Source of the DNA: Companilactobacillus kedongensis
GTDB lineage: Bacteria > Bacillota > Bacilli > Lactobacillales > Lactobacillaceae
Reading direction: 5' to 3'
Length of the DNA stretch: 64,000 bases
NCBI RefSeq assembly: GCF_003946625.1
Contig: NZ_RHOR01000011.1
Span: forward strand, 1 to 64,000
Shown here: positions 1-64,000 of the stretch, piece after piece
Position numbering within the stretch: position 1 is the first letter of the stretch
How the letters are laid out: the number at the start of each line of letters is the position of its first letter
Translations under genes and position numbers: made by a program
The notes under the pieces: model-generated
What the model saw: only the letters and a program-made list of their open reading frames with translations
Database searches by the model: none
What the model was told of the DNA's origin: nothing

Positions 1-192
1 AGTGCTCAAAAAGTTGGAGATACATACACAGCAAACGGTGATGATTTAACACCAAAAGGATCAGAAGGAATAGATATGAGCAACTATGATCTAGTGACGG
101 AAGGAGCAGATCTAGGTGTAGAAGTAACAAAAGATGGTGATAATACAATTACCTTGCAATATAAAGAAAAGGTAACTGCACCAACTGAATAA
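1..192 (+). CDS. C-terminal fragment of a secreted/surface protein
   Basis: The window opens inside a reading frame that stays open from base 1 to a TAA at 190-192 (63 residues). The fragment is rich in Thr, Asp, Gly and Lys and ends in ITLQYKEKVTAPTE, a beta-strand-rich pattern like the MucBP-like C-terminal module of the surface protein at 1645-2628, which ends NIPYTEN. No LPXTG anchor or C-terminal membrane segment is present, so the protein would be secreted or non-covalently bound. An intrinsic terminator follows directly. The N-terminal part lies outside the window, so the family cannot be named; the surface assignment is an inference from composition and neighbours. Confidence 0.6.
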   Translation, partial: SAQKVGDTYTANGDDLTPKGSEGIDMSNYDLVTEGADLGVEVTKDGDNTITLQYKEKVTAPTE

Positions 193-203
193 ACCATACC
201 TAA

Positions 204-241
204 AAAAACACTTAAGCCCAATCAAGGCCTGAGTGTTTTTT
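204..241 (+). terminator. Intrinsic terminator after surface protein fragment
   Basis: AAAACACT pairs with AGTGTTTT around an inner GCC/GGC stem and the hairpin ends in a T-run, 12 bp after the stop codon. Confidence 0.8.
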
Positions 242-380
242 ATGATTATCTGAATATAATTGAATTAATCTAAATTTATTCTATATACGTTATTACAAAG
301 AACTGCAAATACTAAAATTTGAATCAAGTTACTTTCGAAATAATGAAGTATTCAGTGAGTAAGATAGGTTAACTCATCTA

Positions 381-401
381 ATGGCATAAAATTTATGCCA
401 T
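381..401. repeat. Perfect 21-nt palindrome upstream of serine recombinase
   Basis: Two 10-bp arms (ATGGCATAAA / TTTATGCCAT) flank a single central base, about 98 bp before the recombinase start. A further half copy, GATGGCAT, lies at 435-442 next to the likely promoter. Perfect dyad plus half-site is compatible with a resolvase/invertase binding (res-like) region or an autoregulatory operator; which one is not shown. The rest of 242-498 is AT-rich and holds no gene. Confidence 0.5.
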
Positions 402-464
402 CAACTTAGTGATCTTATATATATGAAATGAAATGATGGCATTACTGACATTTATTAATAACAA

Positions 465-490
465 TATAATTAGTGATTTATCATAAGGAG
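465..490 (+). promoter_or_regulatory. -10 box and RBS of serine recombinase
   Basis: TATAAT at 465-470 with a weak -35 (TTACTG, 442-447, 17-bp spacer); AAGGAG at 485-490 precedes the ATG at 499 by 8 nt, which selects that ATG over the GTG at 490 that overlaps the RBS. Confidence 0.5.
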
Positions 491-498
491 TGTTATTA

Positions 499-1149
499 AT
501 GAATGTTGAAAGTAGTTGCGTAAAGAAGATAGCAATAGGATATGTGAGGGTGTCTACGATTGAGGATAGACAGAAGCTTGGATTTGAAGCGCAAAAGAGA
601 ATCCTATCAGATAATAAAGTTACTAAGATATACAGTGAGAAAATTAGTGGCAGAAAGGACAATCGACCTGAATTTATTAAGGCTATTAGATATGCCAAAT
701 CTATGTCTAAAAAAGGGTATTCAGTAACTTTTACAGTTGTTAAGTTAGATAGAGTCTCAAGAAAGATGTCAGCTTTGCTCAATATTTTAGAAGATTTAAA
801 GGCCAACAAAATAGCGTTTAAGTCAGTCACTGAAAATATTGATACTAGTTCAGCTGCTGGTATTCTGATGATGCAACTTTTAGCCATGTTCTCAGAATTT
901 GAGGTTAATACGCTTCGAACACGGACCAAGGAGGCATTACATCAAGCTAGGTTAGATGGTAAAATTTTAGGTCGTCCAGGATTGGATATGGAGACACAGA
1001 ATAAGATAGAAGAATACTATCGAAATCCAGATATAACTGTAAAAGAAGTTGCTTTAAAATGTGACGTGTCAGAGAGAAGTGTTTATAGGATTGCTAAAGA
1101 CAGGAATTTATCCAGAACTTTTAAGAAAGGTTCTTCCTTTATTGAGTAA
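499..1149 (+). CDS. Serine recombinase, resolvase/invertase family
   Basis: 216 residues, the size of small resolvases/DNA invertases. The N-terminal catalytic domain has YVRVST with the nucleophilic Ser at residue 19, the arginine region SGRKDNRPEF, LDRVSRK, and the MMQLLAMFSEFEVNTLRTRTKEAL helix region that joins the catalytic domain to the DNA-binding part. The C-terminal helix-turn-helix reads TVKEVALKCDVSERSVYRIA. All hallmark residues are present, so it is probably active in site-specific DNA inversion or resolution. It lies between two surface-protein genes, has a perfect palindrome upstream, and a terminator bounded by 17-bp inverted repeats just downstream. A transposon resolvase left from a lost element is the main alternative; no transposase is seen here. 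Confidence 0.9.
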   Translation: MNVESSCVKKIAIGYVRVSTIEDRQKLGFEAQKRILSDNKVTKIYSEKISGRKDNRPEFIKAIRYAKSMSKKGYSVTFTVVKLDRVSRKMSALLNILEDLKANKIAFKSVTENIDTSSAAGILMMQLLAMFSEFEVNTLRTRTKEALHQARLDGKILGRPGLDMETQNKIEEYYRNPDITVKEVALKCDVSERSVYRIAKDRNLSRTFKKGSSFIE

Positions 1150-1187
1150 CTTGATTTATAATGAATGCATAGAAATTATTGTAATTC

Positions 1188-1319
1188 ATGACTAAAACGA
1201 GCGTTTTAATCAGTCTTAAATTAAAAAAAAGTGTCTTACTCAAAGAGTTGATACAACTGGATTCATAACAGTTGTATCAACTCTTTTTTTGTACTGTCCC
1301 CGACGCTCGTTTTAGTCAT
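1188..1319. repeat. 17-bp inverted repeats flanking a terminator
   Basis: ATGACTAAAACGAGCGT (1188-1204) is the exact reverse complement of 1303-1319. The arms bound a 98-bp segment holding the strong hairpin at 1242-1290. The left arm also folds locally (AAAACG-AG-CGTTTT). No target-site duplication is obvious outside the arms. It could be an invertible segment for the adjacent recombinase, a short MITE-like element, or an extended terminator structure; only the repeat itself is seen. Confidence 0.7.
1242..1290 (+). terminator. Strong intrinsic terminator inside inverted repeats
   Basis: A perfect 18-bp stem (AAAGAGTTGATACAACTG with 1269-1286), 9-nt loop and T-run to 1290. The opposite strand has no immediate T-run, so termination should be mainly on the plus strand. 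Confidence 0.9.
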
Positions 1320-1339
1320 ATATGGGATTGCAGTAAATA

Positions 1340-1396
1340 GGGGGGGACGATTAAATATATAATACTTTTTAGAAATTTTTAGAAATTATTTAGGAG
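1340..1396 (+). promoter_or_regulatory. Promoter region with G7 tract and RBS of small membrane protein gene
   Basis: TATAAT at 1358-1363 is preceded by a run of seven G (1340-1346) in the place of the -35/spacer; no good -35 is visible. AGGAG at 1392-1396 sits 10 nt before the ATG at 1407. Confidence 0.4.
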
Positions 1397-1406
1397 TGAC
1401 ACATTT

Positions 1407-1610
1407 ATGGGGCATTGGGAACCAGGTAGAGTTTTTCAAGAAATGAATTGGGTTGAAGATGACGGTGGATGTGGATGTGGGTGCGGTTGTATTGTTACCA
1501 TCATTGCCATTGTTGCATTGATGTACGGAATAAGTTTTATCATGAATTACCTTGGAGTAATCATAATAATTGGGATCGCAATATTTGTTCTATATTTGAT
1601 ATTAAAGTGA
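1407..1610 (+). CDS. Small Gly-Cys-repeat membrane protein
   Basis: 67 residues, not recognised as a named family. A hydrophilic start (GHWEPGRVFQEMNWVEDDGG) leads into a Cys-Gly run, GGCGCGCGC, with four cysteines in alternate positions (residues about 22-28), followed by two hydrophobic segments (about 29-45 and 48-66) that can cross the membrane as a hairpin. The AGGAG site supports the start. It sits after the inverted-repeat terminator and before a secreted protein gene. The alternating Cys could bind metal, be lipidated or form disulfides; nothing decides between these. The protein is probably real because it has an RBS, promoter-like box and coherent membrane topology. Confidence 0.65.
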   Translation: MGHWEPGRVFQEMNWVEDDGGCGCGCGCIVTIIAIVALMYGISFIMNYLGVIIIIGIAIFVLYLILK

Positions 1611-1644
1611 TGAAATGAAAAATTAAAAAAGGTAGGAAAAGGAT

Positions 1645-2628
1645 ATGGATTTTAGAAAAAAGCGTTTAAGTAGAGTACTTGAGGACAAGACATATAAATT
1701 TAAGTTAGTACATGGTAAGAAAGGTTGGCTAACAGGTGGTTTAACTTTCATTACACTTCTTAGTGTTACAGCGTTGACTCAAACTAGTGTTGATGCATCA
1801 GCTGTTAATAATGTGGCTACAGCAAACTCAACAACAGGAACATCAGTTCCATTATGGAATAGTGTTACTGAAGATAGCATTCATAAGTCAAGTCGAAGTC
1901 TTCAAAATGGTACTGATTGGAAGACTGCAAAGGCTGTAAAAGGCGTTGATGGTGAAACTTACCTATTAGTTGGTGGTAATGAATACGCTAACGCAAAGGA
2001 AATGGATTTAAAGGATGAAACTTCAAAGCAGGATCTGACCGGTGTTGTTCGCGTCGACAATATTCAATATGCTAGATTGTATACAAACCCACTTGAAGGT
2101 GCTGAGTTGATCAGCAACCGTTCTTTACAAGGTACCACAGACTGGAAGACTGATACGAAGGTTACTGTCGATGGTGTTACATACTATCGTGTTTCTACCA
2201 ATGAGTGGGTTAAAGCTAATAATGTAAGCTTAATATCAGAAAGTTCACGTTCTGAGAAAACATATATCAAGAACAATCCAGATGCTGAGGATACAAATAC
2301 AACAGATACAAACAATAATGGCGGTTCTACTACTACTACTAATCCAGATGGTGATAAAGATCCTAATGAAGGCGGTTCAACCACTACACCAACCGATTCA
2401 GATGGAATGTTAACCTATACTGTCAATTATTTTGACAGTTCGAAATTTGGTTCCGCTCCAATTACATTGAAGACTGAAACAGGTCATGCTAAATTAGGTG
2501 ATGTAGTTACGATTAAAGCACCTGAGATTGCTGGATATACTGTGGTTCCAGGAGAAAATAATGATAATCTAATATATACAATACAAGAAGATGGCGAAAC
2601 CTTTAATATCCCATATACGGAAAACTAG
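1645..2628 (+). CDS. Secreted surface protein with SLAP-like repeats and MucBP-like domain
   Basis: 327 residues. The N-terminus resembles the long KxYKxGKxW-type signal peptide of lactobacilli (YKFK, then GKKGW at about residues 17-28), a hydrophobic core, and likely cleavage after VDASA (about 53). Two related modules follow, each beginning SRSLQNGTDWKT or NRSLQGTTDWKT and ending with a Tyr/Leu-Val-N-E-W/Y-like strand (about 82-140 and 155-200); these resemble SLAP cell-wall binding modules. A Thr/Asp/Asn/Gly linker (about 210-255) joins a C-terminal MucBP-like domain (LTYTVNYFD to FNIPYTEN). There is no LPXTG, so attachment would be through the repeats. Host adhesion or envelope binding is plausible but not shown. 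RBS-like GGTAGGAAAAGG precedes the ATG. Confidence 0.8.
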   Translation: MDFRKKRLSRVLEDKTYKFKLVHGKKGWLTGGLTFITLLSVTALTQTSVDASAVNNVATANSTTGTSVPLWNSVTEDSIHKSSRSLQNGTDWKTAKAVKGVDGETYLLVGGNEYANAKEMDLKDETSKQDLTGVVRVDNIQYARLYTNPLEGAELISNRSLQGTTDWKTDTKVTVDGVTYYRVSTNEWVKANNVSLISESSRSEKTYIKNNPDAEDTNTTDTNNNGGSTTTTNPDGDKDPNEGGSTTTPTDSDGMLTYTVNYFDSSKFGSAPITLKTETGHAKLGDVVTIKAPEIAGYTVVPGENNDNLIYTIQEDGETFNIPYTEN

Positions 2629-2724
2629 ATAACTACAACGTATTCATATTTTTACAATTAAAGAGTATGGGATCAGGAATAACCTGAACTCTATAAATAA
2701 GAAATATGAAGAATAAGCAGTTTG

Positions 2725-2766
2725 AAAAGCAACTAGATTGTGAGATAATTTAGTTGCTTTTTGTTT
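2725..2766 (+). terminator. Intrinsic terminator
   Basis: AAAAGCAACTA (2725-2735) pairs with TAGTTGCTTTT (2751-2761) around a 15-nt loop. It closes the surface protein unit. The surrounding 2629-2962 holds no convincing gene. Confidence 0.8.
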
Positions 2767-2962
2767 GCATTGTTCATTGGATGGATAAGATGATTTTGCA
2801 ATGAATTCTCTAAAAATAGAGGACGGAAATTGTACGAAACATGATGAAAAGATGTGAAACAAAAAATAAGGACAGTTCTACATAATAGACTCAAGTACTG
2901 GTGTAGAGCCGTTTAACACTAAATTAAGCGTTTGAAGCGCTGATGAATAAAGGAGAATTATT

Positions 2963-3148
2963 ATGCCACTAGTACACATCGAACTAATCGAAGGACGCAA
3001 TCATGAACAACTTAAAGGAATGGTCAAGGATGTTACCGAAGCTATTTCCAAAAATACAGGTGCACCTAAAGAACATATTCATGTTGTTTTGAGTGAAATG
3101 AAGAAGGAGCACTATGCAGTTGGTGGCGTTCTTAAGAGTGACGAATAG
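2963..3148 (+). CDS. 4-oxalocrotonate tautomerase family protein
   Basis: 61 residues, the exact size of small 4-OT subunits. After removal of Met the protein starts with the catalytic Pro (MPLVHIEL), followed by the typical beta-alpha-beta layout: [22 protein letters not shown] and [19 protein letters not shown]. Family members are homohexamers that move protons in keto-enol tautomerisation; in lactobacilli the natural substrate is usually unknown. An AAAGGAG site precedes the ATG. An intrinsic terminator follows the stop codon, so it is probably a single-gene unit. Confidence 0.9.
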
Positions 3149-3160
3149 ATATTAGTAATG

Positions 3161-3193
3161 TCCGTATCGGGAATACTCGATGCGGATTTTTTA
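3161..3193 (+). terminator. Intrinsic terminator after tautomerase gene
   Basis: TCCGTATCG (3161-3169) pairs with CGATGCGGA (3178-3186), followed by TTTTTT. It lies within the longest open frame of the next gene, which argues that the next protein starts after it. Confidence 0.85.
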
Positions 3194-3208
3194 TTTGAGG
3201 AGCGTATT

Positions 3209-4405
3209 ATGTTAGAGTCAGTTTTACCAAATAAACACCTTACTGATGAGCAGCAGGATGTTTTAAATGAGATATTAAATTTTTGTCAGGATAATTTGCA
3301 TAACGATACCAGAGGTTTGTTTCAACTAAATGGTGATGCTGGAACGGGTAAAAGTGTCATTTTAACTCAATTATTTCTAAAAATGGAACAGGCTGCTAAG
3401 TTTGATGGTCACGATAATTACTTTTTGGTCAATCATCCGGAACTATTGAAGGTTTATCAGGACAATGCTGGATTATTTGCGGAACTGCGTAAGAATAGAT
3501 TTCTTCGTCCGACTACCTTCATTAATAGAATGCACAAGGATCATAGACAGGCCGACGTTGTTGTAATTGATGAAGCTCATTTGTTACTTAGTGAGGCAGA
3601 TAAATATAATAACTTTAGTCAGAGTAACCAACTGGAAGAGATCATCAAGCTTAGTAAAGTTGTTGTGATCGTATATGATGAACGTCAGGTTTTAAAGATG
3701 AAGAGCTATTGGTCGCAGTCCATTATTGATAAATTAGTTTCAAATTATGATTTGAGATATAAATTAAATACACTACACGTTCAGATGCGGATGAGAGCTC
3801 CACGAAAGATTATCAGCTGGATCGACGATTTTACCAATAAATTGCAGTTAGATCCAATTGATCAGAAATCAGAGAACTACTTAGGCGGGACGTTTCAAGG
3901 ATATGATTTCAAAATCTTTAATGATGCAGAAAAGATGTATCAGAGGGTACGTTTAGATAATCAAACGGTCGAGAAATCACGTATCGTATCGACAGCCGAC
4001 TATCCATCGACTTTAGATGGCAAGAAACATTTTATTAATGAAGGTAGATTTCATTTGCCCTGGGACCAGTATAATTACTCTAACGTCACTTGGGCTGAAA
4101 AGGCGTCAACTATTGATGAAGTAGGGTCTATCTATACGATTCAAGGATTCGACCTTAATTATGTGGCCGTGATCATAGGTCCATCGGTGGTTTATGACGG
4201 TAATGGTAAAGTTAAGATTGATGTTAGTAAGTATGAAGATCATGAAGCGTTCAAGAAGAGACACTTAAATGATATTTCTGATATTGATGAAGCAAAGCAG
4301 AAGATAATTCTTAATTCAATGAATGTGTTGTTGAAACGTGGAGTTAAAGGAGTCTATATTTATTTTCATGACCAGAGAATCTATGATTTCTTAAAGGGGA
4401 AATAA
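3209..4405 (+). CDS. DUF2075-type P-loop ATPase/helicase-like protein
   Basis: 398 residues from the ATG at 3209, chosen because GAGGAG stands 6 nt before it and because an upstream in-frame ATG (3158) would put a terminator inside the gene. Walker A is GDAGTGKS (residues 42-49), Walker B with a DEAH box is VVVIDEAH (about 117-124), and later motifs include QMRMRAPRKI and SIYTIQGFDLNYVAV, as in superfamily 1-like DUF2075 proteins. The family is annotated as ATP-binding, often linked to nucleic acids, without an established substrate. It appears to be monocistronic. Full length with no frameshift. Confidence 0.8.
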   Translation: MLESVLPNKHLTDEQQDVLNEILNFCQDNLHNDTRGLFQLNGDAGTGKSVILTQLFLKMEQAAKFDGHDNYFLVNHPELLKVYQDNAGLFAELRKNRFLRPTTFINRMHKDHRQADVVVIDEAHLLLSEADKYNNFSQSNQLEEIIKLSKVVVIVYDERQVLKMKSYWSQSIIDKLVSNYDLRYKLNTLHVQMRMRAPRKIISWIDDFTNKLQLDPIDQKSENYLGGTFQGYDFKIFNDAEKMYQRVRLDNQTVEKSRIVSTADYPSTLDGKKHFINEGRFHLPWDQYNYSNVTWAEKASTIDEVGSIYTIQGFDLNYVAVIIGPSVVYDGNGKVKIDVSKYEDHEAFKKRHLNDISDIDEAKQKIILNSMNVLLKRGVKGVYIYFHDQRIYDFLKGK

Positions 4406-4435
4406 GGTTACATAACAAAAAATATTAGAAGTAAT
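4403..4435 (+). repeat. Dispersed 33-nt repeat, copy 1
   Basis: Begins TAAGGTTACATAA and ends AGAAGTAAT; a copy matching at about 27 of 33 positions is at 51263-51295 in the other large gene-poor region. It overlaps the stop codon of the DUF2075 gene. Confidence 0.4.
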
Positions 4436-4762
4436 ATTATATCTTCAGGTTTGATAATATTTAGTTGCCATGTGGATCGAGTCGATGAAAGTGACGTCTA
4501 TTATTTGGGGAGTTCTTCGAGGTTCAAATAAAGAGAAAATAATATACAGTCGTGAATTAGTAAAAGATAATATTACGTTGGTAAAAATATATCAAATAGT
4601 TTTGGATATCACCAATAGGGTAGGAGCAGTATTGTACTTGAGATAATTCAAGTATGATACTGCTCTTTTTTATTCTCTGAAATGAAAGTTAGGTGGGATA
4701 ATTTATGTTTTTAAAATATAAATGATTCTATATTATAAATGTTGTTAGAATAATGTCTATAT
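4436..4762 (+). other. Gene-poor region before tetR
   Basis: No recognised gene. A 58-codon frame (4470-4646) has no RBS and runs into the terminator hairpin at 4624-4672, so it is not called. The terminator lies about 220 bp after the preceding stop codon, which leaves room for a small RNA; no promoter was found that would prove it. Confidence 0.4.
4624..4672 (+). terminator. Long-stem intrinsic terminator
   Basis: GAGCAGTATTGTACTTGA pairs with TCAAGTATGATACTGCTC (18 bp with one imperfect step), 6-nt loop, then TTTTTT. Confidence 0.9.
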
Positions 4763-4790
4763 TTGACTTAGAGTACCGTCATGATACAAT
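4763..4790 (+). promoter_or_regulatory. Promoter of tetR-type gene
   Basis: TTGACT (4763-4768), 16-bp spacer, TACAAT (4785-4790). Just downstream TATACAA and TTGTATT form a loose dyad that could be the autoregulatory operator. Confidence 0.6.
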
Positions 4791-4894
4791 TGTTATACAA
4801 ACATAGTGTTGTATTAAGAAACTATATTTAGCTTGGATATTGGTCATATTATTCAACTAAAACGACATAATGTATATTTAAGGAAGGCTCAATT

Positions 4895-5488
4895 ATGCAA
4901 AGAAATACGCAAACTCAAGACAAAATAAAAAAGGCCTTCATCAAATTGATGAAGGCCAAAGGATTTGAACTTTTGACGGTTAGTGATATTACTACGGCTG
5001 CAAAAATAAACCGTAGCACATTTTATGCTCATTATGATGATAAATATGACTTGCTTCAGTGTTATGAAGAGTCTGTTTTAAAGTCATTGGGGCAGACGCT
5101 TAATGACAATCTTGATACGTCTAATAAGGATAATGCATATCCTGTGATCAGATTGGTGATTGATTACATTGAGTCAGAATTTGAGCTGATTAAAGTATTG
5201 ATGACCATCGGATCATTTGAGAAAAAAATTAAGGGTATTTTTCGCCAAATAGTCGACAATGGGTTTTATCTGGATAAAGGAAATACCAAAAATGTTGATG
5301 TGATCCCTAAGGACTACGCGTATGAGATCATAACTTCAGCTCTACTTGATACGATCAAATATTGGCTATCTAAGAGCAAACCTGAGAGTAAGAAACGAAT
5401 AGTTGACATTATTATGAAGACTCGTTATTTGAGCCCATACGACTTATTAGGTGTCGACGAACAGTTTGGAAATGCGATTAAGGTTTAA
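4895..5488 (+). CDS. TetR/AcrR family transcriptional regulator
   Basis: 197 residues, normal TetR size. The N-terminal DNA-binding domain reads TQDKIKKAFIKLMKAKGFELLTVSDITTAAKINRSTFYAHYDDKYDLL, with the typical recognition helix INRSTFYAHY (about residues 36-46). The rest is a helical ligand-binding/dimerisation domain of unknown ligand, similar in type to the TetR_C_8/DhaS-like group. It has its own promoter and its 3' end overlaps the convergent Rgg-like gene by 11 bp. No neighbouring exporter or enzyme suggests a target. Codons 13-21 contain a perfect 25-nt DNA palindrome (separate entry). Confidence 0.9.
   Translation: MQRNTQTQDKIKKAFIKLMKAKGFELLTVSDITTAAKINRSTFYAHYDDKYDLLQCYEESVLKSLGQTLNDNLDTSNKDNAYPVIRLVIDYIESEFELIKVLMTIGSFEKKIKGIFRQIVDNGFYLDKGNTKNVDVIPKDYAYEIITSALLDTIKYWLSKSKPESKKRIVDIIMKTRYLSPYDLLGVDEQFGNAIKV
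4933..4957. repeat. Perfect 25-nt palindrome inside tetR coding sequence
   Basis: GGCCTTCATCAA, a single A, and TTGATGAAGGCC: 12-bp perfect arms within the first 65 bp of the gene. It could act as an intragenic operator or an mRNA hairpin near the start. Confidence 0.7.
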
Positions 5489-6359
5489 TTTTGAGCTCAT
5501 TGATGTTGTGAGAGCTCATCAGATTCTTTATTTGGTCGAGTAACTTATTATTGTCGTTGTAATCGGCAAAAGCTATTGCAGCTGTCAAAGCATGACTTAA
5601 CTTGTTATAGCCAATTGGTGTCTGACTAAGGATATTTACAGCCGATAGGTAATATAATTCATCCGTAAATTTAGCCGTAAAGTATTTACTAAATTTATGT
5701 AACCCGGCAGCTATTAATTGATCACTGCGTTCGTAATTTTTATTCTTTGAATACTGTTTTGCTAAAAGAATAATCATAGAACGATAGTAAAAATATTCAC
5801 TGCTGGAATTTACGACGATATCAATGCCAGAAAATGCTAAGTCTAAATAGTAGTTAGTCTTATCTAGTTGGGATTTAGCTAAGTAAATTGACCCTAGTTC
5901 GGCATAGATCATTGTTCCCCAAAAGACACTTCGATTCGTTAATGATTCCAAAGAATAATTAAGTTGAAAGATAGCTTCATCGAAGTCTTTTTTTGATTCA
6001 GCTAATTTGGCAAATAGGAAATGTAGATGTGCTTTCTCTCGAGAGGGGAGGGTGCTTTCTTTTATTGTAAGGATCTCAGCTTCAATTGTCTTATAGTCAT
6101 CGTCTTGAACGGCGTTATCAAGAATTTGGAATTTATCTTGTGTCATATTGCTAGATGGCAAGGATGAGAATTCGGAGAAGACTTGGTCCAAAGTCAGATG
6201 TAATTTCTGACAAATAGCAATTAGAAAATTGATTGAAGGGGGGGTATTCTGATTTTCGATTTTACTAATTACAGCCTGAGTACAAATTCCATCGGCCAAT
6301 TCTTCTTGACTGAGATTTAATGATTTACGTTTATTTTGAATGGTTTGTCCTAAAAGCAT
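5478..6359 (-). CDS. Rgg/PlcR-like HTH regulator with TPR-type C-terminus
   Basis: 293 residues. An XRE helix-turn-helix occupies residues 5-60 (IQNKRKSLNLSQEELADGIC, QAVISKIENQ), followed by an all-helical region with repeated Tyr/Leu/Ala-spaced helices to the end, the layout of Rgg, MutR, PlcR and PrgX regulators that are often controlled by short peptides. AGGAGG lies 6 nt before the ATG. It converges with the TetR gene, and no short peptide gene with a clear signal sequence is visible next to it. Peptide control is therefore only an inference from the architecture. A TATAAT-rich stretch upstream (6370-6440) probably holds the promoter. Confidence 0.85.
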   Translation of the reverse strand: MLLGQTIQNKRKSLNLSQEELADGICTQAVISKIENQNTPPSINFLIAICQKLHLTLDQVFSEFSSLPSSNMTQDKFQILDNAVQDDDYKTIEAEILTIKESTLPSREKAHLHFLFAKLAESKKDFDEAIFQLNYSLESLTNRSVFWGTMIYAELGSIYLAKSQLDKTNYYLDLAFSGIDIVVNSSSEYFYYRSMIILLAKQYSKNKNYERSDQLIAAGLHKFSKYFTAKFTDELYYLSAVNILSQTPIGYNKLSHALTAAIAFADYNDNNKLLDQIKNLMSSHNINELKIKP

Positions 6360-6564
6360 ATGACGCCTCCTTTATAATATTACTATACGTAATAATCAGC
6401 TCTTATTTATTGCTCTTATATTACATATATTAATATTTCCTAACGACAGTTGTCAATTATAGGCGTTATGATTATTGGAAGGTAATTCATAACGGTAGAT
6501 CTATCAATATGTTATTAGTACATTAACTAGCTACTGTGACAGATACAGGTGCTAAAAAAGGGTA

Positions 6565-6594
6565 CAAAAAAAGAGTGGACCATTTGGTCCACTC
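6565..6594 (-). terminator. Intrinsic terminator of the small XRE-like gene
   Basis: Minus strand: GAGTGGACCA pairs with TGGTCCACTC around two bases, then a U-run (plus-strand A-run 6565-6572). Confidence 0.9.
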
Positions 6595-6605
6595 GATAAT
6601 TTCGT

Positions 6606-6791
6606 TTATGAATGCAACTTGATATATTCAAGAATTGTTTTTGTTTCTTCGGCTGTAGGTTCATAATCACCAGATTTAAGATTATGGATCCTTTCAACTG
6701 AAAGGTGACTTTCAAAAGCAAATTGTGTATCGTTCATATTTTTATCACGCTCAAAGTGAATAATTGTTTCAGCAATATTTGGTTTATCCAT
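6606..6791 (-). CDS. Small conserved lactobacillar XRE-like protein
   Basis: 61 residues. The sequence DTQFAFESHLSVERIHNLKSGDYEPTAEETKTILEYI has the spacing of a minimal Cro/XRE helix-turn-helix (helix, turn at HLSV, recognition helix ERIHNLK, then a closing helix). It resembles the short 'LBP_cg2779 family' proteins of lactobacilli, named from memory. It may be a DNA-binding or adaptor protein; no target is known. An own terminator follows immediately, and AGGTAGTGAT provides an RBS before the ATG. It is read in the same direction as lepB, which lies upstream of it, with 45 bp between. Confidence 0.75.
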   Translation of the reverse strand: MDKPNIAETIIHFERDKNMNDTQFAFESHLSVERIHNLKSGDYEPTAEETKTILEYIKLHS

Positions 6792-6836
6792 ATCACTACC
6801 TCCATTAGTTAAATAATAGCATTAAGACGAGATTAT

Positions 6837-7502
6837 TTAAAACGTTGACCATTTATTTAGTGGCCAGTAACGCCATTTAACTTCACCAATGATACTCTTC
6901 TTATTGATGAAACCAATGATTCTACTATCTTTAGAAACTGTTCTATGATCTCCCATTACAAAGTAAGAACCTGCGGGTACTTTGTTGGTTTTCTCAACTT
7001 TCTTAAGATAGCTGGTGCTGTATCTTTGCTTGTATTCTGATGATTCTTTAGCAAGTTTGCTTAATGTAAAGTTATAAGTATAGCTGTATGGTGTATTAGC
7101 ATAAATACTTGTATCTGGTTCTTTTACCTTGGAGCCTGCATCTAAGAATGATTCGTCTAACTTTTTACCATTGACGTACATCTTGTTATTCTTAGAAACA
7201 ACTGTATCACCAGGTAATCCGATGATACGCTTAATATAAAATGATCCAGGTTCGTCAGGAGCCTTCAAAACAACTACATCGCCTCGAGATAGCTTAGTAT
7301 GTCGAACTGCGATTACCTTATCCCCGTTTTCAAAGGTCGGTTGCATCGAGGGTCCTGAAACCTTGTCATTTGAAAAAACAAATTGCATAAGAAGGAAGAG
7401 GACTGCGTAAATGGCTGCGGTTAATGCGATCGTTTGCAACCAAAACTTCCAACCGCCTTCTTCCTCCTTCTTAGGCTTTTGTCTTGTTCTATTGTTTGCC
7501 AT
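6837..7502 (-). CDS. lepB: Signal peptidase I
   Basis: 221 residues, typical of Gram-positive type I signal peptidases. A charged N-terminus (KPKKEEEGG) precedes one membrane segment (about residues 19-43), placing the catalytic domain outside. The nucleophile Ser lies in SGPSMQPTF and the general base Lys in FYIKRIIGLPGD; the C-terminal boxes GDHR..SKDSR and GEVKWRYWPL are present. It cleaves signal peptides of exported proteins, such as the surface proteins in this window. GAGGTGAATT before the ATG is the RBS. The gene is divergent from the acyltransferase gene. Confidence 0.97.
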   Translation of the reverse strand: MANNRTRQKPKKEEEGGWKFWLQTIALTAAIYAVLFLLMQFVFSNDKVSGPSMQPTFENGDKVIAVRHTKLSRGDVVVLKAPDEPGSFYIKRIIGLPGDTVVSKNNKMYVNGKKLDESFLDAGSKVKEPDTSIYANTPYSYTYNFTLSKLAKESSEYKQRYSTSYLKKVEKTNKVPAGSYFVMGDHRTVSKDSRIIGFINKKSIIGEVKWRYWPLNKWSTF

Positions 7503-7653
7503 AATTCACCTCGTATGTATACTAACTAGAATATTACACTTTTTGGAGATTATTGGAAATAATTGTATTGTTTTTAAATCTTTTTTAATTAACAAATTAA
7601 CAGACTAACTATTGTATAATATTTAAGAATTTTATTTTAAGGGGATCGTTATT

Positions 7654-8694
7654 ATTAATTCATCTAAAAGATTGATCTATATTGATTTTATCAGAGTTGT
7701 AGCCATGCTTGGTGTGGTTATGGCTCATTCCAGCGCCGATATTTTGATCACTAAGTCATTTTCAAATTATTGGAACCTGGCCAATGCGATTATTGTCATT
7801 GTTACACCTGCTGTACCATTGTTCTTTATGATTAGTGGAGCAAACCTGCTCAATAGTAAAAAGACTTATGGAATAGGGTATCTATTCAAGCATCGATTGA
7901 CACGGGTTTTAATACCATTTGTGTTCTGGTCATTTGTTTCGACGGCTTTCTTCCAATATATCGATCCGAATACCGGCTTTTCATGGCACTTAACTTTGAA
8001 AAATATGTCATTGATCTATCATCAACCAGTTTTGGAGGCTTATTGGTTCATTTATCCGTTGATAGCATTCTATCTACTTTCGCCAATAATTAAGGCTTTA
8101 GTTGATAATATGAATGATCAATTGCTGAATTATGCGTTGATCTTATGGTTCGTCACTAATATGATCTTGCCATTCTTGGTTGTCACTATGCCAAACCCAT
8201 GGTCTGATATTTTTAAAGTTGATAATTTTGGTAACTTGTTCTTTGTTTCTAAATCATTAGGGTACTTTATCTTAGGTTATAAGTTATCTAAAGTAGATAC
8301 GGAGAAGTTGCATTTGTCATTAAATTTATTTGTCAGTGTGATTTTGATAGCAACGATGATCGGTATCAACTATTGGACATATCATGACAGCAGCGTACAT
8401 ATTCCAGTTACAGGGTATGAACCATCAGTTTTTGTACCAGTTATATCAGCATTGATTTTCTTGTCATTCAAGAAAATTGATCCGAAAGTTCCTTCATTTA
8501 TGGGGAAAGTTATCGAGTATATTGCTCCTTTGACTTACGGAGTATACTTGGTACACGGAATTGGTATTCGTTTAGCACAATACTATGTCAATAGTTTGAA
8601 TTTCTTAGGCGTATTCGCGTTAGCAATGGTTGTTTCATTAGTTATCGTTTGGATCATCAGTCTGATCCCGGTAGCAAAGAAGTATCTAATTTAG
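7654..8694 (+). CDS. Acyltransferase 3 family membrane protein
   Basis: About 346 residues with roughly ten hydrophobic segments. The start YIDFIRVVAMLGVVMAHSS contains the family signature Arg and the catalytic His (MAHS); later segments (VPLFFMISGANLL, HRLTRVLIPFVFWSF, YWFIYPLIAFYLLSPI) fit the WecH/OatA-type membrane acyltransferase fold, here without the extracellular SGNH domain. Such proteins O-acylate cell-envelope glycans or other sugars; the substrate is not predictable. Start: AAGGGG (7639-7644) is followed by no ATG, GTG or TTG until TTG 7672, 27 nt away, while ATT at 7654 gives NSSKRLIYIDF and normal spacing, so a rare AUU start is proposed. The gene runs 10 bp upstream of the methyltransferase-like gene. 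Confidence 0.85.
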   Translation: MNSSKRLIYIDFIRVVAMLGVVMAHSSADILITKSFSNYWNLANAIIVIVTPAVPLFFMISGANLLNSKKTYGIGYLFKHRLTRVLIPFVFWSFVSTAFFQYIDPNTGFSWHLTLKNMSLIYHQPVLEAYWFIYPLIAFYLLSPIIKALVDNMNDQLLNYALILWFVTNMILPFLVVTMPNPWSDIFKVDNFGNLFFVSKSLGYFILGYKLSKVDTEKLHLSLNLFVSVILIATMIGINYWTYHDSSVHIPVTGYEPSVFVPVISALIFLSFKKIDPKVPSFMGKVIEYIAPLTYGVYLVHGIGIRLAQYYVNSLNFLGVFALAMVVSLVIVWIISLIPVAKKYLI

Positions 8695-8704
8695 AGGTGA
8701 TATT

Positions 8705-9472
8705 ATGAGTTTGAGTTATATCGGCGAATTAAGAGATGAAATAAGTGTACTTCCCAATGGAAGACGTTTTAAGGCTCGAATTGATTTTATGGATCATATT
8801 TGCCAAGCTTTATCGGACAAGGAATTACCTAAATATCACTTTCCACAGTTCCAATTATCTGAAAAGGATCTTTACAGTTATTTAGGTTCATTGATGGATT
8901 TAGATCAAGATGCATATGATGATGCCGTAAAAAAATTGGAAAAATTCGATCATGATTTGCGCGAGTTCAGGACTTATTTACAAGTTCGTTTTGGCTATTG
9001 GGCTACGATAACTGAAGATTTTATGAAAACTTGGAGTGAGTTGTATCCTGATACCCAGTATTTAGAATTGATGGCTGGTAATGGCTATATTTCACGCGGT
9101 TTCAAAGATTTTAACGTAGAGTCGATCTGTACCGATGATCTTAGTTGGGCCAAGCAGAGTCAGACCGGTCTAAAAACTTTAGTAGAAGTTGAGAATTTGG
9201 ACGCTATTACGGCTTTAGAAAAATACCAAAACGCGGTTGACGCCGTGGTGTTGGCTTGGAGTCCTGATCGAGAGAAAATCGATTATGATATTTTACAATT
9301 AGCTAGGAAAGCTGGTTTAAAGCTGTTTGTGATCGGTGAAAAAAATGGAGCTACTAATAGTCATAAGTTTTGGGAATATGCTGAAATAGTTGAAGACACC
9401 AAAATAGATCAATTAAATAAAATATATTCACACTATGATCTTGTTAACGACAGAATTTATTTAGTTAAGTAA
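8705..9472 (+). CDS. Methyltransferase-like protein of unknown function
   Basis: 255 residues. After a 120-residue helical N-terminus the motif YLELMAGNGYISRGF (about 118-132) resembles the glycine-rich SAM-binding loop of class I methyltransferases (E-x-G-x-G), and AVDAVVLAWSPD matches the position of motif IV. The rest of the Rossmann order (LKLFVIGEKNG) fits. The catalytic class and substrate are unknown; an Asp/Asn-Pro-Pro-Tyr motif of N-methyltransferases is absent. The RBS AGAGGTGAT overlaps the end of the acyltransferase gene, so the two are probably co-transcribed. A strong hairpin follows. Confidence 0.7.
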   Translation: MSLSYIGELRDEISVLPNGRRFKARIDFMDHICQALSDKELPKYHFPQFQLSEKDLYSYLGSLMDLDQDAYDDAVKKLEKFDHDLREFRTYLQVRFGYWATITEDFMKTWSELYPDTQYLELMAGNGYISRGFKDFNVESICTDDLSWAKQSQTGLKTLVEVENLDAITALEKYQNAVDAVVLAWSPDREKIDYDILQLARKAGLKLFVIGEKNGATNSHKFWEYAEIVEDTKIDQLNKIYSHYDLVNDRIYLVK

Positions 9473-9506
9473 ATTGTGACAAAAGATAGCTTCCTCCGCT
9501 TAAGAC

Positions 9507-9548
9507 AAAATAGAAGCAGTAATCAAAATCGATTACTGCTTCTATTTT
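9507..9548. terminator. Bidirectional hairpin terminator
   Basis: Perfect 18-bp stem (AAAATAGAAGCAGTAATC with 9531-9548) around 6 nt; A- and T-tracts are within the stem ends. Confidence 0.75.
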
Positions 9549-9643
9549 CCTTAACGTTCAAAATCTGACCATGTTTTGTCGCACTATCTCTATTAGTGTA
9601 AAATGAATTATCGTACAAGTATTAGTTAGACTAGGTGGATTGA

Positions 9644-10615
9644 ATGAAAAAAATAATTTCTAGTATTGTCATATTTATTGTAGTTTTATTGGCAGGAACT
9701 GCTATTTCTAAAAGTGATTCGATCAAATATAGTAATACTATGAATCGCTTGGGAATGAGCGAAGATGCGACTGTTTTAGAAACTAATTCTAAAAAGAGTT
9801 TGGTTACCGCAATTAAAGATTTAAACAAGAAGAAATTGACCAGTTATCAGATAACATTCTTTGATAAGAATAATAGTGACATTGGCTATATTTATAACTA
9901 CAAAAAGAATGATAAATTACCAATAATATCTGGACGTTATTTTTCTAAGAGCGATTTTTCATCCCAAATTCCATTTGCCGTTCAAGGTAAAAGTTCTGAG
10001 ATCGAAGTATATAAACCGCAGAGTCAGTCTTATATTAAGGTCGGTCAACGTTATATTTCGGTGATCGGTACGATGGGTTTTGGAAATTCTGATCTGTTGA
10101 ATGATCAGACACTGATTTCTCTGTCACCCAATCAGCCTAAAATTAAAAAGTCTCTGAAAAATGTAGTTACTGTGCTAGATGGTAGGGCAGTTACTTCTAA
10201 GGAAAGCTACAGCAGGATCAAGAAGACGCTGCATGTTAGAAGTTCCCATAAGTACAGTCCTCAGACAGATGATTTCAGTGCTGTTAAAGTTGAGAACAAT
10301 GGAGAACTTTATAAAGTCGGAATTGTCTTGTTATTCATTTTGGCAATCGCGGTTGAATTCTATATTTTGGTACCACTAAAATATGATTTGCAAAGATCTA
10401 ATTTGACGGGAGATTTGAAGAATAATTATCGAAATGGTTTGTTGCTTAGATATTTATTGTATACATTGCTTCCTTATTTAGCAGGATATTTAATCGTAAG
10501 TTGGAAAATCGTCATAATCAGTCATACAACATTTAATATGTTTATGATCGGTTCAGTAGGTTTGGCAATAATTGTCGGACTTCATCAAATATTTTTCGTG
10601 AAACGAACGGAGTGA
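9644..10615 (+). CDS. Membrane protein of unknown function
   Basis: 323 residues, not recognised with confidence. One N-terminal membrane segment (IISSIVIFIVVLLAGTAI), a Ser/Lys-rich extracytoplasmic domain (about 25-220), then three hydrophobic segments (VGIVLLFILAIAVEFYILV; LLRYLLYTLLPYLAGYLIV; MFMIGSVGLAIIVGLHQIF). This one-plus-three layout resembles FtsX/MacB-type ABC permease domains, but no ATPase partner is next to it, so this remains an inference. AGGTGG precedes the ATG. It ends 9 bp before the rsmF start, so the two genes are probably in one transcript. Confidence 0.7.
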   Translation: MKKIISSIVIFIVVLLAGTAISKSDSIKYSNTMNRLGMSEDATVLETNSKKSLVTAIKDLNKKKLTSYQITFFDKNNSDIGYIYNYKKNDKLPIISGRYFSKSDFSSQIPFAVQGKSSEIEVYKPQSQSYIKVGQRYISVIGTMGFGNSDLLNDQTLISLSPNQPKIKKSLKNVVTVLDGRAVTSKESYSRIKKTLHVRSSHKYSPQTDDFSAVKVENNGELYKVGIVLLFILAIAVEFYILVPLKYDLQRSNLTGDLKNNYRNGLLLRYLLYTLLPYLAGYLIVSWKIVIISHTTFNMFMIGSVGLAIIVGLHQIFFVKRTE

Positions 10616-10623
10616 AAGATTTA

Positions 10624-11970
10624 ATGAGAGTTAATTTAAGCGATGAGTTTAAAACTAAATATCAAAATTTGTTAGGTGATAGGGCGGAAAAACTATTTGC
10701 GGCTATCGAAACTGATAGTCAGAATGCATTTCGACTCAATCCTTTAAAAAATAATTATCAGAATGTGCAATACAGTTTAGATCAGCCAATTGAATATTCT
10801 AAGATCGGTTACTTTGGAGATATTGATGGTAACTCGATCGACCACATGTCAGGTTACGTTTATAGCCAAGAACCAAGTGCAATGTATGTTGCTGAAGTGG
10901 TTGATCCACAGGTTGACGAAAAAGTTCTCGATCTCTGTGCAGCTCCTGGGAGCAAGACAACTTATCTGGCTTCAATAATGGACTCTCAGGGGCTTTTGGT
11001 AAGTAATGAGATAAATAACAAACGAGCACGTGTCCTGTCCTCAAACGTTGAAAGAATGGGTATCAAAAATGCAGTAGTGATAAACAATTCACCTAAGGAT
11101 CTGGAAGATGGATTTGAAGGATATTTTGATCGAATTTTAGTTGATGCGCCATGTTCTGGTGAAGGGATGTTTAGAAAAGATCCAGAATCAGTTCAATATT
11201 GGTCACCAGAATATGTGGAACAGTGTGCTAACCGTCAGAAGTATATTTTAGATTCAGCCTTTAATTTATTAAAAGACGGCGGAACATTAGTTTATTCAAC
11301 TTGTACTTTTGCACCAGAAGAAAATGAAGAAAACATTGCAGAATTTATTGAGAGACATCCAGAAATAGAAATCGTACCGATCAAAAAATATCCCGGTATG
11401 GAAGATGGTCGTCCACAATGGGGCCATGACAATCAAGATCTGACTAAGGCTTTAAGAATGTTTCCTGATCAATTTAACGGTGAAGGGCACTTCATTTGTA
11501 AGATGGTCAAAAACGGTTCAGCTAGTGCAGTTAAAGTTAGGATTTTCAAGAATCAACCTACAAAAGTTGAAATGAGTTATTTGGATAAGTTTATAAAACA
11601 AAATTTGACGAGTAATTCATTGTCAGAGATTTTTAAAGTTAAAGAAGATCTTTATCAAGCCGCTACATTTGATACTAGATTTAAAAAATTACATGTATTG
11701 CGTAATGGATTAAAACTAGGAGAACTCAAAAAAAATAGGTTTGAGCCCAGCATCTCATGGATGTTAGCGCTCAAACCTGATGATTTGAAATCAATATGTG
11801 AATTAACTGATGACCAATTTGCTAAATATTTGCATGGTGAATCAGTCATGGTAGAACAAGATTTTTCTAATAAGTGGATCGGCCTTAGTTATCAAGGAAA
11901 ACTCTTCAGTTGGGGTCGATACAGTAATAAACAGATCAAAAACGTTTATCCTAAAGGATTAAGAAAGTAG
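10624..11970 (+). CDS. rsmF: RsmF/NOP2-family rRNA (cytosine-C5)-methyltransferase
   Basis: 448 residues. SAM-binding loop VLDLCAAPGSKTTYLA, motif IV DAPCSGEGMFRKDP with one catalytic Cys, and motif VI YSTCTFAPEENEENI with the second Cys identify an m5C RNA methyltransferase; the C-terminal half (HVLRNGLKLGELKKNRFEPS, DFSNKWIGLSYQGKLFSWGRY) is the RsmF-type PUA-like tail. It probably methylates 16S rRNA. The ATG at 10624 is preferred to GTG 10612 because GGAG at 10609-10612 overlaps the latter. The 3' end overlaps convergent fni by 12 bp, and its terminator lies within fni. Confidence 0.9.
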   Translation: MRVNLSDEFKTKYQNLLGDRAEKLFAAIETDSQNAFRLNPLKNNYQNVQYSLDQPIEYSKIGYFGDIDGNSIDHMSGYVYSQEPSAMYVAEVVDPQVDEKVLDLCAAPGSKTTYLASIMDSQGLLVSNEINNKRARVLSSNVERMGIKNAVVINNSPKDLEDGFEGYFDRILVDAPCSGEGMFRKDPESVQYWSPEYVEQCANRQKYILDSAFNLLKDGGTLVYSTCTFAPEENEENIAEFIERHPEIEIVPIKKYPGMEDGRPQWGHDNQDLTKALRMFPDQFNGEGHFICKMVKNGSASAVKVRIFKNQPTKVEMSYLDKFIKQNLTSNSLSEIFKVKEDLYQAATFDTRFKKLHVLRNGLKLGELKKNRFEPSISWMLALKPDDLKSICELTDDQFAKYLHGESVMVEQDFSNKWIGLSYQGKLFSWGRYSNKQIKNVYPKGLRK

Positions 11971-13008
11971 ATTGATCTGACGTTGTTTAGCATAATTTAT
12001 CAAGCTTTCATCATAAATGATGGGAGCTTTTTTTATTTGTTCAATATTTTGAGCACCAATGTTAGCCATGATCACTTTTAGTTGAACAATAAAACTTTCA
12101 AAGAAGAGACTTGTTTCTTCATATGAGTATTTTTGCAGGTGATGTAATACTAATCCAGACATACCAACTGATGTAGCACCCATTTTCAGTGCTTTGATGA
12201 CATCCATTGGTGTGCGGATACCACCTGAAGCAAAGATATCCAGGTTATCTTGAAATGGTCTAGCTTCAATCAATGATTCGACGGTCGAAAGTGAGAATTG
12301 ATCCAAATAGGTGAGATCTAATTCGTGATTTCTAGCGCTTTCTATCTGGGCAAAGTCAGTCCCACCAAAACCAGCGATATCAATGTGCATGACACCAATG
12401 TCTTTTAACTTTTGAATTGTATTTTGTGACATTCCAAAGCCGACTTCTTTGACAATTACAGGTACAGAGATATTTTCAACGATAGCCTGAATATTTTTTA
12501 ACCAGACAAATTCTCGGTCACCTTCAGGCATAGCGAGTTCTTGAGTGACATTTAAATGAATCTGTAGGGCATTAGCAGAAATAAGGTCAACAGCTTGTTG
12601 TGCCATTTCAGGTGTTGCTTTAGCAGATACATTGGCGATCACAAATCCCTCAGGATCATTTTCACGCAAGACTTTAAAGCTGCTTGCAGTTTCAGGAATC
12701 CTAAAATAAACACCCATTGATCCACTTGATACGGGGATGTTTAATTCTTTGGCCAACTTTGATAGTTCACTATTAAATCGTTCTGATTGTTTTGATCCAC
12801 CAGTAATGGCATTAAAGTAAATCGGTAAACTAGCTTTAAAACCTAGAAAATCAACCGACAAGTCAACATCGTGATAATTTAGTTCGGGCAATGCGTCGTG
12901 TAATAATCTAACATTGTCAAAATCAGCAAATGATTCGTCAGTATAGTATTTTTCGGCTAGAAAGAGGTGCTCAACTTTACGTTGAATTTGTTTGTCTTGT
13001 TTAGGCAT
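11959..13008 (-). CDS. fni: Isopentenyl-diphosphate delta-isomerase, type 2 (FMN)
   Basis: 349 residues. It interconverts IPP and DMAPP using FMN, NADPH and Mg2+. Visible motifs: NAITGGS near residue 70, SSGSMGVYFR, the QIHLNVTQELAMPEGDR stretch, KEVGFGMS, DIAGFGGTDFAQIE and ASGGIRTPMDVIKALKMGA for the FMN-phosphate site. It is the last gene of the mvaK1-mvaD-mvaK2-fni operon, overlapping mvaK2 by 8 bp. Start at ATG 13008; TTG 13014 has slightly better spacing to GGAG and cannot be excluded. The type 2 enzyme is usual in mevalonate-using cocci and lactobacilli. Confidence 0.95.
   Translation of the reverse strand: MPKQDKQIQRKVEHLFLAEKYYTDESFADFDNVRLLHDALPELNYHDVDLSVDFLGFKASLPIYFNAITGGSKQSERFNSELSKLAKELNIPVSSGSMGVYFRIPETASSFKVLRENDPEGFVIANVSAKATPEMAQQAVDLISANALQIHLNVTQELAMPEGDREFVWLKNIQAIVENISVPVIVKEVGFGMSQNTIQKLKDIGVMHIDIAGFGGTDFAQIESARNHELDLTYLDQFSLSTVESLIEARPFQDNLDIFASGGIRTPMDVIKALKMGATSVGMSGLVLHHLQKYSYEETSLFFESFIVQLKVIMANIGAQNIEQIKKAPIIYDESLINYAKQRQINLLS
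12002..12034 (+). terminator. Terminator of rsmF, embedded in the fni coding region
   Basis: AAGCTTTCATCAT pairs with ATGATGGGAGCTT (two G-U steps) around AA, followed by a T-run. It is 32 bp after the rsmF stop and antisense within the 3' end of fni. Confidence 0.8.
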
Positions 13009-14089
13009 TAGCAATTATTTCTCCGATTTTTAAGGATAGGGGAGTGATACCAACGTTTTTCCATTTCTCCTCTAATAAATCTAGGTTTAGATCACGGTCA
13101 CTGATGACGATTCCACAATCTCCACCACCAGCACCAGATGTTTTAGCAGAACCACCTAATTTTTGAGCAATGTCACATAAATTAGTTAATAATTCTGTTT
13201 CGATATGGACATTACTAAATTCAGCTAGGTCAGCTAATAATGTACGATATTGATTGATCATTTCTTTGATCAATTCTGAATTGCAAGTTCTAAAACCATG
13301 AATCAGAGTTTCGACACTCTTACGGCTGGCTTTTAAGAAGTTTTGGTATTTTTCAACCTTTTGAGCTTTTGTTAAAGCAATACGGTCAACTAAGATAGAA
13401 GTTGAGGCTGGAGAACCAGTCCAACCAACAGTTAATTCGAGATCGCTTGGCAAAATCAAAGTTTCAATTTCAAGGTCGGGCCAATTAAGTTCAAGGACGG
13501 TTGATAGACTGTGGTTACGAATTATATTGAAGACCCAGTTACGATCAGGTGACTTGTAAGCAACGATACCACCAAAGGCACTTGCAGCAATATCTCCTAA
13601 GCTACCATTTCCTTGAACGGATAAGTGGGCGATAGAAGCCAACTTATAAATATCCATTGGTGTTAACTTGAGTTTGTAGAACTCTCCTAAGGCTTTGACA
13701 ACAGCAACTGTTACAGCAGCTGATGATCCTAGACCATATTTTTTACCATCTTTAGAATCAAGTTCACTTGTAACTAGTAGGTCATAATATGCCAATTCTT
13801 TGTTTCTCTCTAAAGCATATTTTTCTACAAAATTAATGGCCGCCAAGATGTACTGTAATTGACTTTCAGTATCGTCAAAGACTAATTCTGTACCTTGTCG
13901 GTCCCAATGAATAAGTTCTTTATTAAGATTTTTAGATTGAATTGTACCGCCATCCTCGGATCGAGTGATTGTGGCAGTAACATACTGATTAACTGAAGCG
14001 ATAACAGCAGGGAAACCAGTTTCAACAACAGCGTATTCTCCTGCTAAATATAACTTTCCAGGTGCTTTTCCTGTAGACAAAAATATCAT
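13001..14089 (-). CDS. mvaK2: Phosphomevalonate kinase
   Basis: About 362 residues. GHMP kinase that phosphorylates phosphomevalonate. N-terminal APGKLYLAGEYAVVETGFPAV, ATP loop KYGLGSSAAVTVA, and C-terminal GGSAKTSGAGGGDCGIVI are the three GHMP motifs in the PMK form. Start is uncertain: GAAAGG at 14091-14096 is too close to ATG 14089 and well placed (10 nt) for TTG 14080, which gives STGKAPGKLYLAGEYAVV. It lies 17 bp after mvaD and overlaps fni, consistent with one transcript. Confidence 0.95.
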   Translation of the reverse strand: MIFLSTGKAPGKLYLAGEYAVVETGFPAVIASVNQYVTATITRSEDGGTIQSKNLNKELIHWDRQGTELVFDDTESQLQYILAAINFVEKYALERNKELAYYDLLVTSELDSKDGKKYGLGSSAAVTVAVVKALGEFYKLKLTPMDIYKLASIAHLSVQGNGSLGDIAASAFGGIVAYKSPDRNWVFNIIRNHSLSTVLELNWPDLEIETLILPSDLELTVGWTGSPASTSILVDRIALTKAQKVEKYQNFLKASRKSVETLIHGFRTCNSELIKEMINQYRTLLADLAEFSNVHIETELLTNLCDIAQKLGGSAKTSGAGGGDCGIVISDRDLNLDLLEEKWKNVGITPLSLKIGEIIANA

Positions 14090-14106
14090 ACCTTTCAATA
14101 TCTGTA

Positions 14107-15069
14107 TCAGAAGTATTGTATACCATGACCAATATTCGCTACAACTGTAGTAACATCAGATAAATTATTTAAATAAGATTTAACTTGTTCAATAGATTTA
14201 TGCGTTCCAAGTATTTTTACGTTTGGACCAGCATCTATAGTAACATACGCCAAGATGCCTTTTTGTCTGAGCTCTTGAATTAAATGAATTATTTCAACAG
14301 TTTCTGGTTCAAAATATGTAAATGAAGGCTTGGCGGATAATGTCAATGCATGCATACTCATCGCATTGTGTTCAGCAATCTCACCGATTTTTTGAATATC
14401 CTTTTGTTCGATTGCCTGTTTGATTTCGTTTGTTTCTGAAGCTACTAGTTTAACCCAATTTGGATAAAAAGGGGAAGTTTCGACACTTTTTTCCATACCA
14501 ACGGTCGATGAGATTTTCTTAGCTTTCTTATTTATAACAGCAGATAAGACTTCTAAGTCAATATCTGGATTTTCATCGATCGGAACGGCAAATGAGTTGT
14601 CATTATTGTCTCCAGCAATCCATTCAACGAATCCACCATAGATCGATCGACTAGCCGAACCAGATCCTCGACGAGCTAAAATCGACAATTGAGATTTATC
14701 AAGATTTAATGCCATTGTTTGATCGATCGAAGCAGCTAATGCTGCAAACCCAGAAGCTGATGAAGCAAATCCAGCCGATGTAGGTACATGATTAACTGAA
14801 TTGATTTTAAAATGTTCAGAAAAATCATATTTTTCTCGGGTACTATCTAAATATTTTACGATCCGTTTACTTTCTTCTTCGTTGAGTAACGTATCATTTA
14901 AAGAGATAACATCCTTATTTGAATCAATTATTTCAGATGATGTATCAGTGTAGAAACGATCTAATGTTAGTGACAAACTGTTTGTATAAGGTAGTTTTAA
15001 TTCTTGATCTTTTTTGCCCCAATATTTTATTAGAGCGATATTAGTAAAGGCCCGAGCTGTTTTAGTCAA
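14107..15069 (-). CDS. mvaD: Diphosphomevalonate decarboxylase
   Basis: 320 residues from TTG 15069, the normal family length. It makes IPP from mevalonate diphosphate with ATP. TARAFTNIALIKYWGKK at the start is diagnostic, as are PYTNSLSLTLDRFYTDTS, the ATP loop TSAGFASSASGFAALA, RRGSGSASRSIYGGFVEW and VTIDAGPNVKIL with the catalytic Asp. An in-frame ATG further upstream exists but would overlap mvaK1 by about 100 bp; GGAGGAA stands 7 nt before the TTG and decides the start. Overlaps the mvaK1 stop by 8 bp. Confidence 0.95.
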   Translation of the reverse strand: MTKTARAFTNIALIKYWGKKDQELKLPYTNSLSLTLDRFYTDTSSEIIDSNKDVISLNDTLLNEEESKRIVKYLDSTREKYDFSEHFKINSVNHVPTSAGFASSASGFAALAASIDQTMALNLDKSQLSILARRGSGSASRSIYGGFVEWIAGDNNDNSFAVPIDENPDIDLEVLSAVINKKAKKISSTVGMEKSVETSPFYPNWVKLVASETNEIKQAIEQKDIQKIGEIAEHNAMSMHALTLSAKPSFTYFEPETVEIIHLIQELRQKGILAYVTIDAGPNVKILGTHKSIEQVKSYLNNLSDVTTVVANIGHGIQYF

Positions 15070-16009
15070 CGTCAGTTTCCTCCGCATAGATAGATAGTGG
15101 TTGGATCCAAGTTTGTTCAGCACCGTTTTTGATAAGTGCCTTTTGCACCATAGTGGCATTGTTTAGGCTTTTTGCTAAAGCAATAATGCAGCCACCACGT
15201 CCACCGCCAGTGATCTTGCTGCCGAGTGATCCGGCATTCTTAGCAGCGTCTATTAATTGATCAGTTTTAGGTATTGCTAGATTCAATTTGGTTAAAATAT
15301 TGTTTGCCTGATCAAATGTTTGTCCTAAAAGACGTAATTTGTTATCCATCAGGCTTTTCTTAGTTGTTGAGGTACATGCGCCTAGTTTTTCTAAATATGA
15401 ACCGACTGTAACTTGGTCTTTTTGATACATTTGATGAACATCAGCGACAGTTTCTTTAGTTTTTCCTTTGACACCAGAATCCCCAATAACGATGAATCCA
15501 TCTGATGAAAAATTGAAGTGTTCGATCGTATCCTTACTATAGAGTACTGGTTTATTTGAAATAACAGTTAATGCATCTAATCCACTAGCTTTACCGTGTG
15601 TTACGGTTTCTGATTTGTTAACATATTCTAGAAGTGTTTCTGTGTCTAGAGAGCAATCGAATAAATCAAAAAAGGCTCGTGTTAATGCAGCCGCAATTGC
15701 TGCAGATGAACCCAGACCGCGTTCGATCGGTAAATTGCTGTCGATACTAATGGCATAGTTTATTTTATTTTTATTCAGGTGTTCATCTAACAATTCGATC
15801 AAGTACTTTACACCTGAGAGTGTATCAGGTATTTGTGATATTTTACCAACATAATATTTTGACGATAAAATATTTTCTGAATTTTGCTTTATTTTAACGA
15901 TCACTGGAATACTGACCAAGGGTACAGCAATAGCAGGGTAGCCATAGACTACCGCATGTTCGCCCATAATGATCGTCTTTCCGTGACTTTTTCCAATTCC
16001 TTTAAGCAC
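15062..16009 (-). CDS. mvaK1: Mevalonate kinase
   Basis: 315 residues. First kinase of the lower mevalonate pathway. GHMP motifs: GKTIIMGEHAVVYGYPAIAVP, LPIERGLGSSAAIAAALTRA, and ITGGGRGGCIIAL. The GTG at 16009 is chosen because GAGGTGAG lies 5 nt upstream; TTG 16033 lacks an RBS. It is the first gene of the isoprenoid operon that supplies undecaprenyl phosphate for wall synthesis, and is divergent from rexB with 110 bp between them, which should hold both promoters (AT-rich, TATAAT-like at 16075-16081). Confidence 0.96.
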   Translation of the reverse strand: MLKGIGKSHGKTIIMGEHAVVYGYPAIAVPLVSIPVIVKIKQNSENILSSKYYVGKISQIPDTLSGVKYLIELLDEHLNKNKINYAISIDSNLPIERGLGSSAAIAAALTRAFFDLFDCSLDTETLLEYVNKSETVTHGKASGLDALTVISNKPVLYSKDTIEHFNFSSDGFIVIGDSGVKGKTKETVADVHQMYQKDQVTVGSYLEKLGACTSTTKKSLMDNKLRLLGQTFDQANNILTKLNLAIPKTDQLIDAAKNAGSLGSKITGGGRGGCIIALAKSLNNATMVQKALIKNGAEQTWIQPLSIYAEETDVD

Positions 16010-16119
16010 ATGCTCACCTCTTAATTTCTTCAAGTACTTATTTTATACATCTATTGTCCGGATTTCCACTTTCAATATAATTATCGTAAATATGATAAAA
16101 TTTTTTAGGGAGAAATATT

Positions 16120-19100
16120 ATGACATTAAATTTTGTATTGGGAAAAAACCAGTTTGATCACCATCAAAAAATGATGGAACTCTTTAGAAAAGATTATCAA
16201 AAGAATCCAGAAGGCCAGTTCTTTTTCCTAGTGCCTAATCATATTAAGTTTGAGTCAGAAATTAATATGTTAAAGGAACTCGGGAACGATGATGATGACC
16301 TGATTGCTACTAGTAACGTCCAGAGTTTTTCGTTTTCTCGATTAGCTTGGTATTTTTTACGTAGCAACTCTACTTTTACCACTGAAAGCTTAACTTCAAC
16401 TAAATCAGCAATGATTTTGAGAAATATTATAAATAAAAATAAAAAGTCACTTAAAATTTTTTCAGGTATGACTGAAAAAAGTGGCTTTTTTGAACAACTA
16501 TCAAAACAATTTAATGAATTTCAAAATGGTCAAGTTCAGCCTGATGACATTGAACAATCATTAAAAATCGATGATCAAGCCTTGTTTAAAGATAAAGTAG
16601 CTGAGTTAAATATGATCTACAGTGATTATCTTGAAGCAACCAAAGATTATGAAACAGCTGACTACCAATTAAATTCTTTATCAAAATATTTGGATCAGGA
16701 TTTAAAATCTAAGAACTATTACTTTTATGTAGAAAGCTTTTCTTCATTTACAGCGGCTGAACTTAATTTAGTTAATTCGTTGATCGTAAACGGTGCTAGT
16801 TTCAATATTTCGTTAGTTATTGAGCAACCTGTTTTAGGTGAGTTAGATGCAGCTAGTTTTTATTATCGACCTGAGAATACCTATCAAAAGCTGTATCAGC
16901 TAGCTAGGAATAACCAAATACCTGTTTATAACAACTTTGCTACTGATGAACGAATTGATCCTGATATTGCTAAGTTAGAGGATTATTGGATTCAATCAAG
17001 CAGTGCCGGTGTAGTAGATGGGGATGCTAAGTTAAAGAATGTTAACTCGATCCAGATTTGGAAGTGTACAAATAAGCAAACTGAGGTTTCAGCTGCCAGC
17101 ACTTATATTCGTCAATTAGTGGCAACTCAAAATACGCGTTATCGTGATTTCTTGATCGTAGCCAGAGATTTAGGCCAGTATCGTTCTTTTATTGAATCAT
17201 TTATGGAAGTAAACGATGTACCGTATTTTATTGATTTGGAAAAGAAAATGACTGATCATCCATTTAAAAAATTGATCGATCTCTTATTTACCGTTCTAAA
17301 TCGTGGAATGCAAAGTGCTGATGTAATTGCTTTATTGAGAGCTGAATTATTGATCCCTGATAATTTTGATTCAATTGCTGCTTATCGTAATGCCATTGAT
17401 CTGACAGAAAACTATGTTTTGGCAGCCGGTGTTACTAAGAAGAATTGGCTAGGAGATGACTTTGAACCAGTTGCTGACTTAGATGCAGTCATTGATGCTT
17501 CAGTAATTGAGAAGTATCGTCTGATCAATCTGATCAAAAATTTCGTCAAGGGTATTTTTAGTGAATTGGATAAATTCTTTAAAGATGAACATAGTGCCAC
17601 AGAAGGTGCAGCTTTTTTGTATGATTTTCTGAGTAGGCACGGAGTATTTGAACAATTGTTGGCCTGGCAAAAGCAAGCCACAGAGCAGAATGATTTATCA
17701 TTGGCTAATCAACCTGAGCAAGTTGTAAATAAGTTTAATGAGATTTTGGATGAGTATGTAGATACTTTTGAAGATGAAAAATTCAATTCTAAAAATTTTA
17801 TTGAAATCTTGGATGCAGCTTTTGAGACAGCACAGTATTCTCAGATACCTTCTACCTTAGATGCTGTCAATATTTCTGAAATTGGGATGGTTCAGCCTAA
17901 TAATCGTAAGATCACTTTGATCCTTGGAGCTACAACAGAGAATATGCCGGCGGCATCTGTTTCAAATAACATTATTACTAATGATGAGCGCAAATTGATC
18001 TCAGATTCGTTAGGCGAAGATAAGTTCTTGAAAGATTCTGACGAGATAGTCAATAATTCAGAACCATTTTTGCATGACTTAGTCTTCACGACGCCTAGCA
18101 CACGTCTGATTTTTACTTATCCGGGATTCACTGAAGATAATAAACAAAAGGACCTTTCAAGTTATGTTGTCAGGATCAAGAATCACTTCAAGCTAGAAGA
18201 ACAGGATATTTTGTTCAATCCTGAAGCAGATGAGGACGCGGAGCAGGTTATTCGTTACGTTGGTTCAAAATCGTCTAGTTTGAATTATCTGATTCGCGTG
18301 TCACGTTCTGCGGTTGACAATAAGTCAGATATTTCTAATCAATGGAAATACGTTCGTGATCGACTTTATAATGAAGAACCTAAAAAGACTGAATTTGTTT
18401 TGGATTCTTTGAATTATAAAAATTTACCCCATGATTTAAATACTGATACCGTTTCAGAATTATACGGAAGTAATGTCAACGTTTCTATTTCTCGTTTAGA
18501 GACGTTCTATAAGAATGAATATGAGTACTTTTTGAAATATGGCCTGCGTTTACAGCCAAGACAGATTTTTGAAGTTACTCCAGCTCAAACTGGGTCACTT
18601 TTCCATGCCGTATTAGATGGATTAGTTAAACATCTGAATAATGATAGTTCAAATCTAAAATATTTGTCAGATGATCAGATTCAGCAGTTAGTTCATCAAA
18701 TATTCCAAACTCAGATAAGCTTTTCTGAGAATCGTATTTTTAGGATCAATGATCGAATGGACTTTATTTCTAATAAGTTAGAATCAACAGTTTTGCAACT
18801 GATAATGTCTATGAAAGAACAGTTAACACATAATGAGTTTGTACCTCGTGCTTCAGAAGTTACTTTTGGTCGAATTAGGAATCAACATAATTTGCCAGGA
18901 TTGTCATTTGATTTAGCTAACGACCATAAGATAAATGTTCGTGGAAAAATTGACCGAATCGATGAGTTAACGATTGATGATATAAATTATTTAGCGGTTA
19001 TCGACTATAAATCCAGTGAACATAAATTCTCATTTTCAGAATTTTTAGAGGGTCTATCGATGCAAATGCCAACTTATTTACAGAGTTTGGCAGCCAATTT

Positions 19101-19617
19101 AGATCTGTTGTCAGAAGGTAAGCCGACGAAGATTGCTGGAGCCTTTTACTCACATATTCAGAATCCCAAAATTGTCTTGAATAAGGGTGTTCATCCTGAA
19201 CTGGAGTTGTTAAAGAAATTCAAGTTATCAGGGTTGATCGTTGATGATGAAGATTTGATAGAAAATTTGGATACACGTTTGATCTCAGGAAACTCGACTG
19301 TTCTACCGATGAGTAAGACAAAGAGTGGGGATGTCAAAGTTAAGAGTGACAATCTAGTTACTCAGGACGATTTGTTCAGGATACTAAGTTATAACAAACA
19401 CTTGATAACCACAGCAGGAAACGACATTTATTCGGGCAAACTTTGCTTGAACCCATATCGAGATCGTAACTTGAATACAGGATTGCAATATAGTGACTAT
19501 AAGTCCATTTTTGAGTTTGATGCCATGCTACCCGAGAACGATTATCACGATATTATTAACTACAATAAGCAAGATGTTTTGGAAAAAATTCAAAGTATTC
19601 TGGAGGATGGAGAATAA
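16120..19617 (+). CDS. rexB: ATP-dependent (deoxy)ribonuclease subunit B (AddB/RexB)
   Basis: 1165 residues. Partner of RexA in double-strand-break end processing and Chi-like recognition. No N-terminal Walker A is visible (FVLGKNQFDHHQKM), as in RexB. The C-terminal nuclease has VRGKIDRID and AVIDYKSSEHKFSF with the catalytic Asp-Tyr-Lys. The four Cys that hold the Fe-S staple in Bacillus AddB are missing: ISRLETFYKNEYEYF replaces the NACPF segment, and the final cluster segment reads NTGLQYSDYKSIFEFD. RBS AGGGAGAAA precedes the ATG. The stop overlaps the rexA start (TAATG). Confidence 0.95.
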   Translation: MTLNFVLGKNQFDHHQKMMELFRKDYQKNPEGQFFFLVPNHIKFESEINMLKELGNDDDDLIATSNVQSFSFSRLAWYFLRSNSTFTTESLTSTKSAMILRNIINKNKKSLKIFSGMTEKSGFFEQLSKQFNEFQNGQVQPDDIEQSLKIDDQALFKDKVAELNMIYSDYLEATKDYETADYQLNSLSKYLDQDLKSKNYYFYVESFSSFTAAELNLVNSLIVNGASFNISLVIEQPVLGELDAASFYYRPENTYQKLYQLARNNQIPVYNNFATDERIDPDIAKLEDYWIQSSSAGVVDGDAKLKNVNSIQIWKCTNKQTEVSAASTYIRQLVATQNTRYRDFLIVARDLGQYRSFIESFMEVNDVPYFIDLEKKMTDHPFKKLIDLLFTVLNRGMQSADVIALLRAELLIPDNFDSIAAYRNAIDLTENYVLAAGVTKKNWLGDDFEPVADLDAVIDASVIEKYRLINLIKNFVKGIFSELDKFFKDEHSATEGAAFLYDFLSRHGVFEQLLAWQKQATEQNDLSLANQPEQVVNKFNEILDEYVDTFEDEKFNSKNFIEILDAAFETAQYSQIPSTLDAVNISEIGMVQPNNRKITLILGATTENMPAASVSNNIITNDERKLISDSLGEDKFLKDSDEIVNNSEPFLHDLVFTTPSTRLIFTYPGFTEDNKQKDLSSYVVRIKNHFKLEEQDILFNPEADEDAEQVIRYVGSKSSSLNYLIRVSRSAVDNKSDISNQWKYVRDRLYNEEPKKTEFVLDSLNYKNLPHDLNTDTVSELYGSNVNVSISRLETFYKNEYEYFLKYGLRLQPRQIFEVTPAQTGSLFHAVLDGLVKHLNNDSSNLKYLSDDQIQQLVHQIFQTQISFSENRIFRINDRMDFISNKLESTVLQLIMSMKEQLTHNEFVPRASEVTFGRIRNQHNLPGLSFDLANDHKINVRGKIDRIDELTIDDINYLAVIDYKSSEHKFSFSEFLEGLSMQMPTYLQSLAANLDLLSEGKPTKIAGAFYSHIQNPKIVLNKGVHPELELLKKFKLSGLIVDDEDLIENLDTRLISGNSTVLPMSKTKSGDVKVKSDNLVTQDDLFRILSYNKHLITTAGNDIYSGKLCLNPYRDRNLNTGLQYSDYKSIFEFDAMLPENDYHDIINYNKQDVLEKIQSILEDGE

Positions 19618-22600
19618 TGCCTGAATGGACAAAAGAACAAAAACAAGCGATAAATAGCCATGGGCATGACATTTTAGTTTCTGCCTCAGCTGGATCAGGT
19701 AAGACGACTATTTTGATAGAGCGCATTATTGAGATGGTTAAGCAAGGTGAAAATGTTGATAATTTGTTAGTTGCTACTTTTACGGAGGCTGCAGCGGCAG
19801 AAATGAAGGATCGACTAGTTAGTCGTTTGAAAGACCTAACTAATGATAATCTAATAAATAAAGTTTTACGAAAACATATACAAGAACAAATCTTCAAAAT
19901 CCCGATCGCAAACATCAGCACCTTACATGCTTTCTGTCTAAGTATTATCAAAAAATTCTACTACGTGATCGACCTCGACCCAAACTTTAGACTTTTGAGT
20001 GACGAAGTTGAAAAGTCTATGATTCAAGATCAAGCCTTAGACAATGTCAGAAATTATTATTATGAAAAACACGATATGGATTATTTAAAATTAGTTGATA
20101 ATTTTTCCAATGATCGTAGTGATGACGGACTAACTGACATTATTTATAAATTATATGACTTTGCTATTACAAATGATCAAACAGATAAGTGGTTGGACCA
20201 ACTGACAAATATTTATACAGTTGATTCACCCTTGAACGAATCTAATTTTTACAAATTACTTTATTCTCCACAGATCTTGAATAAATTAGAACAGATCAAG
20301 AATCTTTTAGAGAGCGGTATGGATATTGCCGTTGAAGATGAAGTTAGCAATACTTATACGCCTGTATTTAAAGATATGCTCGATAAACTTAAAAAAATAC
20401 ATGATGATGTAAGAAAAGATATTGATTATAACCAATTGCGTGAAGAAGTCTTTAATCTAAGCTTTACTAGGAAGCGTACTGCTCCTAAAGATGTCGAACC
20501 TGATGAAGATCGTATGTCGATACTTAAGGACATTCGCAAAGATTTAGGAACTAAAATCACCAAAGACCTGGTTAATGACTTTTTCCTTTTGAATGAAGAT
20601 GACACGTTAAAAGAGATTGCTAAAGCCAAACAACTGATTGTTAAACTAGTTGAGGTCGAACAAAGATTTATGAAGGAATTCTCACGCTTAAAGAATCGTC
20701 AGCAAGTTCTAGACTTTAATGATCTTGAACATATGGCAATGAAGATCCTTTCGACTGAGGTTCAAGGTAATAAAGTTGCTCTTAATTATTATCAAAATAA
20801 GTTCCACGAAATTATGTTAGATGAGTATCAAGATATCAATGCCATGCAAGAGGGAATCATTCAACTATTGAAGACTGATGAGAATCATATTTTTATGGTA
20901 GGGGATATTAAGCAGTCTATTTACGGATTTCGTCAGGCGGCTCCGTACATCTTTGCAGGTAAATACGAAAAATTTCAAAAGGATGATAATCCTGACGAAT
21001 TGATTCAACTGTCAAAGAATTTCCGTTCTTCAGAACAGGTCGATGATTTGGTCAATACGATTTTTACAAAAATATTCGATAAAAACATTGGTGAGATTGA
21101 TTACGATGATCAATCTAAACTAGTTGTGGGAACTAATTTTCCTGAAGAAGTTGATACAACCAGTGAAATGTATATCCTAACAAATGAAGAAAAAGCCAAT
21201 AAGATCGAGCGTCGACAGAGCCAGATACACTTTACTGCTCAAAGAATTAAGAAATTGATGACAGATAACTTTCAGGTTTTTGATGCCAAAAAAGGCGAGG
21301 TACGTCCATTAAAGTACTCAGATATAGCCATTCTGGTTAGAAATCGTAATAACAATACTGACTTGATCTCGTATTTCGCTAAAGCAGAGATTCCATTAAT
21401 GGTGACTGATGCTCAAAACTACTTTCAAACGACAGAATTACAAATCATGATGTCGATGTTAGAAATTGTCGACAATCCTCGTCAAGATATTCCGCTAGTT
21501 GCTGTACTTCGCTCGCCGATAGTTGGCTTAAACGAAGAGGAACTGGCCCAAATTCGTTTGATTAATAAAGATGAAGATTACTATACGGCAATGTTAGACT
21601 ACGTTTCAGCAAAAGACTCACAGCCAGAATTAGCTCGAAAGCTGAAGTCGTTTTTGATTCAACTGGATACTTATCGTGATTTTTCCAATAAAAATACAAT
21701 TTCTCGATTGATCTGGAAGATATATCAAGAGACAGCTATTTTGGAATACGTTTCAGGTATGCCTGGTGGTAAGCAACGTGCAGCTAACTTACATGTTTTA
21801 TATCAGCGTGCCAGTGATTACGAAAATAATAACCTTAAAGGATTGCATGCCTTTATTGATTTTATTCAGCGTATGGAAAAAATGGATCGAGACTTGTCGC
21901 AGCCAAATAGCATTGAAGCAACTGAAGATACTGTCAAAGTCATGACGATCCATGCTAGTAAAGGATTAGAATTTCCAGTTGTGATTTTGCTAGATGCCGG
22001 TAGCGGATTTAATATGCGTGATGTTAATAGTGAGACTTTATTTGATTCTGAAATAGGATTAGGGTTGACCGTTTTAAATACGCAAACTCGTGTCGCAGTG
22101 CGGACTTTGCAGCATGCAATTATTAGTGAGAAAAAACGTGTTTCAACAGTATCTGAAGAAATGCGTTTATTATATGTGGCTTTAACACGTGCTAAGCAAA
22201 AATTGATCATCGTGAGTTATGACAAGGACACTACCAAAATGGTCAATAAGTGGGATCAGGTAAAGCTATCTAAAAACGGAGTTATAGATGATGGGTCAAG
22301 ACTAGCAGCTGGTAATTATCAGAATTTGATTGGTATGGGATCGTTAAACAGCTATGACCGAATCAGTTCACATAATCATTATGCAAAAAATGAATATTGT
22401 CGTTTAAATCTCGATATTATTTTTGATGAAGCAATTGATGATAAAAGTGACAATGGTTTACTAAAAGTTGTTGATGTTAGAGAACCATCTGATTTATTCA
22501 AACAGACGGTCGATCATATTTTAGATTTTAAATATCCATATCAAGAAGCAGTTGAAACTACTGCCTATCAATCCGTTTCTGAGATCAAAGGGCTATTTGC

Positions 22601-23246
22601 AGACCCAGATGATGAAAAAATGTCTAAATCTAATCTATTAAGTGATAGTGGACGCTACAATATGGAAAGCTTTGCTAAGCCTAAATTTTTAGCACAATCA
22701 AAGGTTTCTTCTGCAGATGTTGGTAGTGCAACTCACTTGGTCTTACAAAGAATCAAGATTGACCAGACACCAGAATTGGCTGATTTTCAAAATTTGGTAA
22801 CTGATCTAGTAAATGACAGAATTATTGAGTCAGAAGTAGCAAAAAAGATTGATTTAAATAGTTTAGCTAAGTTTTATCAAAGTGAATTGGGGCAAGATAT
22901 TGTCGCCAATAGTCAATCAGTTTCACGTGAAGTTCCGTTTTCATCCCTAATGCCAGCTAAAAAACTCTTCAAAAAGGAAATCGATAGCGATTCTTTCAAT
23001 GATAAAATACTAGTTCATGGTATTATTGATGGTGTGATTGAATTAGAAGATGGAATAAAGATTTTTGATTATAAAACTGATAATGTAACTAGTCAGAATT
23101 TATCTAAGAAAATTAGTGATTACTCTGGTCAATTAAATCTTTATGCTCAGGCTATTTCAACGATTAAAAATAAGCCAATTCTAGGTAAGTATCTTTATTT
23201 CTTAAAGATCAATGAAATGGTTGATTTGAATAAAAATCTAAATTAG
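19617..23246 (+). CDS. rexA: ATP-dependent helicase/nuclease subunit A (AddA/RexA)
   Basis: 1209 residues. UvrD-like SF1A helicase with C-terminal nuclease. Walker A SASAGSGKTTILIER (about 22-36), Walker B MLDEYQDIN, motif III GDIKQSIYGFRQA, motif IV LSKNFRSS, motif V TIHASKGLEFPVVIL, motif VI EEMRLLYVALTRAKQKL. The nuclease reads GIIDGVIELEDGIKIFDYKTDN and QLNLYAQAI. Together with RexB it resects DNA ends for RecA. Translationally coupled to rexB by a one-base overlap and followed within 17 bp by dinG. All key motifs are intact. Confidence 0.97.
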   Translation: MPEWTKEQKQAINSHGHDILVSASAGSGKTTILIERIIEMVKQGENVDNLLVATFTEAAAAEMKDRLVSRLKDLTNDNLINKVLRKHIQEQIFKIPIANISTLHAFCLSIIKKFYYVIDLDPNFRLLSDEVEKSMIQDQALDNVRNYYYEKHDMDYLKLVDNFSNDRSDDGLTDIIYKLYDFAITNDQTDKWLDQLTNIYTVDSPLNESNFYKLLYSPQILNKLEQIKNLLESGMDIAVEDEVSNTYTPVFKDMLDKLKKIHDDVRKDIDYNQLREEVFNLSFTRKRTAPKDVEPDEDRMSILKDIRKDLGTKITKDLVNDFFLLNEDDTLKEIAKAKQLIVKLVEVEQRFMKEFSRLKNRQQVLDFNDLEHMAMKILSTEVQGNKVALNYYQNKFHEIMLDEYQDINAMQEGIIQLLKTDENHIFMVGDIKQSIYGFRQAAPYIFAGKYEKFQKDDNPDELIQLSKNFRSSEQVDDLVNTIFTKIFDKNIGEIDYDDQSKLVVGTNFPEEVDTTSEMYILTNEEKANKIERRQSQIHFTAQRIKKLMTDNFQVFDAKKGEVRPLKYSDIAILVRNRNNNTDLISYFAKAEIPLMVTDAQNYFQTTELQIMMSMLEIVDNPRQDIPLVAVLRSPIVGLNEEELAQIRLINKDEDYYTAMLDYVSAKDSQPELARKLKSFLIQLDTYRDFSNKNTISRLIWKIYQETAILEYVSGMPGGKQRAANLHVLYQRASDYENNNLKGLHAFIDFIQRMEKMDRDLSQPNSIEATEDTVKVMTIHASKGLEFPVVILLDAGSGFNMRDVNSETLFDSEIGLGLTVLNTQTRVAVRTLQHAIISEKKRVSTVSEEMRLLYVALTRAKQKLIIVSYDKDTTKMVNKWDQVKLSKNGVIDDGSRLAAGNYQNLIGMGSLNSYDRISSHNHYAKNEYCRLNLDIIFDEAIDDKSDNGLLKVVDVREPSDLFKQTVDHILDFKYPYQEAVETTAYQSVSEIKGLFADPDDEKMSKSNLLSDSGRYNMESFAKPKFLAQSKVSSADVGSATHLVLQRIKIDQTPELADFQNLVTDLVNDRIIESEVAKKIDLNSLAKFYQSELGQDIVANSQSVSREVPFSSLMPAKKLFKKEIDSDSFNDKILVHGIIDGVIELEDGIKIFDYKTDNVTSQNLSKKISDYSGQLNLYAQAISTIKNKPILGKYLYFLKINEMVDLNKNLN

Positions 23247-23263
23247 ATGAGTGGTGAATTAAT

Positions 23264-26068
23264 TTGAAAAATTCCTACGCTGTTGTTGATTTAGAAACAA
23301 CAAATGCTAATTGGCATGACAACGGGCGTATTATTCAATTTGGTTGTGCGATCATTGAAGATGGAAAGATAACAAAGGTCTACAATCAAAAAATTAATCC
23401 TCAAGTTCCAATACCAGGCAGAATTACCGCATTGACCAAGTTAAGTGACAAAGATGTTGCCGATTCTCCAATATTTGAAGATGTCGCACCAGATATTTTC
23501 AAAATTCTCAAGAATCGTGTCTTTATCGCTCATAATGTAAATTTTGACTTAACTTTTTTAAATCGTGAATTAAAGCGAATTGGTATGAATGAGTTGAACG
23601 TAAAGGCTATTGATACAGTCGAACTGTCACAGATCCTATTTCCAACGATCAGTAGTTATAAGTTACAAGATCTGACCCATTATTTGAGTATTGAACATGA
23701 TAATCCGCATCGTGCTGACAGCGATGCATTGGTAACCGCCAAATTATTCTTAGTGATCAATAAGCGGTTGCAACAGCTTCCCGTTCCAACACTTGAATTA
23801 TTAGCTCGACTGGGTAAATCTACCTTGCGTGAGACAAATCTGGTATTTAAAAATGTTTTAGCAAAAGTAGCGAACAGTAACACTGTTCTGCCGGATTACT
23901 TATATGAAAAAAATGGATTAGTTCTACGTAAAAAGGATTTTCATATAACTGAGACACTAAATAGTGGTCAAAAATATCCTGATACTAAAGAAAAGAAGAA
24001 GAAACTTCTTGATGGTATTCTGGATTATCGTAAGAACCAATCTAAGCTGATGGATAATATCTATCAAACTAGTCAGCATCGTAACAAGCAAAAAAAGTGG
24101 AATCTAATCGAAGCACCTACTGGTGCCGGTAAGACATTGGGATATTTATTGCCACTATCTTATTTGATCAATGGGAAACAGAAGTTAGTTATCGCAACAA
24201 CTACTAAGGTTTTGCAACAGCAAATTGCTGAACAAGCTATTCCATTATTAAATCAAGTAACAGGTAATAGTCACCATGCTGAAATAGTTAAAAGTAGTTA
24301 TAATTTTATAGATTTGGATAGATTTTTCGAATCTATCGATAACTATAAACTACATAGTCATACAGCAATTCTAAAGATGAAAATTATTGTTTGGTTAACG
24401 ATGACAACGACAGGAGACTTGAGTGAACTGCATTTGACTAATTACAATAGTCCCTTGTTTACGATCATTCGTCACCGTGGTGCATTAAAGACTAAAACGT
24501 TATTTAGCGAAGATGATTTTTGGCTTTATCAACAAAACCGCTATGAAGAATCAATGATCTTAGTTACTAATCAATCTTATTTATCGAGAAACATTGATAG
24601 TACGATTTGGGGTGAGAATTCCTATCTCGTCGTCGACGAAGCTAATCATCTGTCTGACAGTTTGAGAAATGTGGCTTCACCAACAGTTGATTTCTTAAGA
24701 TTGAATGAATATGTCAGAAAAATAAGTGACATTCTCTATCAAAATAGAGTCACACTTCGATATGCATTTACTGAAGTAACGACACAATTGTGGAATTATC
24801 AAGATCTTCAAGATATGGAAGCACATTTTCAAGTGATCGATGAATTAATGCAGCGAATTGAATATAATATTTTTGATAATTATGTTAAAAATGAAGTTAG
24901 TTTTAAGGACCGCGAACAATTCGTTTCAATAATTGATAGTGAACAAAAATTTGGTAAAGATAATTTAGAACTAGTTGAATTGATTTCGGATTTAATCGTC
25001 GAATTAACGCTAGTAGTTAATCGAATTGATACATTGTTCGATCAATACAATTTTCAGAAGAATTTTATTTCAATTGAGTTATCGAAAATTATTTCTAATC
25101 TCATTATTGAAAACAGCAAATTGCATGGTGAATTAGGAAATTTGGATAAATTGTTGCAATCACTACATGTCCCTAGCGATGAATTTGGTGTACAGATAGA
25201 GATGCGTGATTACTATGAACCTAATAGTCTTAAACTAAGCTGGCGTCAATTTGATATTCATGATCAAGTTGAGGCAACCAATGACCGTTTCAGCCAGATT
25301 TTTGCGGTCGGTGCAGCAATTACCGTTCAAAAAGATTTCTCTTACTTCATTATGAATTTGCAACTGAGCCAAAATCAGATCAATCAGATGGTTATTTTGC
25401 CAGATACTAACAATATGTCTAAAAACAGTAAAATATATCTACCAGATCAGATATCTGATATTCAATCTTTGAGCAGTGAAGAGTATTATGAAATGGTAAC
25501 TCATTATATTGTTGAGATTCTAAACGATATGGATCATCAAACCATGATCCTCTTCAATTCATTGAATACATTAAGTCATGTTTATGATCGATTGATGTCA
25601 ACTACTATTAAAGAAAAGTGGGAGATATTGGCACAAGGTGTGAGCGGCTCAAATGAAAAGATCAAGAAACGCTTTGCTATTGGCCAACGATCAGTTTTGT
25701 TGGGTGCTAATTCATTTTGGGAAGGTGTCGACTTTCCGAACAAAACCTTGGAAATACTTATTGTTACACGTATTCCTTTTGAATCACCGGAACAATCTGA
25801 CGTTAAGATCCGACAAGATATTTTGCACGAACAGAAGCTAGATGTCTTTAAAGTTGATACGTTACCCAAGGCAATTCTGCAATTGCGCCAAGGATTAGGA
25901 CGTTTAGTCCGTAATCCAGAAGACAAAGGTGTAATTTTATTATTGGATAATCGTATTTTGACCAAAAATTATGGTAAAGAAATTTTGGATTCTCTTCCAA
26001 AAGGACTTCCAGTCGTCAACGAAAGTATGGATTTGATTAAAAAAGATATAAATGAGTTTTTGAATTAG
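23264..26068 (+). CDS. dinG: DinG-family helicase with N-terminal DnaQ-like exonuclease
   Basis: 934 residues, the Gram-positive DinG form. Exonuclease domain (1-170): VVDLETTNANW, AHNVNFDLTFLN, HRADSDALVTAKL, carrying the DEDD-type acidic residues. Helicase: EAPTGAGKTLGYLLPL (Walker A), VVDEANHL (Walker B-like), SFWEGVDFPNK and LRQGLGRLVRN (motif VI). The region between motifs I and II, where E. coli DinG keeps four Fe-S cysteines, has none. The start is TTG 23264. It belongs to the rex block and is followed by ypmB as in Bacillus. Confidence 0.93.
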   Translation: MKNSYAVVDLETTNANWHDNGRIIQFGCAIIEDGKITKVYNQKINPQVPIPGRITALTKLSDKDVADSPIFEDVAPDIFKILKNRVFIAHNVNFDLTFLNRELKRIGMNELNVKAIDTVELSQILFPTISSYKLQDLTHYLSIEHDNPHRADSDALVTAKLFLVINKRLQQLPVPTLELLARLGKSTLRETNLVFKNVLAKVANSNTVLPDYLYEKNGLVLRKKDFHITETLNSGQKYPDTKEKKKKLLDGILDYRKNQSKLMDNIYQTSQHRNKQKKWNLIEAPTGAGKTLGYLLPLSYLINGKQKLVIATTTKVLQQQIAEQAIPLLNQVTGNSHHAEIVKSSYNFIDLDRFFESIDNYKLHSHTAILKMKIIVWLTMTTTGDLSELHLTNYNSPLFTIIRHRGALKTKTLFSEDDFWLYQQNRYEESMILVTNQSYLSRNIDSTIWGENSYLVVDEANHLSDSLRNVASPTVDFLRLNEYVRKISDILYQNRVTLRYAFTEVTTQLWNYQDLQDMEAHFQVIDELMQRIEYNIFDNYVKNEVSFKDREQFVSIIDSEQKFGKDNLELVELISDLIVELTLVVNRIDTLFDQYNFQKNFISIELSKIISNLIIENSKLHGELGNLDKLLQSLHVPSDEFGVQIEMRDYYEPNSLKLSWRQFDIHDQVEATNDRFSQIFAVGAAITVQKDFSYFIMNLQLSQNQINQMVILPDTNNMSKNSKIYLPDQISDIQSLSSEEYYEMVTHYIVEILNDMDHQTMILFNSLNTLSHVYDRLMSTTIKEKWEILAQGVSGSNEKIKKRFAIGQRSVLLGANSFWEGVDFPNKTLEILIVTRIPFESPEQSDVKIRQDILHEQKLDVFKVDTLPKAILQLRQGLGRLVRNPEDKGVILLLDNRILTKNYGKEILDSLPKGLPVVNESMDLIKKDINEFLN

Positions 26069-26115
26069 GTAAAAAGTTGATATACTATTTCTGATAACTA
26101 AGTAAAGGAAGAATT

Positions 26116-26595
26116 ATGACTAAAGGCACAAAGATTTTATTAGGAATATCGCTAGTTGTATTGGCTATAGTATCGGTACTGACTTACATAAATATTTCAT
26201 TTGCACCATATTCTAGTGCGAAGTCACAGGCAAATGATATTGCTGAGAAAAAGGCTCAGATAGTCGAACCTGACTATTTTGGCAACTATACTCGAGATAA
26301 GCAATATTATTCTGTTGGTGGTTTAACAAATAAGGATAAATACCGATATATTATTATCAATGCTAAAAGTGGTAAAACTGAAGTTATTAATAAAAATAGT
26401 GCACCTATACGTAAGGAAATCGTCCAAGGTGTAGTCGATCGCTATGATCCTAAGAAGGTTCTCCATATCAATTTAGGAGTATATAAAGATAAGCCTACTT
26501 GGGAAGTTGCCTTTGAAAATAAAAAGGGGACTATCGGCTATAATTTGGTAGATTTTCGAACTGGCAAGAGTGTACAAATAATAAATAATATTTAA
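26116..26595 (+). CDS. ypmB: YpmB-like PepSY-type membrane-anchored protein
   Basis: 159 residues. One N-terminal membrane anchor (about 8-27) and an extracytoplasmic domain with YYSVGGLTNKDKYRYIIINAKSGKTEVI and PTWEVAFENKKGTIGYNLVDFRTGKSV, two repeats of the PepSY/DUF5590 type typical of YpmB. Function unknown; position between dinG and dnaD matches Bacillus and other lactobacilli. AAAGGAAG precedes the ATG; a terminator follows. Confidence 0.85.
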   Translation: MTKGTKILLGISLVVLAIVSVLTYINISFAPYSSAKSQANDIAEKKAQIVEPDYFGNYTRDKQYYSVGGLTNKDKYRYIIINAKSGKTEVINKNSAPIRKEIVQGVVDRYDPKKVLHINLGVYKDKPTWEVAFENKKGTIGYNLVDFRTGKSVQIINNI

Positions 26596-26599
26596 CAAT

Positions 26600-26634
26600 A
26601 AAGGAGGAGGGGATTTTTTCTCAGCCTCCTTTTT
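26600..26634 (+). terminator. Intrinsic terminator between ypmB and dnaD
   Basis: AAAGGAGG (26600-26607) pairs with CCTCCTTT (26625-26632) with a T-run. The loop is long, so strength is moderate. Confidence 0.65.
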
Positions 26635-26659
26635 GTCAGCTTTTGAAGGGGTCAAAAAT

Positions 26660-27283
26660 ATGAATGAAGACTTTTTGCATCAAGTTATCAATAGTGGTGC
26701 TACCAATTTAAACAATTTAATTTTAAAAAATTATAGTAAACTTGGCATGACTGAAAAGGATCTAGTTATTTATTTAGTCTTATCAATGTATGCTCAAAAG
26801 GGCGTACAATTTCCAATGGCCAAGGATATTTCAAGAGATACGGGGATGGACGAGGCTAGTATTTATACAATTATTCAGGGTCTGATCAAACTTGGGATCA
26901 TTGAATTGAAGACAGTTATTGAAAATCATCAACAACGTGATATTTATTCATTAACGCCGATTTATCAACGTTTAAATAATTTATTAGAACAAGAAAATCA
27001 AAGTCAGAAACAAAAGAGATTAATGACTGATACTGAAGAATTGTTCAAGAAGCTTGAGGTTGAATTTGGACGTCCAATTTCACCGATCGAACAAGAACAA
27101 GTTCATCAATGGATCGACAATGATCATTACAGCATCGAATTGATCGATTTGGCTTTGAAAGAAGCTGTTTTAAATCAGGCCTACTCATTGAAATACATGG
27201 ATCGAATTCTGATCAGCTGGGAAAAGAGCAACATCAAAACAGCTGAACAACTACAAGATAGACGAAAGAAGTTGGGTTATTAA
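26660..27283 (+). CDS. dnaD: DNA replication protein DnaD
   Basis: 207 residues. N-terminal winged-helix (LGMTEKDLVIYLVLSMYAQKGVQFP, TGMDEASIYTIIQGLIKLGIIE) and C-terminal DnaD domain (FGRPISPIEQEQVHQWIDND, EAVLNQAYSLKYMDRILISWEKSNI). It acts in replication restart and initiation by helping load the DnaC helicase. ATG 26660 is chosen because GAAGGGG lies 9-15 nt upstream and because the longer frame would start inside the terminator. Overlaps nth by one base (TAATG). Confidence 0.95.
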   Translation: MNEDFLHQVINSGATNLNNLILKNYSKLGMTEKDLVIYLVLSMYAQKGVQFPMAKDISRDTGMDEASIYTIIQGLIKLGIIELKTVIENHQQRDIYSLTPIYQRLNNLLEQENQSQKQKRLMTDTEELFKKLEVEFGRPISPIEQEQVHQWIDNDHYSIELIDLALKEAVLNQAYSLKYMDRILISWEKSNIKTAEQLQDRRKKLGY

Positions 27284-27939
27284 TGTTAAAAGATGATCAA
27301 ATAGTATGGGCTATCAAGGAAATGGAAAAAGAAATAGGTCCGGTTGCTCCATCACTGGATTCTAGAACCCCTTTTCAATATTTAGTTTCAGTTATTTTAA
27401 GCGCACAGGCCACTGATGTATCTGTAAATAAAGTGACTCCAATTTTGTTTGGACGTTACCCTGAACCTAAAGACTTGATGAATGCTAATTTAGAAGACGT
27501 AGAGGCAATTATCAAAAGTGTAGGACTATTCCACAATAAGGCTAAAAATATCATTAAAACTGCCAAAATTGTCCATGAGGAACTTGATGATGTAGTTCCA
27601 ACTACAAGAACTGGTATCATGGCTTTACCAGGTGCTGGACGTAAGACTGCTAATGTAGTTTTGAGTGATGTTTTTGATCAACCGACATTTGCGGTTGATA
27701 CACATGTTTCTGCTATCTCTAAAAGAATGCATTTTATTGATCAAAAAGCTACACCGATCCAAGTTGAAAAAAAGATTGTCAGTGTTATGGAACCTGAGGA
27801 ACTTCATCGTGCTCATCACACAATGATCGAATATGGACGTAAATATTCAATGAAGCTGGCTCCAGAACAAGAGGTCAATCCTTTGATTCAAGAGTGTGAT
27901 CGTTTGAATGAACAAAATTATTTATTAGATAACAAATGA
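27283..27939 (+). CDS. nth: Endonuclease III without Fe-S cluster cysteines
   Basis: 218 residues. Bifunctional DNA glycosylase/AP lyase for oxidised pyrimidines. The helix-hairpin-helix LPGAGRKTANVV carries the catalytic Lys121, and FAVDTHV carries Asp139. In place of the C-x6-C-x2-C-x5-C loop, the C-terminus reads YGRKYSMKLAPEQEVNPLIQECD: three of four ligands are gone and only Cys205 remains. The protein therefore cannot hold a [4Fe-4S] cluster of the usual kind. Clusterless homologues of MutY are known in lactic acid bacteria, so activity is expected. Translationally coupled to dnaD. Confidence 0.94.
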   Translation: MLKDDQIVWAIKEMEKEIGPVAPSLDSRTPFQYLVSVILSAQATDVSVNKVTPILFGRYPEPKDLMNANLEDVEAIIKSVGLFHNKAKNIIKTAKIVHEELDDVVPTTRTGIMALPGAGRKTANVVLSDVFDQPTFAVDTHVSAISKRMHFIDQKATPIQVEKKIVSVMEPEELHRAHHTMIEYGRKYSMKLAPEQEVNPLIQECDRLNEQNYLLDNK

Positions 27940-28127
27940 TTCTATGCTATGTTGCTGTCTACATTTCTCGTAACCGAAGGCTAGTATATTAATTATATTT
28001 TTTATAAAAGCAAGTAAGTGGTCGCTTACTGTACTCTTATACTATGACCGCAGCAATAGTTTTCTTCTTTGAAATCTGCCATTATTGCAACGGCACAATC
28101 AAGGATTTATCTAGGTATTGTTAAATA

Positions 28128-28165
28128 AAAAAATCTGCATCTACTTAAGTAGATGCAGATTTTTT
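28128..28165. terminator. Bidirectional terminator, 38-nt perfect palindrome
   Basis: 19-bp arms (AAAAAATCTGCATCTACTT and its complement) with no spacer, A-run and T-run at the two ends. It serves nth on the plus strand and ponA on the minus strand, overlapping the ponA stop. Bases 27940-28127 contain no gene that I can support. Confidence 0.9.
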
Positions 28166-30596
28166 AGTTTCCAGTGTTTGTAGAACTCTGAGTTGTAGAG
28201 CCGGTAGATCCACCTTGAGTAGAACTATTACCACCGGTATTGCCGGTATTACCAGTATCAGTTCCACCAGTTGTTCCGCCACCATTGTTGGTTGAACCAC
28301 CGTTATCTCCTGTATTGGTATTGCCAGTATTAGTATTACCGTTGTTATTTCCACCATTATTGGTTGAACCACTGTTGTTATTATTGGAATTATTCTCTGA
28401 ACTTGTTGTTCCATCACCGGTATTAGTATTACCATTTTCGGTATTATCTGTTGAATTATTTGAATCCGATGTTTCGTTATCAGTTGTACGTCTATTTGTT
28501 GTTACATCGTTATCACTCGATTCAGATGTACTGTTTGATGAAGACGAATAACTTTGTCCCTTATAAGGGTTGTTTGGCGCATATCCTTTGACGAATAATT
28601 CTTTAGTATAAGAACTAGAACTAGGAGAGGCAACAATAGGTGTCTCAGATCCGCCAGTTTTAATTCTTAAGGAAACAACACTGCTTGGCTTCTTCCAGTC
28701 AGAGTTAGATTTCTTATTCTTCAAGTAAGACATTTCAGCTTTGTAAATTTTTCCAGCTACATTTTGATAACTTTCAGTTATACCTTCAGAATTAGGTGAA
28801 TCATATCCGGTCCAGATACTCATGGAATAGTTCTTAGTATATCCGGCGTACCAAGCATCTTTAGCTTTACCACTAAGTGCCGAGTTACTTGCGATAGCTT
28901 CATCACCATAATTAGTTGTACCGGTTTTACCAGCCTGATGTAATCCAGAAATATTTGCATAAGTTGCATATGTCTTCGGTACACCCTTTAATACATCGGT
29001 GATCATATAAGCAGTTGAATCTTTCATAGCTCGTTTACCTTTAGAGTGGTAAGAGTGGGTGATACCATCAGCCGTTTCGATCTTAGATACATAGGTTGGC
29101 TTGTAGTAAGTCCCACCGTTAGAAAATGTCGCATAAGCTGCAGCATTTTGTAAGCTGGAAACATCACTACCGATACCAGCTGATAGACCTTGATCAGAAC
29201 CAATCTTGATACCCAAGTTAGAAGCAAATTTCTTAGCCTTTGAGAATCCGACAGCCGAAAGAGTTCTAATAGCAGGTACGTTTCTTGAATTTACCAGTGC
29301 CTGACGAAGACTCATTTGACCTTCATATTGTTCATCCCAGTCCTTCAAGACGATATCGGTACCAGGATAAGTATATTCGCTATCTTCCAATTGATGATAA
29401 GTTGACCAGTTCAGATATTCAAAAGCAGGCCCATAGTCAAGAATCGGTTTCATAGTTGAACCATTACTACGTGTCGTTTGAACAGCACGGTTCAATCCAA
29501 ATTGAATATTTTCAAGATTTCTACCACCGATCATGGCAATGACTTTACCATTATTAGGGTCGACGATCGATGCACCAACTTGCATCTTAGAATCTTGGAA
29601 TTGAACATAATTTGAAGAATTAACGATATTATAAAGTTTCTTTTGAGCATCATAATCCATATTAACGGTTATCTTTAGATTATCACGATATGGATCAAAG
29701 CCCTTTTTCTTAACTTCAGTAATTGCTTCTTTAATGTAAGGATCAGCAATTACTCGACGAGTGTTACTACTATTTGAAACTTTCTTATATGGTTGTAGTC
29801 CATCAGTTATCGGTGTATTGATAGCTTCAGTTGCTTCAGATTTTGTTATTTTGTTGTTATTGTACATTGCACTAATGACTGTGTCACGACGCTCTTTAGC
29901 AGCCTCTGGATGCGTGTATGGATCATAATTACTTGGAGCATTTGGCAATCCAGCGATCAAAGCCATTTGAGGTAAACTCAAGTGTTTTAATGTTTTGCCA
30001 TAATAGTATTTGGCACCAGTCTCGGCACCATAGATACCGTTATTTAAGTAAACTTTATTGATATAAAATTCCAATATCTGTTGTTTAGAGAATTGTTGGC
30101 TAACTTTCATAGCTAACCAAGCTTCCTGCATCTTACGCTTAAAGGTTTGATCCTTTGAATCAGTTGAAAAGACCGTTAATTTGATCAATTGCTGGGTCAA
30201 AGTACTACCACCTTGCAAAGTCCCTCTAGTTACATTGGTATAAGCGGATTTGATGATACGTACGGGGTCAATTCCCAGTGGTTCGTTGTAGAAGTTCTTA
30301 TCTTCAATAGAAACAACAGCATCTTGCATTTGCTGCGGGACCTTGTCGATCGTTACATAATTTCTTTTATTATCACCAAGGGAGGCAATTGTTTTGCCGG
30401 TGGTATCGACAATAGTGGAAGAGCCGCCACTTTGGAGGTTTTCTTGACTGACCGTAGGGGCGCGTAATGCATAATAGACAAATATAATTAAAAATATACC
30501 AACTAAAATCCCTAATATAGCTCCAAGCCATTTCATTACATTACGAAAGGTTGAAGGAGTTTTGGGATTTCTTCGATCTTTAGGTGTATTACTCAT
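28164..30596 (-). CDS. ponA: Penicillin-binding protein 1A (class A)
   Basis: 810 residues. Cytoplasmic N-terminus, one membrane segment (about 21-44), GT51 transglycosylase with catalytic Glu98 (SIEDKNFY), GGSTLTQQLIK and KRKMQEAWLA; transpeptidase with Ser380-T-M-Lys383, S-R-N (437-439) and KTGTT (557-561). It polymerises and crosslinks peptidoglycan. From about residue 684 to 810 the tail is almost only Ser, Asn, Thr and Gly with repeated NTGNTG and NNGG units; such tails occur in lactobacillar PBP1A but this one is long. The start overlaps the recU stop, so the pair is one operon. Confidence 0.96.
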   Translation of the reverse strand: MSNTPKDRRNPKTPSTFRNVMKWLGAILGILVGIFLIIFVYYALRAPTVSQENLQSGGSSTIVDTTGKTIASLGDNKRNYVTIDKVPQQMQDAVVSIEDKNFYNEPLGIDPVRIIKSAYTNVTRGTLQGGSTLTQQLIKLTVFSTDSKDQTFKRKMQEAWLAMKVSQQFSKQQILEFYINKVYLNNGIYGAETGAKYYYGKTLKHLSLPQMALIAGLPNAPSNYDPYTHPEAAKERRDTVISAMYNNNKITKSEATEAINTPITDGLQPYKKVSNSSNTRRVIADPYIKEAITEVKKKGFDPYRDNLKITVNMDYDAQKKLYNIVNSSNYVQFQDSKMQVGASIVDPNNGKVIAMIGGRNLENIQFGLNRAVQTTRSNGSTMKPILDYGPAFEYLNWSTYHQLEDSEYTYPGTDIVLKDWDEQYEGQMSLRQALVNSRNVPAIRTLSAVGFSKAKKFASNLGIKIGSDQGLSAGIGSDVSSLQNAAAYATFSNGGTYYKPTYVSKIETADGITHSYHSKGKRAMKDSTAYMITDVLKGVPKTYATYANISGLHQAGKTGTTNYGDEAIASNSALSGKAKDAWYAGYTKNYSMSIWTGYDSPNSEGITESYQNVAGKIYKAEMSYLKNKKSNSDWKKPSSVVSLRIKTGGSETPIVASPSSSSYTKELFVKGYAPNNPYKGQSYSSSSNSTSESSDNDVTTNRRTTDNETSDSNNSTDNTENGNTNTGDGTTSSENNSNNNNSGSTNNGGNNNGNTNTGNTNTGDNGGSTNNGGGTTGGTDTGNTGNTGGNSSTQGGSTGSTTQSSTNTGN

Positions 30597-31219
30597 TATT
30601 TCTCCTTCTCATTATCAATTAATTGTTGTACAGCCTTGATATAAGGTAGGGTAGGATTATACGATGAATCAATTTCAACGGAACAGTCAACGATTTGTTG
30701 AAGCTGGATCGACTTAGCTCCGTCATGTTTTTGATTATTCCAATATGTTATCAGATTTTGAGCCGGCATGATAAAATATCTTTTTAATAAGACGTATTTT
30801 ATAATTACAAAGCAAATGCCGCCTTGTTTTTGACAAGCTTTCAAGTGATCGATCTGATGCTGATGAAAGTTCTTTAGTGGAAAGGTATTTTTATGTTTAG
30901 TTTCCTTGGCCTCAAAATCAACGTAATATCCATTGTAGACTCCGTTATAATCAGTAGTAGAAGCCTGTGAAAAATAAGCTTCTTTGATAACTGCTCGACT
31001 TCTTTTCGGATAGTCTACCTTTACTATTTGAATAGGTGTAGGCTTTTTATATATAACAGCAATGTCATGACTACGATAGTACTTGTTACTTTCGTTGATC
31101 TCTTCTTCAAGAGTCATTCCACGATCACCAAAGAGGATTTTCTTCTTAGTTGAGGCGGATGAAACAGGTTTCTTTGATGGTTGATTAAATTTTCTACCAT
31201 CAGGATAGTTTAGATTCAA
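30596..31219 (-). CDS. recU: Holliday junction resolvase RecU
   Basis: 207 residues from TTG 31219. Resolves four-way DNA junctions in recombination and segregation. The family start NYPDGRKFNQP is present, the nuclease core reads YNGVYNGYYVDFEAKETKHKNTFPLKNFHQHQIDHL with the Asp-Glu-x-Lys catalytic set, followed by GGICFVIIKY. GGTGGGAG lies 8 nt before the TTG, which decides the start; longer frames would run into ypsA's promoter region. Coupled with ponA as in most Firmicutes, divergent from ypsA. Confidence 0.95.
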   Translation of the reverse strand: MNLNYPDGRKFNQPSKKPVSSASTKKKILFGDRGMTLEEEINESNKYYRSHDIAVIYKKPTPIQIVKVDYPKRSRAVIKEAYFSQASTTDYNGVYNGYYVDFEAKETKHKNTFPLKNFHQHQIDHLKACQKQGGICFVIIKYVLLKRYFIMPAQNLITYWNNQKHDGAKSIQLQQIVDCSVEIDSSYNPTLPYIKAVQQLIDNEKEK

Positions 31220-31284
31220 AATATCAACTCCCACCTGTGAATTATACCATGGCAATGAAAATATTAATTAAGGGAGGGTGCTTA

Positions 31285-31836
31285 ATGCTCAAAAATTTAT
31301 GGGTCACCGGTTACCGTTCCTATGAGATCGGAATGTTTAAAGATGATGACCCCAAAGCCAAAGTTATCCAAAAATTTTTTGAGGAACGTTTGATCAACTA
31401 TATTGAAGATGGAACCGAGTGGGTCCTAACTGGTGCTCAATTAGGTACGGAACAAATAATTGGCAAAGCGGTAACTTCATTAAAGGATAAAGGTTATAAT
31501 ATAAAGCATGGTGTTATGTTGCCATTTGCGGAATTTGGGGACAAGTGGAATGATAATAACAAACGATTACTAAATATTTTTTTAAGAAATGCGGACTACG
31601 TCAATAATTTAACAAATATGCGGTATCATTCAGGTAAACAATTAAGAGTATGGCAAGACTTTATGTTAAAACACAGTGATGGTTCAATTATTTTCTATGA
31701 TCCAGATAGCGGCGGTAAGCCCAAGTATGATTACGAGGCGATGCAAAGTTATGTGGATCGTGGAAATGATTACCAAATAGAGCTTGTAGACTTTGACACT
31801 ATGCAGGACTTTGCTAATATTATGTATGACAACTAG
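31285..31836 (+). CDS. ypsA: YpsA, SLOG-type DUF1273 protein
   Basis: 183 residues. Starts LWVTGYRSYEIGMFKDDDPK and continues with VLTGAQLGTEQIIGKAV and HGVMLPFAEFGDKW, the nucleotide-binding Rossmann-like pattern of YpsA. In Bacillus and Staphylococcus it influences cell division; it is nearly always next to gpsB, as here. AGGGAGGG stands before ATG 31285, so the longer frame from 31237 is not used. The ligand is unknown. Confidence 0.93.
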   Translation: MLKNLWVTGYRSYEIGMFKDDDPKAKVIQKFFEERLINYIEDGTEWVLTGAQLGTEQIIGKAVTSLKDKGYNIKHGVMLPFAEFGDKWNDNNKRLLNIFLRNADYVNNLTNMRYHSGKQLRVWQDFMLKHSDGSIIFYDPDSGGKPKYDYEAMQSYVDRGNDYQIELVDFDTMQDFANIMYDN

Positions 31837-31883
31837 TTCAATTTATTTTTTTGCTATTAAAATAATGCAATGGGGTGTTTTTA

Positions 31884-32609
31884 ATGAACAATATGAATCA
31901 GATGAATGGTTATAATCAACAAAATCAATCTCCAGAAGGTAACGACGATAATAAATTTGTTTTGAATTATCAGCCAAATGATATTTTACAAAAAGAATTT
32001 AAGAATAAAATGCGTGGTTATGATCCAGTTGAAGTTGATCAATTCTTGGATGGAATTATTAAAGATTACGAAACATTCTCAAATGAACTTGGCAGTTTAA
32101 GAGAAGAAAACGATGCTTTGAGACAACAACTAGGTAGTGGTAAACAACCAGAACAACAACCTAGAGCCGGCGTGAAAAATAATAATATGCGTCCATCAAT
32201 GCAACAACCTCGTCCAACAGCAACTGCTAAAGCTGAAAACCCGTCAACAAATTATGATATTTTAAGAAGAGTTTCTAATTTGGAGAGACGTGTCTTTGGA
32301 CATGACTTTGCTAATGGTGTTCCTAATGAATCAGAAAACAATAACTCTGTAAAACAATTTGCATCCGCAGTTGTTCCTAATAATATGAATCATGATAATT
32401 TGGAAAATGGTCATAACAAGATCAATCCTAATCCTATGAACAATAATATGAATAACCAAGGTCAAATGAACAATCAAAATCCAATGAATAATGGATTTAA
32501 TGGTTCACCAGATCATTTCCAAACAAATCGTCCAAACCCTAATCAAGGTCAAAATATGAATGGTTTTAATAAAAATATGAATAATAGTGGAAATTATAAC
32601 CAATTTTAG
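31884..32609 (+). CDS. gpsB: GpsB cell-division protein with long Asn/Met-rich tail
   Basis: 241 residues against about 100-120 in most GpsB. Residues 29-83 are the DivIVA-like membrane-binding and coiled-coil domain (NDILQKEFKNKMRGYDPVEV, FLDGIIKDYETF), and 123-141 the usual C-terminal hexamer helix (NYDILRRVSNLERRVFG). Added to this are a 28-residue Asn/Gln-rich N-terminus and a tail from 142 to 241 dominated by Asn, Met, Gln, Gly and Pro. GpsB organises wall synthesis by binding PBPs and other division factors. The tail keeps the frame without stops and ends just before the rnpB promoter. Confidence 0.92.
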   Translation: MNNMNQMNGYNQQNQSPEGNDDNKFVLNYQPNDILQKEFKNKMRGYDPVEVDQFLDGIIKDYETFSNELGSLREENDALRQQLGSGKQPEQQPRAGVKNNNMRPSMQQPRPTATAKAENPSTNYDILRRVSNLERRVFGHDFANGVPNESENNNSVKQFASAVVPNNMNHDNLENGHNKINPNPMNNNMNNQGQMNNQNPMNNGFNGSPDHFQTNRPNPNQGQNMNGFNKNMNNSGNYNQF

Positions 32610-32610
32610 T

Positions 32611-32616
32611 TATAAT
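32611..32616 (+). promoter_or_regulatory. -10 box of rnpB
   Basis: TATAAT directly after the gpsB stop codon, 10 bp before the RNA 5' end; no clear -35. Confidence 0.5.
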
Positions 32617-32625
32617 AGTCCCATT

Positions 32626-32993
32626 GGTAAATTTTGAGTAATCGCGGCCTAGTTATCTAGGCTGAGGAAAGTCCACGCCCGCACGGGCTGAGATGCTGGT
32701 AGTGTTCGTGCTTGGCCTAATAAGCCAAGGTACCTTTTGGTAACGGCAGCGAAAGCACTAAGGTTTTTGACTATGTGTTAATAGCTTGAAAGTGCCACAG
32801 AGACGTAGTGCTGAGAGAAATCTCAGCAGTGGAACGAGGTAAACCCCACGAGCGGGCAACCCAAACTTTGGTAGGGGCGCTTCATAACGAGAAATGAATC
32901 TACTGTGAAGGCATAATTGTAGATAGATGATTACTAACTGTATCGGACCGCCTAGTCGGTACATGAACAGAACGTGGCTTATAGAAATTTGCC
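32626..32993 (+). ncRNA. rnpB: RNase P RNA, bacterial class B
   Basis: The catalytic RNA of RNase P that trims tRNA 5' ends. GAGGAAAGTCC (about 32673-32683) and ACAGAACGTGGCTTA (32967-32981) are the two strands of the universal P4 helix region. The ends pair as P1: GGTAAATTT (32626-32634) with AAATTTGCC (32985-32993). Position after gpsB and before ypsC is the usual one in Firmicutes. Ends are set from P1 pairing and may be off by a few bases. Confidence 0.96.
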
Positions 32994-33001
32994 CAAGGCA
33001 G

Positions 33002-33027
33002 AGGACGACTTTGTTCGTCCTTTTTTT
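33002..33027 (+). terminator. Intrinsic terminator of rnpB
   Basis: AGGACGA (33002-33008) pairs with TCGTCCT (33015-33021), then a T-run. Confidence 0.9.
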
Positions 33028-33057
33028 GTATAAAAAATAAAGTTTAAGAGGAATAAC

Positions 33058-34176
33058 ATGAAATTAATTGCAACCATGTCTAGTGGTTTTGAAGCTATTA
33101 CAGCAAGGGAACTCAAAGATCTCGGATATGAGACACAAACTGAGAACGGGAAAGTTTACTTTGATGGTGAGCAAGAGGACATTGCAAAGACTAACTTGTG
33201 GCTTAGAAGTGCTGACCGTATCAAAATTCTGATCGGTACTTTTAAAGCAACAACTTTTGATGAACTGTTCGAAAAGGTCCATGCCATTGATTGGGATAAT
33301 TGGTTGCCATTAAATGCTGCCTTTCCAATTAAAGCTAGAACCGTTAAGTCAGCTTTACATTCTGAACGTGATATTCAAGCAATCACAAAAAAAGCCATCG
33401 TTAATAAGATGGCTGATGTCTATATGAGACGTGGACGTTTACCAGAATCTGGTGCAACATTCCAAATTGAAACTAGAATTCACAAGGATGAAGTTGAAGT
33501 TACTCTTGATACTACTGGTGCTTCACTTTACAAACGTGGTTATCGTCAAGAACACGGTGCTGCTCCTCTGAAGGAGAACTTTGCTGCAGCAATGATCCTT
33601 TTGACTGTTTGGCATCCCAATATGCCTTTTGTTGATCCAACAACTGGTTCTGGTACTATCGCTATTGAAGCTGCACGTTTGGCTAAAAACATTGCACCTG
33701 GTATTCAAAGACATTTTGCATTTGAAGACTTTGACTGGTTTGATTCTAAATTAATTGAAAATCTTAAAGAAGAAGCTAAAGCTGGCGAAACTAGTCCAGA
33801 ATTAAATATTTTTGCTAGTGATATCGATGGATCAATGATCGACATTGCCAAGTTGAATGCTCATGAGGCTGGCGTATTGCACGACATTGATTTCAAGCAG
33901 ATTGCTTTGAAAGATTTAAAGATCGAAGGGGACGACGGTGTGGTTATTGCCAACCCTCCATATGGTCAACGTATGAGTGAACTTTCTAAAGTTAGAGAAT
34001 TATACAAAGAAATGGGAACAGTGTTTGACACCATCCCCACTTGGAGTAAATATATTCTAACTAGTGACCTTGAATTTGAAAAATATTATGGTCAAAAAGC
34101 TACAAAAAAACGTAAATTATATAATGGTTCAATTAGAACTGATTACTATCAATACTGGGCAACCCGTCGTCACTAA
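33058..34176 (+). CDS. ypsC: THUMP-domain 23S rRNA guanine-N2 methyltransferase (RlmL/YpsC type)
   Basis: 372 residues. An N-terminal ferredoxin-like plus THUMP domain (LIATMSSGFEAITARELKDLGYE; YMRRGRLPESGATFQIETRIHKDEVEVTLD) is followed by a class I methyltransferase with FVDPTTGSGTIAIEAARLA and the N-methyltransferase signature IANPPYGQRM. The family modifies a guanine of 23S rRNA (RlmL N-terminal half activity). It follows rnpB as in Bacillus. Its last four bases overlap the convergent corA-type gene. Confidence 0.93.
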   Translation: MKLIATMSSGFEAITARELKDLGYETQTENGKVYFDGEQEDIAKTNLWLRSADRIKILIGTFKATTFDELFEKVHAIDWDNWLPLNAAFPIKARTVKSALHSERDIQAITKKAIVNKMADVYMRRGRLPESGATFQIETRIHKDEVEVTLDTTGASLYKRGYRQEHGAAPLKENFAAAMILLTVWHPNMPFVDPTTGSGTIAIEAARLAKNIAPGIQRHFAFEDFDWFDSKLIENLKEEAKAGETSPELNIFASDIDGSMIDIAKLNAHEAGVLHDIDFKQIALKDLKIEGDDGVVIANPPYGQRMSELSKVRELYKEMGTVFDTIPTWSKYILTSDLEFEKYYGQKATKKRKLYNGSIRTDYYQYWATRRH

Positions 34177-35117
34177 GAATTATCACGGCGATGCAGATCC
34201 CAGAGAATTAGACCAATCATAAAAATAGTTAAAATAATGGAGAATAACCAAGACCATTTCTTATCAGAAACCGGCAAGGGCATATTCATTCCATAAAAGC
34301 CAGATACGATCGTGGGAATACTTAGGACAATAGTATATATTGTCAGTATTTTCATGGTCGTATTTGTTTGGTTATTGAGAATATTATTGTAAGTATTAGC
34401 AACTCGATCGATAGTGTCAGATGCTAAACTGGCCTGTTCACGGATCTGTTCAATTTCAACAATGGAATCATGTAAATGCTCATGGGAATTTTTGGATAAG
34501 CTGACACTACGGATTTTGCCACTGGAAATTATTTCAATTTGCTTAACTACATTAAAGTTACCATTGATAGATGTACTGATATAAGTTATCAGATCCTGTA
34601 GATCAGACAGTTCAAAAATTTGCTTATTACTGGATTTACGGCGCTTGATATGGTCTTGTATTTGATTACGTCTATGATTTATTTCGTTTATTTTGTCATT
34701 ATAATCGTTTGATATTTGATCGAAAACATAGAAGATCAAAGACCAGATACGATCTTTAGATATATTATTTAAATCCTTATCAGCCTGTAAGATATAGTCT
34801 TTAACATAATGAGTCTGACTGTTGGTAAACAAAAAAACATTGTTATCCTTAACCGCAAAAGAGATCGGCATAGTTACTTTTGAAGCCTCTTCAACTGTGT
34901 TTTGTTCATTTTGAGCATTAAAGACCACTAGAAAGACATTATTAGGTTCATCATATTCTAAACGGGCACGTTCATCGATATCATCGGCGTAATCCAATAT
35001 TTCATTTGTAACTTGAAAATCCTTTATTAATTTAGATCTATCTTCATCATTTAAATTTTCCTTAGAGTGAATGTCGATTAGGTTTATATTCTGGTGTAGT
35101 ATTTGTTGATTGATCAT
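34173..35117 (-). CDS. corA: CorA-family magnesium/divalent cation transporter
   Basis: 314 residues. A large cytoplasmic alpha/beta domain with a long helix (NEINHRRNQIQDHIKRRKSSN) leads to two C-terminal membrane segments (MKILTIYTIVLSIPTIVSG and WSWLFSIILTIFMIGLILW), with the selectivity motif YGMNMP between them and a basic end LHRRDNS. CorA forms a pentamer that imports Mg2+. AAGGAGCTC lies before the ATG. Monocistronic, probably. Confidence 0.92.
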   Translation of the reverse strand: MINQQILHQNINLIDIHSKENLNDEDRSKLIKDFQVTNEILDYADDIDERARLEYDEPNNVFLVVFNAQNEQNTVEEASKVTMPISFAVKDNNVFLFTNSQTHYVKDYILQADKDLNNISKDRIWSLIFYVFDQISNDYNDKINEINHRRNQIQDHIKRRKSSNKQIFELSDLQDLITYISTSINGNFNVVKQIEIISSGKIRSVSLSKNSHEHLHDSIVEIEQIREQASLASDTIDRVANTYNNILNNQTNTTMKILTIYTIVLSIPTIVSGFYGMNMPLPVSDKKWSWLFSIILTIFMIGLILWDLHRRDNS

Positions 35118-35230
35118 ATTTGAGCTCCTTATCAGAAATAATCATAGCATAAAAGGCATATAACTGAAGATGCATGATATGTCAAACTGACAAAAAATAC
35201 AAATGACAAACTGTCTCTTTATTTTCCAAC

Positions 35231-35262
35231 AAAAAAAGTGTACCCGAAGGTACACTTTTTTA
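35231..35262 (-). terminator. Terminator of lplA
   Basis: GTGTACC-CGAA-GGTACAC with A- and T-runs on both sides, just after the lplA stop; works in both directions. Confidence 0.85.
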
Positions 35263-35270
35263 ATTTAATT

Positions 35271-36284
35271 CTATGGAGTAAATAGAGTAACTAATTCATC
35301 CTTAGCGATACCTTTGAAATAATCGTCTAAGTTAAATTTGTCTAAGACAGATATGATATCGTCGCGATCGAATTTTGTATTCAAAAGTTTTTTCTTGATG
35401 TCGGTAACGTCTTTCATACCAAAGTAGTCACCATAAATTTGTACGTCTGCAATCTTACCATCGGCAACATTGTAACGAATATCAACAGTACCCATATCAA
35501 AGTGCTTTCTCTTCTTTGATGTGAAGGCAGGTGACTTACCGTAAACCCAATCCCAGTTGTAGTAATACTTTTCTTTGAGCTTATCAATTTCTTTTTGGTC
35601 ATCGTCTGTAATGATGTATTCATGAGCTTTGATATCTTCAAGCTTGTTAGCATGGAATAATTCCAATAATAATTTGTCTCTAAATTGTTCAGTACTTAGA
35701 TCTTGATATTCTTTATCTAAGTATGGACGAAGATTTGTTACACGGCTTCTGATCGACTTGATACCTTTCGAGGCAATCTTATCTTTTTGAACGTGTAAGG
35801 CGCTTGTCAAAACATCTAAGTCAACGTCTAGTGATAGAGTACCATGAGAGAATGTCTTACCATTTCTTGAGTACATTGCGTTTCCAGAGAATTTCTTACC
35901 ATCAACTAGTAGATCATTTCTACCTGAAACTTCTGCAGTTGTAGCACCCATTTGATGTAGTGCATCGATGATCGGTTGTGTAAATGACTTAAAATCACCA
36001 AAATTGCTATCATCTGAGTCTACCATGAAACTGAAGCAAAGGTTTCCAAGATCTTGATATACAGCACCACCACCAGATAAACGGCGAGTAACAGTTATAT
36101 TGTGATCTTTAATGTAGTCAGGATTGATTTCTTCCATTGTATTCTGGTTTCTACCAACGATGATACATGGTCCCTCAATGTAAAACATAACGAGTGGTTC
36201 GTTAAATTCAACATTGTTCATCAAATATTGTTCAGTTGCTAAGTTATCACGAATGTCGCGATCTTTCATTACAACGTAGTACAT
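35271..36284 (-). CDS. lplA: Lipoate-protein ligase A
   Basis: 337 residues. Attaches free lipoate via lipoyl-AMP to E2 and GcvH proteins. The BPL/LplA catalytic domain shows RNQNTMEEIN, TRRLSGGGAVYQDLGNLCFSFM with the RRxxGGGxVxHD-like loop (here YQD), LVDGKKFSGNA with the catalytic Lys, and HGTLSLDVDL; the C-terminal accessory domain follows residue 250. No lipoate synthesis gene is seen, so the cell probably scavenges lipoate. A cre-like site lies 26-39 bp before the start. Confidence 0.95.
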   Translation of the reverse strand: MYYVVMKDRDIRDNLATEQYLMNNVEFNEPLVMFYIEGPCIIVGRNQNTMEEINPDYIKDHNITVTRRLSGGGAVYQDLGNLCFSFMVDSDDSNFGDFKSFTQPIIDALHQMGATTAEVSGRNDLLVDGKKFSGNAMYSRNGKTFSHGTLSLDVDLDVLTSALHVQKDKIASKGIKSIRSRVTNLRPYLDKEYQDLSTEQFRDKLLLELFHANKLEDIKAHEYIITDDDQKEIDKLKEKYYYNWDWVYGKSPAFTSKKRKHFDMGTVDIRYNVADGKIADVQIYGDYFGMKDVTDIKKKLLNTKFDRDDIISVLDKFNLDDYFKGIAKDELVTLFTP

Positions 36285-36309
36285 ACAAAGTGCCCCCTCG
36301 GCTATTAAT

Positions 36310-36323
36310 TGAAAACGCTTTTA
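36310..36323 (-). promoter_or_regulatory. Candidate CcpA site (cre) before lplA
   Basis: On the minus strand TAAAAGCGTTTTCA agrees with TGWAANCGNTNWCA at 13 of 14 positions. A -10-like TATGAT just upstream places it near the transcription start, which would predict repression. Confidence 0.5.
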
Positions 36324-36368
36324 TCATACCATATAATTTGGGGATTTTATAACGAAAGCAATCAGTTA

Positions 36369-36758
36369 TTATGGTCTGATTTTAAGCAGTTCTTGATGGA
36401 CTAAAGAATGGGCAAATCGATTGTCTTTATCGGCAATGTGTTTGACGAAATAACTGGGAAAATTGTCCAATTGTTTCAGGATCGGATCAAGAATATCTTG
36501 ATAGTGTTTAGAGTATTTTTTGGCAATACTATCAGTTAAAATCTTGCTATCAGAGTGGATGAACAGAATATCATTCATGTTTAAGCTGATTATTTTGTCC
36601 AAAGCCTTACTCAAAGCTAAGAATTCTAGGTAGTGATTATCGGCCGCTGGTGTCTGTTCAGCATGGGTTGTCGTTTCGTCATCTTTTCTTATTACGTATG
36701 CAATGGCGGCAAGATTTAAATTAGTATTTAAACCAGCGTCGGTGTACAATCTAATCAT
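36369..36758 (-). CDS. RNase HI-like protein
   Basis: 129 residues with RNase H fold. Catalytic acids are visible: Asp in LYTDAG (residue 6), Glu in NHYLEFLALSKAL (44-45), Asp in FIHSDSKIL (68-69), and KDNRFAHSL near the C-terminus in the place of the last Asp. It likely degrades RNA in RNA-DNA hybrids, though such short YpeP-like members are poorly studied. It is divergent from the ebsA-type gene with only 27 bp between the start codons. Confidence 0.85.
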   Translation of the reverse strand: MIRLYTDAGLNTNLNLAAIAYVIRKDDETTTHAEQTPAADNHYLEFLALSKALDKIISLNMNDILFIHSDSKILTDSIAKKYSKHYQDILDPILKQLDNFPSYFVKHIADKDNRFAHSLVHQELLKIRP

Positions 36759-36785
36759 ATTATCAAAAGCCTTTCAGGAGAGATT

Positions 36786-37184
36786 ATGAAGAAGTATTAT
36801 GTACAACCCACAGGATCATGGGGAATTATTATATGGTCTTTAGCATTAAGTATTATCTTTTTTGGGATCATTATGCAATTAGAAATATTTGAGTTCAGCA
36901 TAGTGCCCTTTATAATTTGGTTCGTTGGTATAGTTTATATACTTTATATTTTATCCAATTCTTGGATAAAGATATCAAAAGATCAAATCGTCGTTAAAGA
37001 ACCCAACTACTACAAGGCGAGATCCTTTGATCGTAAAGATGTCAGTTTAAAGTATATTAACGACTACCTAGTTACGATAAGTTTTGAGAATCACGATTAT
37101 TTTCCAATGAAGGTTGTTTCAACAAAGAAAATTTTATCATCAATTAAAAGAGAAGCGGGTGAGATAAATGTCATTTCCAAGTGA
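36786..37184 (+). CDS. ebsA: EbsA-like small membrane protein
   Basis: 132 residues. Two adjacent N-terminal membrane segments ([19 protein letters not shown] and [18 protein letters not shown]) followed by a small PH-like domain ([41 protein letters not shown]). Size, topology and location beside an RNase H gene agree with the EbsA family of lactobacilli and enterococci; the role is not established. It overlaps fhs by 17 bp, so both are co-translated. Confidence 0.75.
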
Positions 37185-38850
37185 TATTGAAATAGCTCAA
37201 ATTAATGAGCACGATAATATGAAGAATATTGAAGAAATCTCAGGTTTATTGGGGTTAGATACAGCCGATATTGAACCATATGGACATTTTAAGGCTAAGA
37301 TCTCTAGTAATGGGATCAGAAAAGCTATGAAGCAGGAAAATGGAAAACTGATTTTAGTTACTTCTATTAATCCTACTCCAGCTGGTGAAGGTAAATCTAC
37401 TGTTGCCATTGGATTAGCAGATGCCATGCAAGCCATAGGCGAAAAAACTGTTTTGGCTTTACGTGAACCTTCATTAGGTCCAGTAATGGGGATGAAAGGT
37501 GGAGCCACTGGTGGTGGATACGCCCAAGTAGTTCCAATGGAAGATATTAATCTACATTTTACTGGTGACATGCACGCTTTAACTAGTGCAACCAATACTT
37601 TGGCCGCTTTGATCGACAACTACTTACATCAAGGCAATGAATTGAATATTGATCCACGAAGAATTATTTGGAAACGTGCTCTTGATATCAATGATCGTTC
37701 ATTAAGAAATACAGTTGTAGGTCTTGGTGGACCAACCAGCTCGATTCCTCGTGAAGAACATTTTGAAATCACTGTTGCTAGTGAATTGATGGCTGTTTTA
37801 TGTTTATCACAAGATCTTGATGATTTGAAAGAACGTATCGCAAATATTTTGATTGCTTATACATATGACAAAAAGCCTGTATTCGTACGTGACCTAAACG
37901 TTGAAGGTGCACTCACTATGCTTCTAAAGGACGCCTTAAAACCTAATTTAGTGCAAACACTTGAGAATACACCAGCTATTGTTCATGGTGGTCCATTTGC
38001 TAATATTGCCCATGGATGTAATAGTATTTTAGCGACAAAATTAGCTATGAAGCTTGGTGATTATGCTGTTACTGAAGCTGGATTCGGTGCCGATCTTGGT
38101 GGCGAAAAGTTTCTTGATATCGTAACACCTAAATTAGGCCATACTCCTGATGCAATTGTTATTGTTGCGACTATACGTGCTCTTAAATATAATGGTGGAC
38201 AAAAACTTGCTGAACTAAAAGCTGAAGATTTAAATGCATTGACGATCGGATTTAAGAATTTGAAACGTCACGTTCAAAATATGCGTTATTATCACATACC
38301 TGTTGTTGTAGCTATTAATAAATTTGATACAGATACTGATAATGAAATCAAATTGCTTAGAACTCTTTGCGAAGGTCTAGGTGTTGATGTTGAAGTTGCC
38401 GATATTCATCATCATGGAAGTAAGGGTGGTAAAGAATTGGCACGTATGGTCGTACGTGCAACAGATAAAGAGTCAAATTATACAAGACTTTATGACGATG
38501 CACAGACGACAGTTGAAAAAATCGATACGATTGCTTCTGAAATATATGGAGCCAACAATGTTGAATATAGTAGGAAGGCAGAGAATCAATTAAAGATCTT
38601 AAAAGATAATGTATGGGATGATCTACCTGTCTGTATCGCAAAAACTCAATATTCTCTAAGTGATGATCCTAAGAGATTAGGTAGTCCAAGAGATTTCACT
38701 CTACATGTAAAGGAAATTGTTCCAAAACTTGGCGCAGGTTTTGTCGTTGTTTTAACCGGTAATGTACTAACGATGCCAGGATTACCTAAGAAACCCGCAG
38801 CTTTGAATATGAATATCGACAACGATGGGACAATTAGTGGACTATTTTAA
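37168..38850 (+). CDS. fhs: Formate-tetrahydrofolate ligase
   Basis: 560 residues. Makes 10-formyl-THF from formate, THF and ATP. The ATP loop [18 protein letters not shown] (about 71-88) and the family signatures [33 protein letters not shown], and [15 protein letters not shown] are all present. Length is normal. The operon ebsA-fhs-lspA-rluD is tightly packed with overlaps. Confidence 0.97.
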
Positions 38851-39314
38851 TGCCAGTAGTATATGCAATTCTATTAATTTTACTTGTGGTAGGAGACCAG
38901 ACTTTGAAACTTTATGTAGTGAATAATATTGCTACGTTGCACTTTCAAGAAGTCATACCAGGCATCTTATCGTTAACTCACATTACTAATACAGGTGCAG
39001 CTTGGAGCATGTTGGAAGGAAAAATGATTTTCTTCTATATTGTGACAATTATTGCTATAGTAATCTTGAGTTACTTATTTATTAAGGCTCCTAAGAAAAA
39101 CTACATTTACCGTTTTTCATTGATATTTCTTCTGTCAGGAACGATCGGAAATGCAATTGATCGATTCACACAACATTATGTGATCGATATGTTTAGTTTT
39201 GATTTTGTTAATTTTCCAATTTTTAATTTGGCGGATACATATATCACAATAGGGGTCATTCTAATTATTATTTCTCTAATATTTACGTCAGCAGGTGATC
39301 AATATAAGCAATAA
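38850..39314 (+). CDS. lspA: Lipoprotein signal peptidase (signal peptidase II)
   Basis: 154 residues with four membrane segments. Removes signal peptides from prolipoproteins. NTGAAWSML, GTIGNAIDRF and FNLADTYITIGV carry the conserved Asn and the two catalytic Asp. The start overlaps the fhs stop (TAATG), and the 3' end overlaps rluD by 20 bp, a usual lspA-rluD arrangement in Firmicutes. Confidence 0.96.
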   Translation: MPVVYAILLILLVVGDQTLKLYVVNNIATLHFQEVIPGILSLTHITNTGAAWSMLEGKMIFFYIVTIIAIVILSYLFIKAPKKNYIYRFSLIFLLSGTIGNAIDRFTQHYVIDMFSFDFVNFPIFNLADTYITIGVILIIISLIFTSAGDQYKQ

Positions 39315-40206
39315 AGTTCAATTAACATTTAATGATGAAAAAAAATCTCGACTGGATAATTTTGTCAGTGAAAATTTGGCAGATCAGACGAGATCTCAAG
39401 TTCAAAAGTATATCAAAGACGGTAATATTTTAATTAATAAGAATATTGCTGAAAAAGCAGGATCTAAGGTGACTAAAGGGGATGTAATAGATATTACTAT
39501 TCCTGACGAAAAGCCGATCGAAGCTGTTGCTCAAGATATTCCTTTGGATGTGATTTATGAGGACTCTGATGTACTCGTAGTCAACAAGCCACAGGGAATG
39601 GTCGTACATCCCGCTGCTGGTCATCCAGATCATACTTTGGTCAACGCTATTTTATATCACAGCAAGATCAATGATGATGACATTTTAAGACCTGGTATTG
39701 TTCATCGAATCGATAAAGATACCTCAGGACTTCTAATGGTTGCTAAAAACGACTTAGCAAAGCAGTCTTTAATGAAACAATTAAAAGAAAAAACCAACTT
39801 GCGTGAGTATTTAGCAATTGTTCATGGTAATTTCAAGGAAACAAATGGTAAGATCAATGCTCCGTTAGGACGTTCAAAAAAAGATCGCAAGAAACAGGCT
39901 GTGGTCGATGATGGACGTTCAGCAGTGACACATTTCACTGTTTTGGAACAATTTGATGGATACTCATTGTTGCGTTTGAAGTTGGAAACTGGAAGAACTC
40001 ATCAAATTAGAGTGCATATGAAATACATTGGTCATCCAGTTGCCGGTGATCCACTTTACGGTCCCAAAAATACCCTAAAGGGTAATGGACAATTCTTACA
40101 TGCACAAAAATTGGGATTTGAACATCCCAGAACTCATAAATGGTTAGAATTCTCAATCGACCCACCAGCAATTTTTCAAGAAACTTTGAATAAACTGCGC
40201 AGTTGA
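39295..40206 (+). CDS. rluD: 23S rRNA pseudouridine synthase RluD
   Basis: 303 residues. N-terminal S4 RNA-binding domain (SRLDNFVSENLADQTRSQVQKYIKDGNILIN) and catalytic domain with PGIVHRIDKDTSGLLMVAK (catalytic Asp), GRTHQIRVHMKYIGHPVAGDPLYG. Isomerises uridines in helix 69 of 23S rRNA. The GTG start at 39295 has a weak RBS but follows from overlap with lspA. The pyrR promoter begins within its last codons. Confidence 0.95.
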   Translation: MINISNKVQLTFNDEKKSRLDNFVSENLADQTRSQVQKYIKDGNILINKNIAEKAGSKVTKGDVIDITIPDEKPIEAVAQDIPLDVIYEDSDVLVVNKPQGMVVHPAAGHPDHTLVNAILYHSKINDDDILRPGIVHRIDKDTSGLLMVAKNDLAKQSLMKQLKEKTNLREYLAIVHGNFKETNGKINAPLGRSKKDRKKQAVVDDGRSAVTHFTVLEQFDGYSLLRLKLETGRTHQIRVHMKYIGHPVAGDPLYGPKNTLKGNGQFLHAQKLGFEHPRTHKWLEFSIDPPAIFQETLNKLRS

Positions 40207-40229
40207 CAGTCATAGCTTAGTGCTATAAT
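40203..40229 (+). promoter_or_regulatory. Promoter of pyrR-carA-like-carB-like operon
   Basis: TTGACA (40203-40208) and TATAAT (40224-40229) with a 15-bp spacer and TG two bases before the -10 (extended -10). Start expected near 40236. Confidence 0.75.
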
Positions 40230-40244
40230 CTGAAAACAAGGTTA

Positions 40245-40828
<584 letters not shown>

Positions 40829-40849
40829 TTTGGAGGAGTTCCTTTAAAT

Positions 40850-41938
40850 ATGAAACGATATTTAATTTTAGAAGATGGGACAGTCTTTCCAGGGGTCGGT
40901 TTTGGTTCATCCATTATTACTACTGGTCAGTTAGTTGTTTCAAATAATAGAACTGGTATTGAGCAATCCGTAACTGATCCGGATTCTGAAGGTCAGATAA
41001 TAGCTTTTACTGTGCCTGCAATTGGACTGTCAGGAATCAACCGAGATTTCTATGAATCAATTAACTCACAATGTAAAGGTGTCGTGATCGGTTCGTCAAG
41101 TTTGGCAACTGTCGATGGATCGATTCCCTTTGGTGAGTGGATCGAAACTTTAGGAATACCAGGCATTAAAAATGTTGATGTGAGAGCATTATCCAGACAT
41201 ATTGCTGAATATGGTGAGATGAAGGCCAGCATTATGGATACACATGATGAACACGCCATTGATCAGATCAAAGCCTTAGTTTTGCCACCTGATCTTGTTA
41301 AACGTGTCTCAACTAAGCAGTCGTATCCAAACCCTAATATGGGTATGAAGATGGTTGTAGTAGATTTAGGATTGAAATATTCTATCTTACGCCAGTTGTC
41401 ATATCGAGATTGTAATTCGGTTATCGTTAATTACAACGCTTCTCCTGAAGAAATTGAAAGTTTGCATCCAGATGGGATCATCTACTCTAATGGACCTGGT
41501 GATCCTACAGATTTACCGCAAACAATTGAAAATATTAAAGTACTTCAAAAAAAATACCCCATTTTAGGAATAGGGTTGGGCAATCTATTGATAGCTTTAG
41601 CTAATGATTGCAAGATCGAGTTATTAGATCAGCCACATCATGAGTCATCTTTAGCTGTTAAAGAAGTTGCCAGTGGCAAGATCGACTTTGTTAACCATAA
41701 CCATTCATATACGATCGACCCTAAGTATATTAGTGCGTCAGATTTTATCGTGACTAATATTTGTGTTGCGGACGGTAGTATCGAAGGTATGCGTCATGAA
41801 TATTTACCGATCATGTGTGTCTTATTTGAACCAGAGGCCGCACCAGGGCCCACGGACGGTTATTATGTTTTTGATGAATTTATTGATTTGATTGGTTCAA
41901 CTAAGAATCAATATGGAGGTGGAGATCAGTGGCAATAA
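40850..41938 (+). CDS. CarA-like protein lacking the glutaminase Cys-His pair
   Basis: 362 residues, the normal length of the small subunit of carbamoyl-phosphate synthetase. The N-terminal domain is well kept (RYLILEDGTVFPGVGFGS), as are IYSNGPGDP and the C-terminal EPEAAPGPTDGYYVFDEFI. However, the nucleophile loop, normally GICLGHQ, reads GIGLGNL (Gly242 for Cys), and the catalytic His of QxHPEA is Glu327 (LFEPEA); only Glu329 of the triad remains. Glutamine hydrolysis is therefore not expected. The frame is complete, with a GGAGG RBS, in operon with pyrR and overlapping the CarB-like gene by 10 bp. A pseudo-enzyme with a structural or sensory role, or a decaying paralogue of a functional carA elsewhere, are the two options. 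Confidence 0.9.
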   Translation: MKRYLILEDGTVFPGVGFGSSIITTGQLVVSNNRTGIEQSVTDPDSEGQIIAFTVPAIGLSGINRDFYESINSQCKGVVIGSSSLATVDGSIPFGEWIETLGIPGIKNVDVRALSRHIAEYGEMKASIMDTHDEHAIDQIKALVLPPDLVKRVSTKQSYPNPNMGMKMVVVDLGLKYSILRQLSYRDCNSVIVNYNASPEEIESLHPDGIIYSNGPGDPTDLPQTIENIKVLQKKYPILGIGLGNLLIALANDCKIELLDQPHHESSLAVKEVASGKIDFVNHNHSYTIDPKYISASDFIVTNICVADGSIEGMRHEYLPIMCVLFEPEAAPGPTDGYYVFDEFIDLIGSTKNQYGGGDQWQ

Positions 41939-44328
41939 GCGATGTGCATAATATTTTGATCATTGGTCCAACGGCCAGTGACAAGAATGTTGATCTTTCG
42001 ACTGCCCTATATGATACAGTTGAGATCCTTCATAAATTAGGCTTTAAAACTTCCATTATCGTTGAGGACCCAACGTCACTATTATCGTCTGGAGAATTTT
42101 TAGACCGAATTATTGTTGAAAGGGTTACTGGAGATAATATTTTAAAGTATCTAAATGATTATCATCCGGATGCTATTTTGCCAACCATCGGTGATAAGAA
42201 TGCACTGGGCATCATAGCTAGTTTAAATGGCAAGATAAGTAATATAAGAATTCTAGGGACTAATTATCTAGCCTCTTTGGCAACATTTAAACGTGAATTA
42301 TTCATAAAAAAATTGAGTCAAAATAACTTACCAGTTATCAATTTTGTTTCTTCTGATGATGAGACTGAGATTTACAGTTTTATTAGGAAAATCGGTTTTC
42401 CGATCATTGCGAGAAGAAAATATTCTAATCGTCATTTTAGTGGTTGGACAAATATCAATAATTTGTTTGAACTCGATAATTTTATGTCACTTGAAGACTT
42501 AGAAGATACTAAAATCGAAATTGAGCGCAGTATCCGTGGCTTTAGTGAGTATTCATTCACAGTCATGCGTGATCGTTATGAAAATGCTGCTTTAGTGGGT
42601 ACTATTGAAGATATTGAGCCTATTGGTATTCACCATTTGGATTCTAACTTGATTTCTCCAGCAGTTTCACTCAATGACTCTAAGTTACAGAAGCTGCGTA
42701 ACTATTCGATCCAGTTAGCTCAGGTTTTTAACGTTGTTGGCGCCTGTACAGTCCATTTTGCTTACAATCATAAAACTAACGAGTGCTACATTACCGAATT
42801 TATTCCGCGGTTAAGTGAGGAGACAAAGTTTCTTGAGTACGCTACGAGTTACCCTTTAGCCACAGTAGTAGTGGAACTCAGTCTAGGTTATCATCTTGAC
42901 AAAGTGCAACTAGATTCTGGTAGTAACTTCAATGGTGCCACAGAGCCGTTTGTTGACCATATAACTTCACGTTTTCCATTGTGGACTGATCCTAAGCAAC
43001 GTTATTTAGGACCAAGTAAGACGTCTAATTCTAGTATTGTCGTCAATGGCTTTAGTATTGAAGAAGTACTTAATCGTGGTGCCTTGAACGATAAAATAAA
43101 TGACAACTTGGAACGATATAATGAGTTGCACAAGTTAGATGATGACGAACTATTCGAAAAAATCATCCATCCAACCAATTGGATGTTAGATGTTTTACTG
43201 GAAGCCTTGAGAAGAAAATTTGAGATTCCAGTTTTATCTGAGATAACCAGTATAAATGTTCCGTATTTAGTTGCTCTCCAAAATGTTATCGATAACAGTG
43301 CCGTTATTCGTGACGATGAGGTTGATGAAAATAATATTGAGCGTTTAGTTGATTATGGGATCAAGGGCGTTGGTAACAGCAAGCTTCTAAAGAATCGCGA
43401 TGATATTGTTACTCGGACGGTTGTTAAGAGTAAGCGTGCTGTCGGTGCATCCGGTCCAGGATTTATGAATCATAACTATTTTGTTACAAGTGGTATTTCT
43501 AATGATATCGACTTCAATGAGCGTAATAAGATCATTGTACGGTCGCCAATAATTACTTCTAAGACAGATATTATGGTGCGTCAGTTCGTTTTGCTGCAAC
43601 TTGTTAAATCAATTGAGCAAAATGGCTTAGAGGCAGTTGTCATTGGACGTGAGCCTTGGACGGCTCCATTATCAGTTCGTTACAAGGTACTTGAAATCGA
43701 CGATCCACATCGCGAGATGCGTGATCTCAAATTGATACCAGATGATAAAATTTTTAAGGTGATCGACTTTTCTAAAGTTTGGAATCTTGATGCTGGAGAC
43801 ACTGAGAACGAAGATGTCTTTCCAATCAATGCTCGTGAGATCAAGAATGTTAATATTACCGGTGATACGACTATCAAAGTAATGGTGGTTACTGATGGTA
43901 ATAACTATTTAGCACCATCAATTATCTATCGAACAGTTAAAAATTCTCAAACATACGAAATAAGCGATTTTAATAACTTTTTGAGTGTGGAGAATAAGGA
44001 TGAAATTCTAACTATAATAAAGCATGAATTGGATCTATATAAAGAGATAAATATCTTTAATTTAGAGATAGTTAGAAGAAATGATCATTGGGTCGTAACT
44101 AAGATACATGAAGGGATGACTGAAGATATTATTAGACATGAATTGGCTAGTTCTGTTCACGTTATCGATACTTTGGTTAAGCTCATATTAGGTAATAAGA
44201 TTGATGATGGATTATCTTTAGATGAAATTTTCAAAAATTATGATACTAATTATTTAGTCACAACAAATGATAAAAAATACCAACTTTTAGATTATGATGG
44301 TGTTCAAGAACTACTTAAAAAGCTATAA
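41929..44328 (+). CDS. CarB-like protein, shortened and with degenerate ATP-grasp sites
   Basis: 799 residues instead of about 1060. Residues 1-400 follow the first half of CarB (DAILPTIGDKNALGI, RILGTN, IRGFSEYSFTVMRDR, PIGIHHLDSN), 405-460 its oligomerisation domain (HPTNWMLDVLLEALRRKFEIP), and 500-590 the second pre-ATP-grasp domain. The glycine-rich ATP loop is lost (ARRKYSNRHFSGW), the metal ligands corresponding to QLA and EVNPR have become HFA (276-278) and EFIPR (290-294), and the second ATP-grasp is reduced to about 150 residues with KIHEG at the EVNPR place. No C-terminal MGS allosteric domain remains. It starts with GTG after GGAGGTGGAG. Carbamoyl-phosphate synthesis is not expected. 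Confidence 0.88.
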   Translation: MAISDVHNILIIGPTASDKNVDLSTALYDTVEILHKLGFKTSIIVEDPTSLLSSGEFLDRIIVERVTGDNILKYLNDYHPDAILPTIGDKNALGIIASLNGKISNIRILGTNYLASLATFKRELFIKKLSQNNLPVINFVSSDDETEIYSFIRKIGFPIIARRKYSNRHFSGWTNINNLFELDNFMSLEDLEDTKIEIERSIRGFSEYSFTVMRDRYENAALVGTIEDIEPIGIHHLDSNLISPAVSLNDSKLQKLRNYSIQLAQVFNVVGACTVHFAYNHKTNECYITEFIPRLSEETKFLEYATSYPLATVVVELSLGYHLDKVQLDSGSNFNGATEPFVDHITSRFPLWTDPKQRYLGPSKTSNSSIVVNGFSIEEVLNRGALNDKINDNLERYNELHKLDDDELFEKIIHPTNWMLDVLLEALRRKFEIPVLSEITSINVPYLVALQNVIDNSAVIRDDEVDENNIERLVDYGIKGVGNSKLLKNRDDIVTRTVVKSKRAVGASGPGFMNHNYFVTSGISNDIDFNERNKIIVRSPIITSKTDIMVRQFVLLQLVKSIEQNGLEAVVIGREPWTAPLSVRYKVLEIDDPHREMRDLKLIPDDKIFKVIDFSKVWNLDAGDTENEDVFPINAREIKNVNITGDTTIKVMVVTDGNNYLAPSIIYRTVKNSQTYEISDFNNFLSVENKDEILTIIKHELDLYKEINIFNLEIVRRNDHWVVTKIHEGMTEDIIRHELASSVHVIDTLVKLILGNKIDDGLSLDEIFKNYDTNYLVTTNDKKYQLLDYDGVQELLKKL

Positions 44329-44330
44329 AA

Positions 44331-44357
44331 AAAGAAGGCTAATTTTAGCCTTCTTTT
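44331..44357. terminator. Bidirectional terminator between carB-like gene and rqcH
   Basis: AAAGAAGGCTA (44331-44341) pairs with TAGCCTTCTTT (44346-44356); A- and T-runs on the two sides. Confidence 0.9.
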
Positions 44358-46000
44358 AATTTGCTCACTAATTTTCTGTCTGGATCAACTAAGATGGTTT
44401 TTTGGCCTTCAAAGATAACGAACCCAGGTTTTGCTCCATTAGGCTTTCTGATGTTTCTAACTTGTACATAGTCAACAGGGACCTTATTAGAATCACGAGC
44501 CTTTGAGTAGTAAGCTGCAATTTGAGCTGCTTCAACGATTGAACTCTCGTCGGGATCACTATCTTTTAAGATGACATGTGAACCAGGGATATCTTTGACG
44601 TGTAGCCAGTAGTGATTTTTTTGTGCCAGTTTCATCGTCAATTTATCATTTTCAATGTTATTCTTACCGACAACCATCTCAATACCGTTAGTAGTCATAA
44701 ATTTCTCGCCAACAGTCTTTTTACGCTTCTTACGACCATTCTTAAGCTTCTTTTTAATATAGCCTGATTCGATCAATTCTTCGATAATGCCATCAACGTC
44801 CTCAATATCAACATATTCTAGGGATGCTAAAACCGATTCAAGATAATTGATTTCATTAGTAGTAATTTCTAACTGCTCTTTGATGTGTGGAATTGAATTT
44901 TGTAGTTTACGATATTTCTTATAATAACTTTGAGCGTTGTCAGAAGGAGAGTACTCAGGGTTCAACTTGATTTTAACTTCTTCATTATTATAGTAATTTG
45001 TCAAAGTGATTGACTTTGAGCCACGCTCGATCTTGGACATATACGTTGTTAAAAGTTCACCATATAAATTATATTCATCCATGATCTTAGTTTGATCAAG
45101 CTGCTTATTAAGTTTCTTAACTTTTGACTTATCCTTTTTAAGGATAATACTCAAACGGTGAGTGATACTCTTAGTTTGTTGCTCAATACGGTCAACACGT
45201 GCACGATCAAGATAATAATTATCCAGTAGATCACTTAAGCTTTCATATGAAACGGGATCTTTAGTCGTCTTGCTGAATAAAATAGGGAAGAATCCCAGTT
45301 TATTATTCTTGATTACGTGCGCTGCATTAGGGGCAGGGGAGTCGTAACTTTGGATGAATTTTTGTGCATTATCAATATCTGCGAATATTTCATCTGAAGT
45401 ATCAAGACCGATACCTTCAAACTTTTGACGAATATCTCCAGCTGATTCAAGACCATTAAAATCATCTTGTGAAGCCGTAAAAGGATTTATTTTGTCTTGT
45501 TTTGGTGGTAATTTGTAATCATCGTTTGGCAATAATCCACGAAAACTATTATTTTCGGGTGAAACACGTTTGATCAAGTCGATGATTTTACCAGTTTCTT
45601 TATTTATTAAAAAGATATTGCTATGGCGGCTCATGATTTCAGTTATTAAGGTATATTCATGAATATCACCAAGTTCATTTTTAGCACTGAGCTCGATCAT
45701 CACGATACGATCATTATTTAACTGATGAAATCCTTGAACAATAGCACTAGTGATATACTTTCTTAGTGACATTACAAATGTAGCCGGTTTGGCAGGATTT
45801 TCAAATGGTTGTTTCGTAATTTGAACACGAGCATAGCTAGGATGAGCTGACAGAAGCAATTGCTGATTCTTTCGATTGCTTCTAATTGTAAGAATCAACT
45901 CATTTGCAAACGGTTGTTGAATTTTTGCAATTCGACCGCCGGTTAAGTTTTGGTTTAATTCGTTTACCATCGAATGGGTAAACATTCCGTCAAATGACAT
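44345..46000 (-). CDS. rqcH: RqcH (NFACT family; fibronectin-binding-like protein A)
   Basis: 551 residues. Ribosome quality-control factor that binds stalled 50S-peptidyl-tRNA and recruits Ala-tRNA for C-terminal tailing; formerly annotated as fibronectin-binding protein FbpA. NFACT-N: MSFDGMFTHSMVNELNQNLTGGRI and IQQPFANELILTIR; a central coiled coil (about 275-420, KKDKSKVKKLNKQL, IPHIKEQLEITTNEINYLESV); and NFACT-R: NHYWLHVKDIPGSHVIL, DYVQVRNIRKPNGAKPGFV. Normal length. It converges with the carB-like gene and shares its terminator. Confidence 0.93.
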   Translation of the reverse strand: MSFDGMFTHSMVNELNQNLTGGRIAKIQQPFANELILTIRSNRKNQQLLLSAHPSYARVQITKQPFENPAKPATFVMSLRKYITSAIVQGFHQLNNDRIVMIELSAKNELGDIHEYTLITEIMSRHSNIFLINKETGKIIDLIKRVSPENNSFRGLLPNDDYKLPPKQDKINPFTASQDDFNGLESAGDIRQKFEGIGLDTSDEIFADIDNAQKFIQSYDSPAPNAAHVIKNNKLGFFPILFSKTTKDPVSYESLSDLLDNYYLDRARVDRIEQQTKSITHRLSIILKKDKSKVKKLNKQLDQTKIMDEYNLYGELLTTYMSKIERGSKSITLTNYYNNEEVKIKLNPEYSPSDNAQSYYKKYRKLQNSIPHIKEQLEITTNEINYLESVLASLEYVDIEDVDGIIEELIESGYIKKKLKNGRKKRKKTVGEKFMTTNGIEMVVGKNNIENDKLTMKLAQKNHYWLHVKDIPGSHVILKDSDPDESSIVEAAQIAAYYSKARDSNKVPVDYVQVRNIRKPNGAKPGFVIFEGQKTILVDPDRKLVSKLKEG

Positions 46001-46146
46001 ATTTAAGGTAATCCTTTCTTATAAAAAATAATAAAAAAACAAATTTTGCTTTTTGCCGAGTGGTAAAAAAATAGCAAAAGTAATATGATATAATCTAATG
46101 GTCATACAATCATTATACGTAAGTAAAACAAGGAATTGATAATTTT

Positions 46147-47013
46147 ATGAAAATAGCCATCGTTACAGATAGTACATCGTACTTACCGCAAGATATTGTC
46201 GATAAGTATCATATAACAGTAGTTCCGATCGAGGTAGTTTTCGATAGTCAGACATATCGTGAGGATATTGATATAACCACTTCAGAGTTCTATGAACTCT
46301 TGCAAAATTCAAAAGAGTTACCGTCTACAGCACAACCTTCAATTGGTGAAATGATGAATATTTACGATAAACTAGCCAAAGAAGGTTATGATACCGTAAT
46401 TTCTATTCATTTAGCAAGCACCATTTCAGGCTTCATTAATAATTTAAAGAGTGCTGCATCTTCAATTAAGAACATTAAAGTAGTTCCCTATGACTCATGG
46501 ATCACAGTTAGACTAATGGGATATATGGTTCAAGAAGCTGCTAAGATGGCTCAAGAAGACAAGTCAGTAGATGAAATCATTCAAAGACTGAATACTCTTA
46601 GAGATTCAATTGGAGAATCATTTGTAGTTAATGATCTTAAGAACCTAGTTAAGGGTGGTCGTCTATCAAATACATCCGCCGTAATCGGTACAATGTTAAA
46701 CATAAAACCACTTTTGGAATTTGATGATGAAAGCCATAAAATTGTCGCATACGATAAAGTACGTTCAATTAAAAAGGCTAAACTAAAAGCTGAAGAAAAG
46801 CTAGAAAAAGCCATTGGAAACTCACAATATCTATTAAGATTGTTAGTAATTGATGCTGACGATAAAGAATCAGGAGATATTTGGGCCAAACACCTTAAAG
46901 AGCGTCATCCAGAATTAACACTGGACAGATCATATTTTGGCCCAGTTATTGGTGCACACTTAGGGAAAGACGCTTTAGCTATTGCTTGGATCAGAGATTT
47001 TGATAAATCATAA
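46147..47013 (+). CDS. DegV family fatty-acid-binding protein
   Basis: 288 residues. IAIVTDSTSYLPQDIVDKYHITVVPIEV, FYELL with PSTAQPSIGEM, TVISIHLASTISG and GPVIGAHLGKDALAIAW are the DegV/FakB signatures. Proteins of this family hold fatty acids and, as FakB, present them to the FakA kinase for phospholipid synthesis. FakA is not in the window. Own promoter region (46080-46100, TATAAT) and terminator, so it is a single gene. Confidence 0.93.
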   Translation: MKIAIVTDSTSYLPQDIVDKYHITVVPIEVVFDSQTYREDIDITTSEFYELLQNSKELPSTAQPSIGEMMNIYDKLAKEGYDTVISIHLASTISGFINNLKSAASSIKNIKVVPYDSWITVRLMGYMVQEAAKMAQEDKSVDEIIQRLNTLRDSIGESFVVNDLKNLVKGGRLSNTSAVIGTMLNIKPLLEFDDESHKIVAYDKVRSIKKAKLKAEEKLEKAIGNSQYLLRLLVIDADDKESGDIWAKHLKERHPELTLDRSYFGPVIGAHLGKDALAIAWIRDFDKS

Positions 47014-47026
47014 AGTAATTAATTTT

Positions 47027-47047
47027 AAAGCCCGATTAGGCTTTTTT
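47027..47047 (+). terminator. Short terminator after degV-type gene
   Basis: AAAGCC-CGATTA-GGCTTT followed by T-run. Confidence 0.7.
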
Positions 47048-47128
47048 ATTTTGTCTATTTACATTAAAATGTAGTTTATAGATATTATTTATATATCGTT
47101 TATTTTCCTATCAGGAAAGGGGATTATT

Positions 47129-48352
47129 ATGTTTTCAAAAACTAAAAAGATAGCTGTTTTATTAGCTTCAGGGGTGCTACTATCAACTTCGTTTAGCACA
47201 ACTGCATTTGCTGATCCAACAACTGCTTCCGATACAACGGTTTCTACAGCAACAAACAATACAGATAATGGGAATGGTCAGGTTAATGCCAATACTAACT
47301 CTGATCAAACAACCACCAATAACGGATCTAGTGATTCAAATGCAAGTAAAAATCAATCTGCCGTTACTCAATCAACTTTTAATGATATCGACGTAAGTGC
47401 TGTTAAAGATGCAATGTTGACTGAGGTCAATCGCTTACGTTCTCAAAACGGATTAAGCCCCTTAACTTCTGTTGATGTATTGAATTCATATGCGCAAACC
47501 AGAACTGATAGTTTTATTAATAGTGGTGTTGATGATCACGCTGGCTGGGACTCAGCAAATATGTATCCTTATAACCAAAGCGCAGAGGAGAACATCGCTC
47601 AAACTCCTTTCTCAGTTTTAGGAACAACAGACCCAACAACAATTGCTCAAAAAATTACTAAAGAATTTTATGTTGAAAAATACGATCCAGAACCAAATTA
47701 TGGTCACCGTAAGAATATGTTAAATCCATATGTTAACTATATCGGTATTGGTGTAACTGTAGCAAACGGTATGGTTTACTTCTCACAAGAAATTGGTAAT
47801 GACCAAGCAGCAAATGACAAGTATGATTCTAATGACATGTACAACTATTATTTGACTAACAACAATGACTTTGCTAACGTTTCAACTTATGATTTAGCAG
47901 ATGCTGAACGTCAAAGTCAAAACCAAGATTACGTTTCAAAAGATAATTATACTATTGTGGATTTACGTGGTGGTGTAACTACTAAAGGCAACTATACTAG
48001 TGTTTATGACAGAGATGGTAATAAATATGACAGTATAGCTTTACAACCACATACTGATTGGGCTTCTGATATAATCGCAATTATTAATAATAATATCTAT
48101 TTCCACGTATCTACTAATGGTTTTGTTTTGGCAGATGATGTATTGCCATGGGCAACATTCCTGGCTGGTACAACAGTAACAACTAATACTAACGCTCAGA
48201 TTTATGACGATTATGGTAACCCAACAGGGCAATATCTAGCAGCAGGTTCAGGTTGGCTAACAGATCGTAGATCAACTAACTTAACTACAGGAGCAAAGAT
48301 GTATCGTGTTGGTACAAATGCTTGGTTAAGAGCAACAGACTTATCATATTAA
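47129..48352 (+). CDS. Secreted CAP-domain protein with SLAP modules
   Basis: 407 residues. Signal peptide with KKIAVLLASGVLL core and cleavage near AFA-DPTT (about residue 29). A Thr/Asn/Ser-rich linker (30-85) precedes a CAP/SCP domain (about 90-230): LTEVNRLRSQNGLSPL, DDHAGWDSANMYPYNQSAEENIA, YGHRKNMLNPYVNYIGIGV. The C-terminus has two SLAP-like modules ending FHVSTNGFVLADDV and YRVGTNAWLRATDLSY. CAP proteins of lactobacilli are extracellular; their activity is generally unknown. GGAAAGGGG before ATG. The SLAP modules resemble those of the protein at 1645-2628, suggesting the same wall receptor. Confidence 0.9.
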   Translation: MFSKTKKIAVLLASGVLLSTSFSTTAFADPTTASDTTVSTATNNTDNGNGQVNANTNSDQTTTNNGSSDSNASKNQSAVTQSTFNDIDVSAVKDAMLTEVNRLRSQNGLSPLTSVDVLNSYAQTRTDSFINSGVDDHAGWDSANMYPYNQSAEENIAQTPFSVLGTTDPTTIAQKITKEFYVEKYDPEPNYGHRKNMLNPYVNYIGIGVTVANGMVYFSQEIGNDQAANDKYDSNDMYNYYLTNNNDFANVSTYDLADAERQSQNQDYVSKDNYTIVDLRGGVTTKGNYTSVYDRDGNKYDSIALQPHTDWASDIIAIINNNIYFHVSTNGFVLADDVLPWATFLAGTTVTTNTNAQIYDDYGNPTGQYLAAGSGWLTDRRSTNLTTGAKMYRVGTNAWLRATDLSY

Positions 48353-48362
48353 ACAGTTCTTT

Positions 48363-48394
48363 AAAGATATTTGCTTTTAGCAAGTATCTTTTTT
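48363..48394 (+). terminator. Terminator after CAP-domain gene
   Basis: AAAGATA..TTGC pairs with GCAA..TATCTTT, then T-run. The stretch 48395-48647 shows no gene. Confidence 0.8.
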
Positions 48395-48647
48395 ATTGAT
48401 TTAATAATATTTGTTTTACGAAAACTACAATTCAAAAAACAAAAACAACAATCAATAAACTAGCCATGCTAAATTTTGGTGAGTCAATAAATGAATGAGT
48501 ACTTAAGCCTTTTAAGATATTATTTTATCCATAATAATATTATGTAAAACTAATAGTTTGTTCTCAGTATCTAATAAAGGGGGCAGACTATTTTTATAAA
48601 AAAACTGCTATTCATTATTAAAATGAAATAGCAGTATACAGAATAAA

Positions 48648-49205
48648 CTAATTATTCGTCTGGGCGATTGGCCTTAACGCTAGAGCAAGTAAAAATCTAA
48701 CTAGACCGATTACAATGATCCCAATGAAAAATGCACGGGCACCAATAAACGCTGAATGTGTGCTAAAAAATGACTGAACTGCCAACAGTAGTCCTGTGCC
48801 AATGGAGCCACCTACTTGCCGTAATGTGTTCAACATAGCACTCCCATGCTTAAGCAGCTTATCTGGTAGTACATTCAGTGCCTCAGTTGTTAGTGGCGTC
48901 ATGACAAGAGAATTACCTATCATTTTGAATATTAGACATGTTGCCATCATAATCAGTGAGCTATGAACATTCAAAAATAGAAATGGTACCATCGAGACTG
49001 AAACTACCAAACTGCCAATTATTCCTAAGATTTTTCCACCAACATGATCGTAGAGGTGACCAGCAATCAATGAAGTTAAACCACTGGCAAGCGCTCCGGG
49101 TAATAAAACCAATGCAGATGTTAGAGCTGTATAATGCATTATTGACTGGATTAGTGTCGGGATAATTGCCTGGGGTCCAATTAGAGTTATAAACGAGAGC
49201 ACCAC
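48648..49205 (-). pseudogene. C-terminal remnant of DHA2-type MFS drug transporter
   Basis: 185 residues, about five to six membrane segments, where full EmrB/LmrB-like transporters have about 470 and 14. VVLSFITLIGPQAIIPTLIQS, ALVLLPGALASGLTSLIAGHLYD, NSLVMTPLTTEALNVLP and HGSAMLNTLRQVGGSIGTGLL are typical of the second half. The frame is open some 25 codons further upstream, through the hairpin at 49217-49254 to a stop, but no N-terminal half exists; xerS follows instead. No RBS supports the GTG. It is most likely a truncated, non-functional gene. Confidence 0.8.
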
Positions 49206-49216
49206 TAAAATGAGTG

Positions 49217-49254
49217 AAGTGGCACCCCCGTACTGTGAGACAGGGGTGCCACTT
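49217..49254 (-). terminator. Hairpin after xerS, at the edge of the MFS remnant
   Basis: AAGTGGCACCCC and GGGGTGCCACTT form a perfect 12-bp stem 40 bp after the xerS stop. There is no immediate U-run, so termination strength is uncertain; it also marks the break point of the MFS remnant. Confidence 0.55.
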
Positions 49255-49294
49255 ATTTTAAGCCAAAATCAACAAAAATTCTTTACTCATTAAA

Positions 49295-50359
49295 CTACAT
49301 CTTATCCAATCCTTGACGCTGTTCTTCATCAATAATATGAGTGTACAAACCAGTAGCACTAGTAGAATTTTGACCAAGTTGAGTAGCTACTAATTGCTCA
49401 TTCTTAGTAGCCAGATACAATTTGGATGCTAACGTATGACGCAATTTATGTGGTGTGACGCGAACCTTAAATACCGTAGAATACTTAGCAACCATTTTTT
49501 CTATCGAATTAGCTTGCATACGTGATGCTTTTCCCCGATAAGCACTTAGGAAAAGGGCACGATCATCGTTAGTAGCATGATACATTTCTTTACGACTGTT
49601 AATATAATTTTGAATGTATGGTAACGTCCATGGTGCAATTGGAACAGTATCGCGCTGGCCACCTTTACGAACAACTCCAATTGTTCCAGTCTTCAGATTA
49701 AGGTTACGAAGATCGGCATTCGCTGCTTCAGATACTCGAAGTCCACTACCCAATAATAATGCATTAATTGCTAGATCCCGTTTTTTGTCACGATAAAAGT
49801 AACGTTTCTGAACAGGAGAAAGACTAGATTCGTATTTGTTATCAATAAATTCAAGATAATCATGGTCAGTATTGCCTAACATTAATTTAGTTTTTAAATT
49901 GGCAGCTCTCGTTGCATAAGTCTCACTAGTTCTAACCAAGGAGATCTTATGCATAACATTTCGGTAAAAGTAGGCCTCACCGTTATCATCTTCAGTATCT
50001 TCAGTTAGATATTTAAATAATGACGAGAGGGCATTCAATGAGCGATTAATTGTTGGATGCGTCCGACTGCCTGATGCACCGGTCAATTTTGTTTGATTAA
50101 GTAGGGCAGACTTGTACAATTCAACAGTTTCCTTTTTTAATTTTGCTAATACTTGAATATCAATGTCAGCAGGTCGAGCTACTGACACGATGTTTTCACT
50201 GATCAACCAATTAAAGAACCGTCTAAATTCCGTAAGATATTGATATAATGTAGCTGGTGACAGGGGAATGGTTGATTTTGCTTGATAGTATTCTTTAACG
50301 TACCAAGGTGAACTGGAAAGTTCTTCTTTGATTAATTTTAGGTAATGTTGTTTTTCCAT
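49295..50359 (-). CDS. xerS: Tyrosine recombinase XerS
   Basis: 354 residues. Single-protein chromosome dimer resolvase of streptococci and relatives. SPWYVKEYYQAKSTIPLSPATLYQYLTEF at the start and GEAYFYRNVMHKISL in the middle match XerS, not XerC/D. Catalytic residues are intact: Arg in GSGLRVSEA, Lys in RKGGQRDTVP, HKLRHT, and Tyr in GLYTHI. ATG 50359 is used since GGAG lies 9 nt upstream; TTG 50374 would overlap that RBS. The position usually marks the terminus region of the chromosome. Confidence 0.93.
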   Translation of the reverse strand: MEKQHYLKLIKEELSSSPWYVKEYYQAKSTIPLSPATLYQYLTEFRRFFNWLISENIVSVARPADIDIQVLAKLKKETVELYKSALLNQTKLTGASGSRTHPTINRSLNALSSLFKYLTEDTEDDNGEAYFYRNVMHKISLVRTSETYATRAANLKTKLMLGNTDHDYLEFIDNKYESSLSPVQKRYFYRDKKRDLAINALLLGSGLRVSEAANADLRNLNLKTGTIGVVRKGGQRDTVPIAPWTLPYIQNYINSRKEMYHATNDDRALFLSAYRGKASRMQANSIEKMVAKYSTVFKVRVTPHKLRHTLASKLYLATKNEQLVATQLGQNSTSATGLYTHIIDEEQRQGLDKM

Positions 50360-50372
50360 AGAAGTATTCTCC

Positions 50373-50405
50373 AAACGTATGTTCTTATAATGTTTATGAT
50401 ACTGG
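50373..50405. other. Candidate dif-like recombination site
   Basis: Just upstream of xerS, where dif-SL is found in streptococci, lies a partly symmetrical sequence: GTAT (50377-50380) and ATAC (50399-50402) around a central TATAAT (50386-50391). The TATAAT could instead be a promoter element. I do not remember the dif-SL consensus well enough to score a match. Confidence 0.3.
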
Positions 50406-50825
50406 TGAACGTAAAAATAAGCAAGTCCCCTAGCTATTTTTAGCTCACTACTCTCTTTAAAATATTTGTTTTAATGAAAGTACATAATAAAGAGGAACAC
50501 TAGACACCCAAGAGATCATAAAATATATAAATAGTATAGCTATTGAGAAATCAATCATATCAAGGCTTTTAAGTAATTATATAGAATATCTTGATGGTTA
50601 CTCATAATTACTAAAAATGTCCAATTAAAAAGTTATAAATGGTGCTATAACAGCGTTTATGAAGACTTAAAATACAATTTTACATACATATTTTTTTTTC
50701 ATCAAATTAAAGTAATGATAATCAACCAGCCAGTTTATTTAAGGTTTTTAGTATCTGATAAGGCTTAACAATTTTTGATTCAGCTTTACAATGCTAACTT
50801 TCTAAGCAGTAATTATGCTTTATGA

Positions 50826-50875
50826 TTGAGATGAGTTCTGAGACGCCAGACTTATTTTAAATCCTATGTAGTGTA
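50826..50875 (+). repeat. Imperfect direct repeat, copy 1
   Basis: TTGAGATGAGTTCTGAGACG and following 30 bp agree with 51459-51508 at about three quarters of positions, with one single-base gap. Confidence 0.5.
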
Positions 50876-51262
50876 CACAGTTTTGTCCGTTCAGACCAGC
50901 ACAACAACGAAAGACTTTATCGTTAGCAAATAGTAATATCATACGTTAATTCTAAGCACAAGTTCATATCTTAGTTGAAGTCGTCATCGTTAAAACGTCT
51001 TAGAATTGTCCTAAAAGGATACCTAAATGTTGAATTTATAAGGTCGAGCTTTGATAGATTTAAATAGTTACAAGATAATTATATTATCGTCCTAAGAACT
51101 TTATTTAATCGATTTGCTGACGATCAATCGACTAAATAAAGATAGTAATTTGATTGCCGTAATTATTAGCTTTAGCAGTTTAATAAAGAAAGTTTATAAA
51201 ATGTCTGAACAAAGAACCAACAGGGTACGAACGATTTCAATACAAACTTCTAAATTATTGTT

Positions 51263-51295
51263 TAAGGTTACATAATATGTATTATAAGAAGTAAT
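51263..51295 (+). repeat. Dispersed 33-nt repeat, copy 2
   Basis: TAAGGTTACATAA at its start and AGAAGTAAT at its end match 4403-4435. Confidence 0.4.
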
Positions 51296-51458
51296 GATTT
51301 TCCGTTAAGTTTAAATAGATATCTCACTATTATCATAAATTTGCCGATCTTTAAGATTTTCTTGTCTTATTATATTTCTTAAATCTTCAGTCAGTAATTT
51401 CATTTCATATTTAAATTGTAATTTGCTTGCGTGGAAATCTTACTGATTCTATACGTGC

Positions 51459-51508
51459 TTGAGACGAGCTCTGAGACGTCAAGTTTACCTAAAGTCTATG
51501 TGTAAGTA
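51459..51508 (+). repeat. Imperfect direct repeat, copy 2
   Basis: TTGAGACGAGCTCTGAGACG corresponds to 50826-50845 with two changes. Confidence 0.5.
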
Positions 51509-51631
51509 GTTTATTTTGGAGTAGTTTTTTTGTTTTTGGTTTTTTAGAAACGTTTTCGTAAAACATTTATCTTAATTATGCCTTCTAATCATATAATCCA
51601 AATAACAAAATAAAAAATCCCAACTATTATG

Positions 51632-53440
51632 TTAGGATTTCGATACTTCTGCTTCATTTTTTTGATAGTTATTAATAACTTCCATAAATCTAGTTCCATA
51701 ACGTTCAAGTTTAGCATTACCAACACCGTTAACTTGTAGAAATTCTGAATCGTTACTTGGTAAACGTTGCGACATATCCTTTAACGACTTATCTGAAAAG
51801 ATAACAAATGGTGGTAAATCCTGTGCATGAGCGATTTGCAAACGTAGTTTACGAAGTTGTTCGAATAATCTCTCATCAAAACTACCATCAGAAACAATCG
51901 ATTCGCTGCTCTCAGGCATGATGACATTCTTTCTACCAACTACCATATGACCCTTAAGCGCTGAAGCACCACTCTCAGTGAGCTTTAAAACAGGATAAGT
52001 ACCATTAGTCATCTGCAAAAATCCATTTGCTACTAAAAAGTCGATAAATTCACTAATAGATTTTAAGGTCCAATCCTTTAATAATCCAAAGGTCGGTAAT
52101 TGACCAAATTTCCGCCAGTCGTTAGCAACATCGTCTTTGCCAGCTAAAACACGGGAAATGACTTTCTTACCGTAATTCTGCTTCATTCTGACAATACAAC
52201 TAAGAATTTTCTGTGCATCTTTGGTCACATCGGTGATCTCACGATTATCTAGACAATTTGAACAATGACCGCAAACTTGAGTGGTTTTTTCTCCAAAATA
52301 GTTCAAAATAAACTGCATTAGACATTTTTCAGTTTTTGCATACTGATTCATTTTTCTTAATTTGACATTTAGACTTTGTTTATAGGCATCATCAGCCTCT
52401 GACTGTTCAATAAAGAACATGTGCAACCGCAGATCAGCTGGGGTATACAACAATACTGCTTCAGCGGGAAGACCGTCACGACCTGCTCTACCAACTTCTT
52501 GATAATAGTTTTCAATTGTTCCAGGAATAGTAAAATGTAGCACATATCTTACGTTAGTTTTGTTGATTCCCATACCAAAAGCATTAGTAGCAATAATCAC
52601 ATCTACCTTATCAAATAGGAAAGCTTCTTGTTGATCATGACGCTCTTCGTCACTTAAACCAGCGTGATACTTCCCCACATTGACACCTCTATCTTTTAAA
52701 TAGTCGTAGAGTTTATCAACGTCTTTTCGACGGCCAGCATAAATAATTCCTGATTCATTGGCATGTGATTTAACATAATTTAATACATAAGAAAATTTAT
52801 CTACGCCACGTTCAACTTTAAGTGCTAAATTAGTTCTAGCAAAACCAGTTTTAATGACATTATCGTCACTGACATTCAAAATGGACATCAAGTCTTCTTG
52901 AACTTGATCAGTAGCAGTAGCTGTCAAAGCTAACCAAGCAGGATTACTTGGTAATTCATTCAAAGGTTTAATGATATTCAAATAACTAGGACGAAAATCA
53001 TGTCCCCAAGATGACAAAACATGAGCTTCATCGATTGCTACCAAATCTATTGGTAATTGTGTCAGCCAGCTATAAAAATCAGGATTCTCTATTTTTTCTG
53101 GTGCAGCATACAACAACTTAACTGCTCCAGATTCAATGTAACGCATTCTTTCCTCTAAGTCGTGATATTCCAAAGTACTATTAATAAACGTTGCTGGAAT
53201 ATTCAACTCATTTAAGCTATCCACTTGATCCTTCATTAGTGAGATCAATGGAGATATGACCAATGTTAGACCTGAAAACATTATTGCCGGGATCTGGTAA
53301 CAAATTGATTTACCACCACCGGTTGGCATAATGCCTAATGATCTTTTACCTGCTAATACTCGATCAATTATTTCTCTTTGGCCATTGCGAAAATCATCAT
53401 AACCAAAGGTTGATTTTAGTATGGACTGTGGATCGTTCAA
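51632..53440 (-). CDS. recQ: ATP-dependent DNA helicase RecQ
   Basis: 602 residues. Unwinds recombination and replication intermediates. Motif 0/I FGYDDFRNGQREII and MPTGGGKSICYQIPA, motif II AIDEAHVLSSWGHDFRPSY, motif VI YYQEVGRAGRDGLPA, zinc site C-x16-C-x2-C-x2-C (CLMQF, CGHCSNC), winged helix, and a C-terminal HRDC domain (LRLQIAHAQDLPPFVIFSDKSL). All motifs are intact. Monocistronic, about 60 bp from the HAD gene in the same direction. Confidence 0.96.
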   Translation of the reverse strand: MNDPQSILKSTFGYDDFRNGQREIIDRVLAGKRSLGIMPTGGGKSICYQIPAIMFSGLTLVISPLISLMKDQVDSLNELNIPATFINSTLEYHDLEERMRYIESGAVKLLYAAPEKIENPDFYSWLTQLPIDLVAIDEAHVLSSWGHDFRPSYLNIIKPLNELPSNPAWLALTATATDQVQEDLMSILNVSDDNVIKTGFARTNLALKVERGVDKFSYVLNYVKSHANESGIIYAGRRKDVDKLYDYLKDRGVNVGKYHAGLSDEERHDQQEAFLFDKVDVIIATNAFGMGINKTNVRYVLHFTIPGTIENYYQEVGRAGRDGLPAEAVLLYTPADLRLHMFFIEQSEADDAYKQSLNVKLRKMNQYAKTEKCLMQFILNYFGEKTTQVCGHCSNCLDNREITDVTKDAQKILSCIVRMKQNYGKKVISRVLAGKDDVANDWRKFGQLPTFGLLKDWTLKSISEFIDFLVANGFLQMTNGTYPVLKLTESGASALKGHMVVGRKNVIMPESSESIVSDGSFDERLFEQLRKLRLQIAHAQDLPPFVIFSDKSLKDMSQRLPSNDSEFLQVNGVGNAKLERYGTRFMEVINNYQKNEAEVSKS

Positions 53441-53498
53441 CTTAAAAACTCCCTATTTTTTAGACTACAATTACTAGAATATCACTAATACTCTCACT

Positions 53499-54272
53499 CT
53501 AAAACAATTTCAGGGCAATACAAGCATTCCAAATTCCATCATCAGTCACATCGGTCGTGACATAATCAGCTAGTTCCTTAATTTTAGGTATTCCATTACC
53601 CATAGCTATCGTGTACCCTGCCTTTTCAAACATTTCTATATCATTCTCTTCATCCCCAAAGGCAAGCGTCTCTCCCGCTCTTATCTTCATGGCCGAAAGG
53701 ATTCTATCTATCCCCACTGCTTTATTTGAATTCTCCATAGTAACATCAAAAACACCCGGGGCAACCTTAACAGCTTGAATACCGTCTATTGGCACGTCAA
53801 AAGAATCTTTACTACGAACTATCATTTGTATAACTTCATCTGGAATCTTGCCATCAGGTATTTTATCCAGATCCATCGCACCATCGTCTAGAAATTGAGA
53901 ACTTTGATTAATGTACAAATGATCAATCGTCTCAAAACAATAGTCTATATGTTTACTTTCAAAATATTTAACAATTTCTTGTAGGTGATCTTTTGAAAAA
54001 ACATCATGGGCAATTTTTTGGTTCTTATATACCACGTAACGTCCATTATTGGCGATGAAGCTACCGATATTCAAACTCTGTAATAGTTCTCTTATCATAC
54101 CGTGATTTCTGCCTGTCGCTATTATTGGTTCGACACCTGTCTCTTTTAACTTTTTTATAGCTAGTCTAGTCGATTCTGGTACTCTCTCAACCATACTTGA
54201 TTTAACTTTAGGATCATTATGTGCTGCCAGTGTCCCATCTATATCAAAAAAAGCTAATTTATACTGTGACAT
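53499..54272 (-). CDS. Cof-type HAD-family phosphatase
   Basis: 257 residues. HAD motif I FFDIDGTLA with the nucleophilic Asp, motif II IATGRN, a C2B cap, Lys in VKVAPG region, and motif IV FGDEENDIEMFEKAG. Cof-type enzymes dephosphorylate sugar phosphates or nucleotide cofactors; the substrate cannot be read. ATG 54272 is chosen from GAGG 9 nt upstream rather than GTG 54278. Overlaps the ogt 3' end by 14 bp, so it is co-transcribed with it. Confidence 0.9.
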   Translation of the reverse strand: MSQYKLAFFDIDGTLAAHNDPKVKSSMVERVPESTRLAIKKLKETGVEPIIATGRNHGMIRELLQSLNIGSFIANNGRYVVYKNQKIAHDVFSKDHLQEIVKYFESKHIDYCFETIDHLYINQSSQFLDDGAMDLDKIPDGKIPDEVIQMIVRSKDSFDVPIDGIQAVKVAPGVFDVTMENSNKAVGIDRILSAMKIRAGETLAFGDEENDIEMFEKAGYTIAMGNGIPKIKELADYVTTDVTDDGIWNACIALKLF

Positions 54273-54771
54273 GTTCACTGACCTCTTTTTCTAAATTCAA
54301 CAACTCTTGTTTCATGGCTAACCCACCACGGTATCCACCTAATGTCCCATTCTTAGCTAAAACTCGGTGACATGGAACAATGATCGATACAGGATTTCTT
54401 CCAATAGCAGTTCCCACTGCCCTAACGGCTTTAGGACGATTGATTTTATTAGCAATTTCAGAATAGCTGCTTAGCCGTCCGTAAGGTATTTCCCGCAATT
54501 GATCCCAGACTTGCTTTTGAAATTCTGTTCCACTTACATCTAACTGCATATCAAAGGTAGTCCTTATTCCTTCAAGATATTCTCTTAGTTCTTTTATATA
54601 TTGTTTATTAAGTTCATCATTATAGCCTAGCTTGTCATGCTTAAAAAAGCTATTCAGTTCATTCATGTTACCATTTTGGCATCCTACAAAGGCCAAGCCC
54701 AAATTTGTGGATGCTATTAAATAATCTCTATTATTTATTTTTGTTTTAGAATAGAAGATTTCTTTTGCCAT
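54259..54771 (-). CDS. ogt: Methylated-DNA-[protein]-cysteine S-methyltransferase
   Basis: 170 residues. Suicide repair of O6-alkylguanine. The active-site loop SIIVPCHRVLAKNGTLGGYRGG carries the acceptor Cys, and PYGRLSSYSEIANKINRPKAVRAVGTAIGRNP is the DNA-binding helix region with the Arg finger. AGGTG stands 6 nt before ATG 54771. Divergent from adaA, forming an alkylation-response pair. Confidence 0.95.
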   Translation of the reverse strand: MAKEIFYSKTKINNRDYLIASTNLGLAFVGCQNGNMNELNSFFKHDKLGYNDELNKQYIKELREYLEGIRTTFDMQLDVSGTEFQKQVWDQLREIPYGRLSSYSEIANKINRPKAVRAVGTAIGRNPVSIIVPCHRVLAKNGTLGGYRGGLAMKQELLNLEKEVSEHVTV

Positions 54772-54848
54772 CTTATACACCTACTTTGTAATGGCTATAT
54801 TATATGCTATAATTCACTTAAAAATCTTGCTTTTTAATTGAGGGTTTT

Positions 54849-55418
54849 ATGAAAAAACATCTATTAACTGATCAAAGATGGACTGCAATCATAAATAATA
54901 ATAGTCAATTAGATGGAAAATTTTATTATGGTGTATCTACCACAAAAATATTTTGCAAGCCGTCTTGTAATTCAAAAAATCCCAATAGGGAAAATGTCGT
55001 TATTTTTAAAACTATTCAAGAAGCACAATCGATGGGATTTAGACCATGCAAAAGATGCCATCCTACTGGAATTAGGTTATCCAATGAGGAATGGGTCACA
55101 CAGGTAAGACTGTATCTTGAGCATAATTTTAAGAAAAAACTAACTCTCAATACAATTGCTGAAGATTGTCATGGTAGTCCCTATTACTTGCAAAGAACAT
55201 TCAAAAATATCATTCACCAGACTCCTCTATCCTATTTAAGTGATCTCAGATTAAATTACGCTAAAAACTTACTACGAGAAACTGAACTACCAATTAATAA
55301 AATATCAATCGACAGTGGCTTTTCTAGTGACACATATTTCATGACCTTTTTTAAGAAACAGGTTGGGATCACTCCGAGTGAATTCCGCCAAAGTTTGAAA
55401 GGAGACATTTATGGTTAA
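54849..55418 (+). CDS. adaA: AdaA-like methylphosphotriester sensor and AraC-type regulator
   Basis: 189 residues. The N-terminal Ada zinc domain has the four Cys set: FCKPSCNSKNP and RPCKRCHPTG; methylation of the first Cys by DNA phosphotriesters turns the protein into an activator. The C-terminal AraC HTH reads LTLNTIAEDCHGSPYYLQRTFKNI and LPINKISIDSGFSSDTYFMTFFKKQVGITPSEFRQ. In Bacillus, adaA induces itself and the O6-guanine methyltransferase gene; here ogt lies divergently 77 bp away, which should contain the shared operator. Its end overlaps the next gene by 8 bp. Confidence 0.95.
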   Translation: MKKHLLTDQRWTAIINNNSQLDGKFYYGVSTTKIFCKPSCNSKNPNRENVVIFKTIQEAQSMGFRPCKRCHPTGIRLSNEEWVTQVRLYLEHNFKKKLTLNTIAEDCHGSPYYLQRTFKNIIHQTPLSYLSDLRLNYAKNLLRETELPINKISIDSGFSSDTYFMTFFKKQVGITPSEFRQSLKGDIYG

Positions 55419-56253
55419 AATACCTTTTAAGGCTGGTTTTGACGCCTATTTAAAAACGAGACACATATCTAAACGTGCTAATATCGAATATAACAATTCA
55501 TTGAACGATTTCTTTGCCTTTGTGATCGAACATAATTCAGAATATAAAATATCTGAAGATATTAAAGATGTTCACGAGTTAGACGTCCGTGAATTCAAGA
55601 ATTTTATGCTGACTAATCTGGAATTAAGCCCCAGCACGATCAATAAAGTCATCAGCAATCTAAATGTTTACTTCAAATATATTTTTGGCATCAAAAAGTC
55701 AATCGAGATCCCGACTCTATACGTCAATAGTGTTACCGTACCTAAGCAGTCTGACTTCCCTACGGAAATATTCTTAGAACTGCCTAAATATCTTAATAAA
55801 GAAATCAGCGTCTATACACGCTTACTTATTCTTGTCATATCTAAAGGTTTCACTTACAAGGAAGCTTTGGCACCAGACTTTTATAAGGAATTCAACCAGC
55901 TGGATTTTGCACAGTTTGAAAAGAAGTTTCTAAATATATACCAAGCATTTATTGATCCATACAAAACATACTGGCAAAATGACAATTTGTTTTTGAGTCG
56001 AAATAAAGCTGCTAACTCACCGTTGTTATCTGTACCTGCCTTACACAGAGATTTGAAAACTGATAGTGAGGAATTAAGCCTTGATTTGGCACCAAAGAAA
56101 CTTTATACGACGTTTATCTTGATTGCCTTAAGTACCAAGCATATCTCAGAAGACCAACAACGTGCACTGGATGCATTGGATACAGCATCAATTTTGTATT
56201 ACCGTCGTTTAAAACGCGAAACTAACTTTCCTTTACATAAGGAGCAAGATTAA
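55411..56253 (+). CDS. Tyrosine recombinase-like protein without catalytic residues
   Basis: 280 residues. N-terminal SAM-like core-binding domain (FDAYLKTRHISKRANIEYNNSLNDFFAF; LELSPSTINKVISNLNVYFKYIF) and a C-terminal domain that keeps the fold but not the chemistry: GLRISEAL is here GFTYKEAL (Thr148 for Arg), and HKLRHT is KKLYTT (229-234), so Arg I, His II and Arg II are all lost; Tyr263/264 may remain. RBS AAAGGAG inside adaA. It is translationally linked to adaA and followed directly by the LOG gene. A DNA-binding or architectural role is possible. Catalytically empty XerD-like proteins are known in streptococci. Confidence 0.8.
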   Translation: MVKIPFKAGFDAYLKTRHISKRANIEYNNSLNDFFAFVIEHNSEYKISEDIKDVHELDVREFKNFMLTNLELSPSTINKVISNLNVYFKYIFGIKKSIEIPTLYVNSVTVPKQSDFPTEIFLELPKYLNKEISVYTRLLILVISKGFTYKEALAPDFYKEFNQLDFAQFEKKFLNIYQAFIDPYKTYWQNDNLFLSRNKAANSPLLSVPALHRDLKTDSEELSLDLAPKKLYTTFILIALSTKHISEDQQRALDALDTASILYYRRLKRETNFPLHKEQD

Positions 56254-56817
56254 ATGAAAAATATTGCCGTATACTGCGGTGCCGCATCTGGTAACAAAGA
56301 TATTTTCAAGCAGAGTGCTATTGATTTGGGTCACTGGATAGTGAAAAATGACTACGGATTAACCTACGGAGGCGGCCATTTTGGCTTAATGGGCGTAATT
56401 GCTGATACTGTCTTAAAAGATAATGGTTATGTTCACGGCATCATCACTGAAACTTTAAACAGCCGAAACTTAACACATGAGAAACTGTCTAAGTTAGATA
56501 TCGTTGATGGAATGGATACTAGAAAGAAACTCATGTTGAAAGATTCTATTGCCAGTATCGCTTTACCTGGTGGACCTGGAACTTTAGAGGAAATATCTGA
56601 AGCTTATTCTTGGTCTAGAATTGGTGATAACAATAATCCTTGCATCTTCTACAACGTCGATCACTATTATGATGCTCTGAAAAAGTTTTTCGATACAATG
56701 ACAGAGAATGGATTTTTAGATGTATACGCTCGGAAGGCTTTACTATTTTCAAACTCATTAGACGAAATAGATAGTTTTATATCAAGCTATCAAGCACCAC
56801 CAATTAGACATTTTTAA
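56254..56817 (+). CDS. LOG family protein (TIGR00730-type)
   Basis: 187 residues. KNIAVYCGAASGNK, LTYGGGHFGLMGVIAD, DGMDTRKKLMLKDS and ALPGGPGTLEEISEAYSW are the LOG signatures, including PGGxGTxxE. Plant and several bacterial members release cytokinin bases from nucleoside monophosphates; the physiological role in lactic bacteria is unclear. It begins one base after the preceding stop, so it is the last gene of the adaA unit. Old annotations as lysine decarboxylase are wrong for this family. Confidence 0.92.
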   Translation: MKNIAVYCGAASGNKDIFKQSAIDLGHWIVKNDYGLTYGGGHFGLMGVIADTVLKDNGYVHGIITETLNSRNLTHEKLSKLDIVDGMDTRKKLMLKDSIASIALPGGPGTLEEISEAYSWSRIGDNNNPCIFYNVDHYYDALKKFFDTMTENGFLDVYARKALLFSNSLDEIDSFISSYQAPPIRHF

Positions 56818-56870
56818 ATTGTTTAAACATATTATTTTACATCTGAGGGTAATGGTACTATATTAACAGT

Positions 56871-56903
56871 GTCAGATAGAGATAAACGAATCTCTTATCT
56901 GAC
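56871..56903. other. Isolated hairpin in the LOG-glcU intergenic region
   Basis: GTCAGATAGAGAT and ATCTCTTATCTGAC form a 13-bp stem with one bulged base, six-base loop and no T-run. TACTATATTAACAG precedes it. Operator, mRNA processing hairpin or part of a small RNA ending at the terminator at 57040 are possible. Confidence 0.4.
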
Positions 56904-57033
56904 TGAATACTCCTTAAATATATATATCATTTAATTTCCCCCCTCGATTGTTAAATGATAAATCCCTCCCAATTTTAAGATTAATTTGTATAAATTTGAA
57001 ATATCAATAAATTCCATCAATTCCCTGATAAAT

Positions 57034-57074
57034 AAAAAACCACACCAGAATTTTTTCTGATGTGGCTTTTTTTA
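57034..57074. terminator. Bidirectional terminator between LOG gene and glcU
   Basis: CCACA-C-CAGAA pairs with TTCTG-A-TGTGG; A-run and T-run on either side. Confidence 0.85.
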
Positions 57075-57959
57075 TTTAATAAAGGCTGTAATAATTCCGG
57101 CTACGACCACCAAGGCTAACCCTGATAGAACTGCAACCATTTCTTTCCTCGTTTTCTTTTCATGTAATACGAAAATACCGCCCAAAGTGGCAATGATAAC
57201 GCTCATTTGAGAAAGGGTAAATCCTGTAGCTAGTCCGTTAACATCAGGACGAGCTGAAATTAAATATGTTAAAGCAGCTAGAGCAAAGAAGAAACCACTA
57301 ATAATATTAGTATATGAACTCTTTGTGGTAAATGGTTTGGAATCTCGATTGCTCTTTGTAGCTAAGGCAAAGATAGTAGCAACGACTGCCATACCTAATG
57401 CCTGTGGTAGAAATGCTTGGAATCCGTCAACATCAATTGCTTGTGGGAAAGCTGAATATCCTAGATATCCTGCTTCAGCAAGCAAGACTAGCAATAGACC
57501 TTTAACGGCACTAGATCCATTCTCTTTAGTTTTATTCTCACCATAAGTTGTTAGATACACACCTACAATAATCAATAAAATTGAAAGAAAACCGATTATT
57601 TTAGCACTAGGCCTTGACCACTCACCCAAGACTAAAACACCCCAAAGTGATGCACCGATCAACTGAAATCCAGTTGAGATAGGCATTGTTCTTGAAACCC
57701 CCATCTCGGTGAAGGCGTAAAAGACTAAAATCTGTCCAAGTGACCAACAGGCTCCAGAGATAAAGGTAAATATAAACTCTTTACCCCCAATTAGAGGAGT
57801 TTGCTTAAAGACGGCTACAACAATGGCCATTATTAATGTTCCATATGTTGCTCCAAGAATTTGATTAATCGGCTTACCACCAAATTTACCGGTCAGGACT
57901 GGAAATAAACCCCAACCGATCATTGGTACGAGACCAATTAATATATTTAATGCATTCAT
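57072..57959 (-). CDS. glcU: GRP-family sugar (glucose/ribose) uptake protein
   Basis: 295 residues with ten membrane segments. The start MNALNILIGLVPMIGWGLFPVLTGKFGGKPINQILGATYG (first part) and SGACWSLGQILVFYAFTEMGVSRTMPIS are typical of the GlcU/RbsU group of the drug/metabolite transporter superfamily; these import glucose or ribose by proton symport. Which sugar is not readable. A promoter whose -35 overlaps a cre-like site lies upstream, with a hairpin in the leader. GGGAG precedes the ATG. Confidence 0.9.
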   Translation of the reverse strand: MNALNILIGLVPMIGWGLFPVLTGKFGGKPINQILGATYGTLIMAIVVAVFKQTPLIGGKEFIFTFISGACWSLGQILVFYAFTEMGVSRTMPISTGFQLIGASLWGVLVLGEWSRPSAKIIGFLSILLIIVGVYLTTYGENKTKENGSSAVKGLLLVLLAEAGYLGYSAFPQAIDVDGFQAFLPQALGMAVVATIFALATKSNRDSKPFTTKSSYTNIISGFFFALAALTYLISARPDVNGLATGFTLSQMSVIIATLGGIFVLHEKKTRKEMVAVLSGLALVVVAGIITAFIK

Positions 57960-57997
57960 TTAAAAACTCCCTTTTTCTTAAATAAAAACGCCAATAG

Positions 57998-58034
57998 AAA
58001 AACTGCTAGATTTCGAAAAAATCCAGCAGTTTTT
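57998..58034 (-). terminator. Hairpin terminator in glcU leader / after ppaC
   Basis: AAAAACTGCT(A)GATT pairs with AATC(C)AGCAGTTTTT; the minus-strand product ends in U-run. It begins about 6 nt after the predicted glcU start, so it may both end ppaC transcripts and attenuate glcU. Confidence 0.75.
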
Positions 58035-58046
58035 GACGATAATTGT

Positions 58047-58075
58047 ATTATACATACCCGAGATAACGTTTTCAA
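58047..58075 (-). promoter_or_regulatory. glcU promoter with overlapping cre-like site
   Basis: On the minus strand TTGAAA (58070-58075), 17-bp spacer, TATAAT (58047-58052). TGAAAACGTTATCT (58061-58074) matches TGWAANCGNTNWCA at 13 of 14 positions and overlaps the -35, predicting CcpA repression. Confidence 0.7.
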
Positions 58076-58157
58076 GAAAATAATCTCTAAATTCACAAAT
58101 ATTTTTAGTGATTTTTTGTATATTTATTTTTCATAAAATAATTTGTAAAAGTCGGTT

Positions 58158-59093
58158 TTAGAAGTTTTCATTCAATGGAGGAACAACTTGCTTCTTACGT
58201 GATACAACGCCAGGTAATGAAGCTTTGTTATCTTCAACTTTTGTATCAAGTGATTTTTCGAAAACTGAGACAGCGTTTTCATTACCTAATACCAAGCCAG
58301 TTGTGTCACTTGTAAGAATGTTTGTGATTAATAGAATGAAAAGATCATAGCCTTCTTTTTCATTCTCGGCTTTGATATCAGCAGTAAATTCTGCTTCACG
58401 TTTCAATGTATCAGCGATATCAACAGTATTTACTTGAGCAATACGTACACTCTTACCATTCATATCAAAACTCTTAGCATCCATATCAATTAGTTCTTTT
58501 GTTGACTTACTGTCAAGGTTTGTACCAGCTTTCAACATATCAAGACCATATGATTCATAGTCGATACCTGCTGTTTCAGATAAGCTCTTCAAAGCAGCCT
58601 TATCTTCATCAGTTGTTGTAGGTGATTTTAATAGTAGTGTATCTGAAATGATAGCTGAAGCCATCAAGCCAGCTAAGTTAGCAGGAACTTCAACATCTTC
58701 TTCGGCATACATTTCCCAAAGAATAGTACTTGTACATCCAACTGGTTGTGCACGATAAAATAGAGGATTTGCTGTATCAAAGTTTGCAATTCTGTGGTGA
58801 TCAACAACGTGAGTAACTGTTAGGTCTTCAATATCATCTAAGCTTTGTTGTCTTTCATTGTGGTCAACAAGCATAACTGATTTAACTTCACCATTAGCAG
58901 CTGAAATAACACGAGGGTATTTAGCATCAAACTTGTCAAAAACATATTTTGTTTCTTCATTAGGTTCACCCAAGGCAACAGCTTCAGTATTGAAACCTAA
59001 TTGATTTTGTAAGTATGAGTATGAAATTGCTGCTACAACAGCATCTGTATCAGGATTTTTGTGTCCAAAAACTAATTCTTTTTCTTTAGTCAT
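58158..59093 (-). CDS. ppaC: Manganese-dependent inorganic pyrophosphatase (DHH family)
   Basis: 311 residues. Hydrolyses PPi. DHH motifs: VFGHKNPDTDAVVAAI (His and two Asp ligands), MLVDHNERQQS, VVDHHRIANF, and the C-terminal DHHA2 domain with SRKKQVVPPL, which carries the substrate-binding Ser-Arg-Lys-Lys. Family II enzymes use Mn2+ or Co2+. GGGG lies before the ATG. It reads in the same direction as the LysR gene, 22 bp apart. Confidence 0.97.
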   Translation of the reverse strand: MTKEKELVFGHKNPDTDAVVAAISYSYLQNQLGFNTEAVALGEPNEETKYVFDKFDAKYPRVISAANGEVKSVMLVDHNERQQSLDDIEDLTVTHVVDHHRIANFDTANPLFYRAQPVGCTSTILWEMYAEEDVEVPANLAGLMASAIISDTLLLKSPTTTDEDKAALKSLSETAGIDYESYGLDMLKAGTNLDSKSTKELIDMDAKSFDMNGKSVRIAQVNTVDIADTLKREAEFTADIKAENEKEGYDLFILLITNILTSDTTGLVLGNENAVSVFEKSLDTKVEDNKASLPGVVSRKKQVVPPLNENF

Positions 59094-59115
59094 TTAAAAT
59101 TTCCCCTTTTCTATT

Positions 59116-60075
59116 TTATCTTGAAGACTTCAGACGTTCGATATAACCTACTTTATCTAAGAAATTACTCCACTCTTCAAAGAATTCATTGATCCGTGGA
59201 ATCTTTTCTTTATCTTCTCGATATACAAATGATAATTCACTTGATATGGCTGGTTCAAGTGGTGTTTGATAAAGTTTTATTAATGATTCATGAGCCAAAC
59301 AAAAACTAAGTGGTAACCCAGTATAAATATTGTCTGATTCTTGAGCAAATTTCAGCAATTGATATGGTGAAGAGAATCTAGCAATAACATTTGGAGTATC
59401 AACCAGAGCATCCCTAAAATGTTCTGTCAGCAGATTAGATAGATAATAGTCCTCTAAATATGCTGCCCAGGGACGTTCTACGGCATCTTTATATGTTGCT
59501 TTACCCTTTTTATTGATTCGGTCACTATTATGTATCAGCATAATATTATCGCTGATGATCTTCTTAGATTTATATATCTTCCAATTTTTTATATTCTCAT
59601 CAGGTAAATACATAATTGCTAAGTCGATTCGATTATTTTGAATATTTTCCCAAATATCTTTTCTCGTTAGTGAATTCAATTCAATTTCAATACCAGGGTT
59701 ATTTTTCTTATATTCAACAATAAAGTCTTCAATAACGACTGATTCAGTAGTCGCCAATAATCCAATACTGATTTTTCCAGTTGTACTAGAAGATTCTTGT
59801 TGGATCGTATCAGTCACTGTATTGATCGTATTAAAGATATCGTGTGTTGCCTCAAGTAGTGATGATCCGGCATCCGTTAGATAGATCTTCTTGCCCATGC
59901 TGTAAAACAATGGTGTACCTACAACATGCTCAATTTTTTTGATCTGTTGTGTCAAAGCAGGTTGAGTAATACCTAGCGATTGAGCTGTCTTTGTATAGCT
60001 CATATTCTTTGTTAATTCATCGAAGTAGTTCAACGCTTTTGAACTAAAAACTCTTCTTGACTTTTCATCCAGCAA
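59116..60075 (-). CDS. LysR-family transcriptional regulator
   Basis: 319 residues. N-terminal winged HTH (ALNYFDELTKNMSYTKTAQSL, TQPALTQQIKKIEHVVGTPLF) and C-terminal periplasmic-binding-like effector domain (GKISIGLLATTESVVIEDFI, IDLAIMYLPDENIKNWKIY). TTG start with AGGAGG eight nt upstream. The effector and targets are unknown; the next genes are ppaC downstream and parC upstream, neither an obvious target. Confidence 0.92.
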   Translation of the reverse strand: MLDEKSRRVFSSKALNYFDELTKNMSYTKTAQSLGITQPALTQQIKKIEHVVGTPLFYSMGKKIYLTDAGSSLLEATHDIFNTINTVTDTIQQESSSTTGKISIGLLATTESVVIEDFIVEYKKNNPGIEIELNSLTRKDIWENIQNNRIDLAIMYLPDENIKNWKIYKSKKIISDNIMLIHNSDRINKKGKATYKDAVERPWAAYLEDYYLSNLLTEHFRDALVDTPNVIARFSSPYQLLKFAQESDNIYTGLPLSFCLAHESLIKLYQTPLEPAISSELSFVYREDKEKIPRINEFFEEWSNFLDKVGYIERLKSSR

Positions 60076-60147
60076 TCAGAAATCCTCCTAATTATTAATA
60101 TAAACTAATAATACTATATAAGTTTAACTTATTGTTTATATAACAAA

Positions 60148-62583
60148 TTATTTTTCAATTTCGTCTTTGACAAAACGGCTAGGCATTCCATCACTAGCCG
60201 GATCCATAATGAACGATCCATTTGAATATCTGTCAGAAATAGGATGATTCTTTTGATCTATCGAAATAAGTTTATTTTCAGAAGTCACGACAGACAGTCC
60301 AATACCCGGCTCAACATCTGTTACAAGTTGAATTCTATGTGGCTCACGTTTTAATTCACGTAACGTCAATACACCACGTTTGGCACGACTTGTTATTGGT
60401 ATTTCTGAAAGCTTCATTTGCTTATAAGCACCGCGTTGAGTCAAGATGGCGACTTTATTACTTGGATCTGTTAAGAAGAATCCAGCCAATTCATCATCAT
60501 CTTTTAAATTAACAAATTTAACTCCGACGGCACGATTACCAACAACTGGTACTTCATCTAGTTCAAATGAGCAGGCATATGAACGTTTTGTAAATACATA
60601 GACGATTCGGCTAATGTCATCCACATAATAAACATCCAATACTCGCGCTTGATCTGTTTTTAATTTTGCAAAACAGCTTGCTCGTGACTTATATGTTCTA
60701 CCAGGCAAGAGATCTTTAAAGGATACTTGCTTAATATAATTCTCACTCGTAGCAATCAAGAAATTACCTGGTTGTTCTAATTTATCAAAAACAAAAGCTC
60801 TCAAGATTGTTTCATCAGACGCTAAACCGATCTCTTGTGACAAATGAGAGCCTGTGTCCTTCCAACGACTGTCATCCAGCTCAAAAATCTGACGATAAAT
60901 CAGATTACCCTTGTTGGTAAAGATAAATAAGTGATCTAAAGTACTTACCTCTTGGTCCAAAATTGGATAATCCTCGTCTTTTAGTCCATTATCATCAGTA
61001 TCTGACGCTTGATATGAACGCAGACTGCTTCGTTTGACGTATCCATCATGGCTAACTAACAAACGGACTGTTTCATTGGCCACTAGGACACTTGTATCAA
61101 CTTCAATTTCAGCCACTTTAGCCTCGATCTTAGTACGACGCTTATCAGCATAAGTCTTTTTAACGTCTAGCAACTCATCTTTAATAACATTCATTAAAGT
61201 ATCGTGATCATTAATAATGCTATTCAAGTAATCGATAGTTGCATGTAACTCTTTATCTTCTTTTTCCAATTCTGTCACATCAGTATTAGTCAAACGGTAA
61301 AGTTGTAACGATACGATAGCTTCAGCTTGTTTCTCAGTGAATTGGTATTCTTTGATCAAATTATTTTTGGCATCGGATTTATTCTTACTGCCGCGAATTG
61401 TTTTGATCACTTTATCTAGAATGGATAAAGCCTTGATCAAACCTTCAACAATGTGCAATCTGCTCTTAGCTTTAGCTAGATCAAACTTACTACGTCTTAA
61501 GACAACTTCCTGTTGATGCTTAACATACTCAGTTAGAATTTGAACCAAGCCAACTTGTTGCGGACGCATGTCAGCGATAGCAACCATATTGAAGTTATAT
61601 GAGATCTGTAGGTCAGTATTCTTGAACAAATAATTCAAGATCCCTTGTCCATCGACATCCCTCTTCAACTCAATAACAATTGACAATCCTTGCCTGTCAC
61701 TTTCGTCACGCACTTCTGCAATACCGTCGACCTTTTTCATAACTCTAGCTTCGTCAATTTTTTTAACTAACACGGCCTTGTTTACTTCATAAGGAATCTC
61801 TGTCACTACGATTTGTGATTTATGACCACGCAAATTTTCAATTGAAGTCTTAGAACGCAAGTATACTTTGCCACGTCCTGTTTCATAGGCTTCACGAATA
61901 CCTTTAGCACCTTGTAAAATACCGCCAGTTGGAAAATCTGGACCTTTAACAATTTTCATCAAATCATCCAAAGTAGCATCTGGATTACCTATCAACTTGA
62001 TAGTTGCATCGATAACTTCACCTAAATTATGTGGCGGAATCTCCGTAGCATAACCGGCTGAGATACCGGTTGAACCATTGACTAGTAGATTAGGAAATCT
62101 AGCTGGCAGAACCTTAGGTTCTTTTTCTGTATCATCAAAATTCCATTCTTCGTCGACGGTATCCTTGTTAATATCACGCAACATTTCGGCTGAGATCTTA
62201 CTTAGTCTAGCTTCTGTATAACGCATGGCGGCAGGTGGATCACCATCCATAGAACCATTATTACCGTGCATCTCGATCAAAGGTGCTCGTAATTTCCAAT
62301 CTTGTGACAATCGAACCATGGCTTCATAAATTGATGAATCACCGTGCGGATGAAAATTACCCATAACATTACCGACACCTTTGGCCGATTTTCTAAAACC
62401 TTTATCATAAGTATTTCCATCAAGATACATTGAGTAGAGAATTCTACGCTGAACGGGCTTTAATCCATCACGAATATCTGGTAAAGCTCGCTCTTGAATA
62501 ATCGATTTAGAATATCTCTCAAAACGATCTCCCATAATCTTCTCTAAAGAAATATCTTGAATTTTAGGAGAATTTTTAACCAA
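60148..62583 (-). CDS. parC: DNA topoisomerase IV subunit A
   Basis: 811 residues. Decatenates daughter chromosomes with ParE. Catalytic Tyr in PPAAMRYTEARLS (about residue 120), quinolone region HPHGDSSIYEAMVRLSQDW with Ser and Glu in wild-type form, SGYATEIPPHNL, coiled-coil ending in the C-gate, and a C-terminal beta-pinwheel with repeated ATSENYIKQV/TQRGAYKQMK blades. Starts with TTG 10 bp after parE; AGGTGAT upstream. Confidence 0.97.
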   Translation of the reverse strand: MVKNSPKIQDISLEKIMGDRFERYSKSIIQERALPDIRDGLKPVQRRILYSMYLDGNTYDKGFRKSAKGVGNVMGNFHPHGDSSIYEAMVRLSQDWKLRAPLIEMHGNNGSMDGDPPAAMRYTEARLSKISAEMLRDINKDTVDEEWNFDDTEKEPKVLPARFPNLLVNGSTGISAGYATEIPPHNLGEVIDATIKLIGNPDATLDDLMKIVKGPDFPTGGILQGAKGIREAYETGRGKVYLRSKTSIENLRGHKSQIVVTEIPYEVNKAVLVKKIDEARVMKKVDGIAEVRDESDRQGLSIVIELKRDVDGQGILNYLFKNTDLQISYNFNMVAIADMRPQQVGLVQILTEYVKHQQEVVLRRSKFDLAKAKSRLHIVEGLIKALSILDKVIKTIRGSKNKSDAKNNLIKEYQFTEKQAEAIVSLQLYRLTNTDVTELEKEDKELHATIDYLNSIINDHDTLMNVIKDELLDVKKTYADKRRTKIEAKVAEIEVDTSVLVANETVRLLVSHDGYVKRSSLRSYQASDTDDNGLKDEDYPILDQEVSTLDHLFIFTNKGNLIYRQIFELDDSRWKDTGSHLSQEIGLASDETILRAFVFDKLEQPGNFLIATSENYIKQVSFKDLLPGRTYKSRASCFAKLKTDQARVLDVYYVDDISRIVYVFTKRSYACSFELDEVPVVGNRAVGVKFVNLKDDDELAGFFLTDPSNKVAILTQRGAYKQMKLSEIPITSRAKRGVLTLRELKREPHRIQLVTDVEPGIGLSVVTSENKLISIDQKNHPISDRYSNGSFIMDPASDGMPSRFVKDEIEK

Positions 62584-62593
62584 ATTTTATCAC

Positions 62594-64000
62594 CTATTCC
62601 TTATTCAATAAGTCATCAACGATATTTTGATCAATTGGATCAGTATCATCAATTTTCTCTAAAATAGTGTCGCCCTCTTCAGTACCGTTGAATTTAACAT
62701 TCTTTTCGATCCAATCACGTCTTGGCTTTACTTTATCACCCATCAATGTTGTTACACGGCGTTCTGCTAAGGCAGCGTCATCTATATTAACTCTAATTAA
62801 AATTCTAGACTCAGGATCCATGGTTGTTTTCCATAACTGGTCAGCATTCATTTCACCTAAACCTTTGAATCGTTGTAATTCATAACCTTTGCCCATCTTT
62901 TGAATCGAATCTTTTAATTCATCAGGTGTCCAAGCGTATTTGATCTGAGTTTTAGCACCTTTACCCTTTTGTAACTTGTACAAAGGTGGTAAAGCAATAT
63001 ATACGTGTCCTGACTCTACTAATGGACGCATATAACGATAGAAGAAGGTTAATAACAGGATCTGAATATGTGATCCGTCATCATCGGCATCAGTCATAAT
63101 AATAACCTTGTCATAGTTACGATCATCTAGTTTGAAATCAGCTCCAACTCCAGCACCGATCGTGTAGATCATTGTATTGATCTCTTCATTCTTATAAATA
63201 TCTTCAAGCTTAGCCTTTTGAGTATTTAGAACCTTTCCTCGCAAAGGTAGAATAGCTTGAAATTTACGGTCACGGCCTTGTTTGGCAGAACCACCAGCAG
63301 AATCACCCTCGACTAAGAACAATTCGTTTTTAGTGGAATCTTTAGATTGTGCAGGTGTTAGTTTACCAGACAACAGACCATCGTTTTTCTTACTCTTCTT
63401 GCCACTTCTAGTGCTCTCACGGGCTTTTCTAGCAGCTTCACGCGCTTCACGCGCCTTCAAAGACTTCTTAACTAATGTCTGAGCCTGTTCACCATTCTCC
63501 ATCAGGTAAAAGCTCATTTGCTCATAAACTAATTGATCAACAGCTGAACGGGCTTGAGGTGTTCCTAGTTTGCCTTTAGTCTGGCCTTCAAATTGTAAGA
63601 TCTCTTCAGGAATACGCACTGAAATAATAGCCGATAATCCTTCACGGACATCACTACCTTCAAGATTCTTACTATTTTCTTTAAGAAGTCCAACTTTTCT
63701 AGCATAGTCATTAAAAGCCTTTGTCAAACCAGACTTCATTCCTGACTCATGTGTCCCACCATCAGCGGTTCTAACATTATTAACAAATGAAATTATATTT
63801 TCCGAATAACCGTCATTATATTGACCAGAAAATTCAATTTCAATCTCAGAATTAGTTCCTTCAATATAGAAAATGCCACCGATGGTATCTTTATCTTCAT
63901 TCAAATATTTAACGAAGGATTGGATACCGTCTTCATAGTGGAAAATATCTTCTTTTGGTTCTTCACCACGATTATCAGTAATAGTGAACTTTACACCTTT
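62594..64000 (-). CDS. parE: DNA topoisomerase IV subunit B, N-terminus outside the window
   Basis: 468 residues present; the frame is open to base 64000, so about the first 190 residues (most of the ATPase domain) are missing. Seen here: the transducer domain start (KEDIFHYEDGIQSFVKYLN), GGTHESGMKSGLTKAFNDYAR, LTPAQSKDS, and the TOPRIM domain with LVEGDSAGGSAKQGRDRKFQAI, MTDADDDGSHI and RFKGLGEMNADQLWKTTMDP. It forms the ParC2E2 enzyme with the next gene. Confidence 0.97.
   Translation of the reverse strand, partial: KGVKFTITDNRGEEPKEDIFHYEDGIQSFVKYLNEDKDTIGGIFYIEGTNSEIEIEFSGQYNDGYSENIISFVNNVRTADGGTHESGMKSGLTKAFNDYARKVGLLKENSKNLEGSDVREGLSAIISVRIPEEILQFEGQTKGKLGTPQARSAVDQLVYEQMSFYLMENGEQAQTLVKKSLKAREAREAARKARESTRSGKKSKKNDGLLSGKLTPAQSKDSTKNELFLVEGDSAGGSAKQGRDRKFQAILPLRGKVLNTQKAKLEDIYKNEEINTMIYTIGAGVGADFKLDDRNYDKVIIMTDADDDGSHIQILLLTFFYRYMRPLVESGHVYIALPPLYKLQKGKGAKTQIKYAWTPDELKDSIQKMGKGYELQRFKGLGEMNADQLWKTTMDPESRILIRVNIDDAALAERRVTTLMGDKVKPRRDWIEKNVKFNGTEEGDTILEKIDDTDPIDQNIVDDLLNKE

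Follow-up and report, generated by a model that had tools for sequence, protein, structure and literature searches.

A conserved pseudo-CPSase gene pair beside pyrR in Companilactobacillus kedongensis and other Lactobacillaceae, with a possible regulatory role

The window analysed here, a 64,000-nucleotide stretch of the Companilactobacillus kedongensis genome, carries on its forward strand three closely packed genes: pyrR (40307..40828, 173 aa), a CarA-like small-subunit gene that we call PsicarA (40850..41938, 362 aa) and a shortened CarB-like large-subunit gene, PsicarB (41929..44328, GTG start), which overlaps PsicarA by 10 bases. PyrR passes its NCBIfam model (NF003548, 277.5 bits against a cut-off of 218), keeps the PRPP motif DDVLYTGRT and a second motif in alignment, and is the sole PyrR of the genome, whose one strong match lies beside the pair; the pyr operon is located elsewhere and bears the RNA element RF00515. 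All 26 loci fetched from relatives share the order pyrR, PsicarA, PsicarB; the gaps measure 17-49 bases, the junctions overlap or leave 1 base, and that between PsicarA and PsicarB is a 10- or 7-base overlap or a 1-base gap.

Upstream, a candidate sequence at 40203..40229 (forward strand; TTGACA, 15 bases, TATAAT) overlaps the end of rluD, has TGC before its -10 box (extended -10), and is likely to be the promoter of the pyrR-PsicarA-PsicarB operon. The promoter stretch TGCTATAAT occurs in 15 of the 21 aligned Companilactobacillus leaders (the window plus 20 of the 26 loci). A consensus promoter scan did not report it, because its 15-base spacing falls outside the scan range, and promoter-like sites are not in excess in the region (22 versus 19.1 expected). 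Between this candidate and pyrR, folding suggests an attenuator-like terminator at 40260..40287 (forward strand), a hairpin of 12 pairs with a U run behind it; the 75-base leader folds at -20.9 kcal/mol (z -4.75). The terminator scan did not list this hairpin. Judged by eye, hairpin and T run recur in 19 of the 21 leaders and are altered in L021 and L022. RF00515, the PyrR-binding RNA element, was unmatched at E up to 10 in positions 40100-40340, so a PyrR-controlled leader on the PsicarAB operon itself was rejected.

In the small subunit, alignment places Gly242 (codon 41573-41575) at the catalytic Cys, GICLGHQ having become GIGLGNL, and Glu327 (codon 41828-41830) at the catalytic His, with YHPDAAPGPHD changed to FEPEAAPGPTD. 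The same losses occur in all 26 related loci, and in 21 of 21 Psi CarA rows the Cys is replaced by Gly and the His of YHPD is lost; judged by these residues, PsiCarA is dead as a glutaminase. It passes NF009475 (341.6 bits, cut-off 221) and lies narrowly below TIGR01368 (297.2 against 307.35). With invariant columns defined from 16 functional rows, the N-terminal domain of PsiCarA retains a mean of 0.74 of 39 columns and the glutaminase domain 0.61 of 68, which is consistent with retained pairing with a large subunit, though no proof of it. The motif MKASI..D..DEHA.DQ, considered as Psi-specific, proved to be ancestral instead, being present at the same place in the functional CarAs of L095-L097. 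The PsiCarA of L016 measures 358 aa, and the single "stop" counted there fits a match range overrunning its end.

The large subunit measures 799 aa versus 1050 aa for the normal CarB of its own genome. Aligned with that CarB, its site-1 glycine loop changes from IVRPAFTMGGTGGG to IARRKYSNRHFSGWT, CNVQLALD becomes CTVHFAYN and IEVNPRVSRSS becomes TEFIPRLSEET, and alignment with E. coli CarB shows the site-1 losses as well; the shortening, the replaced loop and the changes of QLA to HFA and EVNPR to EFIPR given in a preliminary description of this DNA were all confirmed. The place of the loop, residues 161-173 (42409..42447, forward strand), is taken by ARRKYSNRHFSGW, a block that all 26 relatives share, three of its positions being variable. 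Among the Mg ligands of site 1 (42754..42810, forward strand), which we take to be numbered Q285, E299 and N301 in E. coli CarB, Gln is replaced by His276 and Asn by Ile292, with Glu290 and also Arg294 kept; His276 and Ile292 are invariant in a 22-row alignment, and the loop and ligand losses are alike in all 26 relatives. Site 1 retains, in both alignments, the equivalents of R129, R169, E215, H243, E299 and R303 (presumed E. coli CarB numbering), together with an ARR..SNRH.SGW block found in 26 of 26 Companilactobacillus loci. Unchanged across 21 Psi CarBs are R222, D223, E235, G241, D246, S247, P252 and R265 (numbered as in the normal C. kedongensis CarB). All 15 rows of a large group that includes probable L. 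plantarum have lost E299 and R303.

At ATP site 2, neither the window nor any of the 20 loci aligned has the VRPSYVLGGRAME stretch, and their IEVNPRASRT stretch is dissimilar or missing; the search by sequence alignment for an intact ATP site found none. Residues 480-799 (43366..44325, forward strand) form a C-terminal part without recognisable domain in Companilactobacillus: no Pfam family matched them at E up to 1, and hhalign against the second half of CPSase aligned 62 columns only, at 7% probability, that half being recognisable at 99.9% in six PsiCarB rows from other genera. The second ATP-grasp domain of about 150 residues given in the preliminary description is, in Companilactobacillus, defined by position only. 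The MGS-like domain is absent as described, no Pfam MGS match being found in PsiCarB, whereas the normal CarB of the genome has this domain. PsiCarB scores 208.3 bits against TIGR01369 in NCBIfam, below the cut-off of 1027. Its Pfam matches above cut-off are the pre-ATP-grasp and first ATP-grasp domains. To call the oligomerisation region kept was generous, since its match is weak (18.7 bits, cut-off 26.6), and the region retains 0.49 of 28 invariant columns.

Both genes were present in all 26 related loci fetched, with the same losses and open frames in every one; neither refuting outcome named in the preliminary description, an intact ATP site (sought by sequence alignment) or absence of the pair from close relatives, was seen. 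Median dN/dS is 0.012 for PsicarA over 12 species pairs and 0.024 for PsicarB over the 8 of 12 pairs with finite dS. The neighbours rluD, rqcH and degV span 0.024-0.038, and the two medians fall inside this span or below it; the pair is under strong selection and is not decaying. In one sample of 48 family genomes, 27 have a shortened large subunit, mostly downstream of rluD and pyrR, and the pair was found in loci from 15 other genera, which rules out an oddity of Companilactobacillus only. The view of the two genes as a two-subunit pseudo-CPSase beside pyrR is well supported by sequence, and holds far beyond a single window.

Relatives hold a whole pyr operon at the place of the pair, and intermediates exist; it is therefore well supported that the pair is left over from the ancestral pyr operon and retained as pseudoenzymes. 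In L157 and L158, which belong to a different family within the order, a PyrR-regulated whole pyr operon lies at the same place after lspA-rluD, and Bacillus likewise has such an operon, whereas here the place after rluD has lost the rest of the pyr genes and retains only pyrR and the two dead CPSase genes (with a uracil permease too in some genera). As to whether the dead pair arose once or several times, the two trees disagree. In the CarA tree the Psi rows do not form one group, and a topology uniting them was rejected (p-AU 0.0038 with all 26 Psi and intermediate rows, 0.0147 with 20 Psi rows once L066 is left out), in a test with CAN_cL102 dropped beforehand, a single Companilactobacillus row and groups that were named once a first tree had been seen. 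The CarB tree, with four further Companilactobacillus rows dropped, places every Psi and intermediate row in one group (SH-aLRT 99), but its branches are very long.

Compared with CarAB/PyrAA-PyrAB (E. coli 1bxr, 1c30), the subunits are homologous and in the same order, and PsiCarA is full length, but the pair lacks the glutaminase Cys and His, a recognisable site 2 and the MGS domain, has a broken site 1, and falls below both TIGR01369 and TIGR01368. Vertebrate CPS1 (human 5dot) is a naturally occurring CPSase whose glutaminase is dead, the catalytic Cys of its small-subunit part being replaced, but it retains its synthetase sites, which the pair has lost too. Regulatory pseudoenzymes are known; we know of no pseudo-CPSase, and found none among the open-access papers searched. 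Nor did any of these papers turn out to call the pair dead or assign it a role; as to the preliminary description of the pair as undescribed, the L. plantarum genes themselves have presumably already been named, as second CPS copies.

Among 33 chosen genomes that carry the pair, PyrR was found in all 33, beside the pair by position in 30, and as a single PyrR (E up to 1e-25) in 29. The pair does co-occur with pyrR, a check proposed in the preliminary description; PyrR being common, the 33 of 33 weighs little alone, the three genomes with pyrR elsewhere (G002, G005, G045) make the linkage not strict, and the adjacency may be inherited from the old operon. RF00515 (E up to 1e-3) was present in 32 of the genomes, 20 of them above the gathering score; the exception, G060, has pair and pyrR but neither RF00515 match nor pyrB. 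A normal CarB above the TIGR01369 cut-off was detected in 22 of the 33 and in none of the other 11, seven of which also lack pyrB. A conserved pair without known catalytic parts, kept even in some species without the working enzyme, therefore probably has another, perhaps regulatory, job.

The reading we prefer, at somewhat under even odds (roughly 0.45), is that PsiCarAB is a regulatory partner of PyrR. PsiCarA and PsiCarB would be produced together with PyrR and assemble into a catalytically silent CPSase-like complex, which would alter the way PyrR acts on the leader RNAs of pyrimidine genes. In the probable L. plantarum genome the arrangement is pyrR2-PsicarA-PsicarB, the PyrR adjoining the pair being the second PyrR, 64% identical to PyrR1. 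Work on L. plantarum PyrR2 (J. Bacteriol. 2006; Microbiology 2008) is said to concern inorganic-carbon control of the pyr operon, and reportedly deals with PyrR2. PyrR1 and PyrR2 are described in PMC3582564 as responding to pyrimidines and inorganic carbon. In that species PsiCarAB may belong to the apparatus through which PyrR2 mediates inorganic-carbon control of the pyr operon, and a pyrR2 deletion may partly report lost or altered PsiCarAB expression. A bolder form, which we think unlikely, would make PsiCarAB the missing sensing partner of the adjoining PyrR, reporting CPSase substrate or product state (bicarbonate, carbamoyl phosphate, or active-CPSase assembly in genomes that have this enzyme) to the RNA-binding attenuation protein. 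With E299 and R303 lost in the 15 large-group rows, a bicarbonate or ATP sensor at site 1 is unlikely there, so bicarbonate sensing by this site is disfavoured as a property of every member.

Those same losses bear on another idea, that of a site 1 or glutaminase pocket remodelled to take a different substrate, such as carbamoyl phosphate or a nucleotide. The site-1 residues retained in Companilactobacillus, the ARR..SNRH.SGW block and the eight unchanged residues would suit a new enzyme or ligand-binder, but the glycine loop and the Gln and Asn Mg ligands are gone, and no second site is recognisable. Arginine deiminase, an alternative source of carbamoyl phosphate, is present in all four genomes that have pyrB without a normal CarB, so these genomes offer no evidence that the pair makes carbamoyl phosphate. 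We regard such a function as unlikely. Rather improbable is the scaffold or decoy role first suggested, in which PsiCarA or PsiCarB would join mixed oligomers with normal CarA and CarB and alter activity or feedback. The better-kept N-terminal domain of PsiCarA and the 22 genomes with a normal CarB would allow it, but the poorly kept oligomerisation region only weakly bears out the notion that subunit contact is what the retained parts serve. Because 11 of the 33 genomes lack a normal CarB, seven of them pyrB as well, a decoy of the active enzyme is ruled out as a general role. A role unrelated to pyrimidine signals, kept via the operon, for instance stabilising PyrR or another protein, is improbable too: the seven genomes without normal CarB and pyrB, and G060 without RF00515, are compatible with it, but pyrR and pair lie apart in three genomes. 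Finally, a functionless relict being lost would explain the position at the old pyr operon, the intermediates and an L066 PsiCarB further shortened to 643 aa, but the low dN/dS, the identical losses in 26 of 26 open frames and the spread across 27 of 48 family genomes rule out plain decay and leave it a very slight chance.

PsiCarA passes NF009475, a curated equivalog model, despite having lost the catalytic Cys and His, so genomes with the pair may wrongly be credited with a working CPSase by automatic annotation and in metabolic models; PsiCarB was the sole CarB detected in 11 of the 33. Should the pair act together with PyrR, it would supply a testable part for the old question of how lactobacilli sense CO2/bicarbonate through PyrR2. 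Were the sensing form true, the inorganic-carbon response of L. plantarum PyrR2 would be a property of a PyrR2-PsiCarA-PsiCarB complex, and the design would be common to many Lactobacillaceae, possibly reached more than once.

In the window, pyrR (40307-40828) is followed by a CarA-like frame, PsicarA (40850-41938; 362 aa), and a CarB-like frame, PsicarB (41929-44328; GTG start, 799 aa), and the normal carA-carB of the same genome lies on another contig (L030; 362 + 1050 aa). Aligned with its own normal CarB (and additionally with that of E. coli), PsiCarB lacks, at the first ATP site, the glycine loop and two metal ligands (Gln and Asn), and has no recognisable second site and no C-terminal allosteric (MGS) domain, which bears out the loss of catalytic ATP-grasp residues and of the allosteric domain proposed in the preliminary description. 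That description had also seen part of domain 2 surviving and the oligomerisation region kept; the lack of a recognisable second site agrees with a loss there, but residues 480-799 were not recognised as carbamoyl-phosphate synthetase (CPSase) by Pfam or profile comparison, and the oligomerisation domain does score, but under its cut-off. In PsiCarA, Gly replaces the catalytic Cys and Glu the His of YHPD (the E. coli CarA entry used for comparison has Ser at the Cys position; residue numbers, e.g., E299 and R303, are E. coli CPSase positions). Despite these losses, PsiCarA passes the curated equivalog cut-off of NF009475 (341.6 bits vs. 221), which creates a risk of misannotation wherever the pair occurs.

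The pair had been thought open to challenge should all close relatives lack it; searching species genomes with the 799-aa protein showed it at all 26 distinct related loci, 25 labelled Companilactobacillus and one from an uncultured Lactobacillus MAG, with Companilactobacillus keshanensis (96%; family Lactobacillaceae) as the nearest named locus. Everywhere PsiCarB measures 796-805 aa and carries TEFIPR, CT[AV]HFA and ARR..SNRH.SGW, the CarA-like protein carries GIGLG and FEPEA, and pyrR and the CarA-like gene lie directly upstream of PsicarB, with 17-49 bases between pyrR and PsicarA and a 7- or 10-base overlap or a 1-base gap at the PsicarA/PsicarB junction. Median dN/dS over 12 species pairs, some sharing a species and many with saturated dS, was 0.012 for PsicarA and 0.024 for PsicarB, beside 0.033 for rluD, 0.014 for pyrR, 0.024 for rqcH and 0.038 for degV (pairs without a finite value dropped: PsicarB 4/12, rqcH 3/11, rluD 1/12); the low-divergence pairs L013-L017 (0.012 for PsicarA, 0.020 for PsicarB) and window-L004 (0.012 and 0.027) agree with the medians. 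Decay of the pair is rejected on these low ratios and on the orthologues with the same motifs at every locus.

A feature local to Companilactobacillus is likewise rejected, since a 22-row profile search found short CarB-like frames in further Lactobacillaceae genera. At 20 such loci from 15 genera, a set selected for short frames, a CarA-like gene always precedes the CarB-like one, whose length, counted from the earliest possible start, is 789-884 aa (643 in L066). Directly upstream of the pair stands pyrR at 16 of them; one uracil permease intervenes in L066, and pyrR is absent upstream in L078-L080. Upstream rluD is found at 19 (the exception being L073), and rqcH follows directly at 11 and after one or two frames at 2, and was not seen at the remaining 7. 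At these 20 loci and in the window (21/21), CarA has Gly in place of its Cys and lacks the YHPD His, and in CarB the first-site loop is altered and the second-site stretches are missing or unlike. When a broader profile, A2 (834 positions), was run on a 295-genome sample of the order, the match reached at least position 802, in short frames, in 27 of the 48 rows from the family; among the matches listed from the other 247 genomes, none passed about position 632, the pattern of normal CarB.

Where did such a pair come from? Among 13 fetched pyr/car loci, nine lie after lspA-rluD in the order pyrR-(pyrP)-pyrB-pyrC-carA-carB-...-pyrF-pyrE, seven from the window's family (L148-L152, L154, L155) and two from another family of the order (L157, L158), with rqcH within three frames downstream in 5 of the nine; no rluD was found within the stretch at L153, L156, L159 and L160. 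Where relatives have this operon, pair-bearing loci hold only pyrR(-pyrP)-PsicarA-PsicarB, and intermediates exist. In genus g22 (L066), pyrF and pyrE still follow the 643-aa PsicarB. Genus g21 (L092, L109, L110) has pyrR-pyrP-carA-carB and then rqcH (one small frame between in L109), with a CarA that has lost its Cys in 3/3 and a full-length CarB whose first-site motifs are intact and second-site motifs lost, i.e., a half-dead CPSase at the same place. In g10 (L094) and g33 (L093), both EVNPR motifs are damaged in a CarB that still has its full length; CarA of L093 retains its Cys, and g33 is mixed, the pyr operon being retained after rluD in L114 and L116. Since the whole operon occupies the same place in relatives and intermediates exist, PsicarA-PsicarB is best read as a remnant of an ancestral pyr operon, with the CarA and CarB trees disagreeing on one versus several losses of catalysis.

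In all 33 pair-bearing genomes (27 from the sample plus six picked: G008, G105, G178, G035, G069, G258) PyrR is present, a co-occurrence counted within pair-bearing genomes only; it adjoins the pair in 30, lies elsewhere in G002, G005 and G045, and is doubled in four (g38). A CarB above the TIGR01369 cut-off occurs in 22; the remaining 11 have PsiCarB as their sole match. pyrB is above cut-off in 26, and the seven without it all fall within those 11. G102, G043, G035 and G069 have pyrB but no CarB above cut-off, and all four have arginine deiminase above cut-off, another carbamoyl phosphate route that may feed their pyrimidines. PyrR RNA elements at E up to 1e-3 occur in 32 (20 above gathering), with none in G060. 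Within these genomes, the pair outlives its source pathway, and PyrR is always present.

The leader of the window's operon (40203-40306) combines an extended -10 promoter-like sequence with a recurrent, attenuator-like hairpin with a T run, and no PyrR element was found in it; because the hairpin is present without that element, a signal other than PyrR may control the operon. Unlike the window, G069 (g35) has a sub-threshold PyrR element (C5:234912-234996; 41.6 bits vs. gathering 54) ending 12 bases before pyrR-PsicarAB. In the window genome's own pyr operon (pyrB-C-F-E-D), two tandem elements precede pyrB, of which one scores above gathering and the other below it (L088 7796-7883; G000:C32:135900-135987). 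Elsewhere in the window lies a bacterial class B RNase P RNA (32630-32986; 312.7 bits).

Pseudoenzyme state by sequence, selection, synteny and co-occurrence with PyrR are observed. On this basis we tentatively propose, at a probability of about 45%, that PsiCarA and PsiCarB would form a catalytically silent CPSase-like complex, which would contact PyrR as its partner and pass a signal to it. For a large group of 15 CarB rows, including the probable L. plantarum, bicarbonate sensing at the first ATP site appears unlikely from the alignment, because E299 and R303 are lost in 15/15; Companilactobacillus PsiCarB retains more of these residues.

The pyruvate oxidase of G258 differs at one of 603 residues from PDB 4fee, presumably the L. 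plantarum enzyme, and the pyr operon of G258 reads pyrR1-B-C-Aa-Ab-D-F-E. The suffix 1 carried by gene names of the L. plantarum operon implies that second CPSase copies were noticed long ago; among the matches listed in the open-access literature, a dead CPSase pair was not described. Deletion of pyrR2 reportedly made growth dependent on high CO2. In L. plantarum, pyrR2 is lp_1782 (PMC7911632), and lp_2704 to lp_2699 give the pyr order of G258 up to pyrD (PMC7645587). PyrR1 and PyrR2 respond to pyrimidines and inorganic carbon (PMC3582564). G258 has a contiguous lspA-rluD-pyrR-PsicarA (360 aa)-PsicarB (853 aa), and the PyrR beside the pair is 64% identical to PyrR1. Given this arrangement and the carbon role of PyrR2, PsiCarAB is therefore a candidate part of the PyrR2 inorganic-carbon response.
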